DNA from: Paramagnetospirillum magnetotacticum MS-1 | GTDB taxonomy: Bacteria > Pseudomonadota > Alphaproteobacteria > Rhodospirillales > Magnetospirillaceae | Reading direction: 5' to 3' | DNA length: 64,000 nt | Assembly (NCBI RefSeq): GCF_000829825.1 | Contig: NZ_JXSL01000027.1 | Coordinates: 124,001-188,000, forward strand | Part shown: positions 1 through 64,000 of the stretch, piece after piece | How the letters are laid out: each line of letters begins with the position of its first letter | How positions within the stretch are numbered: the stretch's first letter is position 1 | The notes under the pieces: model-generated | What the model was told of the DNA's origin: nothing | What the model saw: only the letters and a program-made list of their open reading frames with translations | The model's database searches: none | Program-made: the position numbers and the translations under genes

Positions 1-2
1 CG

Positions 3-548
3 CGTATTGCGCCCGAAGGGGTGCCCCAGCCATCGGTGATCCTGCCCTTGTCCTGGCAGTCCCTGGCATCGGATCAGCGCAATTCCGTGATTTTCGCCCT
101 GTCCGACCTCACCCAGGAAACCCGCAATACCCGGCTGGTCATCGAGATCTTCCATATTCCCGACGGCACCACTACGCCTGAACTGGAATCCGTGGTGTCC
201 TTCGCCAGCACTCTGTGCCGCGAGGTTCTGGTGCGGACTCGGCTGTCGGCGGCGCGGACCTCGGTCGCCGCCGAGATCGGCGTGTCCATGGTCGGGCTCG
301 ATCTGTCGGAATTCCGGCCCGAGGACAAGATGAGCGACGAGCAGCTTCTCGCCGTCCTGGAACGCATTCAGCAGGAAACCGCCAAGGATGGCATCGGCTG
401 CTATCTGTGGAGCGCACGCCACCGCAAGATCGTCGGCGGCGTGGTCCAGGGCGGCTTCGAGATGGTCAACGGCCCCGGACTGATGAAAGACATTCCCCGT
501 CCCGCCATGGTCCTGCCCGCGCCCCGCACCCGCTTCGCGGCGGAATAA
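3..548 (+). CDS. C-terminal fragment of a degenerate EAL-like domain protein (5' partial)
   Basis: The reading frame is open from the left edge of the window, so this is the 3' part of a longer gene. A GTG at 21 is only an internal valine codon or a very weak start. The last ~50 residues end in GFEMVNGPGLMKDIPRP, which resembles the end of EAL phosphodiesterase domains, where the chain closes on a glutamine-containing GY/F-x-NGP strand. The residues before it (LVIEIFHIPDG, LVRTRLSA, VGLDLSEF) fit the late strands of an EAL TIM barrel. None of the usual metal-binding ExT or DD motifs is visible, so I infer a catalytically dead, EAL-derived fold. The N-terminal domains lie outside the window. 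Family assignment is tentative. Confidence 0.5.
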   Translation, partial: RIAPEGVPQPSVILPLSWQSLASDQRNSVIFALSDLTQETRNTRLVIEIFHIPDGTTTPELESVVSFASTLCREVLVRTRLSAARTSVAAEIGVSMVGLDLSEFRPEDKMSDEQLLAVLERIQQETAKDGIGCYLWSARHRKIVGGVVQGGFEMVNGPGLMKDIPRPAMVLPAPRTRFAAE

Positions 549-563
549 GACCGAATCCCAACT

Positions 564-693
564 CGGGGGCTTTTGCCCCCGATCCCCCAATCGGGAGGCA
601 AAGCCTCCCGAACCCTTCCGTTTATTGAAACCGGAGGTTCGGAGGCTATGCCTCCGAACGGGTTCGGGCGGTAGCCCGGCTCGCGTAAGCGGA
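564..693. repeat. Multi-palindrome intergenic repeat, copy A
   Basis: This is one of three related ~130-bp elements in the window (others at 18894-19025 and 51316-51447). In order it has a small GGGGC/GCCCC hairpin, a CGGGAGGC/GCCTCCCG hairpin, a short AT-rich linker, a longer TTCGGAGGC/GCCTCCGAA hairpin, a GGGC-GGTA-GCCC hairpin and a GCGnnAGCGGA tail. It begins 15 bp after the upstream stop codon and lies between two converging genes. REP/BIME-like bidirectional terminator function is inferred. Confidence 0.8.
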
Positions 694-740
694 GATTTCC
701 CGCAGCCCGTTGAGCACTCATCAACAGGCCTTGCCGCCTG

Positions 741-780
741 AAAAAAATAGGGCTGGCTCCCCGGGGGGTGAGCCAGCCCT
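741..780 (-). terminator. Rho-independent terminator of nrdJ
   Basis: Read on the minus strand, a perfect 9-bp stem (AGGGCTGGCT type, 750-758 paired with 771-779) is followed by TATTTTTTT. It lies ~50 bp past the nrdJ stop codon. The poly-U tract is on the minus strand only, which fixes its direction. Confidence 0.85.
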
Positions 781-829
781 TCGTTGCGCGGACCGAGGAG
801 ATTAAGTTCGGATCCGCGCTTTTGTCGTT

Positions 830-3800
830 TTACGAGCAGCCGGTGGTGCCGCCGCAAGTGTCGCATTTCAGGCAGGTGCCGTTGCGCACCAGGGTGAAGT
901 TGCCGCATTCGGGGCAGGCATCGCCTTCATAGCCCTTCATGCGCGCGGTGCGGATCTGTTCGGCGCGGGCGTCGAACTCCTGGATCAGCGCCTCGGCGTT
1001 CACCGCCACGCTGACCGCCGATTGGGCGGCGGCCGCAATCTGCATGGAGCCGCCCGAGATATCGGCGGAGACCGAGGTCGGCCCGCTGCTTCCCCGCGTC
1101 ATGAACAGCAGGTTGGACGAGCGCACATAGCCCCTGGACGCCACCTTCTCGACCACCGCCAATTGCTGGGCTGCCGCAGCCGCCACGGCGGCTTCCGGCA
1201 GGCCCTCATGGGCGCCGCGACCCACCGTGTCGGGGGTGAGATCGGCGGGCTCCACATGGGCCAGATCGTTGCGGCCCAGATAGGAGATGGCCAGTTCACG
1301 GAAGATGTAGTCCAGGATGGAGGACGACATCTTGATGGTGTCGTTGCCTTCCACCATGCCCGAGGGTTCGAAGCGGGTGAACGTGAAGGCCTCGACGAAT
1401 TCCTCCAGCGGCACGCCGTATTGCAGGCCCACCGAGATGGCGATGGCGAAGTTGTTCATCATGGCCCGGAAGGCGGCGCCTTCCTTGTGCATGTCGATGA
1501 AGATCTCGCCCAGCTTGCCGTCCTCGTATTCGCCGGTGTGGAGATAGACCTTGTGGCCGCCGACGATGGCCTTCTGGATATAGCCCTTGCGGCGGTCGGG
1601 CAGCTTGCGCCGGGCCTGGACCTGCTGGATCACCCGCTCGACCATGCGCTCGGCGACGATCTCGGTCCGCGTCGTCATGGAGGCGTCGGCCAGATCGTCG
1701 GCCAGTTCACCGGCATCGTCGAGCAGGGAGGCCTGCAGCGGCTGGCTGAGCTTGGAACCGTCGCGGTACAGGGCGTTGGCTTTGATGCCCAAACGCCAGG
1801 ACAGCATATAGGCTTCCTTGCAATCCTCGACGGTCGCGCTGTTGGCCATGTTGATGGTCTTGGAGATGGCGCCCGAGATGAAGGGCTGGGCGGCGGCCAT
1901 CATGCGGATATGGCTGTCGACGCCCAGATAGCGCTTGCCGATACGGCCGCAAGGGCTGGCGCAATCGAACACCGGCAGGTGCTCGTCCTTGAGGAAGGGC
2001 GCGCCTTCCAGGGTCATGGCGCCGGTGACATAGGTATTGGCGGCGTCGATCTGCTCCTTCGAGAAGCCGAGGAAGGCCAGCATGTCGAAGGTGTAGTCGT
2101 CCAACTTGGCCTGAGGAATCCCCAAGGTCTCGGTGCAGAACTGCTCGCCCAGGCCGTATTTGTTGAACACGAACTTGATGTCGAAAGCGCTTTCCAGCTG
2201 GCTTTCGATCTTGTCCAGCGTGGCGTCGTCAAAGCCCTTGGCCTTCAGGCTGTCATGGTTGACGTGCGGCGCGCCGCGCAAGGACGCATGGCCGACCGCA
2301 TAGCGAATGATCTCGGCGATATCGCCTTCGTTGTAGCCCAGCGTGCGCAGCGCCTCGGGCACCATGCGGTTGATGATCTTGAAGTAGCCGCCGCCGGCCA
2401 GCTTCTTGAATTTCACCAGGGCGAAGTCGGGCTCGATGCCGGTGGTGTCGCAATCCATCACCAGGCCGATGGTGCCGGTGGGGGCGACCACGGTGGCCTG
2501 GGCGTTCCTGAAGCCATGCTTCTCGCCCTTGGCCAGTGCCTCGTCCCAAGCCTGACGGGACGCGGCCAGCAGGGGAGCGTCTGGGCAATTGGCGGCGTCC
2601 AGCGGTACCGGAATGACCGAAAGGCCCTCATAGCCGGTGCCCATGCCATGGGCGGCGCGGCGGTGGTTGCGGATGACCCGCATCATGGCGGCGCGGTTCT
2701 TCTCGAAACCCTCGAAGGCGCCCAGTTCCTCGGCCATGTCGGCGGAGGTGGCGTAAGACTCGCCGGTCATCAGGGCGGTGATGGCCCCGATCAGGGCGCG
2801 GCCCTTGTCGCTGTCATAGGGGATGCCGCCAGCCATCAACAGGCCGCCCACATTGGCGTAACCCAGGCCCAGGGTGCGGAACTCGTAGGACAGTTCGGCG
2901 ATCTTGGGCGAGGGGAACTGGGCCATCAGCACGGAGATTTCCAGCACCATGGTCCACAGGCGGCAGGCGTGGCGGAAGCCTTCGACGTCGAAGGAGCCGT
3001 CGTCATTCCTGAAGCACAGCAGGTTCAAGGACGCCAGATTGCAGGCGGTATCGTCCAGGAACATGTATTCCGAGCAGGGATTGGACGCGTTGATGCGGCC
3101 GGACTCGGGGCAAGTGTGCCACTCATTGATGGTGGTATCGAACTGGATGCCCGGATCGGCGCAGGCCCAGGCCGCCTCGCCGATCTGCTCCCACAGGTCG
3201 CGGGCCTTCAGGGTCTTGGAGGTCTTGGTCGAATTGCGGTGCTTCAGGTTCCAGTCGCTGTCATGCAGCACGGCATTGAGGAAGCCGTTGTCGACGCGCA
3301 CCGAATTGTTGGAATTCTGGCCCGAGACGGTGAGATAGGCCTCGGAATCCCAGTCGGTGTCCAGCACCGGGAAGTCGATCTGGGTATAGCCCTGGCGCGC
3401 GAACTGGATGACGCGCTGGATGTAGTTCTCGGGGATCTCGCACTTGCGGCCCTCGATGATGGCCTTCTTCAGGCGCTTGTTGATCTTGGGGTCGAAGCGG
3501 GCTTCCCCGTCCTGGCCGTCCCATTCGCGGCAGGCGGCCATCACTTCGGTCAGGCAGCGGGCGGCCAGGCGCGAACCGGCCACCAGGGCGGCCACCTTCT
3601 GCTCTTCGCGCACCTTCCAGGAAATGAACTTCTCGATATCGGGATGGTCCACGTCGACCACCACCATCTTGGCGGCGCGGCGCGTGGTGCCTCCCGACTT
3701 GATGGCGCCCGCCGCGCGGTCGCCGATCTTGAGGAAGCTCATCAGGCCGGACGAACGGCCGCCGCCCGAAAGCTTCTCGCCTTCGCCGCGCAGCCGCGAG

Positions 3801-4504
3801 AAATTGGTGCCGGTACCCGAGCCGTATTTGAACAGGCGGGCCTCGCGCACCCACAGATCCATGATGCCGCCTTCATTGACCAGATCGTCCTCGATGGACT
3901 GGATGAAGCAGGCATGGGGCTGGGGATGTTCGTAGGCGGACTTGGAGCGGACCAGCTTGCCGGTCTTGAAGTCCACATAGGAATGGCCCTGGCCGGGGCC
4001 GTCGATGCCATAGGCCCAGTGCAGGCCGGTATTGAACCATTGCGGGGAATTGGGGGCGCCCATCTGGCGGGCCAGCATGCAGGCCATCTCGTCGCGGAAG
4101 GCTCGCGCGTCGTCCTCGGCGTTGAAATAGCCGCCCTTCCAGCCCCAATAGGTCCAGGTGCCAGCCAGGCGATCGAACACCTGCTTGGCGCTCTTCTCGC
4201 CGACGATGCGCTCTTTCTCGGGCAGCTTGGCCAGCGCCTCGGAATCGGGTTCGTGACGGCACAGCCAATCGGGCACGCCCTTTTCGGCGACGCGCTTCAG
4301 CTTGGCGGGAACACCGGCCTTGCGGAAATACTTCTGGGCCAGAACGTCGCAGGCCACCTGCGACCAGTCGGCGGGGACCTCGATATCGGTGGCGGAGAAC
4401 ACCACGGACCCATCGGGGTTGCGGATTTCGCTGGTCGCCTTGCGGAACTGGATTCCGTCATAGGCGGTTTCGCCGGACTTGGTGTAGTGACGCTGGACGC
4501 GCAT
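830..4504 (-). CDS. nrdJ: Vitamin B12-dependent (class II) ribonucleotide reductase
   Basis: This protein of about 1224 residues reduces ribonucleotides to deoxyribonucleotides using adenosylcobalamin as the radical source, so it works with or without oxygen. Visible features are the substrate-site region CNLASLNLL, the finger-loop stretch [11 protein letters not shown] with its N-C-E residues, and a Cys-rich tail ([21 protein letters not shown]) that carries reducing equivalents to the active site. Length fits the long NrdJ family. The frame is open 37 codons further upstream, but ATG 4504 has an AGAGGGG ribosome site 6-7 nt before it, and the upstream extension would run into a NrdR-type box. 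No class I or III reductase is present in the window. Two NrdR-like boxes in the divergent upstream region suggest dNTP-sensitive repression. Confidence 0.95.
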
Positions 4505-4611
4505 TTTTGCCCCTCTGCTCCGCTGACCCTTGGACGATCCCATCGAGATGGACACAAAGACGGCGGCAGGCGCCAGAATCTCGGCGCGTCTCCCCCCATT
4601 TCCCGTGTCGT

Positions 4612-4627
4612 CCACAATATCTTGTGG
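4612..4627. promoter_or_regulatory. NrdR-like box 1
   Basis: CCACAATATCTTGTGG has 6-bp inverted arms (CCACAA/TTGTGG) and matches 13 of 16 positions of the NrdR consensus acaCwAtATaTwGtgt. It lies ~108 bp upstream of the nrdJ start. NrdR is an ATP/dATP-sensing repressor of ribonucleotide reductase genes. Function is inferred from match and position. Confidence 0.7.
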
Positions 4628-4695
4628 TTTTCCCTCGACAGAGACGCAGCCTATGTCACGGGGCTCCGTTGCGTCAACGATTCTTTACCAAGCAT

Positions 4696-4711
4696 TCACA
4701 TCATATTGTGT
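4696..4711. promoter_or_regulatory. NrdR-like box 2
   Basis: TCACATCATATTGTGT also matches 13 of 16 NrdR consensus positions. Its centre is 84 bp from that of the first box, which is eight helical turns at 10.5 bp. NrdR normally binds paired boxes on the same DNA face, though usually much closer together. Confidence 0.65.
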
Positions 4712-4861
4712 TTGAAATCGACGAAACTTGGCACTGCTAGTGGTGCCCGTGGCTGGAATCCGCCATTTTCGCCGCGATGGGCGGGAATTTCGCAACCCCT
4801 CTGGACGGGGAGGGTGGCTTTTGCCTATAGTCCGCCCGACATTTGTTTCGCGAGGATCGAG

Positions 4862-5212
4862 ATGGCGACGCTGGGCACCCTGCTTTACACCTGGGCCAAG
4901 GGCAAGCTGGTTGGAACCGATGCCGAGGGCAACCGCTATTATACCGAGCGCTCTGCGGCCAAGGGACGGCGCACCAAGCGCTGGGTCATCTATAAGGGCA
5001 AGGCCGAGGCTTCGCGCGTTGCCCCTGAATGGCACGCCTGGCTGCACTATACCTCGGACAAGCCGCTGACCGACGTGGCGCGCCAGCCCTGGCAGAAGCC
5101 GCACCAGTCCAACAAGACCGGTTCGCCCGAGGCCTATCTGCCCCCTGGGCACGACTTGGCTGGCGGCAAGCGCGACCGCGCCACCGGCGATTACGAGGCG
5201 TGGCAGCCCTGA
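4862..5212 (+). CDS. NDUFA12 / complex I 17.2 kDa subunit family protein
   Basis: This 116-residue protein belongs to the family of the mitochondrial complex I accessory subunit NDUFA12, which alphaproteobacteria also carry. Typical family stretches are LLYTWAKGKLVGTDAEGNRYY, RRWVIYKG-type (here KRWVIYKGKAEAS), PEWHAWLHY and a C-terminal PPGHDL. The start at ATG 4862 has GAGGATCGAG in front of it, and a much longer upstream extension of the same frame is antisense to nrdJ and not real. It is followed 25 bp later by mlaD-like genes, the usual alphaproteobacterial neighbourhood. It probably attaches to the peripheral arm of NADH:quinone oxidoreductase. No other complex I genes are in the window. 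Confidence 0.9.
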   Translation: MATLGTLLYTWAKGKLVGTDAEGNRYYTERSAAKGRRTKRWVIYKGKAEASRVAPEWHAWLHYTSDKPLTDVARQPWQKPHQSNKTGSPEAYLPPGHDLAGGKRDRATGDYEAWQP

Positions 5213-5237
5213 TCGTCAGCCGAGGGGGGATGGGGGC

Positions 5238-5729
5238 ATGGTCAGCCGCATAGATCGCGATACCGTGACGGGCGGCGCCGTGATGCTGGTCGGCGCGCTG
5301 CTGCTGATTCTGGCTTTCGCGGTCGGCGGCAAGAGCGCCGAAAGCGGTGACGGCTATGTGCTGAAGGCCCGTTTCAATCGCGCCGACGGCATCAATGTGG
5401 GCAGCAATGTGCGCCTGTCGGGCACCAATGTCGGCCGGGTGGTGGATCAGTCCCTGGATGAACGCTATCGCGCCGTGCTGACCCTTCGTCTGCGCAACGA
5501 CATCTCGCTGACCAGCGACACGGCGGCGGTGATCTATACCGACGGCCTGTTGGGCGCCAAGTTCATCGAACTCAAGCCGGGCGGAGACGAGCAGATGCTC
5601 AAGCCTGGTGCCGAGATCCAATACACCCAGGACGCCGTGGTCATCGAAGATCTGCTGGACATGATTATCCAGCAAGGCCGCGCCAAGCGCGGCTATCTCG
5701 ACAAGCCTTTGCCGTCCACCACCAATTGA
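5238..5729 (+). CDS. MlaD/MCE-domain lipid transport protein, copy 1
   Basis: This 163-residue protein has one N-terminal membrane segment (roughly residues 11-29) and a single MCE domain (about residues 38-120) containing VGSNVRLSGTNVGRV and the diagnostic TDGLLGAKFIELKPGG. MlaD proteins form hexameric rings anchored in the inner membrane that ferry phospholipids between the inner and outer membranes. The partner permease (MlaE), ATPase (MlaF), MlaC and MlaB are not encoded nearby, so this ring must use components made elsewhere or have a separate role. A similar paralogue follows 11 bp downstream. The GTG or ATG choice at the start is not ambiguous: ATG 5238 follows AGGGGGGATGGGGGC. Confidence 0.85.
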   Translation: MVSRIDRDTVTGGAVMLVGALLLILAFAVGGKSAESGDGYVLKARFNRADGINVGSNVRLSGTNVGRVVDQSLDERYRAVLTLRLRNDISLTSDTAAVIYTDGLLGAKFIELKPGGDEQMLKPGAEIQYTQDAVVIEDLLDMIIQQGRAKRGYLDKPLPSTTN

Positions 5730-5740
5730 GCAGGTAAGCC

Positions 5741-6211
5741 ATGGGCCGGAATCTGATCGAAACCATCATGGGGGCCGTGGTCTTGGGCGTGGCAGGGTTC
5801 TTCCTGGTCTTCGCCTATACCCACGCCAACCTCAAGAAGATCGAGGGTTACGAAATCTCCGCCACCTTCGCCAGTGTCGGCGGTCTCGATACCGGCGCCG
5901 ACGTCAAGATCAACGGCATCAAGGTGGGTACCGTCGCGGCGCAATCCCTGGACCCTGTCACCTATGACGCGGTGGTGAAGCTCTCCATCGCCCACGGCAT
6001 CACCTTGCCCACCGACACGGTGGCCGCCGTGTCGTCGGAAGGCCTGTTGGGCGGCAAGTTCATCAAGCTGAGCCCGGGCAAGGCCAAGACCATGATCGCC
6101 GCCGGTGGCGCCCTTGGGCCCTCCAAGAACTTCAAGTCCATCGAGGAGATGGTGGGCCAGCTGATCTTCCTGGCCACCACCGACAACGCGCCCGCCGCCG
6201 CCAAGGAATAG
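5741..6211 (+). CDS. MlaD/MCE-domain lipid transport protein, copy 2
   Basis: This 156-residue paralogue of the preceding gene has an N-terminal membrane segment (about residues 8-26), an MCE domain with TGADVKINGIKVGTV and SEGLLGGKFIKLSPG, and a short C-terminal region ending FLATTDNAPAAAKE. It starts 11 bp after copy 1, so the two are co-transcribed. Sequence similarity to copy 1 is clear in the MCE core but low elsewhere, which points to an old tandem duplication rather than a recent one. The two products could form a mixed ring. This is inference. Confidence 0.85.
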   Translation: MGRNLIETIMGAVVLGVAGFFLVFAYTHANLKKIEGYEISATFASVGGLDTGADVKINGIKVGTVAAQSLDPVTYDAVVKLSIAHGITLPTDTVAAVSSEGLLGGKFIKLSPGKAKTMIAAGGALGPSKNFKSIEEMVGQLIFLATTDNAPAAAKE

Positions 6212-6244
6212 GGCGACAGCCCCCGCGCGACGAAGGACGAGGAG

Positions 6245-6697
6245 ATGACCATGCGCAGAGTATTGGCGGCGATGGCGCTTTTGGCGGCTGGGGCGGCACA
6301 GGCGCAAACCTCCGCCCCGGTGCCTGTTCCCGCCCCGGCTCCGGCCGCTGTTCCCGCCCCGCCCTCTCCCATGACGGGTGCCGATCTGTCTTTCGAAACG
6401 GCTGTGCTGCAAGGGCTGGACAAGGTCACGGCCCGGGTGGTGACGGTGGAAGCCCCGGTGGGGGCGCCCGTGCATGTGGGCTCGCTGGAAATCATCGTGC
6501 GGGCCTGCAAGAAGCGCCGTCCCGAGGATCAGCCGGAAAGCGCCGCTTTCCTCGATATCTGGGAATTGCACAAAGACCAGCCAGCCTCGGCCCTGTTCCG
6601 TGGCTGGATGTTCGCTTCCAGCCCGGCGCTCTCGGCCATGGAACATCCGGTTTACGACATCTGGGTCCTTGATTGCCGCGGCAAGGCCGTTCGCTAA
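6245..6697 (+). CDS. DUF2155 family exported protein
   Basis: This 150-residue protein has a cleavable signal peptide (MRRVLAAMALLAAGAAQAQ) and a Pro/Ala-rich linker (residues ~22-42). It then has a DUF2155 domain starting around AVLQGLDKVTARVVTV and ending YDIWVLDC. Two conserved cysteines (VRACKKR and WVLDCRG) could form a disulfide in the periplasm. The family has no established function, and is commonly found between aat and complex I accessory genes in alphaproteobacteria, as here. The start could also be the second ATG, three residues in. The stop codon overlaps the convergent aat stop by 4 bp. Confidence 0.85.
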   Translation: MTMRRVLAAMALLAAGAAQAQTSAPVPVPAPAPAAVPAPPSPMTGADLSFETAVLQGLDKVTARVVTVEAPVGAPVHVGSLEIIVRACKKRRPEDQPESAAFLDIWELHKDQPASALFRGWMFASSPALSAMEHPVYDIWVLDCRGKAVR

Positions 6698-7323
6698 CCC
6701 AAGGCCCATTCCCAGGAAATAGCACCATCGCGGTCGAACCACGCCCGTTCGTCAAGAGCATCGGCCAGACGTTCCTGATAGGCGGCACGGGGAATTTCCA
6801 CGGCGCCGAATTGCTTGAGATGGTCGGTGACGAACTGGGTGTCGAGCAGGCGAAATCCATCCCGGCGCAGGCGGGCCACCAAATGGACCAGCGCCACCTT
6901 GGAGGCGTCGGTGCGCCGCGAGAACATGCTTTCCCCGAAAAAGGCGGCGCCCAGCGCCAAACCGTAGAGACCTCCCACCAGTTGGCCGTCCTGGCGGACT
7001 TCCACCGAATGGGCCAGGCCCAGTTCGAACAGCTCGACGAAAAGCGAGATGATCTTCTCGTTGATCCAGGTTTCTGGCCGCTCGATGGTGGCCTCGCCAC
7101 AGGCCCGCATCACGGATTCGAATTGGGTGTCGCAGGTGACCTCGAACCGGCCCGAGCGCAAAGTCTTGCGCAGGCTTTTCGGAATGTGGAATCCGTCCAG
7201 CGGCAAAATGCCGCGCTGCTCCGGATCGACCCAGTACAGGCGGTTTTCGTCGCGGGACCGGGCCATGGGAAAGACGCCAGAGGCATAGGCGCGCAACAGC
7301 AGATCTGAGGTCAGAGGACGCAT
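6694..7323 (-). CDS. aat: Leucyl/phenylalanyl-tRNA--protein transferase
   Basis: This 209-residue enzyme transfers Leu or Phe from its tRNA to proteins with N-terminal Arg or Lys, marking them for ClpS/ClpAP degradation (N-end rule). Recognisable stretches are YASGVFPMAR, LYWVDPEQRGILPLD, NEKIISLFVELFELGLAHSVEV and GGLYGLALGAAFFGESMFSRRTDASK, the last being the signature of the family's GNAT-like fold. Length is normal for the short bacterial form. It is convergent with the DUF2155 gene and the two overlap by 4 bp at their stops. Confidence 0.95.
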   Translation of the reverse strand: MRPLTSDLLLRAYASGVFPMARSRDENRLYWVDPEQRGILPLDGFHIPKSLRKTLRSGRFEVTCDTQFESVMRACGEATIERPETWINEKIISLFVELFELGLAHSVEVRQDGQLVGGLYGLALGAAFFGESMFSRRTDASKVALVHLVARLRRDGFRLLDTQFVTDHLKQFGAVEIPRAAYQERLADALDERAWFDRDGAISWEWALG

Positions 7324-7380
7324 GGGAGCAGCCTAACCCATCCGCTTTTTCCCGACGACGTCAAATCGGCGCTCGGCGGC

Positions 7381-7409
7381 TTGTTGTCGCAATGGCGTGC
7401 CTATATAAT
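7381..7409 (+). promoter_or_regulatory. Sigma-70-type promoter for the hemerythrin/NAMPT operon
   Basis: TTGTTG (7381-7386) is separated by 17 bp from a perfect TATAAT (7404-7409). The predicted transcript would start near 7416, ~40 nt before the bacteriohemerythrin ATG. An octamer GTGCATTT occurs twice just downstream, around 7428-7446. Confidence 0.65.
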
Positions 7410-7454
7410 GGGCGCGCGACATGAAAGTGCATTTAATGTGCATTTGGAGGGGGA

Positions 7455-7907
7455 ATGAAGGCCGAACGCTTGCATTGGGACTTCTGGAGCGAGGAACTGG
7501 CCATCGGTCATGCCGTCATCGACGATGACCATAAGCGGATTCTCGCCGGTATCGAGCGGCTGGCCAAGGCGTTCCAACTGGGAGACGGCGACGAGGCGCT
7601 GCGCGACGGGCTTGCCCTGATCGTCGACTATTCCAAGTCCCACTTCGAACGTGAGGAGCGCATGCTGGCGGCGGCCGGATATCCCCATCTGGAACATCAC
7701 CGCGCCCGACATCAGAGCTTTAGCGACTATGTGGCCCATGCATCCGAGGCCGACGGGGGCATCGATCATGGGGCGCTTCTATCCTATCTGGTGGATTGGT
7801 GGGTCGGCCATATCGCGTCCGAGGACAAGCTTTACCGACCGGCACTGCGGGGTAAGGAAGAGGCCATCGCCGCCGCCTTCGGAGACGAGCGGCGGGGGGC
7901 TGCGTGA
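7455..7907 (+). CDS. Bacteriohemerythrin
   Basis: This 150-residue single-domain hemerythrin binds O2 at a non-haem di-iron centre. The ligand pattern is complete: H26 (IDDDH), H63 and E67 (HFEREE), H82 and H86 (HRARH), and H119 with D124 (HIASED). There is no signal peptide or transmembrane segment, so it is cytoplasmic, probably storing or delivering oxygen, or sensing it in a microaerophile. GGAGGGGGA lies just before the ATG. A good sigma-70 promoter is upstream. Its TGA stop shares bases with the ATG of the next gene, so the two are translationally coupled. Confidence 0.9.
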   Translation: MKAERLHWDFWSEELAIGHAVIDDDHKRILAGIERLAKAFQLGDGDEALRDGLALIVDYSKSHFEREERMLAAAGYPHLEHHRARHQSFSDYVAHASEADGGIDHGALLSYLVDWWVGHIASEDKLYRPALRGKEEAIAAAFGDERRGAA

Positions 7908-9310
7908 TGGGCGGTTTCAATCCCATCCTGGCGGTGGACAGCTACAAGGCCAGCCACAAATGGCAGTACCCGCCCGAGACGGACTTTGTGTCCTCCTATG
8001 TGGAAGCCCGGGCCGACAATAGCGGCCTGGATCTTCCCGGCACGCTGGTCTTCGGCCTTCAGCCCTTGCTGCGCCGGTTGGCCGCCCATCCGGTGGGCGA
8101 GGGGGACATCGTCAGGGCGGCCCGGCTGTTTGCGGCCCACGGGGTTCCCTTTCATGAAGACGGATGGCGTCATATCCTCACCCGCCATGGCGGGCGTCTG
8201 CCCCTGGAAATTCGCGCGGTGCCGGAAGGGACGCTGGTTCCCTTTTCCAATGTGGTGGCGCAGGTGGTCAACACCGACCCTCAGGCCTTCTGGCTGACCT
8301 CCTATATCGAGACCATGCTGCAGCGGGCCTTGTGGTATCCGTCGACCGTGGCCACCGTCTCCTGGGCAGTGAAGCGAATCTTGCGGGAGTTCTGGACCCT
8401 CACCTCGGACGAGCCCGAGGGCAGCCTGGATTTCAAGCTCCACGATTTTGGCGCTCGCGGCGCCTCGTCGGGGGAAAGCGCCGCCCTGGGCGGGCTGGCC
8501 CATCTGGTCAATTTCAAGGGCACCGACACCATCGAGGCCTTGCTGGCCGCCGAGGAGCATTATGCCGAACCCATGGCCGGGTTCTCCATCCCCGCGGCCG
8601 AGCACTCCACCATCACCAGTTGGGGGCGGGCGGGCGAGGTCGAGGCCTATGCCAATATGCTCGAACAGTTCGGGGGGCCGGGTCGCCTTGTGGCGGTGGT
8701 CTCGGATTCCTACGACGTCTTTCATGCCGTGGAGAATCTTTGGGGGCGGGAACTTCGCGCCCAGGTGCTGGACATGGGCGGAACCCTGGTGATCCGACCC
8801 GATTCCGGCGATCCGGTCGAAGTGGTGTCCCAGGTGCTGCGCCTGGCCGCCGCCGCCTTCGGAACGACCCGCAACTCCAAGGGCTTCCGCGTCCTCAATC
8901 CGGCTGTCCGCATCATTCAGGGCGACGGGGTCAATCCCAAATCCATCCGCGCCATTCTCGCCCGGATGGTCGATGACGGCTTTGCCATCGACAATATCGC
9001 CTTTGGCATGGGCGGCGCGCTGCTGCAAAAGGTGGACCGCGATACCTTCTCCTGGGCCATGAAGGCTTCGGCGGTGCGGGTGGCGGGCCATTGGCGCGAC
9101 GTCTATAAGGAGCCGGTGACCGATGGCGGCAAGGGCTCCAAGCGCGGACGTCTGGCTCTGACCCGCGACCCGGGCGGCACACTCCGCACCGTGCGGGCCG
9201 AGGAGTGTCCGGCAGGTGGAGATCTTCTGCGTCCGGTCTTCCGGGACGGAGAACTGCTGGTGGAGGACAGTCTGGCCCAGGTGCGCGAGCGGGCTTATCC
9301 CGGCGTGTAA
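7907..9310 (+). CDS. Nicotinamide phosphoribosyltransferase (NAMPT/NadV type)
   Basis: This 467-residue enzyme joins nicotinamide and PRPP to give NMN, a two-step salvage route to NAD. The start VDSYKASHKWQYP, the catalytic-His region PAAEHSTITSWGR, LVIRPDSGDP (the Arg/Asp pair of the phosphoribosyl site) and the C-terminal KGSKRGRLAL are all typical of NAMPT rather than of nicotinate phosphoribosyltransferase (PncB). ATG 7907 overlaps the hemerythrin stop (TGATG). An alternative GTG at 7904 adds one residue. Its 3' end overlaps the convergent downstream gene by 16 bp. Pairing with an O2-binding protein suggests NAD recycling tied to redox or oxygen status, which is inference. Confidence 0.88.
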   Translation: MGGFNPILAVDSYKASHKWQYPPETDFVSSYVEARADNSGLDLPGTLVFGLQPLLRRLAAHPVGEGDIVRAARLFAAHGVPFHEDGWRHILTRHGGRLPLEIRAVPEGTLVPFSNVVAQVVNTDPQAFWLTSYIETMLQRALWYPSTVATVSWAVKRILREFWTLTSDEPEGSLDFKLHDFGARGASSGESAALGGLAHLVNFKGTDTIEALLAAEEHYAEPMAGFSIPAAEHSTITSWGRAGEVEAYANMLEQFGGPGRLVAVVSDSYDVFHAVENLWGRELRAQVLDMGGTLVIRPDSGDPVEVVSQVLRLAAAAFGTTRNSKGFRVLNPAVRIIQGDGVNPKSIRAILARMVDDGFAIDNIAFGMGGALLQKVDRDTFSWAMKASAVRVAGHWRDVYKEPVTDGGKGSKRGRLALTRDPGGTLRTVRAEECPAGGDLLRPVFRDGELLVEDSLAQVRERAYPGV

Positions 9311-10752
9311 AAGCGCCCGGTGATGCCTGTGCGCCGGAGCTTATAGCTGTTGTCCAGGGCGTCGAAGACGTCGTCGGCGAAGTTGATGAAGCGGGGCGGC
9401 ATGGACTGAGCCCCCTTGGCCTCGTCCACGGGATGGGCGCGGCGGCTGATGATCTGGACCACGGCGACTTCGCGTCTGGCCAGCATGCCCGTCAGGGTGT
9501 CGGCGGGTACCCGGTTGTTGGTGATGGCCTGGGTGGCGCCATAGGCATCGATCCACATGGGCTTGCCAGCTTTCAGGCAGAGCAGCAGGGATTCGCAGAT
9601 GGCCGGGCCGGGCACGGTCTTCAGCCAGGCTACGTCGTCCAGAAACAGCGCTTCGCGCTCTTTCAGATCTCCGGCCATGTCCACCCCGAAGCGGCCCAAG
9701 GCGATGGGCATATGGAACAGCAATCCCGCATGGACGATCAGCGCGAGGGCGGCGCAGGCCTTGGGGCCCAGGCCAGGCCGGGCGCGCAGCCAGGCGGCGG
9801 CGGGTCCGGCCGCCATGGCGCAGGCGATCATGGCGTCGAAGAAGATGTTGGTGTCCACCCCGGCGCCGCCGGAAAAGCCCATGGCCAGGGCGAGGCTTAG
9901 GGCCAGATAGGCACCCAGTTTGGTGCTGATCCCGCCATCACGGCCCATCAGGACGTAAAGGCCGATCACGGCGATGGGGGCCTGAAGCAGGTCCAGCATC
10001 TCGGTGGTGAGTATGACGCCGCGCGCTGCGTCATACTGGCGCGACGCCAGAAGGTTCTTGAAGAAACCGGCGCCGAACTTGGCATCGATCACCACGAGGG
10101 CAAGGGCGGCAAGCCCCAATCCGGTGCCGAGGAACAAAGCCCGCTCGCGATTGGTTCCGCGCCAGATCAGATGGATCGTGGCCACCACCGGCAAGGCCAG
10201 GACATTGTGCTTGCACAGCAACCCGGCCGCGAACAGCAGGGCGACCAGGGGCAGGCGGGCCGCGCCGCCCCGGCGGTTCACATAGAGGGCGAAACCCGCG
10301 CACAAGAAACCCTGGGCCAGCAATTGCGGGTCGTTGACGCCCACATAATCGGCGGCAAAGCCCGATAGCATGCCGAGAGCCGCCGAGGCCGAGAGAACCG
10401 CGTCGATCCGCCTTGCCCCTGCGGCGCGGGCCACCATGGCGGCCGAGAGCGCGATGACAGCCACCGCCAGCAACGACAACAGCCGCCCGGCCAGGACCAT
10501 GTCGCCGATCAGGCTTCCCAGCAGCCCCACCAGATAGAAGGAGAGAGGCGGGTAGTTGTTCACGAACAACGGCGTGTCGGCCGAGTACAGGGACAGGCCC
10601 GCCATGGCCCGCATCTGCTGATAGGCGTTCCAGCCCTCGTTGTAGTCGAGTTCCAACGCGGTGCCGACCCTCAGACAGGGATAGGCGAACAGGGCCAATG
10701 CCAGAAGTGCCAGGCCGGCGACGGTCAACTTGTAGGCGTCGGTTCTTCTCAA
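9295..10752 (-). CDS. Polytopic membrane glycosyltransferase-like protein (GT-C fold)
   Basis: This 485-residue protein has about 9-11 predicted membrane helices. Its N-terminal layout resembles GT-C lipid-linked sugar transferases (the ArnT/PMT or DUF2029 superfamilies): a first helix, then a loop with LDYNEGWNAYQQM containing acidic residues near position 34-38, then NNYPPLSFYLVG. In GT-C enzymes an acidic residue in the first external loop is catalytic. The C-terminal ~100 residues are soluble. The only reasonable start is TTG 10752, preceded by GAGAG. It overlaps the convergent NAMPT gene by 16 bp. Substrate is unknown and no polysaccharide genes are adjacent. Confidence 0.65.
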   Translation of the reverse strand: MRRTDAYKLTVAGLALLALALFAYPCLRVGTALELDYNEGWNAYQQMRAMAGLSLYSADTPLFVNNYPPLSFYLVGLLGSLIGDMVLAGRLLSLLAVAVIALSAAMVARAAGARRIDAVLSASAALGMLSGFAADYVGVNDPQLLAQGFLCAGFALYVNRRGGAARLPLVALLFAAGLLCKHNVLALPVVATIHLIWRGTNRERALFLGTGLGLAALALVVIDAKFGAGFFKNLLASRQYDAARGVILTTEMLDLLQAPIAVIGLYVLMGRDGGISTKLGAYLALSLALAMGFSGGAGVDTNIFFDAMIACAMAAGPAAAWLRARPGLGPKACAALALIVHAGLLFHMPIALGRFGVDMAGDLKEREALFLDDVAWLKTVPGPAICESLLLCLKAGKPMWIDAYGATQAITNNRVPADTLTGMLARREVAVVQIISRRAHPVDEAKGAQSMPPRFINFADDVFDALDNSYKLRRTGITGRFYTPG

Positions 10753-10913
10753 GGCCGCTCTCGCATGCAGTTCGGGTGACTAGGGGGTGTAGCAACAATT
10801 TTGTCCGCGATCATCCGCTATTTGCCGGGGGACTGGTTATGTATCGCCGAGATCCCAAGGTGGATAAGGTGATTTCCTTATGGGCGTAAAAATGTAGAAT
10901 TGGGCAATTCAAC

Positions 10914-13019
10914 ATGTCGGGGCCTTTGATGGGTGTTGCGCGGCCGGTCGAAGATGGAGTGCCAGACGATTCCGAGGCTCTGAGGTTTCGTCGCCTGCGC
11001 CGCTGGCTGATTGCCGGTTTTGTCGCCGCAAATCTGTTCCTTGTTGTCGCCTATCTGCTGATGGCTCTGCTGGCGCGGCGTTATGCCATCGAGGAGACGG
11101 GGCGTTCTATGAGCGGTCTGGCCCAGGCCCTGTCGGAACAGGCCGAGGCCACGATCCGCTCGGAGGCCGCCATCCTGACCTCCATGCAGCGAGAGATAAA
11201 GGCGCGTGGCGGTGTGGCGGCCTTCGACGAGACCGCCTGGTACAAGATGTTCATGTCCCATTTGGACCTGTTCAGCGACGATCCCGCCGACAAACCCTTG
11301 CACGCCTTGTATTTCGTGACCGCCCAAGGTATCGCCTCGGCGTCTTCGGTCAGCAATCCCACACGTCGGGCCGATGCCTCGGAGAGGCCTTATTTCGTCT
11401 TCCATCGTGATCATCCCGGTGACGATCTTTATATTTCCGCGCTTTCCCAGTCCAAGATCACCGGGCTGTGGGTGTTCTTTCTGACCCAGCGCATCAATGG
11501 GCCGGATGGATCGTTCCAAGGCGTGCTGGGCATGTCGCTGCGTATCAACCGGTTCGAAGAACTGTTCGAGCGTCTACGGCTGCCCGCGGATGGCTCCATC
11601 TCCATTCTGCGGAGCGACGGCGCTCCCTTGTTCCGCCATCCGTTCACCGAAGCTTTCGCCACGACGAAGCCGGGGGATATCGCCGGACTGGCGGCCATGG
11701 TGGAAAAAGGGGCGGGCTTTCAGGCGCAGGTCAGTCCCTTTGACGGCAAGGCTCGCATCGCAGGTTATAATATGGGCCGTCGTTATCCCATCCTGGCCGT
11801 GGCGTCAGTAACCCTCGATGGGGCCTTGGGGGGCTGGTACCGCACACTGTCCTGGTTCACTGGTCTGGGTGTGGCGGCCTTGGGATTGGGCGGAGTGCTG
11901 TTCGTGTTCACGCTGCGGCATCTGGGCAGCCTGGAGCGCGAAGCCCGCATGAGGCGGCTGACCCAGACCGTCGACCAAAATCCCAATATGATCATGACCA
12001 CCGATCCCGTAGGCGTGATCGATTATGCCAATCCCAGCTTTTATCGCTTCACCGGCTTCACGCCCGAGGAGGTGATCGGCCAGACGCCGCGTATCTTGAA
12101 GTCCGGCGATGCTTCACCGGAGATTTACGCCGATCTGTGGACGACCATTCGGGCGGGGCGCGAATGGCGGGGCGAAATGCCCAACCGCCGCAGAGACGGA
12201 CAGACCTATTGGGCTTCCGTGGTCATCTCGCCAGTCCTCGACCCGGAAAACCGGGTGTGCGGCTTCATCGGCATGCAGGAAGATATCAGTGAGCGCAAAC
12301 GTATCGAGGGGCGGGTGGCCGAACTGGTCGCCGAGTTGAAGGAGTCCAACCAGGAGTTGGAACAGTTCGCCTATGTGGCGTCCCACGACCTTCGCCAGCC
12401 GTTGCGCATGATCAATTCCTATCTCGGATTGTTGCGAAAGAAGCTGGTTTCCTCCTTCGATGCGGAGGCCGAGGAATATTTCGCCTTCGCCTCGGATGGC
12501 GCCCGGCGGCTGGATCAGATGATTTCCGATCTCTTGGAATTTTCACGCATCGGCAAACAATCGGCCTGGGAGAGTGTCGATCTCAATGGGGTTCTGGCGG
12601 ACGGGCTGCAAAATCTTCATGTCGCCATCAGCGATAGCGGCGCTTGCGTGACCATGCCCGAGGGCCTGCCGGTCATTCCGGGCGACAGGTCCGAACTGAC
12701 CCGCCTGTTTCAGAACCTGATCGGCAATGCCTTGAAATACTGTCCGCCGGAGCGCAAGCCAGCGGTGGAAATCGCATGCGGTGATGGCGGTCGCGACTGG
12801 ATTCTTTCGGTCAAGGACAACGGCATCGGCATCGAAGCCGATTGTCTGGAAAGGGTCTTCGGCATCTTCCAGCGTCTGGTCAGCCGGACCCAATACGAAG
12901 GTACCGGCATCGGTCTGGCGGTGTGCCGCAAGATCGCCGAACACCATGGCGGCCGCATCTGGGTCGAGTCCGTGTTGGATCAGGGCTCGACCTTTTTCGT
13001 CACCTTGCCCAAGGCGTGA
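10914..13019 (+). CDS. Membrane sensor histidine kinase (Cache-like sensor, PAS, HisKA, HATPase)
   Basis: This 701-residue hybrid-free sensor kinase has a membrane helix at about 31-53, a large periplasmic region (~55-300) with features of a double-Cache sensor (ASERPYFVFHRDHPGDDLYIS, GVLGMSLRI), a second helix at ~305-330, and a PAS domain at ~350-465 (VDQNPNMIMTTDPVG to FIGMQEDISERK). The dimerisation and phosphoacceptor domain follows with H491 in VASHDLRQPLRM, then a HATPase domain with N-box NLIGNALKY, DNGIGI and GTGIGLAV. It has no receiver domain, and no response regulator is adjacent, so its partner is elsewhere. A second ATG (10929) would shorten it by five residues. The stop directly abuts the stop of the convergent GH4 gene. 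Confidence 0.9.
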   Translation: MSGPLMGVARPVEDGVPDDSEALRFRRLRRWLIAGFVAANLFLVVAYLLMALLARRYAIEETGRSMSGLAQALSEQAEATIRSEAAILTSMQREIKARGGVAAFDETAWYKMFMSHLDLFSDDPADKPLHALYFVTAQGIASASSVSNPTRRADASERPYFVFHRDHPGDDLYISALSQSKITGLWVFFLTQRINGPDGSFQGVLGMSLRINRFEELFERLRLPADGSISILRSDGAPLFRHPFTEAFATTKPGDIAGLAAMVEKGAGFQAQVSPFDGKARIAGYNMGRRYPILAVASVTLDGALGGWYRTLSWFTGLGVAALGLGGVLFVFTLRHLGSLEREARMRRLTQTVDQNPNMIMTTDPVGVIDYANPSFYRFTGFTPEEVIGQTPRILKSGDASPEIYADLWTTIRAGREWRGEMPNRRRDGQTYWASVVISPVLDPENRVCGFIGMQEDISERKRIEGRVAELVAELKESNQELEQFAYVASHDLRQPLRMINSYLGLLRKKLVSSFDAEAEEYFAFASDGARRLDQMISDLLEFSRIGKQSAWESVDLNGVLADGLQNLHVAISDSGACVTMPEGLPVIPGDRSELTRLFQNLIGNALKYCPPERKPAVEIACGDGGRDWILSVKDNGIGIEADCLERVFGIFQRLVSRTQYEGTGIGLAVCRKIAEHHGGRIWVESVLDQGSTFFVTLPKA

Positions 13020-14297
13020 TCAGACGCATTTACGGATATAGGGCTTGTTGATCTCCCACAATTCATCCAGCAGCTTGACGGCGGCATCCGCGGAATTAAC
13101 CACCGGATCGGCCAGTAGGGCCTGAAGCGCCAGTTCCTTGGAAGCGTGAACGGCGGCCTCCACCGACAATTGCTGCACGCCCGCCTGGACCAGGGCCAGC
13201 TTCTGCATGGGTTCGGGCAGCGGGCCCAGCGAGACGGGATGCACTCCGGCCGCATCCACGATAGCCGGGACCTCCACCGCCAGATCGGGCGGCAGGTTGG
13301 GGATGGTGCCGTTGTTCATCAGCACCGCCGATTCCAGATAGTGGTGACGGTTGTTGATGAGGCCGTCCACCACCACATTGGTGCGCTCGCCCACCGAATG
13401 CTTCCATTCGTCGGGAAGAGGACCGCCCGCCAGGACGCCCTCGATGGTTTGCTGCAGTTCCACCCTTTCGCGGGCATCGCCATCGTAATCATGGCCGTGT
13501 TCGCCGCCTTCCCAGCCGAATGCCAGATACTCGCCCATATGGTCGTCGCTGCAACTGGGCCACAGGCCGTAGATGTTGAACATCTTGCGGCTGAAGGGCT
13601 GGAAGCTGGGGTCGAAGCCGGGTTCCTTTTCCCTCAGCAGGGGATAGAGGTCCTCGCCTGTCCAGCGGTTGCGGAATTGCAGCATCCACTGGAAGTGGTT
13701 AAGCCCGATACCCCAGCATTCGGTATCGTGCCAGGATTGGCCGGTGATATGGCACAAAGCGCCCCTGGCCATGAAGATGCCGTGGCACAGGCCCATGGAC
13801 TTGATGGGGCTGTACTTGCCCAGCGCCAGCACGATGCGGCTTTCCGGGTTGGAGAAGTTGAGGAACAGGGCGTCGGGACACATCTCCTCCATGTCCCGCG
13901 TGATCTCGAAGATCAGCGGCAGGGTGCGCATGGTGAAGAACAGCCCGCCCGGCCCGCCGTTCTCGCCCAGGGTCTGGCGGATGCCGTATTTCTTTGGGAT
14001 CTCGAAATCCATCTTCCATAGCCGCATGCGGTCGATGGCAACGGAATTGATCACCACGCTGGCCCCGTCGAAGGCGGCGCGGCGGTCGGTGGTGCTTTCG
14101 ATGATCATGCCTGCCTTGCCCTCGGCGTTCATGCGTTCGGCTAGGGCCTTCATGCGGGCCAGGGCTTGCGCGTCATGATCCACCAGGACCAGGGTGGACC
14201 CGGCCAGGGTGTCCGACGAGAACATGTCGCGGAAGGTGGACAGGCCGAACGACATGCTGCCCGCGCCGAGAAAGGCGATCTTGGTGATGTTCTTCAT
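13020..14297 (-). CDS. Glycoside hydrolase family 4 (alpha-galactosidase/MelA-like)
   Basis: GH4 enzymes cleave glycosidic bonds by an unusual NAD- and Mn-dependent oxidation-elimination mechanism. This 425-residue protein shows the Rossmann start [12 protein letters not shown], the Asp of VLVDHD, the family stretch [31 protein letters not shown], the metal-binding Cys-His of LCHGIF and [12 protein letters not shown] 14297 has a GGAGGG site 7 nt upstream; the frame extends 35 codons further but without a site. It follows nagB in the same direction, 161 bp downstream and separated by five hairpins, which suggests both act on an amino-sugar-containing compound. The true substrate cannot be read from sequence. 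No sugar transporter is nearby. Confidence 0.82.
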
Positions 14298-14330
14298 GGT
14301 TCGACCCTCCCAGGTCTGTTTACCGATATC

Positions 14331-14354
14331 GAGGTGATCGGAACCGATCACCTC
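14331..14354. promoter_or_regulatory. Perfect 24-bp palindrome upstream of GH4 gene
   Basis: Arms GAGGTGATCGG (14331-14341) and CCGATCACCTC (14344-14354) pair perfectly around a 2-bp centre, 34 bp upstream of the GH4 start. It could be an operator for a dimeric repressor or an RNA hairpin. Its tight two-base centre makes an RNA hairpin sterically poor, which favours a DNA operator. Confidence 0.5.
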
Positions 14355-14372
14355 GGCCCTCAATTGCCGGGC

Positions 14373-14450
14373 GGGCGCTGGCGCCCTTGGCTTCCGCGCC
14401 ATAAGGCGCGCGGCCCCTTGGGCCTAGCCAGGCCTCATTCGAGGCCTGGC
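14373..14450. repeat. Run of four perfect hairpins between nagB and GH4
   Basis: Successive inverted repeats are GGGCGC/GCGCCC (14373-14386), CGCGCC/GGCGCG (14395-14410), GGCCC/GGGCC (14412-14424) and GCCAGGCCTC/GAGGCCTGGC (14427-14450). With the palindrome at 14331-14354 that makes five in 120 bp. None is followed by a poly-U run in the direction of transcription, so a simple terminator is unlikely. They could slow ribonuclease attack on the nagB message or set different levels for the two genes. Confidence 0.7.
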
Positions 14451-14458
14451 CCTATCCG

Positions 14459-15244
14459 TCAAAGGGCGCCCAGGCCCCCACGCTCCAACACGATTCTCGC
14501 CTCGTCCCGGTAATCCTGGGCCAGGCGAAGCCCCGCCGCCGCCGCCTCGTCCAGGACCACCACCGCATCGGGATGGAGTTGGAGGGCGGTGGCCGGAACC
14601 AGGGCCGAGACCGGGCCTTCGATCATCTTGGTGACCGCATCGGCCTTGGCCGGGCCGGTGGCCAGCAAGAGAATGCGGCGTGCACTCGAGATGGTGCCGA
14701 TGCCCATGGTCAGCGCTGCCTCGGGCACGGGATCGGGAGCGAAGATGGGGGCGTTGGTGCTTCGGGTGCTGCGGCGTAATCCCACCAGTCTGGTCCTAGA
14801 CGCCAATCCGCAGCCGGGCTCGTTGAAACCGATATGGCCATTGACCCCCAGGCCGAGGATCTGGAGATCCAGCCCGCCTGCCCTGGAAATACGATCCTCG
14901 TGCGCCGCGCAATAGGCGGCCAGATCGCCTTGGGCCTTTCCATCGAGCAAATGGGTCTGCGAGGGGGCGATTCCCGCCTTGTCCAAGAAGTGGTTGCGAA
15001 GGGTGGCCGCGCAACTTCCGGGATGGGTGGCGTCCAGTCCGAGATATTCGTCCAGACCGAAGACCGTAATCCGAGAGAAATCCAGGGATCGCCCCGGCTC
15101 GGTCAGCAGGGCGTACATGGCCAGGGGCGTCGCTCCGGCCGCCACGCCGATCACGCAAGCAGGTTTGGCGCGGACCAGGGCATCCACCAGCGAAGCCGCC
15201 CGCGCCGCCACGGACGAGACAGAGGGTTCGATCAGCACCCGCAC
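14459..15244 (-). CDS. nagB: Glucosamine-6-phosphate deaminase (NagB family)
   Basis: This 261-residue enzyme converts glucosamine-6-phosphate to fructose-6-phosphate and ammonia, feeding amino sugars into glycolysis. Landmarks are GVAAGATPLAMY near the N-terminus (the phosphate loop), FGLDEYLGLD with the catalytic Asp, ILGLGVNGHIGFNEPG, and TMGIGTISSARRILLLATG. Length is normal. The start is GTG 15244, preceded by GGGAGGCGAACC. No nagA deacetylase is adjacent, so the substrate may come from another route, perhaps via the downstream GH4 protein (inference). Confidence 0.92.
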   Translation of the reverse strand: MRVLIEPSVSSVAARAASLVDALVRAKPACVIGVAAGATPLAMYALLTEPGRSLDFSRITVFGLDEYLGLDATHPGSCAATLRNHFLDKAGIAPSQTHLLDGKAQGDLAAYCAAHEDRISRAGGLDLQILGLGVNGHIGFNEPGCGLASRTRLVGLRRSTRSTNAPIFAPDPVPEAALTMGIGTISSARRILLLATGPAKADAVTKMIEGPVSALVPATALQLHPDAVVVLDEAAAAGLRLAQDYRDEARIVLERGGLGAL

Positions 15245-15378
15245 CGGTTCGCCTCCCAGCCATAAAACCAGCCCTATCAGTGTACGAGGACCAACGGGAA
15301 ATGCATCTGTAATCGCGCGCTTGTCCTTGCGCCCATGTGGACTTTGCCATCAAGATTACGCGGGTCTGGGGGGATTGA

Positions 15379-16074
15379 ATGAATAATCGCAGCGGCTGGA
15401 TCGAGTACTGGGATGGCGATGTCTCGGTTTATACGGGGGCAACCCATCTGAAGGCCCATTACCGTGAACTCTTTGCGGGAATTTCCCCCCTGCTTCCCGC
15501 GGCTCCGTTCACGCTTCTCGATTACGGTTGCGGCGAGGCGCTGATGGCGCCCGATATCGCAGCCAGGGGAGGGCGGGTCTTTCTCTACGACGCGGCTGGG
15601 GCGCGACGTCCCAGGCTGCGTCAGCGCTATTCCCACTTGGATGGCATCGCGGTGCCTGACGAACTGTCGGTGCTGGACGGATTGTGCGATGTGGTCCTAC
15701 TCATATCGGTGATTCAATACGTGCCCAGGGAGGAATTGCCCCTCCTGCTGGGGCAGTTGCGGCATGTCCTCAAGCCCGGCGCAATCCTGATCGTCGGCGA
15801 TATCCTCAGCCCTGCCAACAGCGTCCTGGCCGATGTGTCCGCCCTGCTGCGCTTTGCCTGGCGCGAAAGTTTCGTCATGGAGGCGGTGAAGGGGCTGTTG
15901 CGCACCCTGACCTCCAACTACAACCAGCGACGCCGGACGCTGGGTCTGTCAACCTACGGCGCCGGGGAAATCGGAAGCCTGCTGGAGGCGGCCGGGTTCG
16001 ACGCCACGCCCTTGTCTGAGAATGTGGGCCATGCCCGTCATCGCCGTTCTGTCCTGGCGCGGCGTCGCGGCTGA
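15379..16074 (+). CDS. Class I SAM-dependent methyltransferase
   Basis: This 231-residue protein has a Rossmann methyltransferase core: motif I LLDYGCGEALMAPDIA (about residues 46-61), an acidic residue after strand 2 (FLYDAAG), motif IV-like VVLLISVIQYVPREEL and LRHVLKPGAILIVGD, typical of the Methyltransf_11 group. The start ATG 15379 follows GGGGGGATTG. The C-terminal segment with NYNQRRRTLGLSTYGAGEIGSLLEAAGFD is seen in small-molecule methyltransferases that act near membranes or on sugars. Target is unknown. It stands alone between nagB and feoA and has its own promoter region of ~130 bp. Confidence 0.82.
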   Translation: MNNRSGWIEYWDGDVSVYTGATHLKAHYRELFAGISPLLPAAPFTLLDYGCGEALMAPDIAARGGRVFLYDAAGARRPRLRQRYSHLDGIAVPDELSVLDGLCDVVLLISVIQYVPREELPLLLGQLRHVLKPGAILIVGDILSPANSVLADVSALLRFAWRESFVMEAVKGLLRTLTSNYNQRRRTLGLSTYGAGEIGSLLEAAGFDATPLSENVGHARHRRSVLARRRG

Positions 16075-16090
16075 CATGCGTTGTCTTGTC

Positions 16091-16148
16091 TTGACCACAA
16101 TTTTCTGATGGTCTAAGCCTGAGAATGAAGATGCGATGCGCTTGCATC
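16091..16148 (+). promoter_or_regulatory. Candidate feo promoter with Fur-like inverted repeat
   Basis: TTGACC (16091-16096), 17 bp, then TAAGCC (16114-16119) could be a promoter. Just downstream lies TGAGAATGAAGATGCG and an inverted repeat GATGC/GCATC (16130-16148) where a Fur repressor would block transcription. The match to any Fur consensus is partial, so this is a suggestion only. Confidence 0.3.
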
Positions 16149-16171
16149 TCGGTTCGCGGAGCTGGATCGCC

Positions 16172-16405
16172 ATGGATGTTTCGCTGCAGGACATGAAGCC
16201 CGGTGACTCGGCCCGCGTGGTGGGCTTCGCCAAGGGCGAGCGGGACTACCGCCAGCGGCTGCTGGCCATGGGGCTGACCCCCGGCGCTGAATTCAAGGTG
16301 ACCCGCGTGGCGCCCATGGGCGATCCGGTGGAGATCACCGTGCGCAACTTCACCCTGACGCTGCGCAAGGCCGAGGCGGCCATCCTGCGGGCCAAGAGAA
16401 CCTGA
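16172..16405 (+). CDS. feoA: Ferrous iron transport protein A
   Basis: FeoA is a small SH3-like cytoplasmic protein that associates with the FeoB iron permease. This copy of 77 residues has the family pattern SLQDMKPGDSARVVGF, RQRLLAMGLTPGAEF and DPVEITVRNFTLTLRKAEA. A longer reading from ATG 16136 would add 12 residues, but that start would be only ~10 nt from the inferred transcription start and lacks a ribosome site, while ATG 16172 has GGAG ahead. It is followed 2 bp later by feoB. Confidence 0.92.
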   Translation: MDVSLQDMKPGDSARVVGFAKGERDYRQRLLAMGLTPGAEFKVTRVAPMGDPVEITVRNFTLTLRKAEAAILRAKRT

Positions 16406-16407
16406 TC

Positions 16408-18678
16408 ATGGCCCATATCGTCGCCGTGGTCGGCAATCCCAATTGCGGCAAGACGACGCTGTTCAACGTGCTGACCGGTTCCACTCAGCAGGTGGGCAAC
16501 TGGCCGGGCGTCACCGTCGAGAAGAAGGTGGGAACCTATCTTCTGAGCGGCCAGGAATACGATCTTGTCGATCTGCCCGGCATCTACATGATCGGCGGAA
16601 TCTCCAAGGGCTCCGAGGACGAGCGGGTGTCGCGCGATTACATCCTGTCCGGTGAGCCCGAGGTGGTGGTCAATATCGTCGACGCCTACAACCTGGAACG
16701 TAACCTTTATCTCACCGCCCAATTGCTGGAAATGCGGGTTCCGCTGGTGGTGGCCGTCAACATGATGGATCTGGCGGAAAAGAGCGGCATCCATATTGAC
16801 GTGGAGGCCTTGTCTCGCGCCTTGGACTGTCCGGTCGTGCCCCTGATTGCCAGCCGGAAGAGGGGCGTGGACGACTTGAAGGCGGCCATCGCCGCCGCCT
16901 GCCGCGCCCGCCGTATTCCCATGGTCCAGCCCGCCCATGCAGAGGCCGTTGCCGCAGCGCGCGACGCTTTGCGCCCATGTCTGGCGGAGGCGGCCGCCGG
17001 TCGCAATGTGGATGCGGGTTGGGCGGCGTTGAAGCTGATCGAGGGCGACAGTTTCGCCGAGGCGCTGGCCGAAGGCCGCCTCGATACGGAGGTCGATTCG
17101 CATCGCGCCGAGATCGAGACCCGTTGCGGCGAGGAAGCCGACATCATCATCGCCGATGGCCGCTACACCTTCATCGGCAAGGTCATGGGCGGCTGCGTGC
17201 AGCAGACCCACAAAGTCTCCCTGGCGGCGACGCGGCGTATCGACAAGGTGGTGCTCAACCGCTTCCTCGGCGTGCCGGTCTTTTTGCTCGCCATGTATCT
17301 GATGTTTCTGTTCACCATGAAGGTGGGCGGCGCCTTCATCGACTTCTTTGGCCAGGCGGCCGAGGCCTTGGTCATGGATGGCAGCGCCCTGGCGCTGGGG
17401 CTGATGGGCGCGCCCAACTGGCTGGTGGCGGTGGTATCGGGCGGTATCGGCGGCGGCATCAAGACGGTGGCCACCTTCATTCCCATTATCGGCTCGCTGT
17501 TCCTGTTCCTGTCGTTTCTGGAGGATTAGGGCTATATGGCGCGGGCCGCCTTCGTCATGGACCGCGCCATGCGGGCCATCGGTCTGCCGGGTAAGTCCTT
17601 CGTGCCGCTGATCGTCGGTTTCGGGTGCAACGTGCCCGCCATCATGGCCACCCGCACCCTGGAAAGCCGCCGCGACCGGGTGCTGACCATCATGATGGCG
17701 CCGTTCATGTCTTGCGGGGCGCGTCTTCCGGTCTATGCCCTGTTCGCCGCCGCCTTCTTCGCCGAGAACGGCCAGAACGTGGTCTTTTCCCTGTATCTGC
17801 TGGGCATCGCTTTTGCCGTGGGCACCGGGCTGATTCTCAAGTCCACCCTGCTGCGGGGCGAGGCTTCGACCTTCGTGCTGGAATTGCCGCCCTACCATCT
17901 GCCAACTATGCGTACCGTGGTGCTGCAGACCTGGCAGCGCTTGAGTGAGTTCATCTTCCGCGCCGGGCAGTTCATCGTGCCTCTGGTGACGGTGCTGAGT
18001 GTCCTGAACACCCTTGGCACCGATTTCAGCATCGGGAAGGAGAACAGCAAGGATTCCGTTCTCGCCGCCGTCAGCCGGGCCATAACTCCGGTCTTTCACC
18101 CCATCGGCCTGTCCGATGAGAACTGGCCTGCGGCGGTTGGGCTGTTCACCGGGATTTTCGCCAAGGAGGCGGTGGTTGGCACCCTCAACGCGCTGTACTC
18201 CCAGGTGGACGCCGAGGATAAGTGTGGATGCGCCGAAGACGCTAAGCCCGGTATCGGCGATAAGCTCATGGCTGCGGCAGCGACCATTCCCGCCAAGTTC
18301 TCCGCGATGGTCGAGGCCGCCGATGAGGTGAAGGTCAAGGATGGCGTGTTCGGCGCCATGGTGGCCCGCTTCGACGGCACGGCAGGCGCCTTGGCCTATA
18401 TGGTGCTGATCCTGCTCTACACCCCTTGCGTGGCGTCGCTGGGCGCCATCCGTCAGGAAGCGGGGGGAGGATGGACCCTGTTCGCCGCCGCATGGACATC
18501 GCTGCTGGGCTATTCAGCCTCGGTGGCCTGTTATCAGGCCGCCACCTTTGCGCGCCATCCGGCCCAGTCGCTGGGCTGGCTGGCGGCCTGTGTCCTGGCT
18601 CCCCTGGGGGCTTCGGGAGTGATGTGGCTGGTGGCCCGTGACCGCCGTCTCTCCGCCGTTTCAGGAGCGTCCCCATGA
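16408..18678 (+). pseudogene. feoB: FeoB ferrous iron permease interrupted by one in-frame TAG
   Basis: FeoB imports Fe(II) through the inner membrane, using an N-terminal GTPase. Both parts are intact in the same frame. Part one (16408-17526) has G1 GNPNCGKTTLFN, G3 DLPGIYMI, G4 NMMD and the first membrane helices. Part two (17536-18678) has the second Gate half, GCNVPAIMATRTLES and CGARLPVY. They are separated only by the codon TAG at 17527-17529, read as FLED-stop-GYMARAAFVMDR. FeoB homologues have FLEDSGYMARAAFVMDR here, so a single TCG-to-TAG change explains it. No frameshift or deletion accompanies it, and the 3' part shows no decay. It is either a recent null mutation, a sequencing error, or a suppressed amber codon. 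The full length would be 756 residues. Confidence 0.88.
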
Positions 18679-18890
18679 CCCTGGTCGAAGTGAAGGCCTA
18701 TCTGATGGAGCGCCACCGTGCCGGGCTGGGCGAAATCGCCACCCATTTCGACACCTCGCCCGACACTGTCCGCCAGATGCTGGCGCAATGGATCGCCAAG
18801 GGCAAGGTCAGGCAGGTGGATAACGGCTCCTGCGCCGCCGGATGCCACTGCGCCATCCGCCATGATGAGATTTACGAGTGGGTGGGGTGA
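18675..18890 (+). CDS. feoC: FeoC-like winged-helix protein
   Basis: This 71-residue protein matches the FeoC family of small winged-helix proteins found with FeoAB. It has the helix-turn-helix stretch LGEIATHFDTSPDTVRQMLAQWIAKGKVRQV and a C-terminal cysteine cluster CAAGCHC that in FeoC proteins can bind an iron-sulfur cluster, possibly sensing oxygen or iron. Its ATG overlaps the feoB stop (ATGA), so its translation depends on ribosomes finishing the 3' half of feoB. It is a candidate FeoB-stabilising or regulatory partner. Confidence 0.85.
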   Translation: MTLVEVKAYLMERHRAGLGEIATHFDTSPDTVRQMLAQWIAKGKVRQVDNGSCAAGCHCAIRHDEIYEWVG

Positions 18891-18893
18891 ATG

Positions 18894-19025
18894 GGCCTCT
18901 AAAGCCCCCGATCCCCCAAACGGGAGGCACGGCCTCCCGAACCCTTCAGCATTTTATAAAAACTGGTGGTTCGGAAGGCTGGGCCTCCGAACGGGTCAGG
19001 GCGGTAGCCCTGCCGCGCGAGCGGA
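18894..19025. repeat. Multi-palindrome intergenic repeat, copy B
   Basis: This copy has the same hairpin order as the elements at 564-693 and 51316-51447: AAGCCCCCGATCCCCC, then CGGGAGGC/GCCTCCCG, an AT-rich linker, TTCGGAAGGC/GCCTCCGAA and GGGCGGTAGCCC, ending GCGCGAGCGGA. It starts 3 bp after the feoC stop and faces the 3' end of accC. The first hairpin is degraded on its left arm. Confidence 0.8.
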
Positions 19026-19052
19026 AAACAGTACTCCTGAAAGATCAGGAGT
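19024..19052 (-). terminator. Candidate terminator of aroQ-accB-accC
   Basis: A perfect 8-bp stem ACTCCTGA/TCAGGAGT (19033-19040 with 19045-19052) includes the accC stop codon. On the minus strand it is followed by ACTGTTTTCC, a short U-run. Placement over the stop is unusual but the geometry fits a weak intrinsic terminator, backed by repeat copy B just beyond. Confidence 0.55.
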
Positions 19053-20391
19053 GCTGCGCCACGAACTTTTCGAGCCAGTGGATATCGTAATCGCCGTTGA
19101 CGAAATCGGCGTCCTGGACCAGCCGGTTGTGTAGCGGCAGGGTGGTCTTGACGCCTTCGATCACGTATTCGCCCAAGGCCCGGCGCAGACGCATCAGCGC
19201 CTCGTTACGGGTGTTTCCGAACACGATCAGCTTGGCGATCATGGAATCGTAATGGGGCGGAATGCGGTAACCGGAATAAAGGCCCGAATCCACGCGCACG
19301 CCAAGGCCGCCAGGGGCATGATAGCCCTCGATGCGGCCGGGGCAAGGGACGAAGGTCTGCGGGTCCTCGGCATTGACGCGGCATTCCAGGGCGTGACCGG
19401 CAAAGCGCACATCGGCCTGGGTGTAGCCGAGCGGCGCCCCGGCGGCGATGCGGATCTGTTCCCTGACCAGATCGATGCCGGTGATTGCCTCGGTGATGGG
19501 ATGCTCCACCTGCAGCCTGGTGTTCATCTCGATGAAATAGAACTCGCCGTTCTCGTAAAGGAACTCGATGGTCCCGGCATTGCGGTAGCCCAGCTTGGCG
19601 ATGGCGTCGCAGGCGATCTTGCCGATGCGGGCCCGCTGGTCGGCGTTGAGCGCCGGAGACGGGGCCTCTTCCAGGACCTTCTGATGCTTGCGCTGGAGCG
19701 AGCAGTCGCGTTCGCCCAGATGCACCACGGCGCCGTAATTGTCCGCCAGGATCTGCATCTCGATATGCCGGGGATGGCCGAGATACTTTTCCATATAGAC
19801 GTCGGCATTGCCGAAGGCGGCCTTGGCCTCGTTACGCGCCAGCTTCCAGGATTCGACCAGTTCGTCCGCGTTGCGGGCCACCTTCATACCCTTGCCGCCG
19901 CCGCCGGCAGTGGCCTTGATCAGGACGGGGTAGCCGATCCCGGCCGCCACCTCCAGGGCGGTCTCCTCGGTATCGACCGAACCGTCGGAACCGGGGACCA
20001 CCGGAATACCGGCATCCTTGACCGCCTGCTTGGCGGTGATCTTGTCGCCCATCATGCGAATGTGGTCGGGGGTCGGGCCGATGAAGACGAAGCCGTGCTC
20101 CTCCACCATCTGGGCGAAGTCGGCATTCTCTGAGAGGAAGCCGTAGCCGGGATGGATGGCGTCGGCCCCGGTGATGGAGGCCGCCGACAGGATCGCCGCC
20201 TTGTTCAGGTAGGAATCGCGGGCCGAGGGCGGGCCGATGCAGACGGCCTCGTCGGCCAGACGCACATGCATGGCGTCGTTATCGGCGGTGGAATGCACCG
20301 CCACGGTACGAATGCCCATCTCGCGGCAGGCGCGATGGATCCGAAGTGCGATCTCGCCCCGATTGGCGATGAGGACCTTCTCGAACATCAT
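19045..20391 (-). CDS. accC: Acetyl-CoA carboxylase, biotin carboxylase subunit
   Basis: This 448-residue ATP-grasp enzyme carboxylates biotin on AccB, the first half-reaction of fatty acid synthesis. It begins [16 protein letters not shown], has [14 protein letters not shown], the glycine-rich ATP loop [28 protein letters not shown] and the catalytic-region [16 protein letters not shown]. Length is normal. It starts 1 bp after the accB stop (ATG 20391 or the next codon 20388). Order aroQ-accB-accC is common in alphaproteobacteria. The stop lies inside a hairpin. Confidence 0.96.
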
Positions 20392-20392
20392 T

Positions 20393-20842
20393 CTATTCGA
20401 TGATCAGCAAGGGCTCGCCGAATTCCACCGGCTGGCCGTCGGTCACCAGGATGCGGGTCAGCTTGCCGCCACGCGGGGCCCGGATCGGGTTGAAGGTCTT
20501 CATGGCCTCGATCAGCATGATGGTCTGGCCTTCCGACACCATGTCGCCGGGATTGACGAACTTGGCCGAGCCGGGCTCGGGCGCCAGATAGGCGACGCCC
20601 ACCATGGGCGAGGTCACCGCGCCGGGGTGGTCTGCATCCGATGCCGCCACCTGAGCGGGGGTGGCCGTCGCATGGCCCACAGCAGCCGGGGCGGCGTGGT
20701 GCACGGCGACCGGTGCCGCCTGGCGGGCGACGCGGATGCGCATCTCGCCGACGCCGTATTCGATCTCGGTGAGATTGGTTTCATCCAGCAGTGCGGCCAG
20801 GGTGCGCACCAATTCGCTGTCGATGGGAGTCTTGTTGCCCAT
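20393..20842 (-). CDS. accB: Biotin carboxyl carrier protein of acetyl-CoA carboxylase
   Basis: This 149-residue protein carries the biotin that shuttles CO2 between AccC and the carboxyltransferase. The C-terminal biotinyl domain has the modification site [13 protein letters not shown] (Lys of EAMK) and the preceding protruding-thumb region. The N-terminal ~70 residues with [16 protein letters not shown] precede an Ala/Pro-rich linker. ATG 20842 overlaps the aroQ stop codon by one base (TAATG), showing coupling. Confidence 0.95.
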
Positions 20843-21309
20843 TATGCCTCTGCATTTCCGTTGATCAGGCGGGCCAGCGCGTCGAGCGCAAGGATGTATC
20901 CGTGGCTTCCCAGCCCGCAGATCATCCCCTTGGCGGCCTTGGCCACGTAGGAGTGATGGCGGAACGAATCCCGCTGGTGAATGTTGGACAGGTGCACCTC
21001 GATGGCCGGAACCTCGGCCGCCAGCAAGGCGTCCAGGATGGCGACCGAAGTGTGGGTATAGGCCCCGGCATTGATGATGATGCCAGCGGCGCGGCCGCGG
21101 CATTTCTGAATGCTGGTGACCAACTCGCCTTCCATATTGGTTTGCGAGAACTCCACCGCCAGGCCCAGCGAAGACGCGTGGGTCCGGCAGGCGGCTTCGA
21201 TATGGGCAAGTGTCTCCTTCCCATACAGCTCCGGCTGCCGGGTGCCCAACATGTTGAGGTTGGGACCGTTCAGAATGCTGATTATGGGATCGGGCCTGTT
21301 GTTCACCAT
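20842..21309 (-). CDS. aroQ: 3-dehydroquinate dehydratase, type II
   Basis: This 155-residue enzyme dehydrates 3-dehydroquinate in the shikimate pathway. Type II features are [19 protein letters not shown] with the catalytic Tyr/Arg, the [11 protein letters not shown] loop, [15 protein letters not shown] and [22 protein letters not shown] with the catalytic His. The start is ATG 21309; an upstream extension lacks support. First gene of the aroQ-accB-accC operon. Confidence 0.95.
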
Positions 21310-21470
21310 GGCAGGGTTTATAGCACGGGTGCGCCGCCGTGCAAGGCACTGATAGCGGGTTTCGCCCAGGGGATTGCCTCGGGGGCGGCTCGGTGCCATG
21401 TTTCAGGCTGGAACTTTCGAGGGGGCCTTGGGCCTCTTGGACCTCAACCGGATATCCGGGGACATCATTC

Positions 21471-22472
21471 ATGAAGCTGGTGATCAATGGCGAGGAGCGG
21501 AGCTTTTCCGCCTCCATGACCGTCGAGGCCCTGTTGGGCGAATTGGGCGTGGATTCCCGCAAGGTAGCGGTGGAGCGCAATCTGGAGATCGTTCCCAAGT
21601 CATCCTACGCCCAGGTGGCCGTGAATGACGGCGATAAGCTGGAAATCGTCGCCTTTATCGGTGGCGGCTCTTCAGCCGCGGGCATCGGTGGCGGCTCCGA
21701 CGCGGCCGATACCTTCACCGTGGCGGGCAAGACCTTCACCTCGCGGCTGCTGGTGGGCACCGGCAAGTACAAGGATTTCGAAGAGACCGCCGTGGCCATC
21801 GAGGCCTCGGGGGCCGAGATCGTCACTGTGGCGGTGCGGCGCGTCAACCTGTCTGATCCGTCCAAGCCCATGCTGGTGGATTATGTCAGCCCCAAGAAAT
21901 ACACCTTCCTGCCCAATACGGCGGGGTGCTACACCGCCGACGAATCGGTGCGCACGCTCCGTCTGGCGCGCGAGGCGGGCGGCTGGAATCTGGTGAAGCT
22001 GGAAGTGCTTGGCGACCAGACCACGCTGTATCCCAACATGCCCGAGACCCTGAAGGCGGCCGAGGCGCTGATCAAGGATGGGTTCGAGGTGATGGTCTAC
22101 TGTTCCGACGATCCCATTCAGGCCAAGATGCTCGAAGACATGGGCTGTGTCGCCATCATGCCGCTGGGCTCGCTGATCGGTTCAGGTCTCGGCATTCTCA
22201 ATCCCACCACCATCCGCATCATCAAGGACACGGTCAAGGTGCCGGTCCTTGTGGATGCAGGGGTGGGCACCGCTTCCGATGCGGCCCTGGCCATGGAACT
22301 TGGCTGTGACGGCGTTCTGATGAATACCGCCATCGCCCATGCCAGGGACCCGGTGCGCATGGCGCGCGCCATGAAGCTGGCCATCGAGTCCGGGCGCCTG
22401 TCCTATCTGGCCGGGCGCATGCCCAAGAAGAGCTATGCCGACCCGTCTTCGCCCACCACCGGTTTGATCTGA
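21471..22472 (+). CDS. thiSG: Fused sulfur carrier ThiS - thiazole synthase ThiG
   Basis: The single 333-residue chain joins two thiamine-biosynthesis proteins. Residues 1-66 are ThiS ([12 protein letters not shown] to EIVAFIGGG), whose diglycine normally must be the free C-terminus to accept sulfur as a thiocarboxylate. A Gly/Ser/Ala linker (67-80) leads to ThiG, a TIM-barrel enzyme that makes the thiazole phosphate. ThiG has [11 protein letters not shown], the Schiff-base Lys of [15 protein letters not shown] and [20 protein letters not shown]. Because the diglycine is internal, either proteolysis or a different chemistry is needed. ATG 21471 is chosen because it begins ThiS homology; the frame is open upstream. 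No TPP riboswitch motif was seen ahead of it. Confidence 0.9.
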
Positions 22473-22485
22473 GGAGCCTGGTATC

Positions 22486-22584
22486 ATGGATATGGGCGTG
22501 TTCCTCGATAACGTGATGGTCTACGGATTCTGGATCGGTTTGGGATTCGGTGCGTCGTGGCTGATCCGCAAACTGGCCGGATGA
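22486..22584 (+). CDS. Small 32-residue membrane protein
   Basis: This short frame reads MDMGVFLDNVMVYGFWIGLG and continues FGASWLIRKLAG. It has a clear GAGGAG ribosome site 9 nt before the ATG, a central hydrophobic helix (about residues 10-26) and a basic C-terminal end, so it likely sits in the inner membrane with the C-terminus inside. It begins 13 bp after thiSG and its TGA overlaps the ATG of the next hydrolase gene (ATGA). The coupling and the ribosome site argue that it is translated. No family is recognised. Confidence 0.6.
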   Translation: MDMGVFLDNVMVYGFWIGLGFGASWLIRKLAG

Positions 22585-23276
22585 GCGCCGCTCTCGTCCT
22601 TTTGCCCGGCCTGCTCAACGACCATCGCCTGTGGTCGGGGCAGGTGGGCGCCCTGGCCGGGCGGGCCGAGGTGATGGTCGGCGACCTGACCCAGGACGAT
22701 TCTCTTGGCGCCATGGCCCAAAGGGTACTGGCGGCCGCGCCCGCCCGGTTTGCCCTGGCCGGGCTATCCATGGGCGGTTACGTGGCCATGGAGATCATGC
22801 GCCAGGCCCCCGAACGGGTCGAGCGCCTGGCCCTGCTCGATACCACCGCGTGGCCCGATCTGCCGGAACAGACCCAGCGGCGCAAGGATGCGGTGGAGCT
22901 GGCCCGGTCAGGCGGCTTCGACAAGATCATGCCGACCATGCTGCCGCTTTTGTTTCATCCCGACCATCTGGCGGAGGCGGCCATCACCGGCCTGGCCAAG
23001 GACATGGCGCGCATGGTGGGAGCGGAGGCCTTCGCCCGCCAGCAGGCCGCCATCATGGCGCGTCCCGATTCGAGGGGTTCCCTGTCTGCCATTGCTTGCC
23101 CCACCCTGGTCTTGTGCGGTGCCGAGGATGGGCTGACCCCTCCGGATCGCCATGACGAGATGGCGGCTCTGATTGCGGGGGCAAAGCGGGTGACCATCCC
23201 CCTGTGCGGCCATCTGTCGCCCCTGGAGCAGCCTGACGCGGTGAGCGACGCCTTGCGGGCCTGGCTGGATTCGTGA
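22581..23276 (+). CDS. Alpha/beta hydrolase
   Basis: This 231-residue alpha/beta-hydrolase fold enzyme starts with LVLLPGLLNDHRLW (oxyanion loop), has the nucleophile elbow GLSMGG (Ser about residue 69), the acid in CGAEDGLTPP and the catalytic His in CGHLSPLEQP. The lid helices ~110-160 contain several Met residues. Such proteins act on esters, lactones or thioesters; the substrate cannot be told. Its ATG overlaps the 32-codon gene. It ends 4 bp before the convergent histidine kinase stop. Confidence 0.85.
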   Translation: MSAALVLLPGLLNDHRLWSGQVGALAGRAEVMVGDLTQDDSLGAMAQRVLAAAPARFALAGLSMGGYVAMEIMRQAPERVERLALLDTTAWPDLPEQTQRRKDAVELARSGGFDKIMPTMLPLLFHPDHLAEAAITGLAKDMARMVGAEAFARQQAAIMARPDSRGSLSAIACPTLVLCGAEDGLTPPDRHDEMAALIAGAKRVTIPLCGHLSPLEQPDAVSDALRAWLDS

Positions 23277-23280
23277 TCCG

Positions 23281-24624
23281 TCAGTCGTAAAGGGGAAGGC
23301 TTAGGGTGAAGGTGGCGCCCTGGCCGGGAGAACTGTTGACGGAGATCGACCCGCCATGCCGCTCGATGATGCTTTTGACCAGATAGAGGCCCAAGCCGGT
23401 CCCTGGCGCGTGCTTCACGGTGCTTGAGCGATAGTATTTCTCGAAGACGCGCGGCAGATCGGCGGGTTCGATTCCCGCTCCATGATCGACGACGCGGATT
23501 TCGGCGCGATTGTCCTGTCGGCTCATCCACACCTCGATGGGCGTGGTGGGGGGCGAATATTTGCTGGCATTGCCGACCAGATTGGAAAAAGCCACGGATA
23601 GAAGGTCCTTGTCTCCATACACCTGCAGTGGCTCGTCCAAAGACAGGTGAATCGGCCGCGCGGGCGCCAGGTCGGAGACCTCGGCCATGGCCGCTTCCAT
23701 CAGCGACTTGATGTTGACGGGCCTGTGCCGGAATTCGGTGGCGACCATATACAGCCAATCGTCATCGGTCAGCATGTCGATCATGTGATCCATTCGCCGG
23801 ACGGCACGGAACACCTTGTCGGTTTCTGTCCTTGCATCGTCTCCTCCCTGGGGGGCCAGGCGCAGCACGGAGGCGGCTCCGGAAATGATGCCAAGCGGCG
23901 TTCTGAACTCGTGGCTGACCATCCCCATGAAATTGCGCTGCTCCTGGATCGCCTTACGCTGGGTGTCGAGGGCGTTCTGGATCTGCCGATTGGTCTCCTG
24001 CAGCGCCTGTTCCGTCTGCTTCAACTTGTCGATCAACGTGCTTCGGTTGGCGTGAAAAACGGCGGCGGCAAAGAATAGAATGGTGACCAGGCCGAGATCG
24101 CAAATGGATTCGAACAATTCCTTGTAGTTCAAGTCATATAGCGTGTCGAAATCATACCCTAGCGTGGAGGCGATGGGCATGGCGACGAGGCCGGCGATGC
24201 TGATCGTCAGCCATGCCAGGGTATCTTTGGAAAGCCCAAGCAGGATCACCGAACAGACTGGAATGATGAATATCCAGTGGATGACGGGCGAGGAGCTGCC
24301 TCCCGTGAAGATGCTGTTCGAGAGGATTGCGATAAACAAACAATCGGCCAGAAACAGATTGCCGGTCAGACGATAGCGGCCGGATCGGCGGAAGTAGGCC
24401 AAGAGCGCCAGAATGATGATGAAACAGACTGACATCATCATCACGCCGATGGGATATCCGACACCCAGCGAAGTGATGATATAGACGATGGAATAGGCCG
24501 ATGTGATCAGATGGATCTGAATCATCAGGCGATCCCTGATCACCTGATCGTCCGTCGCATCCATGCGATCCGGCGCGAACCTCTCGATGATATTCCTAAA
24601 TCCGTTCAGAGGCTTCGCTCCCAT
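23281..24624 (-). CDS. Membrane sensor histidine kinase with 5-6 TM sensor
   Basis: This 447-residue kinase has an N-terminal membrane sensor of about six hydrophobic segments (residues ~40-200), a coiled-coil linker (~205-230, LKQTEQALQETNRQIQNAL), the phosphoacceptor H238 in GMVSHEFRTPLG, and a HATPase domain with NLVGNASKY, DHGAGI and GTGLGLYLV. No extracytoplasmic domain of any size is present, so it probably senses something in or at the membrane. It has no partner response regulator nearby. The start is ATG 24624; a GTG one codon earlier is an alternative. Confidence 0.88.
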   Translation of the reverse strand: MGAKPLNGFRNIIERFAPDRMDATDDQVIRDRLMIQIHLITSAYSIVYIITSLGVGYPIGVMMMSVCFIIILALLAYFRRSGRYRLTGNLFLADCLFIAILSNSIFTGGSSSPVIHWIFIIPVCSVILLGLSKDTLAWLTISIAGLVAMPIASTLGYDFDTLYDLNYKELFESICDLGLVTILFFAAAVFHANRSTLIDKLKQTEQALQETNRQIQNALDTQRKAIQEQRNFMGMVSHEFRTPLGIISGAASVLRLAPQGGDDARTETDKVFRAVRRMDHMIDMLTDDDWLYMVATEFRHRPVNIKSLMEAAMAEVSDLAPARPIHLSLDEPLQVYGDKDLLSVAFSNLVGNASKYSPPTTPIEVWMSRQDNRAEIRVVDHGAGIEPADLPRVFEKYYRSSTVKHAPGTGLGLYLVKSIIERHGGSISVNSSPGQGATFTLSLPLYD

Positions 24625-24682
24625 CACCTGCGGCCACGCAACGATACAGTGGATTTACTAACTTGGGGAGAGGGTGGACACG

Positions 24683-25321
24683 CTAATCGAGCCTGACCGT
24701 TCCCGGGCAGTTGTCGTTTTTCACCTCGGCGGCGGGACAGGCGATAGGGGCCAGCGCCTTGTCCAGGCAGATATGAACCTCGCTCAGCCTCTTGCCCTTG
24801 CAGTGAACGGTGATGGCGTCTGCGGGGACCGCCCAGTTCCGCTTGAGGTCCGATACCTTGATCCGTTCCAGTCTGGAGCCGGGGAGGTTGGGGGCGAGGC
24901 CCAAACTGGACACGGCCGAGTTGATCTTTCCGAAATACAGGTCCTGCTGATCGGTAACGCAGGAGCCATGCTTGCTCCATTCGTGTTGCAGAAGGCTCGA
25001 TCCGATCATCACCTTTGAGGCCTGGCTCGTGGCCGCAGAGGATTTCACCGCGCTCACCGGCTGGCAGCATTGGGGCCAAGTGCCGTCGGAGTGTTGCGGC
25101 CAAAGGCCGTGCACCACCATGCCGTAGCGTTGCTCTGCGCCACATTGCCGGGGGTTCTGTTTTCCCGATGTCGTGGCGCAATAGCTGGGCGACCAGGACA
25201 GGCTCAGCAGGTAGTAATCGAAATTGCCCGTCCGGCCCCGGACCGGGCCGCACTGGTCGGCCTGCGCGGCGGTCGAGGCCAGCATTCCGGTGAGAAATCC
25301 GCACAGAAGGGCTGTTCTCAT
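24683..25321 (-). CDS. Secreted ribonuclease T2 family protein
   Basis: This 212-residue protein has a signal peptide (first ~21 residues, ending AAQA) and both conserved active-site segments of RNase T2: CAS1 MVVHGLWPQ with H71 and CAS2 HEWSKHGSC with H113, E114 and H118. Six or more cysteines match the disulfide-rich family. RNase T2 enzymes cut single-stranded RNA with little base preference through a 2',3'-cyclic intermediate. As a periplasmic or secreted enzyme it could scavenge phosphate and nucleosides or be used against competitors. No immunity gene or toxin-delivery domain is nearby. A separate gene, not in an obvious operon. Confidence 0.92.
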   Translation of the reverse strand: MRTALLCGFLTGMLASTAAQADQCGPVRGRTGNFDYYLLSLSWSPSYCATTSGKQNPRQCGAEQRYGMVVHGLWPQHSDGTWPQCCQPVSAVKSSAATSQASKVMIGSSLLQHEWSKHGSCVTDQQDLYFGKINSAVSSLGLAPNLPGSRLERIKVSDLKRNWAVPADAITVHCKGKRLSEVHICLDKALAPIACPAAEVKNDNCPGTVRLD

Positions 25322-25490
25322 CGTCGAGGGTCCCTCACCGGAAGTGGCTTGCGGAGGCTACGCTATCAAAGGCGAATATGTCCGTCCATCGCCCTCCCCT
25401 CGGTTCCGCCTGGAAAGCAATCAGGGCGCGAATTACATTCTTAAGAATTGGGTGTTAGTGTCCGTATTCGAAGAATTGTCGAGGTGAGCG

Positions 25491-26264
25491 ATGACGGGCC
25501 GTGGACCTGAACATCTGCGCAAGACGACCAACGTCGTTCTGGACGCTTTGGTGCGGGCGGCCGAGCAGGCCTTGCACGGTCACGCCATCGACATGCGCAC
25601 CTTGGAAGCCCTGGTGGCCGAGTTGAAGGACTCCGTCGCCTTCGATGATTTCTACCGCCGGTCCTATCGCGAACTGATGGAAGTGGTGGAGGGCGAAAGT
25701 ATCGAGCAGCGGCGCACCAACGCCTTCGGGCGTCTGATGCTGCATCCTTTGTCGCCGCTGTTTTCCGAGGAAAAGCTCGACCGGGTTCTGGTGCCCAACA
25801 TCTTCTCGTTCCTGCACATGGTGCTGGGTGATGAAGAGGCCGTGGCGGCCGAGCGCTGCGGGACCATCATCACCCAGTTGAAGGGGGAGTTGGGCGACCA
25901 TTTCTCCTGGGACAATTTCTATGATGACCCCGAGGCCAAATTGATCCAGTGGCATGTGCTGGTGAAGATTTCCGCTTCGTTCAAGCGCTACGACCTGCGC
26001 AAGGACTGGTTCATCAAACTGATGCAGTACCGTCCCACCACGGTTAGCGTGGCGTCCAACGCCTTCGTCACCAAGGAGCACAACCCCTACGACGATCCTA
26101 TTCAGTTCGGCGAGCGGGAGTTCTGCCTGTTCTTTCATGCCCTTTTTGATCCGCTGCAAAGTCTGGATCGCAAGGACGAGGCGGCATTCCAGAAGGAATT
26201 TGGTGCCGATCCTCACCATCTTATTGGTGGATTTCTGGTTAATCTGGCGACTTGTGCCATTTAA
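25491..26264 (+). CDS. Conserved hypothetical protein, 257 aa
   Basis: A soluble, mainly helical protein with no signal peptide, no membrane helix and no recognised motif. The N-terminal half (LDALVRAAEQALHGHAIDMRTLE and following) looks helical and acidic. Centrally there is HMVLGDEEAVAAERCGTIITQLKGEL, and towards the end KDWFIKLMQYRPTTVSV and FGEREFCLFFHALFDPLQSL. The GAGGTGAGCG before ATG 25491 is a good ribosome site. It stands alone with ~170 bp upstream and ~97 bp before the next small gene. I do not recognise its family. Confidence 0.75.
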   Translation: MTGRGPEHLRKTTNVVLDALVRAAEQALHGHAIDMRTLEALVAELKDSVAFDDFYRRSYRELMEVVEGESIEQRRTNAFGRLMLHPLSPLFSEEKLDRVLVPNIFSFLHMVLGDEEAVAAERCGTIITQLKGELGDHFSWDNFYDDPEAKLIQWHVLVKISASFKRYDLRKDWFIKLMQYRPTTVSVASNAFVTKEHNPYDDPIQFGEREFCLFFHALFDPLQSLDRKDEAAFQKEFGADPHHLIGGFLVNLATCAI

Positions 26265-26361
26265 GTTGTTTATCTTTATTTTTGATGTCGGTGGAATATT
26301 TGTGATTTGACATTATATATCTATTGCGAGGGGCGCGCTCCCGCTCTCAAGGATATTGAAA

Positions 26362-26487
26362 ATGTCCCGCCACCTGACCAAGTCCTCCTTCCTGGTGAAT
26401 GATTGGACGATTGTGCTTCTGCTGCTGCCCGTCATCGTGATCATGGGGCTTGGCTTCTGGCTGGCGATCCGTTCGCATTTCGGCTAA
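26362..26487 (+). CDS. Small 41-residue membrane protein upstream of hemN
   Basis: The frame encodes MSRHLTKSSFLVNDWTIVLL and continues with LLPVIVIMGLGFWLAIRSHFG. One strongly hydrophobic helix covers about residues 16-36, flanked by positive charges. AAGGATATTGAAA precedes the ATG, giving AAGGA at a usable distance. An AT-rich region (26265-26340) upstream looks like a promoter area. It lies 79 bp before hemN in the same direction. No family is recognised. Small one-helix proteins of this kind often accompany respiratory complexes, but that link is inference. Confidence 0.6.
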   Translation: MSRHLTKSSFLVNDWTIVLLLLPVIVIMGLGFWLAIRSHFG

Positions 26488-26566
26488 TACCCCCACGCCG
26501 CCCGGTGTTGCCAATGCCGGGCCGCTGGGAGTAGGGTTCCAGCCGAATTTTGCGGGATACCCAACA

Positions 26567-27922
26567 ATGCGCCCCGATCTTGCGGCCAAGTATGACCTTC
26601 GCGTTCCCCGGTACACCTCCTATCCCACCGCGCCGCATTTCCATCCCGGCGTGACGGGCGAGACCTATCGTGGCTGGCTGGGCGGCATCGATCCCAATTT
26701 GGAACTGTCGCTCTATCTCCACATCGCGTTTTGCGCCGAGATGTGCTGGTTCTGCGGCTGCCACACCAAGATTACCAAGCGCTATGCCCCCGTCGCCGCC
26801 TATATGGACGCCCTGTGGCGCGAAGTGGAGCTGGTGGCCGAGGCTTTGCCCACCCGCATGACGGCCCGGCACATCCATTTCGGCGGCGGCTCTCCCACCA
26901 TCCTCAGTTCAGAGGATTTCGTCCGCACCATCGATCTGCTGAAAAGCCGCTTTATCCTGAAAGCCGGTGCCGAGGTGGCGGTGGAACTGGACCCGCGCAC
27001 CGCCGACGAGTCCTATGTGAAGGCCATGGCCGGGGCGGGGGTGACGCGAGCCTCCATCGGCGTGCAGGATCTCGACGACAAGGTGCAGCAGGCCATCAAC
27101 CGCATCCAGCCCTACGAGGTCACCGAGCGGGTGGTGGAATGGCTGGGCAAGCATGGCGTGCCCGAGGTCAATATCGACCTGATCTACGGCCTGCCGCACC
27201 AGAGCCTCGACGGCTTGCTGGCCACCATCGACAAGGCGGTGAGAGGCTTTAGGCCCAAGCGCGTGGCGCTGTTCGGCTATGCCCATGTGCCGTGGATGAA
27301 GAAGCACCAGCGCCTGATCCCCGAAGAGACCCTGCCCGACACCAATACCCGCTGGCAGCAATACGAGCAGGGCTGCAAGCTGCTGACCGAGACTTTGGGC
27401 TATGTCCAGATCGGTCTCGACCATTTCGCCGCTCCCGACGACGCCATGGCCATCGCTCTCAGGAATAAGCGGCTGCACCGCAATTTCCAGGGCTACACCA
27501 CCGATTCCGCCACCACCCTGATCGGCTTCGGGGCCTCGGGCATCGGCTCGTTGCCCCAGGGCTATGTGGTCAATGACGGCGAGGTCCATGCCTATCAGCG
27601 CTCCGTCGCCGAAGGGCGTCTTGCCACCTCGCGCGGGATCGCCATCAGCCCCGACGACATTCTGCGCCGCGAGATCATCGAGCGTCTGATGTGCGACCTA
27701 GAAATCGATCTGGACGCGGTCGCTGGCCGTCACGGCGCCGACGGCTCACAATTCGGTGCCGAGCTGGCCTCGCTGGCCCCCTTGCAGGCCGACGGGCTGG
27801 TGGAGGTCACGGGCCATCGCATCCATGTGACCGAGGAGGGCCGCACCCTGGTGCGCGCCGTCTGCGCCGCCTTCGACCGCTATCTCAAAATGGGTGAACA
27901 ACGTCATTCCAAGGCTGTCTGA
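26567..27922 (+). CDS. hemN: Oxygen-independent coproporphyrinogen III oxidase
   Basis: This 451-residue radical SAM enzyme oxidatively decarboxylates coproporphyrinogen III in haem synthesis without O2. Key parts are VPRYTSYPTAPHF near the N-terminus, the 4Fe-4S site CAEMCWFCGCH (CxxxCxxC), FGGGSPTIL, SIGVQDLDDKVQQAINR and NIDLIYGLPHQ. Length fits true HemN rather than HemW-like proteins. ATG 26567 is where homology starts. It is followed 2 bp later by a dCMP deaminase gene. The enzyme suits anaerobic haem needs for the multihaem nap cytochromes encoded further on. Confidence 0.95.
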   Translation: MRPDLAAKYDLRVPRYTSYPTAPHFHPGVTGETYRGWLGGIDPNLELSLYLHIAFCAEMCWFCGCHTKITKRYAPVAAYMDALWREVELVAEALPTRMTARHIHFGGGSPTILSSEDFVRTIDLLKSRFILKAGAEVAVELDPRTADESYVKAMAGAGVTRASIGVQDLDDKVQQAINRIQPYEVTERVVEWLGKHGVPEVNIDLIYGLPHQSLDGLLATIDKAVRGFRPKRVALFGYAHVPWMKKHQRLIPEETLPDTNTRWQQYEQGCKLLTETLGYVQIGLDHFAAPDDAMAIALRNKRLHRNFQGYTTDSATTLIGFGASGIGSLPQGYVVNDGEVHAYQRSVAEGRLATSRGIAISPDDILRREIIERLMCDLEIDLDAVAGRHGADGSQFGAELASLAPLQADGLVEVTGHRIHVTEEGRTLVRAVCAAFDRYLKMGEQRHSKAV

Positions 27923-27924
27923 GC

Positions 27925-28347
27925 ATGAGCATGAACTGGTACGACTATTTTATGGGCTTTGCGCGTCACGCCGCCAGCAAGTCCAAGGACCCCAGCACCC
28001 AGGTGGGCGCCGTGGCGGTGGGACCCGATGGCGAGATCCGCGCCACCGGCTATAACGGCCTGCCTCGGGGCGTAGAGGATAAGCCCGAGCGCATGGAGCG
28101 TCCGGCCAAGTATCTGTGGACCTCGCACGCCGAGGAGAATCTGGTGGCCCATGCCGCCCGTGTCGGCGTCAGCCTCAAGGGCTGCACCGTCTACGTCACC
28201 CATTACCCCTGTTCGCGCTGCGCCCGCTCGCTGATCCAGGCTGGCGTCGCCAAGATCAATGTGGGCGACGGCACCACCTCCATGCCCGCCGAGGAATTCG
28301 ACACGGCCCGCGTGATGTTCGAGGAATCGGGCGTCCAGGTGGGGTGA
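27925..28347 (+). CDS. dCMP/cytidine deaminase family protein
   Basis: This 140-residue zinc-dependent deaminase carries SKDPSTQVGAV near the N-terminus, HAEEN (His ligand plus catalytic Glu) and PCSRC (two Cys ligands). This pattern and length match bacterial deoxycytidylate deaminases, which make dUMP for thymidylate synthesis. The residues MERPAKYLWTSHAEEN resemble the dCMP-type loop before the active site. It is probably co-transcribed with hemN (2-bp gap). Confidence 0.88.
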   Translation: MSMNWYDYFMGFARHAASKSKDPSTQVGAVAVGPDGEIRATGYNGLPRGVEDKPERMERPAKYLWTSHAEENLVAHAARVGVSLKGCTVYVTHYPCSRCARSLIQAGVAKINVGDGTTSMPAEEFDTARVMFEESGVQVG

Positions 28348-28406
28348 AGGCCTCTGTGGTTTAATCCACTGTTTCCGCGTCCAGACTGTTGCCGTTAGGG
28401 CGAGAA

Positions 28407-28457
28407 GGGTAGGTTTTCCCACCCGCCCCACTCTTCGCGGGTAGGGCTCTCCCACCC
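28407..28457. repeat. Two similar hairpin-like direct repeats upstream of cbbM
   Basis: GGGTAGGTTTTCCCACCC (28407-28424) and GGGTAGGGCTCTCCCACCC (28439-28457) are close copies. Each can fold into a short GGGT/ACCC-based hairpin. They lie 116-166 bp before the cbbM start, in the 225-bp gap after the deaminase gene. They could end the hemN transcript or act in the cbbM leader. Confidence 0.45.
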
Positions 28458-28572
28458 AAGTCATTTTCCCATACTCCCCCTCCGGGTGTTCCGGAGCCAT
28501 GTCGTCACGGCCATAGTAGCGTCCACGAATACAAGGGCGAATGCCCGGAACTCACTGGGAGACGTCGGGACC

Positions 28573-29952
28573 ATGGACCAGTCGAAGCGTTATGTGAACT
28601 TGGCCCTGAGCGAGGCTGATCTGATCAAGGGCGGCCGCCATGTGCTGTGCGCCTACCGTATGCGGCCCAGGCCCGGTCACGGCTATGTGGAGACGGCGGC
28701 CCATTTCGCCGCTGAATCGTCTACCGGCACCAATGTTGAGGTCTGTACCACCGACGACTTCACCCGCGGCGTCGATGCCCTGGTCTATGAGGTGGACGAG
28801 GCGGAGGGGTTGATGAAGATCGCCTATCCGGTGGATCTGTTCGACCGCAATATCATCGACGGCAAGGCGATGATCGCCTCGTTTTTGACGCTGACCGTGG
28901 GCAACAACCAGGGCATGAGCGACGTGGAAAACGCCAAGATGGAGGATTTCTACGTTCCCCCAGAGTTTCTGAAACTGTTCGACGGCCCGGCTTGCAACAT
29001 CTCCCATATGTGGAAGGTTCTGGGGCGGCCCGAAGTGAATGGCGGCATGGTGGTGGGGACCATCATCAAGCCAAAGCTGGGACTGCGCCCCAAGCCCTTC
29101 GCCGATGCCTGCCACCAGTTCTGGCTGGGCGGCGATTTCATCAAGAACGACGAACCCCAGGGCAATCAGGTCTTCGCGCCGCTCAAGGAGACCATGCGGC
29201 TGGTGGCCGATGCCATGCGCCGCGCCCAGGACGAGACGGGCGTGCCCAAGCTGTTCTCCGCCAACATCACCGCTGACGATCCCGCCGAGATGATCGCGCG
29301 CGGCAATTTCATCCTGGAGACCTTCGGCGAGAACGCCTCCCATGTGGCTTTCCTGGTGGATGGCTTCGTGGCCGGGCCGACGGCGGTCACCACCTGCCGC
29401 CGGAACTTTCCCGACACCTTCTTGCACTACCATCGGGCCGGTCACGGTGCCATCACCTCGCGGCAGTCGAAGCGCGGCTATACCGTGCTGGTCCATATGA
29501 AGATGGCCCGGCTGTTGGGGGCCAGCGGTATCCACACCGGCACCATGGGCTATGGCAAGATGGAGGGCGCCCCCGACGAAAAGATGGTGGCCTATATGCT
29601 GGAACGCCAGATAGCCGAGGGGCCCTATTATCGCCAGGACTGGGGCGGCATGGCGTCTTGCACCCCCATCATATCGGGTGGCATGAACGCCCTTCGCCTG
29701 CCCGGCTTCTTCGATAATCTGGGCCATTCCAACGTGATCCAGACCTCGGGCGGCGGCGCCTTCGGCCATAAGGACGGAGCCATCGCCGGTGCCCTGTCGC
29801 TGCGCCAGGCCCACGAGGCATGGCTGAAGAAAATCGATCTGGTGGATTACGCCCAAACACATGCGGAACTGAGAGGTGCCTTCGAATCCTTTGCGTCCGA
29901 CGCCGATCGGCTGTATCCCGGCTGGCGCGATCGCCTGCGCATCGCGGCATAA
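28573..29952 (+). CDS. cbbM: Ribulose-1,5-bisphosphate carboxylase/oxygenase, form II
   Basis: This 459-residue form II RubisCO fixes CO2 on ribulose bisphosphate as a homodimer or multimer with no small subunit. The catalytic IIKPKLGL, the carbamylated Lys at exactly residue 191 in [10 protein letters not shown] (same number as the Rhodospirillum rubrum enzyme), HYHRAGHGA and loop 6 MGYGKMEG are intact. The start ATG 28573 follows GGGAGA. Form II enzymes work best at high CO2 and low O2, fitting a microaerophile. cbbP follows after 11 bp. No cbbR regulator is adjacent. Confidence 0.97.
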
Positions 29953-29963
29953 GGGGAATCAAG

Positions 29964-30845
29964 ATGTCCAGGAAACATCCGGTCATCGCCGTTACCGGCT
30001 CGTCGGGGGCGGGGACCAGCACGGTCAAGGAATCCTTCGAACATATGTTCCGCCGCGAGGGCATCAAACCGGCGGTGATCGAGGGCGACAGCTTTCACCG
30101 CTATAACCGCGCCGACATGAAGAAATGCATGAAGGACGTGGGCGGCACCTTCAGCCATTTCGGTCCCGAGGCCAATCTGTTCCCCCAGTTGGAAGAACTG
30201 TTCTCGACCTATGGCGAGACGGGGCGGGGCAGGCGGAGATTTTATGTCCATAACGACGAGGAGGCGGCGCGCTTCGCCCATCTGGGCGTGGGGTCGGGCG
30301 AGTTCACGCCGTGGGAGGACTTGGCCGAGGATACGGACTGCCTGTTCTACGAGGGACTTCACGGCTGCGTGGCGACGCGCGACAACAATGTCGCCCAGCA
30401 TGTGGACCTTAAGATCGGCGTGGTGCCGGTGATCAATCTGGAGTGGATTCAGAAGATCCACCGCGACACCAACCAGCGCGGCTATTCGGAAGAGGCGGTG
30501 ATGGAGACCATCCTGCGCCGCATGCACGACTACGTTCACTATGTGGTGCCGCAGTTCAAACTGACCGATATCAACTTCCAGCGCGTGCCCATCGTCGATA
30601 CCTCGGACCCCATCATCGCGCGCGATATCCCCACCGCCGATGAAAGCCTGGTGGTGATCCGCTTCAGGAAACCCGACCGCTTCCGCGTCGACTTTCCCTT
30701 CCTGCTGCAGATGCTGAAGGATTCATGGATGAGCCGGCGCAACACCATCGTGGTGCCGGGCGGCAAGATGGGTCTGGCCATGGAACTGATCCTGACCCCC
30801 ATCCTGCGCCGCATCATGGAAGACAGGCGCGCGGTATTGGGCTAA
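29964..30845 (+). CDS. cbbP: Phosphoribulokinase
   Basis: This 293-residue kinase makes ribulose-1,5-bisphosphate from ribulose-5-phosphate and ATP, supplying RubisCO. The P-loop GSSGAGTSTV (about residues 12-21), the catalytic-Asp region EGDSFHRYNR and YEGLHGC are present, matching the octameric proteobacterial class. The start ATG 29964 is 11 bp after cbbM with GGGGAATCAAG ahead, so both form a minimal CO2-fixation operon. The stop overlaps the convergent nudC stop by 4 bp. Confidence 0.96.
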   Translation: MSRKHPVIAVTGSSGAGTSTVKESFEHMFRREGIKPAVIEGDSFHRYNRADMKKCMKDVGGTFSHFGPEANLFPQLEELFSTYGETGRGRRRFYVHNDEEAARFAHLGVGSGEFTPWEDLAEDTDCLFYEGLHGCVATRDNNVAQHVDLKIGVVPVINLEWIQKIHRDTNQRGYSEEAVMETILRRMHDYVHYVVPQFKLTDINFQRVPIVDTSDPIIARDIPTADESLVVIRFRKPDRFRVDFPFLLQMLKDSWMSRRNTIVVPGGKMGLAMELILTPILRRIMEDRRAVLG

Positions 30846-31762
30846 CCCCGCAGCCAGCCATCCACCAGAACGCGGGCGATGGAATCCTTGCGCGGCAGGA
30901 AGCGGCCACCCTCACCGGGGCGGTCGGCTTCGCCAAAGGTACGGACCTCGTCACGGGTGAACCAGCGCACCTCCTCGATCTCATGGGGATCTGCCACCGG
31001 CTCCGCATCAAAAGCGCTGGCGGTAAAGCCGATCATGAGGGAGGAGGGGAAGGGCCAGGGCTGACTCGCTACATACGTGGTTGAGTTGACGCGAATGCCA
31101 GCTTCTTCCCACACTTCGCGGGCTACGGCGTCTTCCAGGGATTCGCCCGGCTCGACGAATCCGGCCAGGCAGGAAAACATGCCGGGCGTCCATTGGGGCT
31201 GGCGGCCCAGCAGGGCGCGGCCCAAAGAATCGGTGACCAGCATGATGATGGCCGGGTCGGTGCGCGGGAAGTGGAGGGAACCGCAGGCCTCATTGACGCA
31301 TTTGGCCGAATGGCCGGAATCCTGGAACAGTAATGCGCCGCCGCAGTTGGCGCAGAAGCGGGTTTTCTCGCGCCAGATCAGCATGCCCCGCGCATAGGCC
31401 AACAGGCCCGCGTCCTGGGCGGCCAGCAAGCCGCCCACCGAGCGTAGCCACACCCAGTTGCCGCCCATTTCCGGTCCCTGCTCGCCACCATCCAGGGCGG
31501 AGATATCGAGAGCCAGCAGGGGGCCTGTCTCGTCTTCTCCCAGCAGCAGGCAGGTCCCTTGGGTCGCCTCGGCCAGACGCAGGCCATAGGCGCGGTCGAG
31601 CCAGCGGACTTTGGGCGGGGTTCCACTCACCAATTGGCGGCCACGCCAATAAAGGGTGAAGCGGGCGCCCTGGCGGCGCATCAGTTCGGCAATGTCGCCG
31701 CCCCGGCGGGTCGGGTGAGAGCGGTCGAGGCTGAGGCCGGAATAGAGGACGGGTGCAATCAT
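30842..31762 (-). CDS. nudC: NADH pyrophosphatase (NudC type)
   Basis: This 306-residue Nudix enzyme splits NAD(H) to NMN(H) and AMP and can remove NAD caps from RNA. It has the zinc ribbon CANCGG...CVNEACG (four Cys), the Nudix box GFVEPGESLEDAVAREVWEEAG, and the NudC-specific SQPWPFPSSLM that binds the nicotinamide side. The start ATG 31762 is where family homology begins; the frame stays open upstream. It is divergent from the GGDEF-EAL gene. The window also holds an NMN-forming NAMPT, so both an NMN source and an NAD-cleaving enzyme are encoded. Confidence 0.92.
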   Translation of the reverse strand: MIAPVLYSGLSLDRSHPTRRGGDIAELMRRQGARFTLYWRGRQLVSGTPPKVRWLDRAYGLRLAEATQGTCLLLGEDETGPLLALDISALDGGEQGPEMGGNWVWLRSVGGLLAAQDAGLLAYARGMLIWREKTRFCANCGGALLFQDSGHSAKCVNEACGSLHFPRTDPAIIMLVTDSLGRALLGRQPQWTPGMFSCLAGFVEPGESLEDAVAREVWEEAGIRVNSTTYVASQPWPFPSSLMIGFTASAFDAEPVADPHEIEEVRWFTRDEVRTFGEADRPGEGGRFLPRKDSIARVLVDGWLRG

Positions 31763-31782
31763 GGCCGAAGATTGGCATGGGT

Positions 31783-31914
31783 TGTGACGCTGTCCAACCC
31801 CAGATTTACGGACGTCTCCGCCATCTTCTGAATCGGGGCGTAAAGTGTAAATGCCCATGAAATGAAGATTGCGAATCCGGTAGCAATTTGGAAGATTGTG
31901 ACGCACGGTGACGC
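31783..31914. promoter_or_regulatory. Threefold GTGACGC motif in the nudC / GGDEF-EAL divergent region
   Basis: TGTGACGC occurs at 31783-31790 and 31897-31904, and GGTGACGC at 31907-31914 touching the ATG of the next gene. The last two are 10 bp apart, one helical turn. They may be regulator half-sites. No Shine-Dalgarno sequence is evident before the ATG at 31915. Confidence 0.3.
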
Positions 31915-33561
31915 ATGAATGATATTCAAGCCCTTCTGAACGGCCTGCTCGATTCCATCCACGACGCGGTGATCATCGCCGATGCCGAGGGTAATCCCTT
32001 GCGCTCGAATCCCGCCTTCGAGGCCTTGATGGGCTTTGCATCGGGCAGCGGCGCCGAGGTGTCGCGTCTCGCGGCCAGCATGATCTACAAAGCGCTCTCT
32101 CCGGGTGCCGGTGGACGCTGGAAGGGCATGGTCATCTGTCCCGACGGCAAGGAACGCCCCTTCGAGGTTACCGCCGCCGCCATCAATCCATCAGCCGATT
32201 CCGCCGACCGCTTTCTTTGCGTGGTGCGCCCCGCTTTGGCCGAGGACTCCCATGGCGATGGCGGAAGTTTCGGTTACGACACGCTGACCGGCCTGCCCAA
32301 TCGCGATCTGTTCGCCGATCGTATCGGCCAGGCGGTGCTGCAGGCCAACCGTACCGGCGCCTCGGTGGCGCTGATGACCATGGGGCTGGACCGGTTCACC
32401 CTGGTCAATGATGCCCTTGGCCATAACGCGGGCGACAGGCTGCTGGTGGAGGTGGCGCGGCGCCTCAAGATGTGCGTGCGCGAGACCGATACGGCGGTGC
32501 GCCTGGACGGCGATAAATTCGCCCTGGTGATGGCCATCGCCGATACCGATGACAGCGTTATCGTCGCCGAGAAGGCTCTTCACGCCGTCAAGGAGCCTTT
32601 CTCCCTGGACGGCGAGGAGGTGGTGGTGACCTTCTCCATCGGTATCAGCGTCTATCCCCTGGATGCCGATTCCAGCGCCCAGCTGGTCAAGCATGCCGAG
32701 AACGCGCTGCATTACGCCAAGGTATCGGGACGCAACCAGTATCAGTTCTTCTCCAACGACATGAACCGCAAGGCCAAGTCCAGGCTGGAACTGGAAGGCC
32801 GCATGCGCCGCGCCCTGGCCAATGACGAATTCGTGGTCTATTACCAGCCCAAGGTCTCGGCCGATCGCAACACCATCGTGGGCGCCGAGGCGCTGATCCG
32901 TTGGCTCGATCCCGAACGCGGCATGGTCTCGCCCGGCGAGTTCATTCCCGTCGCCGAGGAAAGCGGCCAGATCGAACCCATCGGCACCTGGGTTCTGCGC
33001 CAGTCCTGCCAGCAGAACCGCCTGTGGCAGGAAGCCGGTTTCGATCCCATCAAGGTCTCGGTCAATGTTTCGGCACGGCAGTTCCGCTCGCCCAGTCTTC
33101 TTGAAATCGTCACCGAAGCTCTCGATTCCACAGGCCTTGATCCCAAATGGCTGGAACTGGAGATCACCGAGAGCATGCTGATGAACGATGTGGATACGGC
33201 GGTGCGCAAGATGAGGGCGCTGCGCGATCTCGGAATCGGACTGTCCATCGACGATTTCGGCACAGGATATTCGTCGCTTAGCTATCTCGGGCGCTTTCCC
33301 ATCACCACGCTGAAGATCGATCGCGCCTTCATCGCCGATGTGGACACCAATCCCAAGACCGCCGAGATCGCCAGGGCCATCATCGGCCTGTCGCGCGGCC
33401 TCAATCTCGAGGTTGTGGCGGAAGGGGCGGAAATCGCCGCCCATATCGCCTTCCTGCGCAGCAACGGATGCGACACCGTGCAAGGGTTCTTCTACTCCCG
33501 GCCCGTCCCGGCTGACGAGTTCGAACAGATGATGCGCCAGCGGATCATGGCCCACGCCTGA
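31915..33561 (+). CDS. PAS-GGDEF-EAL protein, probable c-di-GMP phosphodiesterase
   Basis: This 548-residue soluble protein has a PAS-like sensor (residues ~5-105), a GGDEF domain (~120-285) and an EAL domain (~300-540). The cyclase signature is degenerate: DGDKF replaces GGDEF at ~198-202, so no diguanylate cyclase activity is expected, though GTP binding may regulate it. The EAL site looks complete: E325 of EALIRW, SVNVSARQF, LELEITES, IDDFGTGYSSL, the Lys of LKIDRAF, EVVAEGAE and VQGFFYSRP. So it probably hydrolyses c-di-GMP. No ribosome site is clear before ATG 31915, and an in-frame TGA is just two codons upstream, so no earlier start exists. Confidence 0.92.
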   Translation: MNDIQALLNGLLDSIHDAVIIADAEGNPLRSNPAFEALMGFASGSGAEVSRLAASMIYKALSPGAGGRWKGMVICPDGKERPFEVTAAAINPSADSADRFLCVVRPALAEDSHGDGGSFGYDTLTGLPNRDLFADRIGQAVLQANRTGASVALMTMGLDRFTLVNDALGHNAGDRLLVEVARRLKMCVRETDTAVRLDGDKFALVMAIADTDDSVIVAEKALHAVKEPFSLDGEEVVVTFSIGISVYPLDADSSAQLVKHAENALHYAKVSGRNQYQFFSNDMNRKAKSRLELEGRMRRALANDEFVVYYQPKVSADRNTIVGAEALIRWLDPERGMVSPGEFIPVAEESGQIEPIGTWVLRQSCQQNRLWQEAGFDPIKVSVNVSARQFRSPSLLEIVTEALDSTGLDPKWLELEITESMLMNDVDTAVRKMRALRDLGIGLSIDDFGTGYSSLSYLGRFPITTLKIDRAFIADVDTNPKTAEIARAIIGLSRGLNLEVVAEGAEIAAHIAFLRSNGCDTVQGFFYSRPVPADEFEQMMRQRIMAHA

Positions 33562-33583
33562 CCGCGTCTTCCCCCTCTCTCTT

Positions 33584-33597
33584 TTGACCAACGTCAA
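33584..33597. promoter_or_regulatory. FNR/NnrR-type palindrome upstream of nap operon
   Basis: TTGACCAACGTCAA is a perfect TTGAC-N4-GTCAA palindrome. It matches the layout of sites for CRP/FNR-family anaerobic and nitric-oxide regulators (FNR: TTGAT-N4-ATCAA; DNR and NnrR sites are close variants). Its centre is 94 bp before the napF ATG, a normal spot for activation. Confidence 0.7.
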
Positions 33598-33683
33598 GGC
33601 GCCAGTCTGGGCGCGGTGACACCTTTCCGCCATCTGGCGTCATTCCTGGGGAGAAGGAATGGCCTGCCGCGGGAGGAAATCCG

Positions 33684-34199
33684 ATGTCTGGGCTGCTGTC
33701 CCGACGGACGTTGTTGACGAGACGGACCGAGGCACGGGCGCCTTCGGGGCCCCGTCCGCCCTGGAGCGTCGCGCGCTTTGCCGAGGTCTGCGACGGCTGC
33801 GGCGCCTGTCTTTCCTCCTGTCTTGAACATTGTCTCGCCAAGGGCGCCGACGGCTTGCCCGTGGTGGATTTCGCGCAGGGCGGCTGCACCTTCTGCGGCG
33901 CATGCGACGCGGCCTGCGCGCCTCGCGCCATCGACCGCGCCGCTGCGGACGGTCTGGACCGTTTGCCGGTTCTGGCCCGGCTGGGGGCGTCGTGCATTTC
34001 CATTCAGGGCGTGACCTGCCGGTTGTGCGGCGATCCTTGCCTTGTCCGCGCCATCGCGTTCAGACCTTTACCGGGTGGCCGTGTCCTGCCCGAAATCGCC
34101 GATCAGTCCTGTAACGGATGTGGAATTTGCGTCTCGGCCTGTCCGGTCGGGGCCTTGTCCATGGTCGCCCAGGCCCCAAGCGTGAGAGGACTTTCATGA
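33684..34199 (+). CDS. napF: NapF, cytoplasmic iron-sulfur protein of nitrate reductase
   Basis: This 171-residue ferredoxin-like protein carries three Cys-rich motifs, CDGCGACLSSCLEHC, CTFCGACDAACAPRA and CNGCGICVSACPVGA, plus CRLCGDPC in the third quarter. NapF proteins work in the cytoplasm and help mature NapA before export. GGGAGGAAATCCG precedes the ATG. First gene of the operon; its TGA overlaps the napD ATG. Confidence 0.93.
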   Translation: MSGLLSRRTLLTRRTEARAPSGPRPPWSVARFAEVCDGCGACLSSCLEHCLAKGADGLPVVDFAQGGCTFCGACDAACAPRAIDRAAADGLDRLPVLARLGASCISIQGVTCRLCGDPCLVRAIAFRPLPGGRVLPEIADQSCNGCGICVSACPVGALSMVAQAPSVRGLS

Positions 34200-34510
34200 G
34201 ACTCGCGACCTTCGTTGCCACCGAGAAGTCCAAGCCCAGGGAGCAGGTGGAGAATATCTGCGGCGTGCTGATCCACGCCAAGCCGGAGCGCAGGCACGAG
34301 GTTCAGGACGCCCTCGGCCGGATACCCGGCGTCGAGGTTCACACCATGACCGACGATGGCCGGATGGTTGTTACCGTCGAGGATGCCCAGGGCAACTGGG
34401 CGGGCGCCACCATCACCAGCCTGACCGACATCCGGGGCATTTTGAACGTGTCCTTGGTCTATCACCATTTTGATTCCGATCTTGATCTGGAAGGGGAGAG
34501 TTTTTCATGA
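34196..34510 (+). CDS. napD: NapD chaperone
   Basis: This 104-residue protein matches NapD, which binds the twin-arginine signal of NapA and holds back export until the cofactor is in. The core has [40 protein letters not shown] and [16 protein letters not shown]-type sequence (here [18 protein letters not shown]). ATGA overlaps occur at both ends, with napF and napA, so translation is tightly coupled. The N-terminal ~16 residues before the ferredoxin-like fold are a little longer than in E. coli NapD. Confidence 0.93.
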
Positions 34511-36990
34511 GCCTCACCAGGCGCGACTTCATCAAGGCGAACGCCGTCGCGGCCACTGCCGCCGCCGCGGGACTCGCCACGCCGGCCATCGCCCAGCCGG
34601 CAAAAGCCAATATCCGCTGGGACAAGGGTGTCTGCCGATTCTGCGGCACCGGCTGTTCCGTTCTGGTCGGCGTGCAGGACGGCCGCGTCGTCGCCACCCA
34701 GGGTGACCCCGATTCGCCGGTCAACCGCGGCCTGAACTGCATCAAGGGCTACTTTCTGTCCAAGATCATGTATGGCGAGGACCGGCTGACCCGGCCCCTG
34801 CTGCGCATGAAGGACGGTAAGTTCGACAAGAACGGCGAGTTCCAGCCCATCTCGTGGGACCAGGCATTCGACATCATGGCCGAGAAGTGGAAGGAGCAGT
34901 TGAAGAAGCCCGACGGCGTGACCCGCGTCGGCATGTTCGGTTCCGGCCAGTGGACCATCTGGGAAGGCTATGCCGCGTCCAAGCTGTACAAGGCGGGGTT
35001 CAGGTCCAACAATCTCGATCCCAATGCGCGGCACTGCATGGCTTCTGCCGTGGCGGGTTTCATGCGGACCTTCGGCATCGATGAGCCCATGGGCTGCTAC
35101 GACGATATCGAGCAGACCGACGCCTTCGTGCTGTGGGGCTCCAACATGGCGGAGATGCACCCCATTCTGTGGTCGCGCGTCACCGATCGCCGTCTGACCC
35201 ACGAGGGCTGCAAGGTGGCCGTGCTGTCCACCTTCGAGCATCGCTCGTTCGAGCTGGCCGACATTCCCATGGTGTTCACGCCCCAGACCGATCTGGCGAT
35301 CCTGAATTACATCTGCCACTACATCATCTCGAAGAACGCCTACAACAAGGAGTTCATCGACAAACACGTCAACTTCAAGAAGGGCGCCACGGATATCGGC
35401 TACGGCCTGCGTCCGACCCATGCGCTCGAGAAGGATCAGGCCAACGCCGCGACGCCGGACAAGGCCGATCCCATGACCTTCGACGAGTTCAAGGCCTTCG
35501 TGGCCGAGTACACGGTGGAAAAGGTCTCCAAGCTGTCGGGCGTTCCCGCCGACAAGCTGGAAGCCCTGGCCAAGCTTTATGCCGATCCCAAGGTCAAGGT
35601 GGTGTCCTTCTGGACCATGGGCTTCAACCAGCACACGCGCGGCACCTGGGTCAATAACATGATCTATAACGTGCATCTGCTGATGGGCAAGATCTCCGAG
35701 CCGGGCAATTCCCCGTTCTCGTTGACCGGCCAGCCCTCGGCCTGCGGCACGGCGCGCGAGGTCGGCACCTTCGCCCATCGTCTGCCCGCCGACATGGTGG
35801 TGATGAACGACAAGCACCGCGAGATCGCCGAAGGCCTGTGGAAGCTGCCCGCGGGCACCATCAACCCCAAGATCGGCTATCACGCCGTGCTGCAGCACCG
35901 CATGCTGAAGGATGGCAAGCTCAACGCCTATTGGGTGATGTGCACCAACAACATGCAGACCGCGCCCAACATGAACGAGGAGGGGTATCCGGGCTACCGC
36001 AACCCCGCCAACTTCATCGTGGTGTCCGATCCCTATCCCACGGTGACGGCCCTGGCGGCCGACCTGATCCTGCCCACCGCCATGTGGATGGAGAAGGAAG
36101 GCGCCTATGGCAATGCCGAGCGCCGCACCCAGTTCTGGCGCCAGCAGGTCAAGGCTCCGGGCGAGGCCAGATCCGACCTGTGGCAGATCATGGAATTCTC
36201 CAAGCGCTTCAAGATTGAGGAAGTGTGGCCGGAGGAGCTCATCGCCAAGAAGCCGGAACTGCGCGGCAAGACCCTGTTCGAGGTGCTCTACAAGAACGGC
36301 CAGGTGGACAAGTTCCCCCTGACCGAATTGCAGGCCGGTTTCGAGAATGACGAGGCCAAGGCCTTCGGCTTCTATCCTCAGAAGGGGCTGTTCGAGGAAT
36401 ACGCCTCCTTCGGTCGCGGACACGCCCACGATCTGGCGCCGTTCGAGTCCTATCACAAGGCCCGCGGCCTGCGCTGGCCGGTGGTGGACGGCAAGGAGAC
36501 CCTGTGGCGCTTCCGCGAGGGTTACGACCCCTATGTGAAGGCGGGGGAAGGGGTGAAGTTCTATGGCAAGCCCGACGGCAAGGCCTGGATCTTCGCGCTG
36601 CCCTACGCTCCGGCCGCCGAGTCCCCGGACAAGGATTTCGACCTGTGGCTGTCCACGGGCCGTGTCCTCGAACACTGGCATTCGGGCTCCATGACCCGGC
36701 GTGTGCCCGAGCTGCACAAGTCGGTGCCCAACGCCGTGCTCTACATGCACCCCAACGACGCCGCCAAGCGTAACTTGCGCAATGGCGACGTGGTCAAGGT
36801 GGCGAGCCGTCGCGGCGAGGTCACCACCCGCATCGATACCCGTGGCCGCAACAAGCCACCGGAAGGGCTGGTCTTCATGCCGTTCTTCGACGAAAGCCAG
36901 TTGGTCAACAAGCTTACCCTCGACGCCACTTGCCCCATCTCCAAGGAGACGGATTACAAGAAGTGCGCGGTCAAGGTGAGCAAGGCCTAG
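34507..36990 (+). CDS. napA: Periplasmic nitrate reductase, catalytic subunit
   Basis: This 827-residue molybdoenzyme reduces nitrate to nitrite in the periplasm. It starts with a twin-arginine signal ([12 protein letters not shown], cleavage near TPAIAQPA), then the 4Fe-4S site CRFCGTGC with a fourth Cys in LNCIKGYF. The predicted Mo-ligating residue is C177 in [28 protein letters not shown] near the C-terminus is typical of NapA. Length equals the family norm. It is coupled to napD by ATGA. A 39-nt hairpin separates it from napG. Confidence 0.97.
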
Positions 36991-37000
36991 GGAAAGGATC

Positions 37001-37039
37001 GTCATCCCGAGCGGAACAAGAAACTCCGCTCGGGACGAC
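37001..37039 (+). repeat. Intercistronic hairpin between napA and napG
   Basis: A 15-bp stem with one mismatch (37001-37015 with 37025-37039, core TCCCGAGCGGA/TCCGCTCGGGA) and a 9-nt loop. No U-run follows, so it is not an intrinsic terminator. Such hairpins protect upstream message from 3' decay and could keep napFDA RNA at a higher level than napGHBC. Confidence 0.65.
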
Positions 37040-37055
37040 GACAAGGTGACGCCAA

Positions 37056-37850
37056 ATGGCCAGCCATCGCGACAGTGCTGTTGATCCCAACCGGCGAGCC
37101 ATGCTTGCCGGGGCGGTCAAGGGTGCCTGCACGGTGGGGCTGCTTGGCGCGCTTTTGGCCATTCCCGCCCGCAAACGGGCCGAGGCGGTGGCGCTTCGCC
37201 CGCCTGGCGCACTGGCCGAGAAGGATTTCCTGGGCGCCTGCGTCCGCTGTGGCCTCTGCGTCAAGGATTGTCCCTACGACACGTTGAAGCTGTCCGATCT
37301 GGGCGACGGTCCGGCTATCGGCACGCCGTTCTTCAATGCCCGCAAAGTTCCTTGCGAGATGTGCGAGACCATCCCCTGCGTCGCCGCCTGTCCCACGGGC
37401 GCGCTGGACAAGGGGCTCTCGGATATCAAGAACGCCAAGATGGGCGTGGCGGTCCTGGTGGGCCAGGAAACCTGCCTGAACTTTCTGGGCCTGCGTTGCG
37501 ACGTCTGCTATCGCGTCTGCCCGCGCATCGGCGAGGCCATCACGCTCGAGATGAGCCACAACGCGCGCACCGCCAAGCACGCCTTCTTCATTCCCACCGT
37601 CCATTCCGCCAAATGCACCGGCTGCGGCAAATGCGAGCGGGCCTGTGTGCTGGAAGAGGCGGCCATCAAGGTGCTGCCCCAGTCCCTGGCCACCGGCCAG
37701 TTGGGCAAGCATTACCGCCTGGGCTGGGAAGAGAAGAGGAATGCCGGTGGCTCCCTGGTCGAGCCCAGTCCCGAAGTGCAGGTGCGCGGCATGGAAGGCG
37801 TCGAGATGACCCCCGGCGGCACCTATAAGCTCAAGGAGTCCAGGCCATGA
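37056..37850 (+). CDS. napG: NapG, periplasmic ferredoxin of quinol oxidation
   Basis: This 264-residue iron-sulfur protein is exported, with an N-terminal [19 protein letters not shown] twin-arginine-type signal. It has four cluster motifs: [43 protein letters not shown] and [12 protein letters not shown]. With NapH it forms a quinol-oxidising module that passes electrons towards NapB/NapA. AAGGTGA lies before the ATG. Its stop overlaps the napH ATG by 4 bp. Confidence 0.95.
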
Positions 37851-38686
37851 GCGCCGCCAGGGGATGGTTCGCCGCCCATCAATGGCTGCTGGCCCGGCGC
37901 CTGTCCCAGGCCCTGGTGGTCGCCGTCTTCCTCACCGGTCCGGTGTGGGGCGTGTGGATCGCCAAGGGGAATCTGGCGTCAAGTCTGACACTTGGCGTTT
38001 TGCCGCTCACCGATCCGCTGATGGTGCTGCAATCCCTGCTGGCGGGCCATGTGATGACGGCCTCGGCCCTGATGGGCGCGGCCATCGTGCTGGGCGTCTA
38101 CTTGGCGATCGGCGGGCGCATGTATTGCTCCTGGGTCTGTCCGGTCAATGCCGTCACCGACCTGGCCCAATGGCTGCGCACCCGGCTGGGGCTGGAAAAG
38201 GGGCTGGTGCTTCACCGCAATACCCGCCAGTGGCTGCTGGGCGGCGTGCTGGCGGCCTCGGCTATCACCGGCACCATCGCCTGGGAACTGGTCAATCCGG
38301 TGACCATGCTGCATCGGGGCCTGGTGACCGGGTCCATCCTGACCTTTGGTTCCGCCGCGCTGATCACCCTGGCGGTGTTCCTGTTCGATCTGGGCATCGC
38401 CCAGCGTGGCTGGTGCACCCATCTGTGCCCGGTGGGAGCCTTCTACGGCCTGCTGGGCAAGGCGGCGGTGCTGCGGGTTTCCGCCGTGGGCCGCGCCGCC
38501 TGCGACGATTGCATGGATTGCTTTGCAATCTGCCCCGAACGCCATGTCATCGCGCCCGCCTTGCGCGGCGCGGCCAAGGGCGTGGGGCCCGTCATTCTGT
38601 CGCCCGACTGCACCAATTGCGGCCGGTGCATCGATGTCTGTTCCAAGACCGTGTTCCGTTTCGGCACACGGTTTCACACCGTTTGA
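37847..38686 (+). CDS. napH: NapH, membrane iron-sulfur quinol dehydrogenase
   Basis: This 279-residue inner-membrane protein has four hydrophobic helices (the first around residues 20-40) and the CPVNAVTDL and CPVGAFYG cytoplasmic cysteine motifs ([18 protein letters not shown]). Two C-terminal 4Fe-4S clusters follow, [12 protein letters not shown] and [11 protein letters not shown]. Together with NapG it takes electrons from quinol. ATGA overlap with napG. napB begins 34 bp downstream. Confidence 0.95.
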
Positions 38687-38720
38687 TTTTCCGAGAGATC
38701 TGGAAAGGGGAGTGACCGCA

Positions 38721-39176
38721 GTGAAGACCAAGATCAAGGCAATCGCCCTCGCGCTGGCCCTGGCGCTGGGCATGGGAGTGACCGCTCTTGGCGTGGTGGC
38801 CGAGGAGGTGAAGTCCCTTCGTCCCACCGCCGCCACCGAGCCCGACGCGCCGCCCGCCATCTACAAGGTGATGGAAGGCGCCAAGCACGAACGCGCCTAC
38901 CGCCAGCAGCCGCCGTTGGTGCCCCACACCACCGACAAATACGAGATCGACCTCAAGGTCAATCAGTGCCTGCGCTGCCACGAATGGCCGTACAGCGACC
39001 AGGAAAAGGCCCCGAAGATTTCGGACCTTCACTATATCGACCGGAATGGCGTTCGCCAGGACGTGGTCAACGGAAACCGCTATTTCTGCAAGCAGTGCCA
39101 TGTGCCGCAGAATGACGCCAAGCCGCTGGTCACCAACAAGTTCCAGGCCGCCACGACCAATACGAACATCCGCTAG
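38721..39176 (+). CDS. napB: NapB, dihaem cytochrome c of nitrate reductase
   Basis: This 151-residue periplasmic electron carrier has a signal peptide ([24 protein letters not shown]), then the haem sites CLRCH and [17 protein letters not shown]-like and [11 protein letters not shown] stretches match NapB. It gives electrons to NapA. I choose GTG 38721 because AGGGGAG ends 8 nt before it; a GTG at 38712 would add three residues but overlaps that site. Confidence 0.92.
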
Positions 39177-39196
39177 GCATGGGGAAGGATCGGGCC

Positions 39197-39838
39197 ATGA
39201 GCACTGAGAATCCGGCCAAGCAAGGCGTGTTGCGTGAGTGGTGGGCGACCCTGCGCCGTCCCAGCGGACGCTGGTCCCTGGGCCTGCTGCTGGTGGTGGG
39301 CTTTGTCGGCGGCGTCATTTTCTGGGGTGGTTTCAACACCGTCCTGGAACTGACCAATACCGAAGCTTTCTGCCTTAGCTGTCATGAGATGGAGCAGAAC
39401 GTATATCGCGAATATCGCGGCAGCATTCACGATTCCAACCGTTCCGGCGTGCGGGCCACCTGCCCGGATTGCCACGTTCCGCGTCCGTGGATCTACAAGA
39501 TCCAGCGCAAGATCCAGGCGTCCAACGAGGTGTGGCACAAGCTTCTGGGCTCCATCGACACGCGCGAGAAGTTCGAGGCCAAGCGCATCGAACTGGCCAA
39601 GCACGAATGGGAGCGCATGAAGTCCACCGATTCCCGCGAGTGCCGTAACTGCCACAATTTCGGGGCTTTCGACCTGACCCGGCAGCAGGCCCGCGCGCGC
39701 AATCGTCACTCTGAGGCCGAACAGCAGGGCAAGACCTGCATCGACTGCCATAAGGGCATCGCCCACCAGCTTCCCGCCGGTGCCTTCAGGGCCGAGCGCG
39801 AGCTCAATGAGAGCCTGGGCGGGGCGGTCAAGCCGTAG
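39197..39838 (+). CDS. napC: NapC, tetrahaem membrane cytochrome c
   Basis: This 213-residue NapC/NirT-family protein has one N-terminal membrane helix (about residues 23-45) and four CxxCH haem sites: CLSCH, CPDCH, CRNCH and CIDCH. It oxidises membrane quinol and reduces NapB. ATG 39197 follows GGGGAAGGATCGGGCC; an ATG at 39179 would put six extra residues over that site. Last gene of napFDAGHBC. The operon has no napE or napK. Confidence 0.95.
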
Positions 39839-39864
39839 CGCTACCGCCTGAACTCTACAAAGAA

Positions 39865-39897
39865 GGGCCTCCCGAGACTCCCCGGGAGGCCCTTTTT
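39865..39897 (+). terminator. Terminator of the nap operon
   Basis: A perfect 10-bp stem GGGCCTCCCG/CGGGAGGCCC (39865-39874 with 39883-39892) is followed by TTTTTG. It ends 3 bp before the stop of the convergent DUF455 gene. On the minus strand it is followed by TTCTTTG, so it may also work there. Confidence 0.9.
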
Positions 39898-39899
39898 GT

Positions 39900-40694
39900 C
39901 TATGCCCTGGCCATCTCCTCGTACCAGTCGCGGGGGAAAGCCGCTTCGGCGCGGGCCTGGTGGTTGAAGGGGGGCTTCAGTCCGGCGGGGTAGCGTTCCC
40001 GCATCCGCTCTTGATAGGCGGTCTTGGGGTCGAGGCCGCGCTTCTTCGCCACATGGGTGAACCAGCGCACCCCCGCCGCCACATGGCGGATTTCGTCGTG
40101 GTAGATGATGTCGAGCGCGGGCGGTGTCAGGTTGTCGCCGTTGCGGGCCAGCTTTTCCATGGTGGCGGGCGTTGTGTCGCAGCCGCGCGCCTCCAGGGTC
40201 ATGGGCACCACCACCAGCCGGGCCAGGATGTCGTCGGCGGTCTTTTCCGCCGCCTGCCACAGCCCGTCATGGGCGGGAAGATCGCCGTAACCGGCTCCCA
40301 GGCTGGCAAGCAGGCGTTCCAGCATCTCGAAATGCTCCACCTCGTCCAGCGCCACCTGCACCCAGTCGGACGCGAAGTCGCGGGGAAGGGTCTCATGGGC
40401 GAAACGCGCCACGATGTCCCAGCCCAGATCGATGGCGTTGAGTTCGATATGGGCCAGCGCATGGATCAGGCCGATGCGCCCTCTGTCGCCGCCATAGGAC
40501 CGGCGCGGCATCTCCTTGGGCGGCAGGAGAAGCGGCCGCTCCGGCCGGGCCGGGCGGTCGGGGGGTAAGGTATCGCCCACCTCGGCAATCCGGCCTTCCC
40601 GCCAGTCGGCGGCATAGTCGCGGGTCAGGCGGCATTTCTCGGCCGGGTCTGCGGCGTTCAGGACGGCGCAGGCGGCTTGGGACAGGGTGATCAC
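39900..40694 (-). CDS. Ferritin-like DUF455 family protein
   Basis: This 264-residue protein matches the DUF455 family, a ferritin-like four-helix bundle. Carboxylate and His pairs typical of a di-iron site are visible: HIELNAIDLGWD, DEVEHFEMLERLL and the YHDEIRHVAAG stretch. Reaction is unknown; relatives are di-iron oxygenases or oxidases. The start is GTG 40694, which overlaps the stop of the upstream prxQ gene (GTGA). Position behind a peroxidase gene hints at oxidative-stress or iron handling, as inference. Confidence 0.8.
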   Translation of the reverse strand: MITLSQAACAVLNAADPAEKCRLTRDYAADWREGRIAEVGDTLPPDRPARPERPLLLPPKEMPRRSYGGDRGRIGLIHALAHIELNAIDLGWDIVARFAHETLPRDFASDWVQVALDEVEHFEMLERLLASLGAGYGDLPAHDGLWQAAEKTADDILARLVVVPMTLEARGCDTTPATMEKLARNGDNLTPPALDIIYHDEIRHVAAGVRWFTHVAKKRGLDPKTAYQERMRERYPAGLKPPFNHQARAEAAFPRDWYEEMARA

Positions 40695-41152
40695 AGTTCC
40701 TTGGCTGCCTTCAGGACCGCGTCCACATGGCCGGTGACCTTGACCTTGCGCCATTCGGCGCGCAGCACGCCATTCTGGTCGATGAGGAAGGTGGAGCGTT
40801 CGATGCCCATATATTCACGGCCATACATGCTTTTCTTCTTCCACACGCCATAGGCCTCGCACACCGTGCCCTCGGGGTCGGAGCCCAGGCGGAAGGGCAA
40901 GGAATGCTTGGTGCGGAATTTGGCGTGGCTGGCGACGCTATCCTTGGATACGCCCAGGATCTCCACGCCCGCCGCCTGATATTCGGGCATAGCGTCGCGG
41001 AAGGCCTTGGCCTCGGAGGTACAGCCCGACGTGTCGTCCTTGGGATAAAAATACAGCACCAGGACCTTGCCCTTGTAATCGGCCAGGGCGGCCTTGCCGT
41101 CGTCGCATTCCATGATGAAGTCGGGGGCGGATGTGCCGAGGGCGGTGGTCAT
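40691..41152 (-). CDS. bcp: Thioredoxin-dependent peroxiredoxin (Bcp/PrxQ)
   Basis: This 153-residue peroxidase reduces H2O2 and lipid peroxides. FYPKDDTSGCTSEAKAF contains the peroxidatic Cys in the PxxxTxxC arrangement. The resolving Cys often found five residues later in PrxQ (GCTxEAC) is replaced by Lys, so another Cys or thiol must resolve it. The stop of glnE overlaps its ATG (TAATG). Confidence 0.93.
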   Translation of the reverse strand: MTTALGTSAPDFIMECDDGKAALADYKGKVLVLYFYPKDDTSGCTSEAKAFRDAMPEYQAAGVEILGVSKDSVASHAKFRTKHSLPFRLGSDPEGTVCEAYGVWKKKSMYGREYMGIERSTFLIDQNGVLRAEWRKVKVTGHVDAVLKAAKEL

Positions 41153-44100
41153 TATGCGGTCTCCTGTTCCTTGAGGGCGGCGGCGGGTTGATCGACGAGG
41201 CGCGAGAAGACCTGATGAGCGCCCGAGGCGCAATCTTCCATGCGGTCGACCAGACTCTTGAAATCGGTCAAACCGGCGGCGCGGACCAGGACATCCTTTA
41301 GGCCCTTGGGCGCGCTGGCCTCGTCGAAGGCCCCGGCGATGGTCTGGCGCAGCACGGTCTGCACCGCCGACCACAGCCGCAGGGCCTCGGTCAATGTGGC
41401 GCAGTCGGAGTGGTCAAGCACTCCGGCGATTGCCGCGCGTTCCAGCGCGCTGGCCGTGTTGGTGTCGAGCATCTCGGGATGAGCAGAGCCATGGGCCAGT
41501 TGCAGATATTGGGCGGTGAACTCGATATCCACCAATCCGCCCCGCAGATGCTTGACCTCCCAGATGCTGGCGGCCTTGTGTTCCTTGGCCATGCGTTCGC
41601 GCATCTCGGCCACGTCGAGCAGCAGCTTAGGCAGATCGCGGGGCCTGGTCAGAGTCTGCCTGATGACGGCATTGACCTTGGTCGCCAGATCCGGGTCCCC
41701 GGCCACCACGCGGGCGCGGGTCAGCGCCATATGCTCCCAGGTCCAGGCGGCCTCTTCCTGATAGCGGCGAAAGGCCTCCAGGCTGGACGCGATGGGGCCG
41801 GAATTGCCAGAAGGCCGCAGGCGCATATCCACTTCATACAGCGTGCCCTCGCCGGTCTTGGCGGTCAGGGCGTTGACCATGCGCTGGGTCAGGCGCGAGA
41901 ACCAGACGGGCGGGGCCAAGGGGCGGGGGCCGTCGGACTCCTCGACATCGGCGGGACAGTCATAGACCAAGATGAGATCCAGATCCGAGGTGGCCGACAT
42001 CTCGCGCCCCCCCGCCTTGCCCATGGCCAGGATCACCCAGGTGCCGCCTGGCACATGGCCGTGGGCGCGGGCGAATTCTTCTTCGACCCTGGGTCCAAGC
42101 TGACGGAGGATGGCTCCTGCCACGTCGGACAACGCGGCCGCGGCCTCGCCCGCCTCGACGACATTCCTGAGCGTCAGCACGCCCACCTGGAACTTGCGGT
42201 CATTGGCCCAGCGCCTCGTCATGTCGAGGACCAGTTGGAAGTCGTCGGCCTCGGACAAGACCTTGGCCAGTTCCGCTTCCAGCACGTCCTGGGGCGGCAG
42301 GGGTTCGAAGAAATTGGCCTGAAGCACTGAATCCAGGCTGGTGGTGTGACGCGCCAGATGCTCGGCCAGCAAAGGCGCGTCGCCCATGATCTCGGCTACC
42401 AGTTCCAGCAGGGAGGGATTGGCGTAGAACAGCGAGAACAACGGCACCCCGGCGGGCAGGCGGGTGAGGAACTCGTCGAAGCGCATGAAGGCGTCGTCGG
42501 GGGACGTGGTGGTGCCCAGGGCCGTGAGCAGGGCGGGGGTCAACTCGGTCAGCAGTTCGCGCGCCCGAGTCGAGCGGGTGGCCCTTACCCGCCCATGGTG
42601 CCAACCGCGAATGGTGGAGCACACCGCCTCGGCATTGGCAAAGCCCATTTCGGTGATGGTGTGGACCGTCTCGGGGTCGTTCTCTCCGCCGGTGAAGACC
42701 AGATTGCCGCCTGCTCCCAGCGGCGGCGCGTCCTCGAACAAACCGGCATAGTGGTGCTCGACCTTTTGCAGATGGGCGGTCAGTTCGGCGGAAAAGCTGT
42801 CCAGATCCGCCGCTCCCATGAAGGCGGCGATTTCGGCCAGAAGGACCGGATTGGTGGGCAGGGTCTGGGTCTGCTTGTCGTCCACCATCTGAAGCCGGTG
42901 TTCCAGCGTACGGAGATAGCGGTATGCGGCCTCCAGGTCGTGCACAACCGCCTGAGTGATGTGACCCGCGGCGGCTAGGGCGCCGAGTGCCGCCAGGGTG
43001 CCAGAGACCCTCATCTCCGGCTGGCGGCCGCCCCAGATCAGCTGCTGGGTCTGGACGAAGAACTCGATCTCGCGGATGCCGCCCCGGCCCAGCTTGACAT
43101 TGTGTCCGGCCACGGCGATGGAGCGCCCGCCCTTATGGGCGTTGATCTGGCGCTTGATGGAATGGATATCTTGAATGGCGGCGAAATCCAGGGATTTTCG
43201 CCAGATGAAGGGGCGCAGGAAGCGGATGAAGGCCGCCCCCGTCTCCTCGTCGCCCGCCACCAGCCGGGCCTTGATCATGGCCGCGCGTTCCCAGTTCTGG
43301 CCGAAGCCCTCGTAATAGGCCTCCGCCGCCACCAGGGCCACGGCGGGCGGCGTCGAGCCGGGATCGGGGCGCAGCCTAAGATCGGTGCGGAAGACATAGC
43401 CGTCGGCACCGCGCTCATCGAGGATGCGGACCAGATCCTTGGTCAGCGCGATGACGCATTCCTGGACCGAGCGCTTGCCGGTATAGACCAGCTTTTCGTG
43501 GTCGTAGAAGACGATCAGGTCGATATCGCTGGAATAGTTCAGTTCGCGCGCGCCCAGCTTGCCCATGCCCAGCACGATGATGCCGGAGCCTTTTTCCGGG
43601 GCCTCGGGATGGGCCAGGCTAAGGTTGCCGCGTTCCGCCTCGCGCCGCAGCAGGAAGGAAAGGCCCAGATGGCAGGCGACCTCCGCCATGGTGGCCAGGG
43701 CGCCGGTAACCTTTTCCAGCGGCCAGGCTCCCCCCAGATCGGCCAGGGCGGCCAGCAGGGAGCATCGGCGCTTGGCATTGCGCAGTTCCAGCATCAGGCG
43801 GTTGAAATCGGTCTCGCCGTCAAGATCCGCCTTGAGGTCATCCATCAGCTTCTGGAAGGCGGCATCGGGGCCGACCTCCAGCATTTGGCGCAGGAAGGCG
43901 GGTTCCTTTTCCAGGCAAAGGGTGAGAAAGGGCGAATTGGCGAAGATTCCGCGCAGCAGATCGCCCAGGCCGTCGCGCTCCGGCAGGCTGCGCATGAAGG
44001 CCGCCAGATCGGAATCATCCAGGGCATCGGCGGCCTCGGCCCAGCGCGCCAGTCCGACCTGGACGCGGGATGGATCGGCAACACCGGGGAAGAAACGTGG

Positions 44101-44178
44101 ATCGAGAGTGAAACTCACCTTGTGCGGCCCCAAATGTTGTGGTTGCTTCACACTGCGGAATACGGGATCAGGGGTCAA
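41152..44178 (-). CDS. glnE: Bifunctional glutamine synthetase adenylyltransferase/deadenylase
   Basis: This protein of about 1008 residues sets glutamine synthetase activity by adding or removing AMP. It has two nucleotidyltransferase domains, each with a metal site: YSSDIDLIVFYD in the N-terminal deadenylating half and SATSDLDLILVYD in the C-terminal adenylylating half, joined by a helical region. Length is normal. The start is uncertain: TTG 44178 opens the frame, with GTG 44151 and GTG 44118 as alternatives, none having a strong ribosome site. It heads a coupled glnE-bcp-DUF455 operon. It is divergent from an AsmA-like gene with almost no space between. Confidence 0.92.
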   Translation of the reverse strand: MTPDPVFRSVKQPQHLGPHKVSFTLDPRFFPGVADPSRVQVGLARWAEAADALDDSDLAAFMRSLPERDGLGDLLRGIFANSPFLTLCLEKEPAFLRQMLEVGPDAAFQKLMDDLKADLDGETDFNRLMLELRNAKRRCSLLAALADLGGAWPLEKVTGALATMAEVACHLGLSFLLRREAERGNLSLAHPEAPEKGSGIIVLGMGKLGARELNYSSDIDLIVFYDHEKLVYTGKRSVQECVIALTKDLVRILDERGADGYVFRTDLRLRPDPGSTPPAVALVAAEAYYEGFGQNWERAAMIKARLVAGDEETGAAFIRFLRPFIWRKSLDFAAIQDIHSIKRQINAHKGGRSIAVAGHNVKLGRGGIREIEFFVQTQQLIWGGRQPEMRVSGTLAALGALAAAGHITQAVVHDLEAAYRYLRTLEHRLQMVDDKQTQTLPTNPVLLAEIAAFMGAADLDSFSAELTAHLQKVEHHYAGLFEDAPPLGAGGNLVFTGGENDPETVHTITEMGFANAEAVCSTIRGWHHGRVRATRSTRARELLTELTPALLTALGTTTSPDDAFMRFDEFLTRLPAGVPLFSLFYANPSLLELVAEIMGDAPLLAEHLARHTTSLDSVLQANFFEPLPPQDVLEAELAKVLSEADDFQLVLDMTRRWANDRKFQVGVLTLRNVVEAGEAAAALSDVAGAILRQLGPRVEEEFARAHGHVPGGTWVILAMGKAGGREMSATSDLDLILVYDCPADVEESDGPRPLAPPVWFSRLTQRMVNALTAKTGEGTLYEVDMRLRPSGNSGPIASSLEAFRRYQEEAAWTWEHMALTRARVVAGDPDLATKVNAVIRQTLTRPRDLPKLLLDVAEMRERMAKEHKAASIWEVKHLRGGLVDIEFTAQYLQLAHGSAHPEMLDTNTASALERAAIAGVLDHSDCATLTEALRLWSAVQTVLRQTIAGAFDEASAPKGLKDVLVRAAGLTDFKSLVDRMEDCASGAHQVFSRLVDQPAAALKEQETA

Positions 44179-44200
44179 GCAGGCATGGAGATGGTGGCGA

Positions 44201-47200
44201 GTGGTTCACGGCACCGTTAGGAGTCTGTTTCAGCTTCTCGGGGCCATCCTGGTGGGGTTGTTGATTGCAATCCCCCTGGCGGCGTGGAGATTGTCCCACG
44301 GCCCTATTTCGCTCGAATTTCTGACCCCCTATATCGAGGAAGCGCTGACCGCGCGGGACGGATCGCTGATGGTCCGTCTTGACACCACCGTGCTGCAGCG
44401 CGGTGACGACGAGCGCATGCTGGAAATCCATGTCAGTAATGTGCGGGCCTATATGGCCGGTAACGACATCCCGGTGGTTTCCGTGCCCGATATGGCTCTG
44501 TCCTTGAGCGGGCGGGCGTTGCTCCGGGGTGTTATCGCGCCCAATTCCATCCGCCTCAACCGGCCTAGCCTGTCCCTGGTCCGCGATGTGTCGGGTCATT
44601 TCCAGTTCGGCCTGCCCGAGGGCGGCGGCGACGATGCCGGGGTGGTGATCGCCCAGGTCAAAGACGCCCTACTGGGCGAACCCGATCCGTCCAAGCCGGG
44701 GCGGGTGCTGCAATCCTTCAGTATCCGGGGCGCCGATCTGAAGATCGAGGATCGGGCTCTGGGCACCAACTGGCATGCGCCGGGTGCCGATCTGGCGGTG
44801 CGCCGCGTTCCATCAGGTATTCAGGCCAGGGGTAAAATACCCCTGGATCTGGCGGGCGAGGTGGGCGAGGTCGTGCTGGAGGCGGCATATGCCAAGGCCG
44901 ATGGCTCTGCCGAAGCGGAACTTCGCTTGCGTGGCATCCGACCGGCGGTTCTGGCCCGCTTTGGCGGTCCGGCGGTGCATCTGGGCGTGGTCGACATGCC
45001 CCTGGCGGGTAGTGTGCGGGCACGGCTGAATGGCGCCGGACTACTCGAAAGCCTGGCCTTCGATCTTTCGGGAGGCAATGGGCGACTCGACCTGCCCGCG
45101 CCGTTCAATACCGTCCATCAGGTGGCCGGAGCCTCGTTGCGCGGCGAGCTGAGCAAGGCCATGACCCGGCTGGATCTGACCGAGGTCAGGCTGGATCTGA
45201 ACGGTCCCACCTTCGCCCTGGCTGCGGTGGTGGATGGGCTGGGCGGCGAGACCAGCGTCAAGGCCGAGGGCTCGCTCCGTGATGTGCCCGTGGATCAGGT
45301 TGGCGAGCTTTGGCCCAACGGCCTTGCCCAGAATGCCCGCGACTGGGTGGTTCCCAACATGTCCAAGGGCATGGTGCGCGAGGCTTCCATCCAGCTTTCC
45401 GCCCATTCGCTTTCGGGCCGTTTCGACGATGTGGTGATCGATCATTTGGGCGGCGAGGTCCGCCCCGAAGGCGTCACGGTGGATTATCTCCATCCCATGC
45501 CCGTGGCGCGCAATACGGTCGGAGTCTGTACTTTCGATGCCACGTCGTTCCGTATTGCCCTGACCGGGGGCGAGGTCTATGGGCTGCGCCTGAAGGAAGG
45601 CACCATCATCTTCACCGGACTGGACAAGGATGACCAGTTCGCCGATATCGAACTGGTCATCGCCGGTCCCGCCACCGATGCCTTGAAGCTCATCGACAAT
45701 CCGCCATTGCGCTATGCCCAGGCCCTGGGGATCGAGCCCGCCAAGGTCAGCGGCGATGCCCTGGCCAAGCTGCGCCTCAAATTCCCGCTGCTGAAATCCC
45801 TGCGGCTGGACGATGTGGGCATCAAGGCCAATGCCACCGTCAAGAAGGTGGTTATTCCCAAGGTGATGATGGGTCTGGACCTGTCGGACGGCACCTTGGA
45901 ACTGGACGTGGACGCCAAGGGGCTGGACGCCACCGGTCCGGTGGTTCTGGCAGGCATCCCCGGTCATCTTGCTTGGCGCGAGAATTTTTCCAAGGGACAG
46001 CCCTTCCGCTCACGCTATTTCCTCAAAGCCCCCGAGGTCGGGGAGGATCAGCGCAAGCTGCTGGGCCTGGACGGCGTGCCCTTCGTGGCGCCCTTTACCT
46101 CCGGACCCGTGGGCGCCGAGGTGACCGCCACCTTCTCCGACGGCGGCAAGGCCGAGATCGATTCCAAGGTCGATTTGGGGCCCGCCGCCATGGCTTTGCC
46201 TGGCCTGGGATGGACCAAGCCCGCGGGCAAGCCCGGCACGGCCGAAGTGCTGGTGAAGCTTGACCGCGAGCTCGTCTCCTCGGTGCCGCGCTTCGCGGTC
46301 AAGGCGGGGGACCTGGACGTGTCCGGTTCCGTGGCCTTCAGCCCCGAGGGCAAAGCGCGCAAGGTGGAATTTTCCCGAGCCCGCTATCTTCGCACCGATG
46401 GCGAAGGCTCCATCACCATCCGCCCCGACAATGCGGGCCTGGATATCGTCTTCAAGGGAGCCAGCTTCGACGCCGAGCCGGTCCTTGTCCGTGACGAGGA
46501 CGCCAAGGCGGGCAAGAAAAAGGACGATGCCGACAAGCCGCCGCCCATGACGGTCAACGCCACCGCCAAGTCCATGTGGATGTCGGAGAAAGGGTCTCTG
46601 GCCAATGCGACCGCCAACCTGATCCGGGATACCCATGATTGGCAGAACGTCCAAATCAAGGGCGGCCTGGGCGGCGGCAAGAGCTTTGCCGCAATGGTCC
46701 AGCCGGGCGGGTCCAAGCGCCGCAACTTCTCGGTCACCTCCGACGATGCCGGGGCGGTGATGCGGGTCTTCGACATCTATGGCGACCTGATGGGCGGCGA
46801 ATTGTCGGTCGAGGGCTTCATCGACGATTCGCGCAAGGAGCAGCCCTATAACGGCACCATCAAGGTCAGCGATTATCATGTGCGCAATGCGCCCGTGCTG
46901 GCCCGCCTGCTGACCGTGGCGGCCCTGGCCGGAATTCTCGACGTGCTGCAGGGCGAAGGCGTCAGCTTCTCCTCGCTTGAGGCTCCTTTCACCATGACCG
47001 AGGGACTGGTGGAGGTGCGCGACGTGCGCGCCTGGGGCCCGGCGCTAGGCATCACCGCCAAGGGCCAGATCGATCTCGACAAGTCGCGCATGGCCATGGA
47101 AGGCACGGTGGTGCCCGCCTATGCCCTGAATTCGGTTCTGGGCAACATTCCCCTGCTGGGTTGGCTGATCACCGGCGGCCAGAAGGGGGGCGGTATCATC

Positions 47201-47359
47201 GCCTTCAACTACTCCATGAAAGGTCCGACCGACGACCCCTCGGTGACCGTCAACCCGCTTTCGGCTCTGACCCCCGGCTTCCTGCGCAATCTGTTCAACA
47301 TCTTCGACGACGGCAGCGAGACCAACGCCAGGAAGCCCGCCGCCAAGGATCCCAAATAG
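44201..47359 (+). CDS. Large AsmA/YhdP-like membrane-anchored protein (DUF3971)
   Basis: This protein of about 1052 residues has an N-terminal membrane helix (roughly residues 9-28, LFQLLGAILVGLLIAIPLA) followed by a very long, repetitive beta-rich periplasmic part, ending with an AsmA-like C-terminal region (GNIPLLGWLITGGQKGGGIIAFNYSMKGP). Proteins of this type (YhdP, TamB, AsmA) form bridge-like channels that carry phospholipids to the outer membrane. The window also has two MCE proteins for the same job. The start GTG 44201 is chosen because it precedes the membrane helix and follows GGAGATGGTGGCGA; the open frame further upstream is antisense to glnE. Confidence 0.82.
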   Translation: MVHGTVRSLFQLLGAILVGLLIAIPLAAWRLSHGPISLEFLTPYIEEALTARDGSLMVRLDTTVLQRGDDERMLEIHVSNVRAYMAGNDIPVVSVPDMALSLSGRALLRGVIAPNSIRLNRPSLSLVRDVSGHFQFGLPEGGGDDAGVVIAQVKDALLGEPDPSKPGRVLQSFSIRGADLKIEDRALGTNWHAPGADLAVRRVPSGIQARGKIPLDLAGEVGEVVLEAAYAKADGSAEAELRLRGIRPAVLARFGGPAVHLGVVDMPLAGSVRARLNGAGLLESLAFDLSGGNGRLDLPAPFNTVHQVAGASLRGELSKAMTRLDLTEVRLDLNGPTFALAAVVDGLGGETSVKAEGSLRDVPVDQVGELWPNGLAQNARDWVVPNMSKGMVREASIQLSAHSLSGRFDDVVIDHLGGEVRPEGVTVDYLHPMPVARNTVGVCTFDATSFRIALTGGEVYGLRLKEGTIIFTGLDKDDQFADIELVIAGPATDALKLIDNPPLRYAQALGIEPAKVSGDALAKLRLKFPLLKSLRLDDVGIKANATVKKVVIPKVMMGLDLSDGTLELDVDAKGLDATGPVVLAGIPGHLAWRENFSKGQPFRSRYFLKAPEVGEDQRKLLGLDGVPFVAPFTSGPVGAEVTATFSDGGKAEIDSKVDLGPAAMALPGLGWTKPAGKPGTAEVLVKLDRELVSSVPRFAVKAGDLDVSGSVAFSPEGKARKVEFSRARYLRTDGEGSITIRPDNAGLDIVFKGASFDAEPVLVRDEDAKAGKKKDDADKPPPMTVNATAKSMWMSEKGSLANATANLIRDTHDWQNVQIKGGLGGGKSFAAMVQPGGSKRRNFSVTSDDAGAVMRVFDIYGDLMGGELSVEGFIDDSRKEQPYNGTIKVSDYHVRNAPVLARLLTVAALAGILDVLQGEGVSFSSLEAPFTMTEGLVEVRDVRAWGPALGITAKGQIDLDKSRMAMEGTVVPAYALNSVLGNIPLLGWLITGGQKGGGIIAFNYSMKGPTDDPSVTVNPLSALTPGFLRNLFNIFDDGSETNARKPAAKDPK

Positions 47360-47363
47360 CAAA

Positions 47364-47390
47364 ACGCCCGCCGGTGACCGGCGGGCGTTT
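47364..47390. terminator. Bidirectional terminator AsmA-like / trcR
   Basis: AAACGCCCGCCGG-TGA-CCGGCGGGCGTTT is a perfect stem with A-run on one side and T-run on the other (47362-47390), so it can stop transcripts from both directions. It lies 5 bp after the AsmA-like stop and 27 bp from the end of the convergent regulator gene. Confidence 0.88.
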
Positions 47391-47416
47391 CATCACGTGC
47401 CACGCGGTGGGAGGGC

Positions 47417-47998
47417 TCACTCCTCGGCGGCGGCATCCTCGTGAGTGGCAGGCTCGGCATCATCGAGGATCACCGAGCGCGAACGGCCCGACAAAGCCAC
47501 GACCTTTTCCAGTTCAGCCTCGGTGCACATGCCAAGCGTCACCGGATTGCGCGGCTTGATGTTGGTGGCGTTCCAATGGGTCTTGTCGCGCACCGACTGG
47601 ATGGTCGGCTTGGTGGTGCCGACCAGCTTAGAGATGGCGGCGTCCGAAAGCTCCGGATGATGCTTGATGATCCAGGCGATGGCGTCGGGACGGTCCTGAC
47701 GCTTGGACACGGGCGTGTAGCGCGCGCCCTTGGGCTTGGCGCGCGGCTGGGGAATATCGGTGATGGTCAGCTTCAGGCGGCCGTCGGGATTGGCCTCGCA
47801 GCGCTCGATCTCGGCACGGGTTACCTGTCCGTTGGCCATGGGGTCCAGACCGACGATGCCAGCGGCCACTTCGCCGTCGGCGATGGCCTGGACCTCGAGC
47901 GGATGCAGGCCGCAGAAATCTGCAATCTGCTCGAAGGAGAGAGCGGTGTTCTCGACCAGCCAAACGGCGGTCGCCTTGGGCATGAGCGGCAGAGCCAT
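47417..47998 (-). CDS. trcR: TrcR-type cell-cycle regulator (DUF1013)
   Basis: This 193-residue protein belongs to the DUF1013 family, which in alphaproteobacteria includes TrcR, a DNA-binding regulator of the cell-cycle network. It begins PLMPKATAVWLVENTALSFEQIADFCGLHPLEVQ, with a helix-turn-helix, then GIVGLDPMANGQVTRAEIERCEAN, and a second HTH-like region ISKLVGTTKPTIQSVRDKTHWN. The acidic tail is variable. The start ATG 47998 follows GTCAGGAGGTTTC. A strong family match. Confidence 0.88.
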   Translation of the reverse strand: MALPLMPKATAVWLVENTALSFEQIADFCGLHPLEVQAIADGEVAAGIVGLDPMANGQVTRAEIERCEANPDGRLKLTITDIPQPRAKPKGARYTPVSKRQDRPDAIAWIIKHHPELSDAAISKLVGTTKPTIQSVRDKTHWNATNIKPRNPVTLGMCTEAELEKVVALSGRSRSVILDDAEPATHEDAAAEE

Positions 47999-48165
47999 GA
48001 AACCTCCTGACGCGGTGTCGTTCCCCTCCGTCCGCCCTGGACGGGGCGGGAACGATCCCCCGCAACGCTTTTTCCGAAATACCCGCGAGACCGCATGGGG
48101 TCAGATCGCGGATGGCAACACTCCGGCGAGTGCGAGGGTAGTTATAGGTGCGAATGCGGCATTGG

Positions 48166-49158
48166 TCAAACCTGCAGCACGATCTTGCCCATATGGGCGT
48201 TGCTTTCCATCAGGGCATGGGCCTTGGCGGCCTCGGCCAGAGGGAAAACGGCGTGGATCAAAGGCGCAATGGCCCCCTTATCCAAAAGCGGCCAGATGGT
48301 CTCGGCCAGACCCCGGGCCATGCGGGCCTTGGCGTCGTTGGATTGGGGACGCAGCGTCGATCCGGTCAGGGTCAGGCGTTTGAGCATCACGGGCATCATG
48401 TTCAGCTCGGCGCTGCTGCCCCTTAAGAAAGCGATGGAGACCAGACGGCCATCGGCGGCCAGGCTCTTGATATTGCGGGCCATATAGTCGCCGCCCACCA
48501 TGTCGAGGATGACGTCGATCCCCTTGCCCTTGGTCTCGGCCCGGATCACCTCGACGAAGTCGGCAGTGGAATAATCGATGGCCATATCGGCGCCGAGTTC
48601 GCGGCAGGCCGTGCATTTCGCTTCGCCATTGGCGGTGGCGAAGACGGTGGCGCCCAAGGCTTTGGCCAGTTGAATGGCGGTGGTGCCGATACCGCCCGCG
48701 CCGCCATGGACCAAAAAGCGATCGCCTGACTTCAACTGACCGCGCTCGACCACATTGTGCCAGACGGTGAAGAAGGTCTCGGGCAGGGCGGCGGCACGGA
48801 TCATGTCATAGCCCTTAGGAATGGGCAGGCAGTGACGCGCATCGACGGTGCAGTACTGGGCATAGCCGCCGCCGGGGGCCAGGGCGCAGACCTCGGCCCC
48901 CAGAGCGGGGGAGGTGACGCCTTCGCCCAGGGCGACGATGGTGCCTGCCACTTCCAGGCCGGGCAGGTCTGAGGCTCCGGGCGGGGCTGGATAGGCCCCG
49001 GCGCGCTGCAGCACGTCGGGACGGTTGATGCCCGCCGCGGCCACCTTGATCAGCACCTCGCCCGGTTTGGGCTGGGGCAATGGCCGGGTGATGGGGACCA
49101 GTACCTCAGGACCGCCGGGGGTGGAAATTTCGACGCAGGTCATGGTCTCGGGCAGCAT
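48166..49158 (-). CDS. NAD(P)H quinone oxidoreductase of the MDR/zeta-crystallin family
   Basis: This 330-residue medium-chain reductase resembles the PIG3/QOR group. It has GINRPDVLQRAGAYPAPPGASDLPGLEVAG near the N-terminus and the nucleotide-binding VHGGAGGIGTTAIQLAKALG. Zinc ligands of alcohol dehydrogenases are missing, as expected for quinone reductases. It reduces quinones using NADPH. Stands alone, divergent from the DUF1192 gene. Confidence 0.88.
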   Translation of the reverse strand: MLPETMTCVEISTPGGPEVLVPITRPLPQPKPGEVLIKVAAAGINRPDVLQRAGAYPAPPGASDLPGLEVAGTIVALGEGVTSPALGAEVCALAPGGGYAQYCTVDARHCLPIPKGYDMIRAAALPETFFTVWHNVVERGQLKSGDRFLVHGGAGGIGTTAIQLAKALGATVFATANGEAKCTACRELGADMAIDYSTADFVEVIRAETKGKGIDVILDMVGGDYMARNIKSLAADGRLVSIAFLRGSSAELNMMPVMLKRLTLTGSTLRPQSNDAKARMARGLAETIWPLLDKGAIAPLIHAVFPLAEAAKAHALMESNAHMGKIVLQV

Positions 49159-49233
49159 CCGTCGGGCCTCGCATTGTGGGTGTGGCGCCCAATCTGGTAC
49201 GTTCTCTCAACCGTGGCAAGAGAGGATCGCCCC

Positions 49234-49416
49234 ATGGATGCCGATGATCTGGAACCGCGCAAGAAACCTCAGGCTTTGAAGAACCTGGACCCCATGTCCA
49301 TCGAGGAACTGAAGGACTATATCGCCGATCTGGAAGGCGAAATCCTCCGCGCCCGGGAGGCCATCACCCGTAAACAGGCGGTCAAGGCGGGGGCGGAGGC
49401 GTTTTTCAAACGGTAA
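49234..49416 (+). CDS. DUF1192 family small protein
   Basis: This 60-residue protein matches the short alphaproteobacterial DUF1192 family. The central LDPMSIEELKDYIADLEGEILRAREAITRKQ is a predicted helix or coiled coil, and AGAEAFFKR ends the chain. AGAGGATC lies before ATG 49234. Function is unknown. The stop codon sits inside a GGTAAA/TTTACC inverted repeat. Confidence 0.82.
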   Translation: MDADDLEPRKKPQALKNLDPMSIEELKDYIADLEGEILRAREAITRKQAVKAGAEAFFKR

Positions 49417-49434
49417 ATCGGTACTTGTTTACCG
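49411..49434. promoter_or_regulatory. Inverted repeat CGGTAAA-N10-TTTACCG
   Basis: Seven-base arms at 49411-49417 and 49428-49434 pair perfectly, 42 bp before the 3-hydroxybutyrate dehydrogenase ATG. The left arm includes the DUF1192 stop codon. It could be an operator for the following operon. Confidence 0.35.
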
Positions 49435-49475
49435 CTTTGCGGCTTGATAAGACAAATAAGACGGGAGGAAGCGGC

Positions 49476-50258
49476 ATGTTGAACGGAAAGCGGGCCCTGG
49501 TCACCGGGTCCACCAGCGGTATCGGCCTCGGCATCGCCCGCGCCCTGGCGGCTAAAGGGGCTTCGGTGATGCTCAACGGGTTCGGCGACGCGGCCGAGAT
49601 CGAGGCTCTGCGCGCCGGTCTCGCCAAGGAATTCGGCGTCACCGTGCTTTACAACGGTGCCGATCTTTCCAAATCCGATGGGGCAGGCGATCTGGTCCGT
49701 GACGCCGAGGCTCGCTTGGGCGGCGTGGACATTCTGGTCAACAATGCCGGGATCCAGCATGTCTCGAAGGTGGAGGATTTTCCGCTGGAGCGCTGGGATG
49801 CGGTGATCGCCATCAACCTGACCTCAGTGTTCCAGGCCATCCGGGCCGCCATGCCCGGCATGAAGGCGCGCGGTTGGGGCCGGATCATCAATGTGGCCTC
49901 GGCCCATGGTTTGGTGGCCTCGGTGGATAAATCGGCCTATGTGGCCTCCAAGCATGGCGTGCTGGGCCTGACCAAGGTGGTCGGCCTGGAAACCGCTGAA
50001 TTGGACATCACCTGCAACGCCATCTGCCCTGGTTGGGTTCTGACGCCCCTGGTGCAAAAGCAGATCGATGCCCGCGCCGCCGCCCAGGGCGTTTCGGTGG
50101 AGCAGGCCGGCCGCGACCTGTTGTCGGAAAAGCAGCCCTCCAAGAAATTCACCACCCCGGAGCAGTTGGGCGATCTGGCGGTGTTCTTGTGCTCTGGCGC
50201 CGCCGCCAACATGACCGGCACCAGCCTGACCATGGATGGAGGCTGGACGGCGCAATGA
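49476..50258 (+). CDS. 3-hydroxybutyrate dehydrogenase (SDR family)
   Basis: This 260-residue short-chain dehydrogenase interconverts 3-hydroxybutyrate and acetoacetate with NAD, a step in using polyhydroxybutyrate stores. It has TGSTSGIGLGIA, NNAGIQHVSKVEDFP, the catalytic SAHG Ser region and YVASKHGVLGL (YxxxK), and the C-terminal NMTGTSLTMDGGWTAQ. GIQHV and the GLVASVDKSAY loop are characteristic of 3-hydroxybutyrate dehydrogenases. Its stop overlaps the next ATG (ATGA). Confidence 0.9.
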   Translation: MLNGKRALVTGSTSGIGLGIARALAAKGASVMLNGFGDAAEIEALRAGLAKEFGVTVLYNGADLSKSDGAGDLVRDAEARLGGVDILVNNAGIQHVSKVEDFPLERWDAVIAINLTSVFQAIRAAMPGMKARGWGRIINVASAHGLVASVDKSAYVASKHGVLGLTKVVGLETAELDITCNAICPGWVLTPLVQKQIDARAAAQGVSVEQAGRDLLSEKQPSKKFTTPEQLGDLAVFLCSGAAANMTGTSLTMDGGWTAQ

Positions 50259-50698
50259 GCCATAAGAAGGAGCCGTCGCGCCAGGCCCATTATCCCTTCC
50301 GGCTGGAGATCCAGACCCGATGGTCGGACAACGACATGTTCGGCCACCTCAATAACGTGGTCTATCAGCGCTTTTTTGAACACATCGTGGTCAAGTTCCT
50401 GACCGGTCCCTGCGATCTGGATTTGATGAGCGCGCCGGTCATCACCTTTGCCGCCGAATCGTCGTGCCGCTTTCTCAAGCCCTTGTCCTATCCCACTCCG
50501 GTGGTCGCGGGCATCTGCATCGATCATCTGGGCCGCACCAGCGCCCGCTACGGTCTGGCCCTGTTCGAGGCGGGATGCGACGAGGCCGCCGCCGAGGGGC
50601 ATTGGATTCACGTCTTCGTCGATCGGGCCAGCCAGCGCCCGGTTCCCATTCCCGACGCGGTGCGTGCCGTGCTCGAAGCCCATCGGAGGATATCATGA
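50255..50698 (+). CDS. 4HBT-family acyl-CoA thioesterase
   Basis: This 147-residue hotdog-fold protein has the 4-hydroxybenzoyl-CoA thioesterase signature WSDNDMFGHLNNVVYQRFFE, with the catalytic Asp. It hydrolyses an acyl-CoA of unknown chain. It is coupled by ATGA to both neighbours, the dehydrogenase and the hexapeptide protein. Confidence 0.85.
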   Translation: MSHKKEPSRQAHYPFRLEIQTRWSDNDMFGHLNNVVYQRFFEHIVVKFLTGPCDLDLMSAPVITFAAESSCRFLKPLSYPTPVVAGICIDHLGRTSARYGLALFEAGCDEAAAEGHWIHVFVDRASQRPVPIPDAVRAVLEAHRRIS

Positions 50699-51312
50699 CC
50701 GGCCTTTGCTATGCGTTCGAGGGAATGGTGCCGGTGGTCGATCCCACCTCTTATGTCCATCCCACCGCCGTTCTGATCGGTGACGTGCGCATCGGCCCCG
50801 GCTGCTTCATCGGGCCGGGCGCATCGCTTCGCGCCGATTTTTCCAGCGTGATCATCGGCGCGGGCGTCAATATCCAGGACAACTGCATTTTGCACGGCAC
50901 GCCCGGCTTCCACACCGTGGTCGAGGATTACGGCCATATCGGCCATGCCGCCGTGGTGCATGGCTGCCGCATCCGCCGCAACGCCCTGGTGGGCATGGCG
51001 TCGTCCATCTATGACGGGGCTGAGGTGGGCGAGGAAGCCATCATCGCCGCCATGGCCTTCGTGCCCGCCGGGTTCAAGATTCCGCCCCGTACCCTGGTGG
51101 CCGGTCTGCCCGCCAAGGTGCTGCGCGAGTTGTCCGACGAAGAAGTGGCGCGCAAGACCCGCGGTACCGAGGCCTATCAGCAACTGGCCCAACGGGCGCT
51201 GAAGTCCATGGTGCCGTGCGAGCCGTTGAGTGCGCCCGAGCCGGGCCGCGCCCAGTTGAACCCCAGTGCGCTGTGGCCCGACGATCTGACGCGGCATAAG
51301 CCCAAGGGGTAG
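50695..51312 (+). CDS. PaaY-like hexapeptide-repeat protein (gamma-carbonic anhydrase fold)
   Basis: This 205-residue protein forms a left-handed beta helix from hexapeptide repeats (IGDVRIGPGCFIGPGASLRADFSS onwards). Metal-ligand His residues of the gamma-carbonic anhydrase superfamily are present in CILHGTPG and YGHIGHAAVVHGC. PaaY relatives have thioesterase activity in phenylacetate degradation. In this operon of dehydrogenase and thioesterase it could deal with CoA esters. Exact role uncertain. Confidence 0.82.
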   Translation: MTGLCYAFEGMVPVVDPTSYVHPTAVLIGDVRIGPGCFIGPGASLRADFSSVIIGAGVNIQDNCILHGTPGFHTVVEDYGHIGHAAVVHGCRIRRNALVGMASSIYDGAEVGEEAIIAAMAFVPAGFKIPPRTLVAGLPAKVLRELSDEEVARKTRGTEAYQQLAQRALKSMVPCEPLSAPEPGRAQLNPSALWPDDLTRHKPKG

Positions 51313-51315
51313 AAA

Positions 51316-51447
51316 TTCCGGGGCCTTCTGCCCCGCACCCCGACCGGGAGGCATGCCTCCCGGACCCTCTCTTTGGTTTTTTTAACAAGCTGGTGGTCTG
51401 GAGGCTGTGCCTCCAGGCGGGTTTGGGCGGCAGCCCAATTGCCGAAG
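51316..51447. repeat. Multi-palindrome intergenic repeat, copy C
   Basis: The third copy follows the same order: GGGGCCTTCTGCCCC, CGGGAGGCATGCCTCCCG, a TTTGGTTTTTTT-containing AT-rich linker, TCTGGAGGCTGTGCCTCCAG and GGGCGGCAGCCC. Paired base changes (CGG to TGG with matching CCA) keep the third hairpin intact, a sign that the fold is selected. It lies between the PaaY-like gene and the end of fdhC, again tail to tail. Confidence 0.8.
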
Positions 51448-51455
51448 CGATCAGG

Positions 51456-52436
51456 CTACTCCGCCGCTTTCGGTTCGCCCTTTTCCACTTCCTCGACCCA
51501 GACGGCATGGTGCTCGCGCGCCCATTCCCGGTCCACATAGCCGGTGGTGACGGCGGTGGAGGCGCCCTCCATGCCGATGGTGCCGATATAGATATGGCCC
51601 AGGATGAACAGGATCATCACCACAGCCAGGGCAGCGTGGATCAGATGCATGACCTGCATGGCGTGCAGGTCGGCCAGGGTGAAGGGGAACAGCAGGTTCA
51701 GCCCCGTGGACGACACCAGGGCGCCCACCACGATGACCATCCAGAACTGGGTCTTCTGGCCGAAATTGAACTTGGCGGCGGGGGGATGGACGCCTTTCTT
51801 CAAGAGGCCGCCGCCACCCTTGATCCAGCCCCAGTCATAGCGATCCCACAGATTGTCCCTGGCCCAGAGATAGAAGATCACCACCAGCCCGGCCATGAAG
51901 ACGAAGCCGGAAATGTTGTGCAGCCATTTACCCGCCCAGCTTAACCAGGAGAACAGGGTCTTGCCGATGATGGGTTCGATGATCCAGCGGCCGAACAGCA
52001 GGTTCAGGCCCGTGGCGCCCAGCACCAGGAAGGACCCGGCGGTCAGCCAATGTCCGATGCGTTCGATCTTGGTGAAGCGCAGGATGGTCTGCCCCGAGGG
52101 GCCTCCCTCCATCATGATCTTGCCGCGAATGAAGTAGAAGGCGGTGATGGCGAGCGTGACGCCGATCAGCAGCCAGCCCGCATAGACCGCCAGCTTGCCG
52201 TTGCGCACATTGCGCCAGGTTTCGCCCTCGGACTGGATCAGCACGCCGCGCGTGGCGGGCTGTCCTCCGATATAGCCAGCCTCGCCCTGGCGGATGGCGC
52301 GCCAGGAATCGGGGCTGGTGACGCGGTCCGACTGGGCGGCGGTGGGGATGTCGCCGTCAGAACTGGCGGCCCATGCCGGTTCGGTCACGCCGAGCCCCAG
52401 GACGATAGCCAGGATGGCGAGGATGGTTCGGCTCAT
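51456..52436 (-). CDS. fdhC: Formate dehydrogenase gamma subunit (cytochrome b)
   Basis: This 326-residue inner-membrane cytochrome b556 passes electrons from the Fdh alpha/beta subunits to quinone. It has a signal-like N-terminus (MSRTILAILAIVLGLGV), then a helix at ~85-103 and four helices of the FdnI fold. Haem-ligating His candidates lie in RIGHWLTAGSF, KWLHNISGF and MHLIHAALAVVMILFILGHIY. Last gene of the main fdh operon. Confidence 0.92.
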   Translation of the reverse strand: MSRTILAILAIVLGLGVTEPAWAASSDGDIPTAAQSDRVTSPDSWRAIRQGEAGYIGGQPATRGVLIQSEGETWRNVRNGKLAVYAGWLLIGVTLAITAFYFIRGKIMMEGGPSGQTILRFTKIERIGHWLTAGSFLVLGATGLNLLFGRWIIEPIIGKTLFSWLSWAGKWLHNISGFVFMAGLVVIFYLWARDNLWDRYDWGWIKGGGGLLKKGVHPPAAKFNFGQKTQFWMVIVVGALVSSTGLNLLFPFTLADLHAMQVMHLIHAALAVVMILFILGHIYIGTIGMEGASTAVTTGYVDREWAREHHAVWVEEVEKGEPKAAE

Positions 52437-52449
52437 GCTCTGCCTCCCC

Positions 52450-52704
52450 TTAAAACCGTTGTCCGGCGATGCGGCCCGCAGGCGCCGCCTCTCCGGAGGG
52501 AATGGGGCCGTCGGTGGCCAGCCGGGCGATGCCGTCGTTCTGACTGGCGATACGCTGCCGCAGGGCCTCGCGGGTCATGGGCGATATCTCGGTGTCCTTG
52601 GGTCCCGCATAGGTTCCCTTGTCCAGCTTGACCTGCCGCCCCATTTCCTCGCCCTTGCAGCCTGCCAGGGCGAGGATGACGAGTAGCGCTGCGAGCGGCT
52701 TCAT
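52450..52704 (-). CDS. Small lipoprotein of the fdh operon
   Basis: This 84-residue protein starts MKPLAALLVILALAGCKGEE, a lipoprotein signal with lipobox LAGC. The mature part is polar (LDKGTYAGPKDTEISPMTREALRQR). It lies 4 bp after fdhB and 13 bp before fdhC. Its role is unknown, probably at the periplasmic face alongside the formate dehydrogenase. Confidence 0.75.
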   Translation of the reverse strand: MKPLAALLVILALAGCKGEEMGRQVKLDKGTYAGPKDTEISPMTREALRQRIASQNDGIARLATDGPIPSGEAAPAGRIAGQRF

Positions 52705-52708
52705 GGCC

Positions 52709-53299
52709 TTAGCCTTTCTTGCCGTAGGCCTGGCCCCAGCCCGACGCACCCGAGCCGAATCCACGCGCCATGACGCGTTCGCGGTAGATGGTCGACACCA
52801 TGTCGCCGTCACCGGCCAGCAGGGCCTTGGTCGAGCACATCTCGGCGCAGAGCGGCAGCTTGCCCTCGGCGATGCGGTTGCGGCCGTACTTTTCCAGCTC
52901 CGCCTTGGAATTGTCGGCCTCGGGGCCTCCGGCGCAGAAGGTGCACTTGTCCATCTTGCCGCGACCGCCGAAATTGCCGGTGGACGGGTATTGCGGCGCG
53001 CCGAAGGGGCAGGCGTAGAAGCAATAACCGCAGCCGATGCACAGATCCTTGTTGTGCAGCACGATGCCGTCACTGGTCTGATAGAAGCAATCCACCGGGC
53101 AGACCGCCATGCAGGGCGCGTCCGAACAGTGCATGCAAGCGACCGAGAGGGATTTCTGCCCTGGCTTGCCGTCGTTGAGCGTCACCACGCGGCGGCGGTT
53201 GATGCCCCAGGGGACTTCGTGTTCGTTCTTACAGGCGGTGACGCAGCCGCTGCAGTGGATGCAGCGTTCGCCGTCGCAGAGGAATTTCATGCGGGCCAT
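52709..53299 (-). CDS. fdhB: Formate dehydrogenase beta subunit, 4Fe-4S
   Basis: This 196-residue protein carries electrons from FdhA to FdhC through four 4Fe-4S clusters: CIHCSGCVTACKNEH, CMHCSDAPCMAVCP, CIGCGYCFYACP and CTFCAGG with a distant CAEMC. It lacks the C-terminal membrane helix of E. coli FdnH, so anchoring depends on FdhC. GGAGG lies before the ATG. Confidence 0.93.
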   Translation of the reverse strand: MARMKFLCDGERCIHCSGCVTACKNEHEVPWGINRRRVVTLNDGKPGQKSLSVACMHCSDAPCMAVCPVDCFYQTSDGIVLHNKDLCIGCGYCFYACPFGAPQYPSTGNFGGRGKMDKCTFCAGGPEADNSKAELEKYGRNRIAEGKLPLCAEMCSTKALLAGDGDMVSTIYRERVMARGFGSGASGWGQAYGKKG

Positions 53300-53311
53300 G
53301 GTGTTTCCTCC

Positions 53312-56197
53312 TTACGCCTGGAACTTCTCGATGCGGCACAGGGTGACTTTCGTCTCCTGCATGCCTGTCACCGAGTCATAGCCATAGGTCTGCGCGGTGT
53401 TGGTGCTTTCGCCCAAGACGATGGGTGATGCCCCTTCGGGATATTTGCTTCGAAGATCCTTGCCCTGGAACCAGCCGCCGAAGTGGAAGGGCATGAAGGC
53501 CACGCCGCGTCCCACCCGTTCGGTGATACGGGCCTTGACCTTGACCTTGCCGCCCTCGGGGCCGAACACCCAGACATAATCACCGGCGCGCACGCCCGCG
53601 TTATTGGCGTCGAAGGGATTGACCTCGACGAACATGTCGGGCTGCAACTCGGCCAGCCAGGGATTGGAACGGGTCTCGTCGCCGCCGCCCTCGTATTCCA
53701 CCAATCGGCCGGAGGTGAGGATGATGGGGAACTCCTTGGACACGTCCTTGTCCTGAATGGTTTTGTACAAGAAGGGCAGGCGCATCATCTTCTTGTCGGC
53801 GTGAGTGGGATACTTCTCCACCAGATCGCGGCGCGGCGTGTAGAGCGGTTCGCGGTGCAAGGGCACCGGGTCGGGGAAGTTCCATACCACGGCGCGGGCC
53901 TTGCCGTTGCCGAAGGGAGCCGCGCCGTGCATGACGGCGACGCGCTGAATACCGCCCGATAGATCGATGGTCCAGGCCACGTCGTCGGCCTTCTCGCCGC
54001 CGATCTTCTGGATGACGGCCAGTTCGTCGGCGGTCAGGTCCTTATCCCAGCCCAGCTTCTTCAGCATGCCATAGGTGAAGCCCGGATGGCCCGCAGGCAG
54101 TTCCGAACCCTCGGGCCAGGAATCGGTGGCCAGCAGGCTCTCGCCCTTGTATTCGGGGAAGAGGGCGCGGAAGTTCAGCCCGCCGTCCTTCACCGGCTTG
54201 GACGGATCATAGAGGTTGGGGGTGCCGGGATGCTTCATCTCGGCATTGCCCCAGCACGGCCAGGGAAGGCCGTAATAATCACCGTCGCAAGGCCCGCCCA
54301 CGGCCTTGAGGGTGGTCTTGTCGAAGGTCTGCTGGTTGGCCATGTGGGCCTTGAGCCGTTCCGGGCTTTGGCCGGTATAGGCGATGGTCCAGGCGCCCCG
54401 GTTGATCTCGCGCAGGATATCCTCGGCCTGGGGCTTATCGCCCTCGACCTTGATGTTTTTGCAAAGCTCGGCGGCAAAGCCGAACTTCTTGGCGAACAGG
54501 TACATGATCTCCTGGTCGGCCTTGCACTCGAACATGGGCTTGATGACCTGCTCGGACCATTGGATCGAGCGGTTGGACGCGGTGCGCGAGCCGTCCACCT
54601 CGAACTGGGTGGCGGCGGGCAGCAGATAGACCCCGTCGGTGCGGTCGTGAAGGACGGCGGACACCGTGGGATAGGGATCGATGATCACCAGGGTGTCCAG
54701 CTTCTCCATGGCCTTCTTCAGCTCGGGCTGGCGGGTTTGGGAGTTGGGGGCGTGGCCCCAATAGACCATGGCCTTGATGGGCTCGGGCTGGGCGATGTTT
54801 TCCTTGGCCTCGTTGACGCCGTCATACCAACGCGAGACGGGAATGCCGGGCGCTTCCATCAATTCGGGGGTCTTGAACCGGCCCTTGATGTAGTCGTAAT
54901 CCAGGCCCCAGACCCGTGCCCAGTGCTTCCAGGCAGGCGCCGCCAAGCCGTAATAGGCGGGGAGCGTGGTGACGTCGAGCCCCATATCGGTGGCGCCCTG
55001 GACGTTGTCGTGACCACGGAAGATGTTGGTGCCGCCGCCCGCCACGCCCACATTGCCGAGAGCCAGTTGCAGGTTGCAATAGGCCCGCACATTGGCGTTG
55101 CCCACCGTGTGCTGGGTGCCGCCCATGCACCACACCACGGTGCCGGGTTTGTGGGTGGCCAGAATCTGGGCGACGCGCTTTAGCTGGGCACCGGGCACGC
55201 CGGTGACGCGCTCGGTCTCTTCCGGAGTCCATTTGGCGACCTCGGCACGCACCTGATCCATGCCCCAGACGCGCTTCCTGATGAATTCCTTGTCTTCCCA
55301 GCCGTTCTCGAAGATGTGCCACATGATGCCCCAGATCAGCGGCACGTCGGTGCCGGGGCGCAGACGCACATATTCATCGGCATGGGCGGCGGTACGGGTG
55401 AAGCGGGGATCGCAGACGATCAGCGGCGCCTTGTTCTGCTCCTTGGCTTTCAGGATGTGGAGCATGGCGACGGGATGGGCCTCGGCGGCGTTGGAGCCGA
55501 TGAAGAACATCGCCTTGGAATTATGGATGTCGTTATAGGAATTGGTCATGGCGCCGTAGCCCCAGGTCTGGGCGACGCCGGCGACGGTGGTGGAGTGGCA
55601 GATACGGGCCTGATGGTCGATATTGTTGGTGCCCCACAGCGCCGCGAATTTGCGCATGAGATAGGCCTGCTCGTTGGAGAATTTGGCCGAGCCCAGCCAG
55701 TAGACCGAATCGGGGCCCGCCGTCTCACGGATCTTCAGCAGGCGGTCGCCGACCTCTGTGATGGCCTGTTCCCAGCTGATTCGCTTGTACTTTCCGCCTT
55801 CCAGCTTCATGGGATATTTCAGGCGGCGGTCGCCATGGGCATGCTCGCGCACGGCCGCGCCTTTGGCGCAATGGCTGCCCAAATTGATGGGGCTGTCGAA
55901 GGCTGGCTCCTGGCCGATCCAGACGCCGTTGGAGACCTCGGCATTGACGGTACAGCCCACGGAACAGTGGGTACAGATGGCCTTCTTGACTTCGGCCTTG
56001 GGGTCGGAAGCCGCGGGCACCGCCTCGGCCTTGCGCACCGTCCCGGCCCCGATTCCGCCCAGCAGGGCGGCGCCACCGGCGGTGAGGCCCGAGCGGCGCA
56101 AAAAGGCGCGGCGGTCCATGGAGCCACCCGACACCGAGGCGAGGGTTTGCGACAGGGCGGATTTGCGGGCTTCGCCGTCACGCTTCTTGATCAGCAT
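53312..56197 (-). CDS. fdhA: Formate dehydrogenase alpha subunit, molybdopterin, Cys type
   Basis: This protein of about 961 residues oxidises formate to CO2 in the periplasm. A twin-arginine signal (MDRRAFLRRSGLTAGG) follows a ~26-residue N-terminal extension. Then come the 4Fe-4S site CTHCSVGC and SHCAKG, and the metal-binding Cys200 in ARICHSTTVAG; E. coli FdnG has selenocysteine here, and this gene has a Cys codon, so no TGA recoding is needed. The two MGD-binding regions and the C-terminal domain (VAFMPFHFGGWFQG) are present. I chose ATG 56197; the upstream extension is antisense or shadow sequence. Confidence 0.95.
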   Translation of the reverse strand: MLIKKRDGEARKSALSQTLASVSGGSMDRRAFLRRSGLTAGGAALLGGIGAGTVRKAEAVPAASDPKAEVKKAICTHCSVGCTVNAEVSNGVWIGQEPAFDSPINLGSHCAKGAAVREHAHGDRRLKYPMKLEGGKYKRISWEQAITEVGDRLLKIRETAGPDSVYWLGSAKFSNEQAYLMRKFAALWGTNNIDHQARICHSTTVAGVAQTWGYGAMTNSYNDIHNSKAMFFIGSNAAEAHPVAMLHILKAKEQNKAPLIVCDPRFTRTAAHADEYVRLRPGTDVPLIWGIMWHIFENGWEDKEFIRKRVWGMDQVRAEVAKWTPEETERVTGVPGAQLKRVAQILATHKPGTVVWCMGGTQHTVGNANVRAYCNLQLALGNVGVAGGGTNIFRGHDNVQGATDMGLDVTTLPAYYGLAAPAWKHWARVWGLDYDYIKGRFKTPELMEAPGIPVSRWYDGVNEAKENIAQPEPIKAMVYWGHAPNSQTRQPELKKAMEKLDTLVIIDPYPTVSAVLHDRTDGVYLLPAATQFEVDGSRTASNRSIQWSEQVIKPMFECKADQEIMYLFAKKFGFAAELCKNIKVEGDKPQAEDILREINRGAWTIAYTGQSPERLKAHMANQQTFDKTTLKAVGGPCDGDYYGLPWPCWGNAEMKHPGTPNLYDPSKPVKDGGLNFRALFPEYKGESLLATDSWPEGSELPAGHPGFTYGMLKKLGWDKDLTADELAVIQKIGGEKADDVAWTIDLSGGIQRVAVMHGAAPFGNGKARAVVWNFPDPVPLHREPLYTPRRDLVEKYPTHADKKMMRLPFLYKTIQDKDVSKEFPIILTSGRLVEYEGGGDETRSNPWLAELQPDMFVEVNPFDANNAGVRAGDYVWVFGPEGGKVKVKARITERVGRGVAFMPFHFGGWFQGKDLRSKYPEGASPIVLGESTNTAQTYGYDSVTGMQETKVTLCRIEKFQA

Positions 56198-56214
56198 GAT
56201 TCTCTCCCTCGATC

Positions 56215-56418
56215 TCAGAACCCGGCCGCTTCGTAGGCGCGCCGCACATGGTCGGTTTCCTGGTAGCCCGCACCCGTATTGGCGCGCTCGCTCGAGGCCG
56301 CATCGGCCTTGGTGGCGGCAACTCCCACGGCCGCGGCCCCGGCGGCTCCGGCGGACAGGGCGGCACCGCGCAGCAGGTCGCGCCGGCTGACGGTTTTGGA
56401 TTCGGGGCTTTGGGTCAT
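56215..56418 (-). CDS. Short twin-arginine protein of formate dehydrogenase clusters
   Basis: This 67-residue protein consists of a twin-arginine signal (VSRRDLLRGAALSAG) and a short mature tail (SSERANTGAGYQETDHVRRAYEAAGF). It matches the small family of TAT-targeted proteins found next to fdhA in many proteobacteria. Its function is not settled. It lies between torD and fdhA. ATG 56418 has GGAGAG ahead; ATG 56430 overlapping the torD stop is an alternative start. Confidence 0.82.
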   Translation of the reverse strand: MTQSPESKTVSRRDLLRGAALSAGAAGAAAVGVAATKADAASSERANTGAGYQETDHVRRAYEAAGF

Positions 56419-56429
56419 CGCACTCTCCA

Positions 56430-57035
56430 TCAGTCCACCATGGCAAAAGCCTGGGTTTCGATCTCCAGGAACACACGGCCCATTTCCGCCACGCTGCGGT
56501 AGAAGCGGGCGGAGGGCGCCTTCTCCAGATCGGCCAGGAAACGGGGCATCCAGCTTCCCAAATGGGTCTGGAAGAAAATCTTCTGCTGGGTCAGGTCCAG
56601 CTTTTCGTTGAAAAGGCCGGTGACAAGGCCCTGCATCATCTCGCAAAGGGATGCGGCATGATCCTCGGGTTCGGACACGCCCGGCGAGGGTTCGATCCCT
56701 AGGCGGGCCATGTCGTCGCGCAGATCGGCCAAGGGCTTTTCATGCAGGAAACCGGTCAGGTACCACGAACCGTAGGGCATGATCTCACCACCGGTCACGC
56801 CTACGAACAAGGTGGCGAACTCATCGGCGATGGTGTCGGAATCAGCGGCGGCGGCGGCTTGGGACAGATGGCCCAGCACGGTGCCGAGCGGCGTGGAATC
56901 GCCTTCCATGGCGGCCAGACGGCGCAACAAATCCTCCGGCGGCGGGGCAACCATCAAGACCGCCAGCAAGCCATAAAATCGCGCGCGTAGGAAATCGTCC
57001 TCGGCAATGCCTTGGAGTGCCGTCACTGCCCTCAT
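56430..57035 (-). CDS. TorD/DmsD-family chaperone for formate dehydrogenase
   Basis: This 201-residue all-helical protein matches TorD-type redox enzyme maturation chaperones, which bind twin-arginine signals of molybdoenzymes until folded. The family's E-P-x-D-H-like motif is present as SEPEDHAASLCEMM. ATG 57035 follows GGGAGGAAAG, and the upstream frame crosses the promoter region. First gene of the torD-TAT-fdhAB-lipoprotein-fdhC operon. Confidence 0.88.
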   Translation of the reverse strand: MRAVTALQGIAEDDFLRARFYGLLAVLMVAPPPEDLLRRLAAMEGDSTPLGTVLGHLSQAAAAADSDTIADEFATLFVGVTGGEIMPYGSWYLTGFLHEKPLADLRDDMARLGIEPSPGVSEPEDHAASLCEMMQGLVTGLFNEKLDLTQQKIFFQTHLGSWMPRFLADLEKAPSARFYRSVAEMGRVFLEIETQAFAMVD

Positions 57036-57279
57036 CTTTCCTCCCGTGGTCTCGGTCTTAGCGCCGAAACCTTGAGCCACCTCCCGTGGCTGCCAGTAGA
57101 TCATCCGAAAACTGGTGCTACCAGTCAAGGAGATCGGGAGAAGAAAGCTGTAATTCCATAGGGGAGTGGGCAAAATTGATTGCTGCAATACAGCATATAG
57201 CGGGCTTGTTTATTGTGGTATTTGTTTGCTGTATTAATATATGCAAAAATTACGGACTCATCGTAAAAAACACATATCG
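57036..57279. promoter_or_regulatory. fdh operon control region
   Basis: This 244-bp gap separates torD from the DUF3306 gene, both on the minus strand. The part 57160-57279 is much richer in A and T than the rest of the window. A perfect inverted repeat ACTGGT-GCT-ACCAGT lies at 57111-57125, 76 bp before torD. A 65-codon plus-strand frame across it has no coding signs. Confidence 0.55.
57111..57125. promoter_or_regulatory. ACTGGTGCTACCAGT palindrome
   Basis: Six-base arms around GCT. The inner TGGTGCTACCA fits the TNGTNNNACNA pattern bound by GntR regulators of the FadR type. It is placed where an operator for the fdh operon would sit. Confidence 0.45.
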
Positions 57280-57684
57280 CTAGGGCTTCTGGCTCGGTGA
57301 GGGCGTCTCGGTCTTGGCTTGCTCCTCAGCCTCGGCCGCCAGTTCGGCGGCATCCAAAACGCCTTTGCCGATTCGCCAAGCTGTTTTCACCACCTCGGCA
57401 ACGGGCGAGGTGTAGTCGCCCATGTGAAGATCCATGATTTCCGGCGCCATCAAGGCGGGATCGCTGGCCCAGAGTTTTTGCAACGCGGCCTGCTTCAATT
57501 CCTGCGGCACGCCAGCCTTGAGGAAGGCGGTGTAGTCGGAATCCTTATTCAGGGATTCCACTGGCGGCAATTCAGGGGGCGGGGGCTCTGGCGCAACGTT
57601 TTTCACAGGCTCCGGCGGCGGAGCTTCGGTCTTGGCGTCCAGTTTGCGCCGCGACCAACGCGACAGGAAGGGTTCGTCGCTCAT
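57280..57684 (-). CDS. DUF3306 family protein
   Basis: This 134-residue protein begins EPFLSRWSRRKLDAK, the typical DUF3306 start, with a Pro-rich linker (residues ~22-42) and a conserved region DYTAFLKAGVPQELKQAALQKLW. DUF3306 genes are found with formate dehydrogenase and DUF3305 genes. Function unknown. Its start overlaps the mobA-DUF3305 stop by 4 bp. Confidence 0.82.
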   Translation of the reverse strand: MSDEPFLSRWSRRKLDAKTEAPPPEPVKNVAPEPPPPELPPVESLNKDSDYTAFLKAGVPQELKQAALQKLWASDPALMAPEIMDLHMGDYTSPVAEVVKTAWRIGKGVLDAAELAAEAEEQAKTETPSPSQKP

Positions 57685-58826
57685 GACCGCCCCTTGCCCC
57701 CGAAGACCTTGCCGGAATCCAGCGTGTCGCGCTTGCGCTTACGCATGGGTTCGTCGGGCGGGTGGCAAGCGCAAAAACTCATGGCCCAGTCGAATAGGGC
57801 GCGCGGCAAGTGGACCCCGTCCACCATGTCCTCACCGCTCTCGCTCATGGCCTGGGCTTCATCGGGGGCCAGGGTGGCCATCACAACCTTGACCGGCTGG
57901 TCGGCCTCACCGGTTTGGCGCAGAACCACATAGAGGCGCGGCTCCAGCCCCGCCAGATTGTAACGGTAAGAGGCGAGGTCCGAACGGTGCAGGACCACCG
58001 TCACCCCGGTGGCAAGATAGTGCTCGAAGCTATCGCCCCGGTTAAGCATGGTCCAGGGCGCACCTTGCGGGGCTAGCGCCAGGGCTTCCAGCGGTCGCCA
58101 CGAATCCTTGACCCATTGGGTGGCGCCATCGCGGCGCTCGATCAATACGGCGACAGATACTTCGGCGGTCATCGGCGGCTCGGCGGGCAGAGAGCCGTTC
58201 AGGATCATGGAAAGCCGCATCACGTCTTCGGGCGTGTTGACGTTGAAGAATGGGTCGTGGGGTGTGGTTGGCCACGGCACATGGGCGACCTTGTAACGCG
58301 CGGTCCAGGCATCGATCTTGCGCATGTCTTCTTCGACCACGGCGCGGCGCAGATCGGCGGCGAGGCGAAGCGGCCACAGGGCGAAGACTGGATGGGCCTG
58401 ATCGCCGCTCTGGGCCACAACGATATCGGCGCCTTGGTCCAGGGCGGCTTTATGCAGGCGCTCCACCAGATCGGCGGGGAACAGCGGGGTGTCGGCGGCG
58501 CAGCTGACCATCCATTCCACCCCCATTGTGTGATCCCTGAACCATTCCAGCCCGGTGAGTACGCCCACCAGCGGCCCGCCGAATCCACCCAGCACATCGG
58601 GCGCCACGGGCAGCGTGGTCTCGGCGAAGCGGGCAGGGTCGCCATTGGCGTTGAGCACTATAGGGCCCACCTGGGGCGACAGGCGCTCGATCACCCGCTC
58701 CAGCAGGGTTTGGCCTTCCACGGTGATCAGCGGTTTGTCGCCGCCGCCCATGCGGCGCGACAGGCCACCCGCCAGGATTACTCCGGCGATATTGGACGAT
58801 GGCGGCGGCACCATCTCACTCATCAT
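57681..58826 (-). CDS. mobA: Fusion: MobA molybdenum-cofactor guanylyltransferase + DUF3305
   Basis: Residues 1 to ~212 are MobA, which adds GMP to molybdopterin to form MGD needed by FdhA and NapA: the signature LAGGLSRRMGGGDKP (about 19-32), LVGVLTGLEWF and CAADTPLFPADLV are intact. Residues ~219-381 match DUF3305 (VSVAVLIERRDGATQWVKDSW and following), a separate gene next to DUF3306 in most fdh clusters. The two run together in one frame, with Met219 as a relic of a former start. A fusion of these two is unusual and ties cofactor guanylation to Fdh assembly. The first 11 bp overlap the end of fdhD. Confidence 0.8.
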   Translation of the reverse strand: MMSEMVPPPSSNIAGVILAGGLSRRMGGGDKPLITVEGQTLLERVIERLSPQVGPIVLNANGDPARFAETTLPVAPDVLGGFGGPLVGVLTGLEWFRDHTMGVEWMVSCAADTPLFPADLVERLHKAALDQGADIVVAQSGDQAHPVFALWPLRLAADLRRAVVEEDMRKIDAWTARYKVAHVPWPTTPHDPFFNVNTPEDVMRLSMILNGSLPAEPPMTAEVSVAVLIERRDGATQWVKDSWRPLEALALAPQGAPWTMLNRGDSFEHYLATGVTVVLHRSDLASYRYNLAGLEPRLYVVLRQTGEADQPVKVVMATLAPDEAQAMSESGEDMVDGVHLPRALFDWAMSFCACHPPDEPMRKRKRDTLDSGKVFGGKGRS

Positions 58827-59697
58827 CGCGGCTCCCCTTGCGCGACAGATGCCCCGGCTCGTCGGCGGCCTGGCTGGGGTCGGCGTCGAAGACGATACGT
58901 TCCGTCCCAGCCAGGGCGATGAAGCGCTTGCCCTTGGCCCGGCCGATCAGGGTCAGGCCAGCCTTGCGCGCCAGTTCCACCCCCCAGGCGGTAAAGCCCG
59001 ATCGCGACAGCAGCACAGGGATTCCCATCTGCACCGTCTTGATCACCATCTCGCTGGTCAGCCGTCCAGTGGTGTAGAGACTTTTGCCTTTGGTGGACAG
59101 GCCGTGGCGGAACATATAGCCCGCGATCTTATCCATGGCGTTGTGGCGGCCGACATCTTCCATATAGATCAGCGGCCGGTCCTCCTCGCACAGCACGCAG
59201 CCATGAATGGCGCCGGTCTTGAGATAAAGCGACGGCATGGTGTTGATGGCCTTTTGCAGGCCGTAAAGCCAGGACGTGCGAAAGCGCTCGTCGGTGGGCA
59301 GGCTGACGGTTTCGAACTTTTCCATGACGTCGCCGAATACCGTGCCCATGGCGCAGCCCGAGGTCTGGATCTTCTTCTTCAGCTTTTCCTCGTAATCGGT
59401 CTGGCGCGTGGTGCGCACCACCACCGTCTCGATCTCCTCGTCGTAATCGACGGCTTTGATCTCGTCATCGGCGCGCAGCATGTTCTGGTTCAAGAGATAG
59501 CCCAGCGCCAGATAATCCGGATAATCGCCGATGGTCATGGCGGTGACGATCTCGCGGCCATTGAGGAAAATGGTCAGCGGCCGCTCATTGATGATGTCGG
59601 CGGGCACCTCGGAACCGGTGTGATCGATGCCCGAAACGGTCTGGTAAAGCCGCGTGTCGTCGGGGTTGGGGCGCACCAGCATGTCTTCTGTCTTCAT
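58816..59697 (-). CDS. fdhD: FdhD sulfurtransferase for formate dehydrogenase
   Basis: This 293-residue protein passes sulfur from cysteine desulfurase to the Mo cofactor of formate dehydrogenase, needed for activity. Strong matches are NERPLTIFLNGREIVTAMTIGDYPDYLALGYLL, HGCVLCEEDRPLIYMEDVGRHNAMDKIAGY and GRLTSEMVIKTVQMGIPVLLSRS. The loop that bears two cysteines (CxxC) in E. coli FdhD has only one here, C115 of TSGCAMG, as in some other family members. First gene of fdhD-mobA/DUF3305-DUF3306. Confidence 0.92.
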   Translation of the reverse strand: MKTEDMLVRPNPDDTRLYQTVSGIDHTGSEVPADIINERPLTIFLNGREIVTAMTIGDYPDYLALGYLLNQNMLRADDEIKAVDYDEEIETVVVRTTRQTDYEEKLKKKIQTSGCAMGTVFGDVMEKFETVSLPTDERFRTSWLYGLQKAINTMPSLYLKTGAIHGCVLCEEDRPLIYMEDVGRHNAMDKIAGYMFRHGLSTKGKSLYTTGRLTSEMVIKTVQMGIPVLLSRSGFTAWGVELARKAGLTLIGRAKGKRFIALAGTERIVFDADPSQAADEPGHLSRKGSRDDE

Positions 59698-59776
59698 TAT
59701 CGTCCTCCCGCTCTTTACAGTATGCGGCCCCGCCCCGACCTACAATGGGGCGGCAATGAAATAAGGAATGACGGGA

Positions 59777-61786
59777 ATGAAGGTCGGCGGCAGGCGGGTG
59801 ATGATGTGTTCGTGCGAGGGAACCATCCCCCTCGAGCCTGATGCCCTGGCCAAGGCCTTGGGCACCGAGCCGCCCGGACAGGTCTATTTCCAGCTCTGCC
59901 GCGCTCAGGTGGATGCCTTCCGCCAGGCGGCGGCCTCGGGGGAAAAGCTTGTGGTCTGTTGCGGCCAAGAAGCGCCGCTGTTCGCCGAACTGGCGCGTGG
60001 TCAAGAGGTGGACGGGCCGGTCTTCGTCGATATCCGCGACCGGGCGGGCTGGTCATCCGAGGCTGGGCGCGCCACACCCAAGATGGCCGCCCTGATTGCC
60101 GAGGCGGTCCTTGAGCCCGAACCGACGCCCAGCGTGACCCTTGCCAGCGAAGGCTCCATCCTTGTGATGGGACGGGGGCAGGAGGTGTTGGAGGTGGCGC
60201 GGAGGCTGGGGGCGGAGCGGGCGGTGACCTGCCTGCTGCTGCCCGGCCATGATGCCGATCTGGTGCCGCCTGCGGTGCGGGCCCTGGGTCTGTTCCGGGG
60301 CAGGCCGCTGCGCGCCTCGGGCCATCTGGGCGCCTTCAAGATCAGCGTCGCCGATCTGGCCGGAGCTTCGCCGTCGGCACGCGGCGCGCTCGCCTTCGAG
60401 CCTGGGGTTGGCGAACGTGAACTTGGCGCCGATATCATCCTCGACCTAACGTCCGAGCCCGCCTTGCTGGCGCCGCGCGACGGCTGGTTCAAGGTCGATC
60501 CTCGCGATGCCCTGGCTTTGGCGCGGGCGCTGTCCGAGATGGCCTCGTTGGTGGGCGAGTTCGAAAAGCCCCGCTGGATCAAGGTGGATGCGGCGCTGTG
60601 CGCCCATTCCCGCAATGGTCAGGTGGCCTGTACCCGCTGCTTCGACGCCTGCCCCTCGGGTGCGCTTTCGCCCCTGGGCGATGCGGCGTCGGTGGATGCC
60701 CATGTCTGCGGTGGGCATGGGGCCTGCGCCTCAGTCTGTCCCACGGGAGCCATCCGCTTCGACGTTCCCGCTGGCAACGGCCTCTTCACCCGGCTGGGCG
60801 TGCTGCTGGAAACCTATCGCGCGGCGGGCGGCAATTCCCCCGCTCTCTTGATTCACGAGGAGGCGGGGGCCGAGGCCCTGGCGGCCTTGGCCCGGTTCGG
60901 CGCAGGACTGCCCGCCCATGTGATTCCTGTGCAGGTGGCCGCCGTCGCCGGTCTGGGGCCGGATTTCCTGCTGGCCGCCCTGGCCAAGGGGGCCGGCGAG
61001 GTGGTGGCTTTGGCCGATCCTGCTAAGCGCAAAGATCTCGATGGAGCCCGTGCCGCGGTCGGTCTTTCCAACCGGGTGGCCGAGGCGCTGGGCTGGACGG
61101 CGCGCGCCCGGCTGGAAGCTGAAAGCGATCCATCCGTTATCGCCCGGCTGATCGCCGCTTCGGCCCCCAAGCCCGTGGACCCGCCCGCCGAATTCCTGGT
61201 GATGGGCGGCAAGCGTCAGACCTTAGGGCTGGCCCTTGCCCATCTGCACCGCCACGCCCCCAGCCCGGTGGATGTCCTGGCCCTGGAAGCGGGCGATCCG
61301 TTCGGAACCATTCTCGTCGATCAGGCCAAGTGCACCTTGTGCATGGCCTGCATCTCCGCCTGTCCGGCCAAAGCGTTGTCGGGTCATCCCGACAAGCCGT
61401 CCCTGGGCATCCTGGAGGCCAATTGCGTCCAGTGCGGATTATGCCGCGTCACCTGCCCGGAAAAGGCGGTGACTCTTGTGCCGCGTCTGGCCTTCGGCCC
61501 CAATGCCCGCGTCCGGCAGGTGTTGAAGGAAGAAGAGCCCTATGAGTGCATCCGCTGCGGCAAGCCCTTTGCCTCCAAATCGGTGATCGAACGCATGACC
61601 GAGCGCATGAGCGGGCATTCCATGTTCCAGGGCACGGGCAGGCTGGACCTCATCAAGATGTGCGAGGATTGCCGCGTGGTCGCCCAGTACCAGTTGGAGG
61701 AGGGCGTGCGGCCCCTGGCGGGCGCCGCCCCGCCGGTTACCAAGACCACCGAGGACTATATTCGGGAGCGGGACGGCAAGGGGTGA
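59777..61786 (+). CDS. Multi-cluster 4Fe-4S ferredoxin protein of fdh cluster
   Basis: This protein of about 669 residues is soluble and has no export signal. An N-terminal VMMCSCEGTIPL motif and VVCCGQEA precede a first pair of clusters (CTRCFDACPSGAL, CGGHGACASVCPTGAI, about residues 290-325), a middle Rossmann-like region, a second pair (CTLCMACISACPAKAL, CVQCGLCRVTCPEKAV, about 517-565) and a final CIRCGKPF...CEDC. The arrangement recalls HdrA-type proteins without the FAD site. Similar proteins are seen near fdhD in alphaproteobacteria but have no fixed function; an electron carrier to or from formate dehydrogenase or a maturation factor is possible. ATG 59777 has AAGGA at better spacing than ATG 59768. 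Confidence 0.75.
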   Translation: MKVGGRRVMMCSCEGTIPLEPDALAKALGTEPPGQVYFQLCRAQVDAFRQAAASGEKLVVCCGQEAPLFAELARGQEVDGPVFVDIRDRAGWSSEAGRATPKMAALIAEAVLEPEPTPSVTLASEGSILVMGRGQEVLEVARRLGAERAVTCLLLPGHDADLVPPAVRALGLFRGRPLRASGHLGAFKISVADLAGASPSARGALAFEPGVGERELGADIILDLTSEPALLAPRDGWFKVDPRDALALARALSEMASLVGEFEKPRWIKVDAALCAHSRNGQVACTRCFDACPSGALSPLGDAASVDAHVCGGHGACASVCPTGAIRFDVPAGNGLFTRLGVLLETYRAAGGNSPALLIHEEAGAEALAALARFGAGLPAHVIPVQVAAVAGLGPDFLLAALAKGAGEVVALADPAKRKDLDGARAAVGLSNRVAEALGWTARARLEAESDPSVIARLIAASAPKPVDPPAEFLVMGGKRQTLGLALAHLHRHAPSPVDVLALEAGDPFGTILVDQAKCTLCMACISACPAKALSGHPDKPSLGILEANCVQCGLCRVTCPEKAVTLVPRLAFGPNARVRQVLKEEEPYECIRCGKPFASKSVIERMTERMSGHSMFQGTGRLDLIKMCEDCRVVAQYQLEEGVRPLAGAAPPVTKTTEDYIRERDGKG

Positions 61787-61805
61787 GGAGGGACGTCCTG
61801 GCGCT

Positions 61806-62288
61806 TCAATAGGGCGTGCCATCCTTGTGCAGCATGCGCCATTTGCCGTCCGCCCCCATTTCGGCGCGCAGGTCGTCGTCGGGATAGGTGGCGGCGTCGC
61901 CTGGGCTGCGGTCGCCGATTTCCAGATAGACCACATCAGCATCGCTGGTGTTGATCAGGCAGTGGGCGTCGCCGGTGGCGGCCTTGAAGCCTGCGCACAT
62001 GCCCGGCGCCAACAGGGTCTCGCCCGCATCGGTGAGCAGGGTAGGGGCGCCTTCCAGGATATAGATGAACTCGTCCTGGCGGGCATGGGAATGGCGCAAC
62101 GCCGACCAGGCACCGGGCGCCAGTCGCGTCTGGTTGACGCCGAAATTGGCAAGTCCGAACAGATCACCCAGCGGGCGCTTCAGGCGGCCTTCCACACGTC
62201 CGGCCAGGGCGGCGGGATAGATGGATTTGACGCTGCGCGGCGGCGCTTCGGCGGCGACCACGGCGATGGGCTTTTTGGTCTCGTTCAT
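61806..62288 (-). CDS. Cupin-domain protein
   Basis: This 160-residue protein has a conserved double-stranded beta-helix (cupin): GAWSALRHSHARQDEFIYILEG carries the two His and one Glu of cupin motif 1, and GDAHCLINTSDADVVYLEIG is motif 2. Such proteins bind a metal and often a sugar or small molecule. AAAGGAGGAAAG precedes the ATG, which overlaps the stop of the SUMF1-like gene. Ends 20 bp from the convergent ferredoxin gene. Confidence 0.85.
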   Translation of the reverse strand: MNETKKPIAVVAAEAPPRSVKSIYPAALAGRVEGRLKRPLGDLFGLANFGVNQTRLAPGAWSALRHSHARQDEFIYILEGAPTLLTDAGETLLAPGMCAGFKAATGDAHCLINTSDADVVYLEIGDRSPGDAATYPDDDLRAEMGADGKWRMLHKDGTPY

Positions 62289-63061
62289 CTTTCCTCCTTT
62301 CCTTCCGGCAACTCGCACAGCAGCCGGATGCCGATATTGTAGCTCCACACCGTGGCGTCGTTCTTGGCTCGCGCCGAGGCACGCGACATGGCGGAGAAAT
62401 AGTACCAAGAGCCCCCTTTGATCACCTTGTCGCGGCAGGTGGACTCATTGGTGGCGGCCAGTTTGGAATGGTCAGGCGTCCAGCAATCCGCCGTCCACTC
62501 CCAAACATTGCCGTTCATCTCATGTAGGCCCCAGGGGCTGGGCGGGAAGCTTCTGACCGGCTTGGAACCGTAAGGCGTCTCCTTGCCCATGCAATCGCGG
62601 CAATTGATCCGGCCCCGGCCCACATCCTCGCCCCACCAATAGCCGGAAGACGTTCCGGCGCGGGCGGCGAATTCCCACTCGGCCTCGGTGGGCAGACGGC
62701 AGACGAGGCCGCTTTGGGTTCCCACCCAGGCGGCATAGGCCTTGGCGTCGTCCCAGGTGATGTTGATCACCGGGCGTTTGCCCTTGCCCCATTCGTGATC
62801 GTCCTGGCCGCCCCGGCAGGCATGGGCGGCGACGCAAGCGTTCCACTCGTCGAAGGTTATCTCGGTGGCCGACAGGGCGAAGGGCCGCGAGATGGTGACC
62901 GGAACGGCAGGCTTCTCATTGGCGAACTTGGACATGTCATCGCCCATCACGGCCCGGCCAGCCGGTATGCTCACCATGGGGGGGCATTGCGGACAGGGCT
63001 GCCACTCCCCGGCGGCGGCGGGGAGGCTGAGGAAAAGCAGGAGGGCGGCGATACCTTTCAT
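62285..63061 (-). CDS. SUMF1/FGE-like exported protein, catalytic cysteines absent
   Basis: This 258-residue protein has a signal peptide (MKGIAALLLFLSLPAAAG), then the formylglycine-generating-enzyme fold: RAVMGDD, VTISRPFALSATEITFDEWNAC, PVINITWDDAKAYAAWVG, LPTEAEWEFAARAG, GLHEMNGNVWEWTADCW and IKGGSWYYFSAMSRAS. The active cysteines of true FGE, which lie near the GGSW and the following Arg-rich strand, are missing. So it is probably a binding or structural SUMF1 relative acting in the periplasm. Coupled by ATGA to hybE upstream and to the cupin gene downstream. Confidence 0.85.
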   Translation of the reverse strand: MKGIAALLLFLSLPAAAGEWQPCPQCPPMVSIPAGRAVMGDDMSKFANEKPAVPVTISRPFALSATEITFDEWNACVAAHACRGGQDDHEWGKGKRPVINITWDDAKAYAAWVGTQSGLVCRLPTEAEWEFAARAGTSSGYWWGEDVGRGRINCRDCMGKETPYGSKPVRSFPPSPWGLHEMNGNVWEWTADCWTPDHSKLAATNESTCRDKVIKGGSWYYFSAMSRASARAKNDATVWSYNIGIRLLCELPEGKEER

Positions 63062-63531
63062 GGCCCCTTGTTGACGCCCCAGCCGAAGCCGCAGCCGGTC
63101 TCGGGCTCCTCGCCCGGTTCCTGGAAATAGGGGCCGACGGCGGCCCAGGCGGTGGTGGATGCGCTGGCGTGATCGGGGAACTGGCCCATGGGCGAGTGGA
63201 TGGAGTGGGAGAGGTAATAGCCCACTTCCTCGACCTCGCCGACCACGAAGACCACCTGGCCCTTGGGCAGGTCGATGCGCCGCCGCGAGCCGGGCTCGAC
63301 GCCCGCCAGGTTCTCGGTGTCAGGACCGGGCAGCAGCATGAAGTTCATGAACCACGGCGTCACCAAGATACCCGCCAGCCAGCCCTGCCACTGGCGAAAG
63401 CCCACGGCTTCCACCTGAAGGGCGGGATTGTAGAGGCCGAGATCCTTCATGCGTTCCTCGCCGATGCGCGTGAACACGGTGACCAATTCACGGATGCGGG
63501 TCTGGTCGGCGGGGCTCAAAGGATCGGCCAT
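63058..63531 (-). CDS. hybE: HybE-type [NiFe]-hydrogenase assembly chaperone
   Basis: This 157-residue protein matches the HybE/HupJ C-terminal family, which binds and checks the twin-arginine signal of hydrogenase small subunits. Strong family stretches are NPALQVEAVGFRQWQGWLAGILVTPWFMNFMLLPG, KGQVVFVVGEVEEVGYYLSHSIHSPM and FPDHA. AGGAG lies 7 nt before ATG 63531. No hydrogenase or hyp gene is present in the window, so either the hydrogenase is elsewhere or this copy serves another redox enzyme. First gene of hybE-SUMF1-cupin. Confidence 0.85.
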   Translation of the reverse strand: MADPLSPADQTRIRELVTVFTRIGEERMKDLGLYNPALQVEAVGFRQWQGWLAGILVTPWFMNFMLLPGPDTENLAGVEPGSRRRIDLPKGQVVFVVGEVEEVGYYLSHSIHSPMGQFPDHASASTTAWAAVGPYFQEPGEEPETGCGFGWGVNKGP

Positions 63532-63682
63532 GGGTGACTCCTGAAATGATGAGGCGGGATCGTAGCCCACCCGGGCGGAGGGGTCAAAGTCCCACCTTCA
63601 CGTTGCATTCCTGTGTCAGGATCGGGTAACACTTCGCCCAGCCAATGACGGGAAAATCCGCCGAGCTTGAGAGAGGGACGAC

Positions 63683-64000
<318 letters not shown>

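Follow-up and report, generated by a model that had tools for sequence, protein, structure and literature searches.

A probably recent in-frame stop in the general feoB of Paramagnetospirillum magnetotacticum MS-1 and a magnetosome-island FeoB1 that lacks the P-loop lysine

Does the feoB of P. magnetotacticum MS-1 still encode a ferrous iron transporter and, if it does not, which FeoB is left to this strain? The 64,000-nucleotide stretch analysed here (the window) contains, at positions 16408-18678, one feoB frame that is intact except for a single TAG. Starting at ATG 16408, the frame runs for 373 codons before reaching TAG at 17527-17529; in the same frame, ATG 17536 opens 380 further codons that end with TGA at 18676-18678. 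Pfam assigns FeoB_N and FeoB_Cyto to the first piece and Gate and FeoB_C to the second, with feoA encoded upstream and feoC downstream. The features of the locus are the following.

16172..16405, + strand: feoA (PF04023), from Pfam; the listed open reading frame begins at 16136
16408..17529, + strand: 5' part of feoB, 373 aa plus TAG, with the PF02421 G domain, the PF17910 cytosolic helical domain and the first membrane helices (predicted)
17520..17524, + strand: GGAGG, 5' of the stop and 11 bases before ATG 17536, within Leu-Glu-Asp codons
17527..17529, + strand: in-frame TAG at the position of Ser374 in relatives, from the reading frame and alignment
17536..18678, + strand: 3' part of feoB, 380 aa if ATG 17536 is used, with GFGCNVP, Gate (PF07670) and FeoB_C (PF07664)
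18675..18890, + strand: feoC (PF09012), from Pfam, its start overlapping the feoB stop

Frame analysis and domain content thus bear out what a preliminary description had read from the letters: one in-frame TAG splits feoB, both halves are intact and in the same frame, and feoC is still coupled to the 3' part, since its start at 18675 overlaps the feoB TGA. Of the hallmarks of a FeoB, the G1 motif GNPNxGKT is present as GNPNCGKTT in the 5' part, and Gate, FeoB_C and the GFGCNVP cysteine motif are present in the 3' part, while a single uninterrupted reading frame is missing. The start of feoA may be ATG 16172 rather than 16136, as similarity to strain AMB-1 begins only near 16172. Regarding other elements, neither an Rfam scan nor ARAGORN gave any match or tRNA in the 64-kb window, and a promoter scan around the operon returned no promoter-like site; terminator-like matches around the operon numbered four, versus 2.0 (sd 1.4) in shuffles.

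The explanation that we favour, with a probability of roughly 80%, is that MS-1 recently lost its general feoB to a nonsense mutation at the strain level, leaving a null allele. Translation would stop at residue 373; the product would have the G domain and the first membrane helices and lack everything from GFGCNVP onward. The working 756-residue FeoB would then not be made, and ferrous uptake would rest on the magnetosome-island FeoAB1 and other iron permeases. One published statement counts against a null allele: a passage of a review (PMC7017999, citing Taoka 2009) has feoB expressed in MS-1, and it does not say which feoB. Our search of the open-licence PMC literature found no report of a feoB defect in MS-1.

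In order to see how unusual this stop is, we aligned FeoB loci over the site. Among 110 loci, 99 carry Ser, 10 carry Thr and one, the gene in the window, carries a stop; as six genomes had entered by two routes, these loci amount to 104 distinct sequences, with 93 Ser, 10 Thr and one stop. All ten Thr-bearing proteins are relatives of the magnetosome-island type. The comparison with related genomes proposed in the preliminary description therefore gave a sense codon in 103 of 104 distinct sequences, and TCG in the four nearest distinct genomes, so that the disruption is absent from orthologues, as in a pseudogene. The serine codon had also been called conserved, and a 42-row alignment indeed has Ser374 in each of 41 rows, row one, the window protein with Ser inserted at the stop, being excluded from the count. 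In a class-wide sample of 385 genomes, 13 gave a strong FeoB match and the stop was found in MS-1 alone. Finally, no other full-length or near-full-length FeoB with a stop appeared among the matches listed for 55 genomes of the family; stops do occur there in two weak matches, which belong to other GTPases.

We then compared the region with that of one family genome (G039), which we take to be strain AMB-1. Its feoB is 91% identical to that of the window, and the operon and its upstream neighbours are the same, but AMB-1 has a sense codon where MS-1 has TAG. The interval between feoC and accC is about 14.5 kb longer in AMB-1 than in MS-1 (window 18884-19048 versus L168-L169). Of 47 AMB-1 reading frames set against the MS-1 region, 16, including feoB, were flagged and 15 of these were inspected, the sixteenth (a224) having been flagged on coverage alone and lying outside the inspected set. 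Verdicts were based on position, identity and third-codon GC, with annotation left aside. Among these 15 frames, feoB was the only one in which a stop interrupts a conserved coding stretch. We rejected the others as broken genes, judging them to be over-extended 5' ends, one 3' tail, or shadow frames. The opposite comparison, of 52 MS-1 frames with AMB-1, flagged eight, five of which were inspected. Because no comparable stop occurs in the inspected neighbour frames, the stop in feoB is not background noise.

How old is the stop? Taking AMB-1 as sister and three outgroups, we counted 74 synonymous and 34 nonsynonymous changes on the MS-1 feoB branch; the corresponding numbers for AMB-1 are 47 and 26 (Fisher p 0.63). 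The MS-1 changes split into 37 synonymous and 20 nonsynonymous before the stop and 37 and 14 after it, a difference that is not significant. We also estimated the neutral share of the MS-1 branch with a simple mixture model and a flat prior; the median was 4%, and at the 95% point the share stayed below 13%. According to the branch counts and the mixture estimate, MS-1 feoB shows neither a second lesion nor relaxed selection, which fits the idea, already raised in the preliminary description, of a very recent loss. Such a pattern would be as expected of a very young stop, but equally of a gene still in use, and selection on the frame downstream of the stop may persist. Hence, if the gene is dead, the stop is young, and the death was recent, perhaps in culture. 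Strain MSR-1 is described in PMC3953193 as ‘domesticated’ by passaging; by analogy, MS-1 may have undergone a comparable domestication.

One could argue that feoB works in two pieces: ribosomes would stop at TAG and re-initiate six bases later at ATG 17536, and the halves would assemble in the membrane into a fully or partly working transporter. The read-through protein was predicted to fold with a mean pLDDT of 86.2 and a pTM of 0.77. In this model one helix (337-374) ends at residue 374 and the next (376-390) begins at 376, which would place the break between two helices, before the GFGCNVP motif; the solved FeoB structures matched by sequence cover at most the first 267 residues of the read-through protein and leave its membrane part unmatched. 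The GGAGG lying 11 bases before ATG 17536, the domains retained in each half and the preserved overlap between the feoC start and the second half also speak for such an arrangement, and the second half could possibly be translated separately from that ATG. However, GGAGG follows from the codon content and is also present in the intact feoB of AMB-1, so it is no special adaptation, and we found no sign of an adapted split. Moreover, the site, invariant in the 41 rows mentioned above, lies within the gate region rather than in a long linker, and no other FeoB among the matches listed is split there. We consider a two-piece FeoB improbable.

The TAG could instead have arisen as an error in sequencing or assembly, or be carried by a minority of the sequenced culture. 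A single codon is affected, one MS-1 assembly is the basis of our analysis, and this is a draft merged from three assemblies made with different assemblers (PMC4384492). Against this stand the ~1000x Illumina coverage with error correction described in the same paper, which makes a base-call error unlikely, and the lack of a similar event among the inspected neighbour frames. We thus give little weight to the sequence error that the preliminary description had listed among its options. Its remaining option, an amber suppressor, which like readthrough would yield a share of full-length FeoB, suits a frame that is open on both sides of one stop but is hardly credible, as the proposed search for a suppressor found no CUA anticodon among 45 typed tRNA genes (48 are counted in PMC4384492, and the standard anticodons missing from our set, Ile-GAU, Ala-UGC and Arg-CCU, may cover the gap), a pattern scan for a CUA tRNA returned one tRNA-Arg(UCU) and one non-tRNA stretch, the gene for RF1 is present and above its cut-off, and the TAG is not common to relatives. 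Stop reassignment and conserved recoding were rejected on the same grounds, relatives having a sense codon at the site.

Returning to the null allele, what would it leave to the cell? The stop in feoB stands, but the ‘loss of Fe(II) uptake’ attached to it in the preliminary description is too strong, because a second, uninterrupted feoAB lies in the magnetosome island; an FTR1-family gene is also found in the genome. FeoB_C matches number two in MS-1, and the second belongs to this island locus.

MS-1 contig C19, locus L039, 14057-15451: OprB-family porin gene, directly before feoAB1 in the magnetosome island
MS-1 contig C19, locus L039, 15819-17930: FeoB1 gene, uninterrupted, preceded by a feoA

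Genes scoring above the NCBIfam cut-offs for MamX, MamY and MamZ are found no more than about 10 kb from the FeoB1 gene. In the part of PMC9549626 that deals with MSR-1, feoAB1 is called a magnetosome-specific Fe(II) transport system, and the feoAB on C19 corresponds to it. The G1 motif of MS-1 FeoB1 reads GNPNAGSTS, with the P-loop lysine missing. With the general feoB stopped and FeoB1 devoid of the G1 lysine, MS-1 therefore appears to be without any complete FeoB having a canonical P-loop.

We analysed this lysine across the family by collecting 62 FeoBs from 55 genomes by their FeoB_C match, a survey that a FeoB lacking such a match, or one lying in a gap, would escape. Twenty-one copies, in 17 genomes, are 75-100% identical to MS-1 FeoB1 and all of them lack the lysine, while four relatives at 55-57% identity keep it. 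With 17 sequences from the order, the family FeoBs made up a tree of 79 rows (78 different), 57 with lysine and 22 without; the 22 form one group (SH-aLRT 100) and imply one change, in what was a quick tree with long-branch warnings. Within this clade the lysine is replaced by Ser (17), Ala (3) or Val (2). General-type FeoB loci keep it in 97 of 97 cases, a count in which six genomes appear twice and 19 loci come from family genomes, most of them also in the tree. All 22 lysine-less proteins share the G3 motif (DVPG) and the N and D of G4, and pairwise dN/dS of the G domain ranges from 0.05 to 0.36 among the pairs listed, from 12 of the 22 rows, so that the lysine-less G domain is constrained and not decaying.

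Magnetosome genes accompany this clade in the same genome for 21 of its 22 copies; these 21 come from 17 genomes in which MamX was matched, and the match is above the curated cut-off in 11 of the 17, and nearly full length but below it in the other six (G002, G003, G011, G012, G030 and G031). Another family of the same order also has a lysine-less FeoB (G514, L244), at about 72% identity, together with a separate lysine-bearing copy; the best MamE match in that genome scores 692.5 bits, below the curated cut-off of 800. Two lysine-less copies per genome were seen in G042 (L206, L211), G037 (L202, L212), G038 (L203, L213) and G003 (L199, L033). We found no report of a P-loop change in a magnetosome FeoB in the open-licence PMC literature.

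Next, we considered which FeoBs accompany MamX. A MamX match was present in 22 of the 55 family genomes, above the cut-off in 12. MS-1 has the stopped feoB and a lysine-less copy. Eight of the 22 showed lysine-less FeoB only (G002, G003, G011, G012, G031, G034, G037 and G047), an assignment that is weaker for G011 (80% complete), G012 (89%) and G003 (7% contaminated), and in five of these eight (G002, G003, G011, G012 and G031) the MamX match is below the curated cut-off. Lysine-less FeoB occurs with an intact window-type FeoB in four genomes (G021, G039, G042 and G043) and with a third, lysine-bearing type in four more (G022, G030, G038 and G048). Regarding the remainder, the window type is the sole FeoB of G040, lysine-bearing relatives of the island type occur in G004, G008 and G049, and G005 gave a MamX match and no FeoB. 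The stretches examined in G034 and G047 contain the nagB-like and methyltransferase neighbours but no feoABC next to them.

As no lysine-bearing FeoB turned up in eight other genomes that have a MamX match, the general FeoB appears dispensable in the family, and these genomes, along with the neighbourhoods in G034 and G047, indicate that its absence in such hosts is not exceptional. Judged from the gene content of these genomes, MS-1 looks like an early stage of general FeoB loss; gain in other lineages would be an alternative.

How could FeoB1 import iron? FeoB nucleotide hydrolysis is given as essential for Fe(II) uptake in the relevant part of PMC10353542, and deletion of feoB1 in MSR-1 lowers iron uptake and magnetosome number according to a passage of PMC7017999. 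FeoB1 then functions either without the lysine or in a different manner. As a tentative view, which we hold at somewhat less than even odds, FeoB1 would be the only complete FeoB of MS-1, the lysine would have been lost once in the ancestor of the clade, and the protein would transport without canonical GTP hydrolysis, if it imports iron as the MSR-1 mutants suggest; it would then be the sole FeoB on which MS-1 and up to eight other family genomes depend. By itself the stop adds one fresh pseudogene of ordinary mechanism, but it sits in a reference magnetotactic strain in which iron uptake has been studied, and users of MS-1 should know of it. The larger point is what remains: a retained FeoB1 without a residue that the ordinary FeoBs examined keep, which makes MS-1 a natural and convenient strain for asking whether the magnetosome FeoB needs its GTPase.

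Compared with canonical FeoB, the read-through protein of the window scores above both cut-offs, with 799.8 versus 683 bits for NF007105 and 633.7 versus 315.65 bits for TIGR00437, and its gene sits with those for FeoA and FeoC, as in canonical feoABC operons. It differs from them by the TAG at residue 374, and neither half alone reaches either cut-off. The magnetosome-island FeoB1 is 31% identical to the window protein and, like it, keeps the FeoB domains, GFGCNVP, the DVPG of G3, and the N and D of G4.
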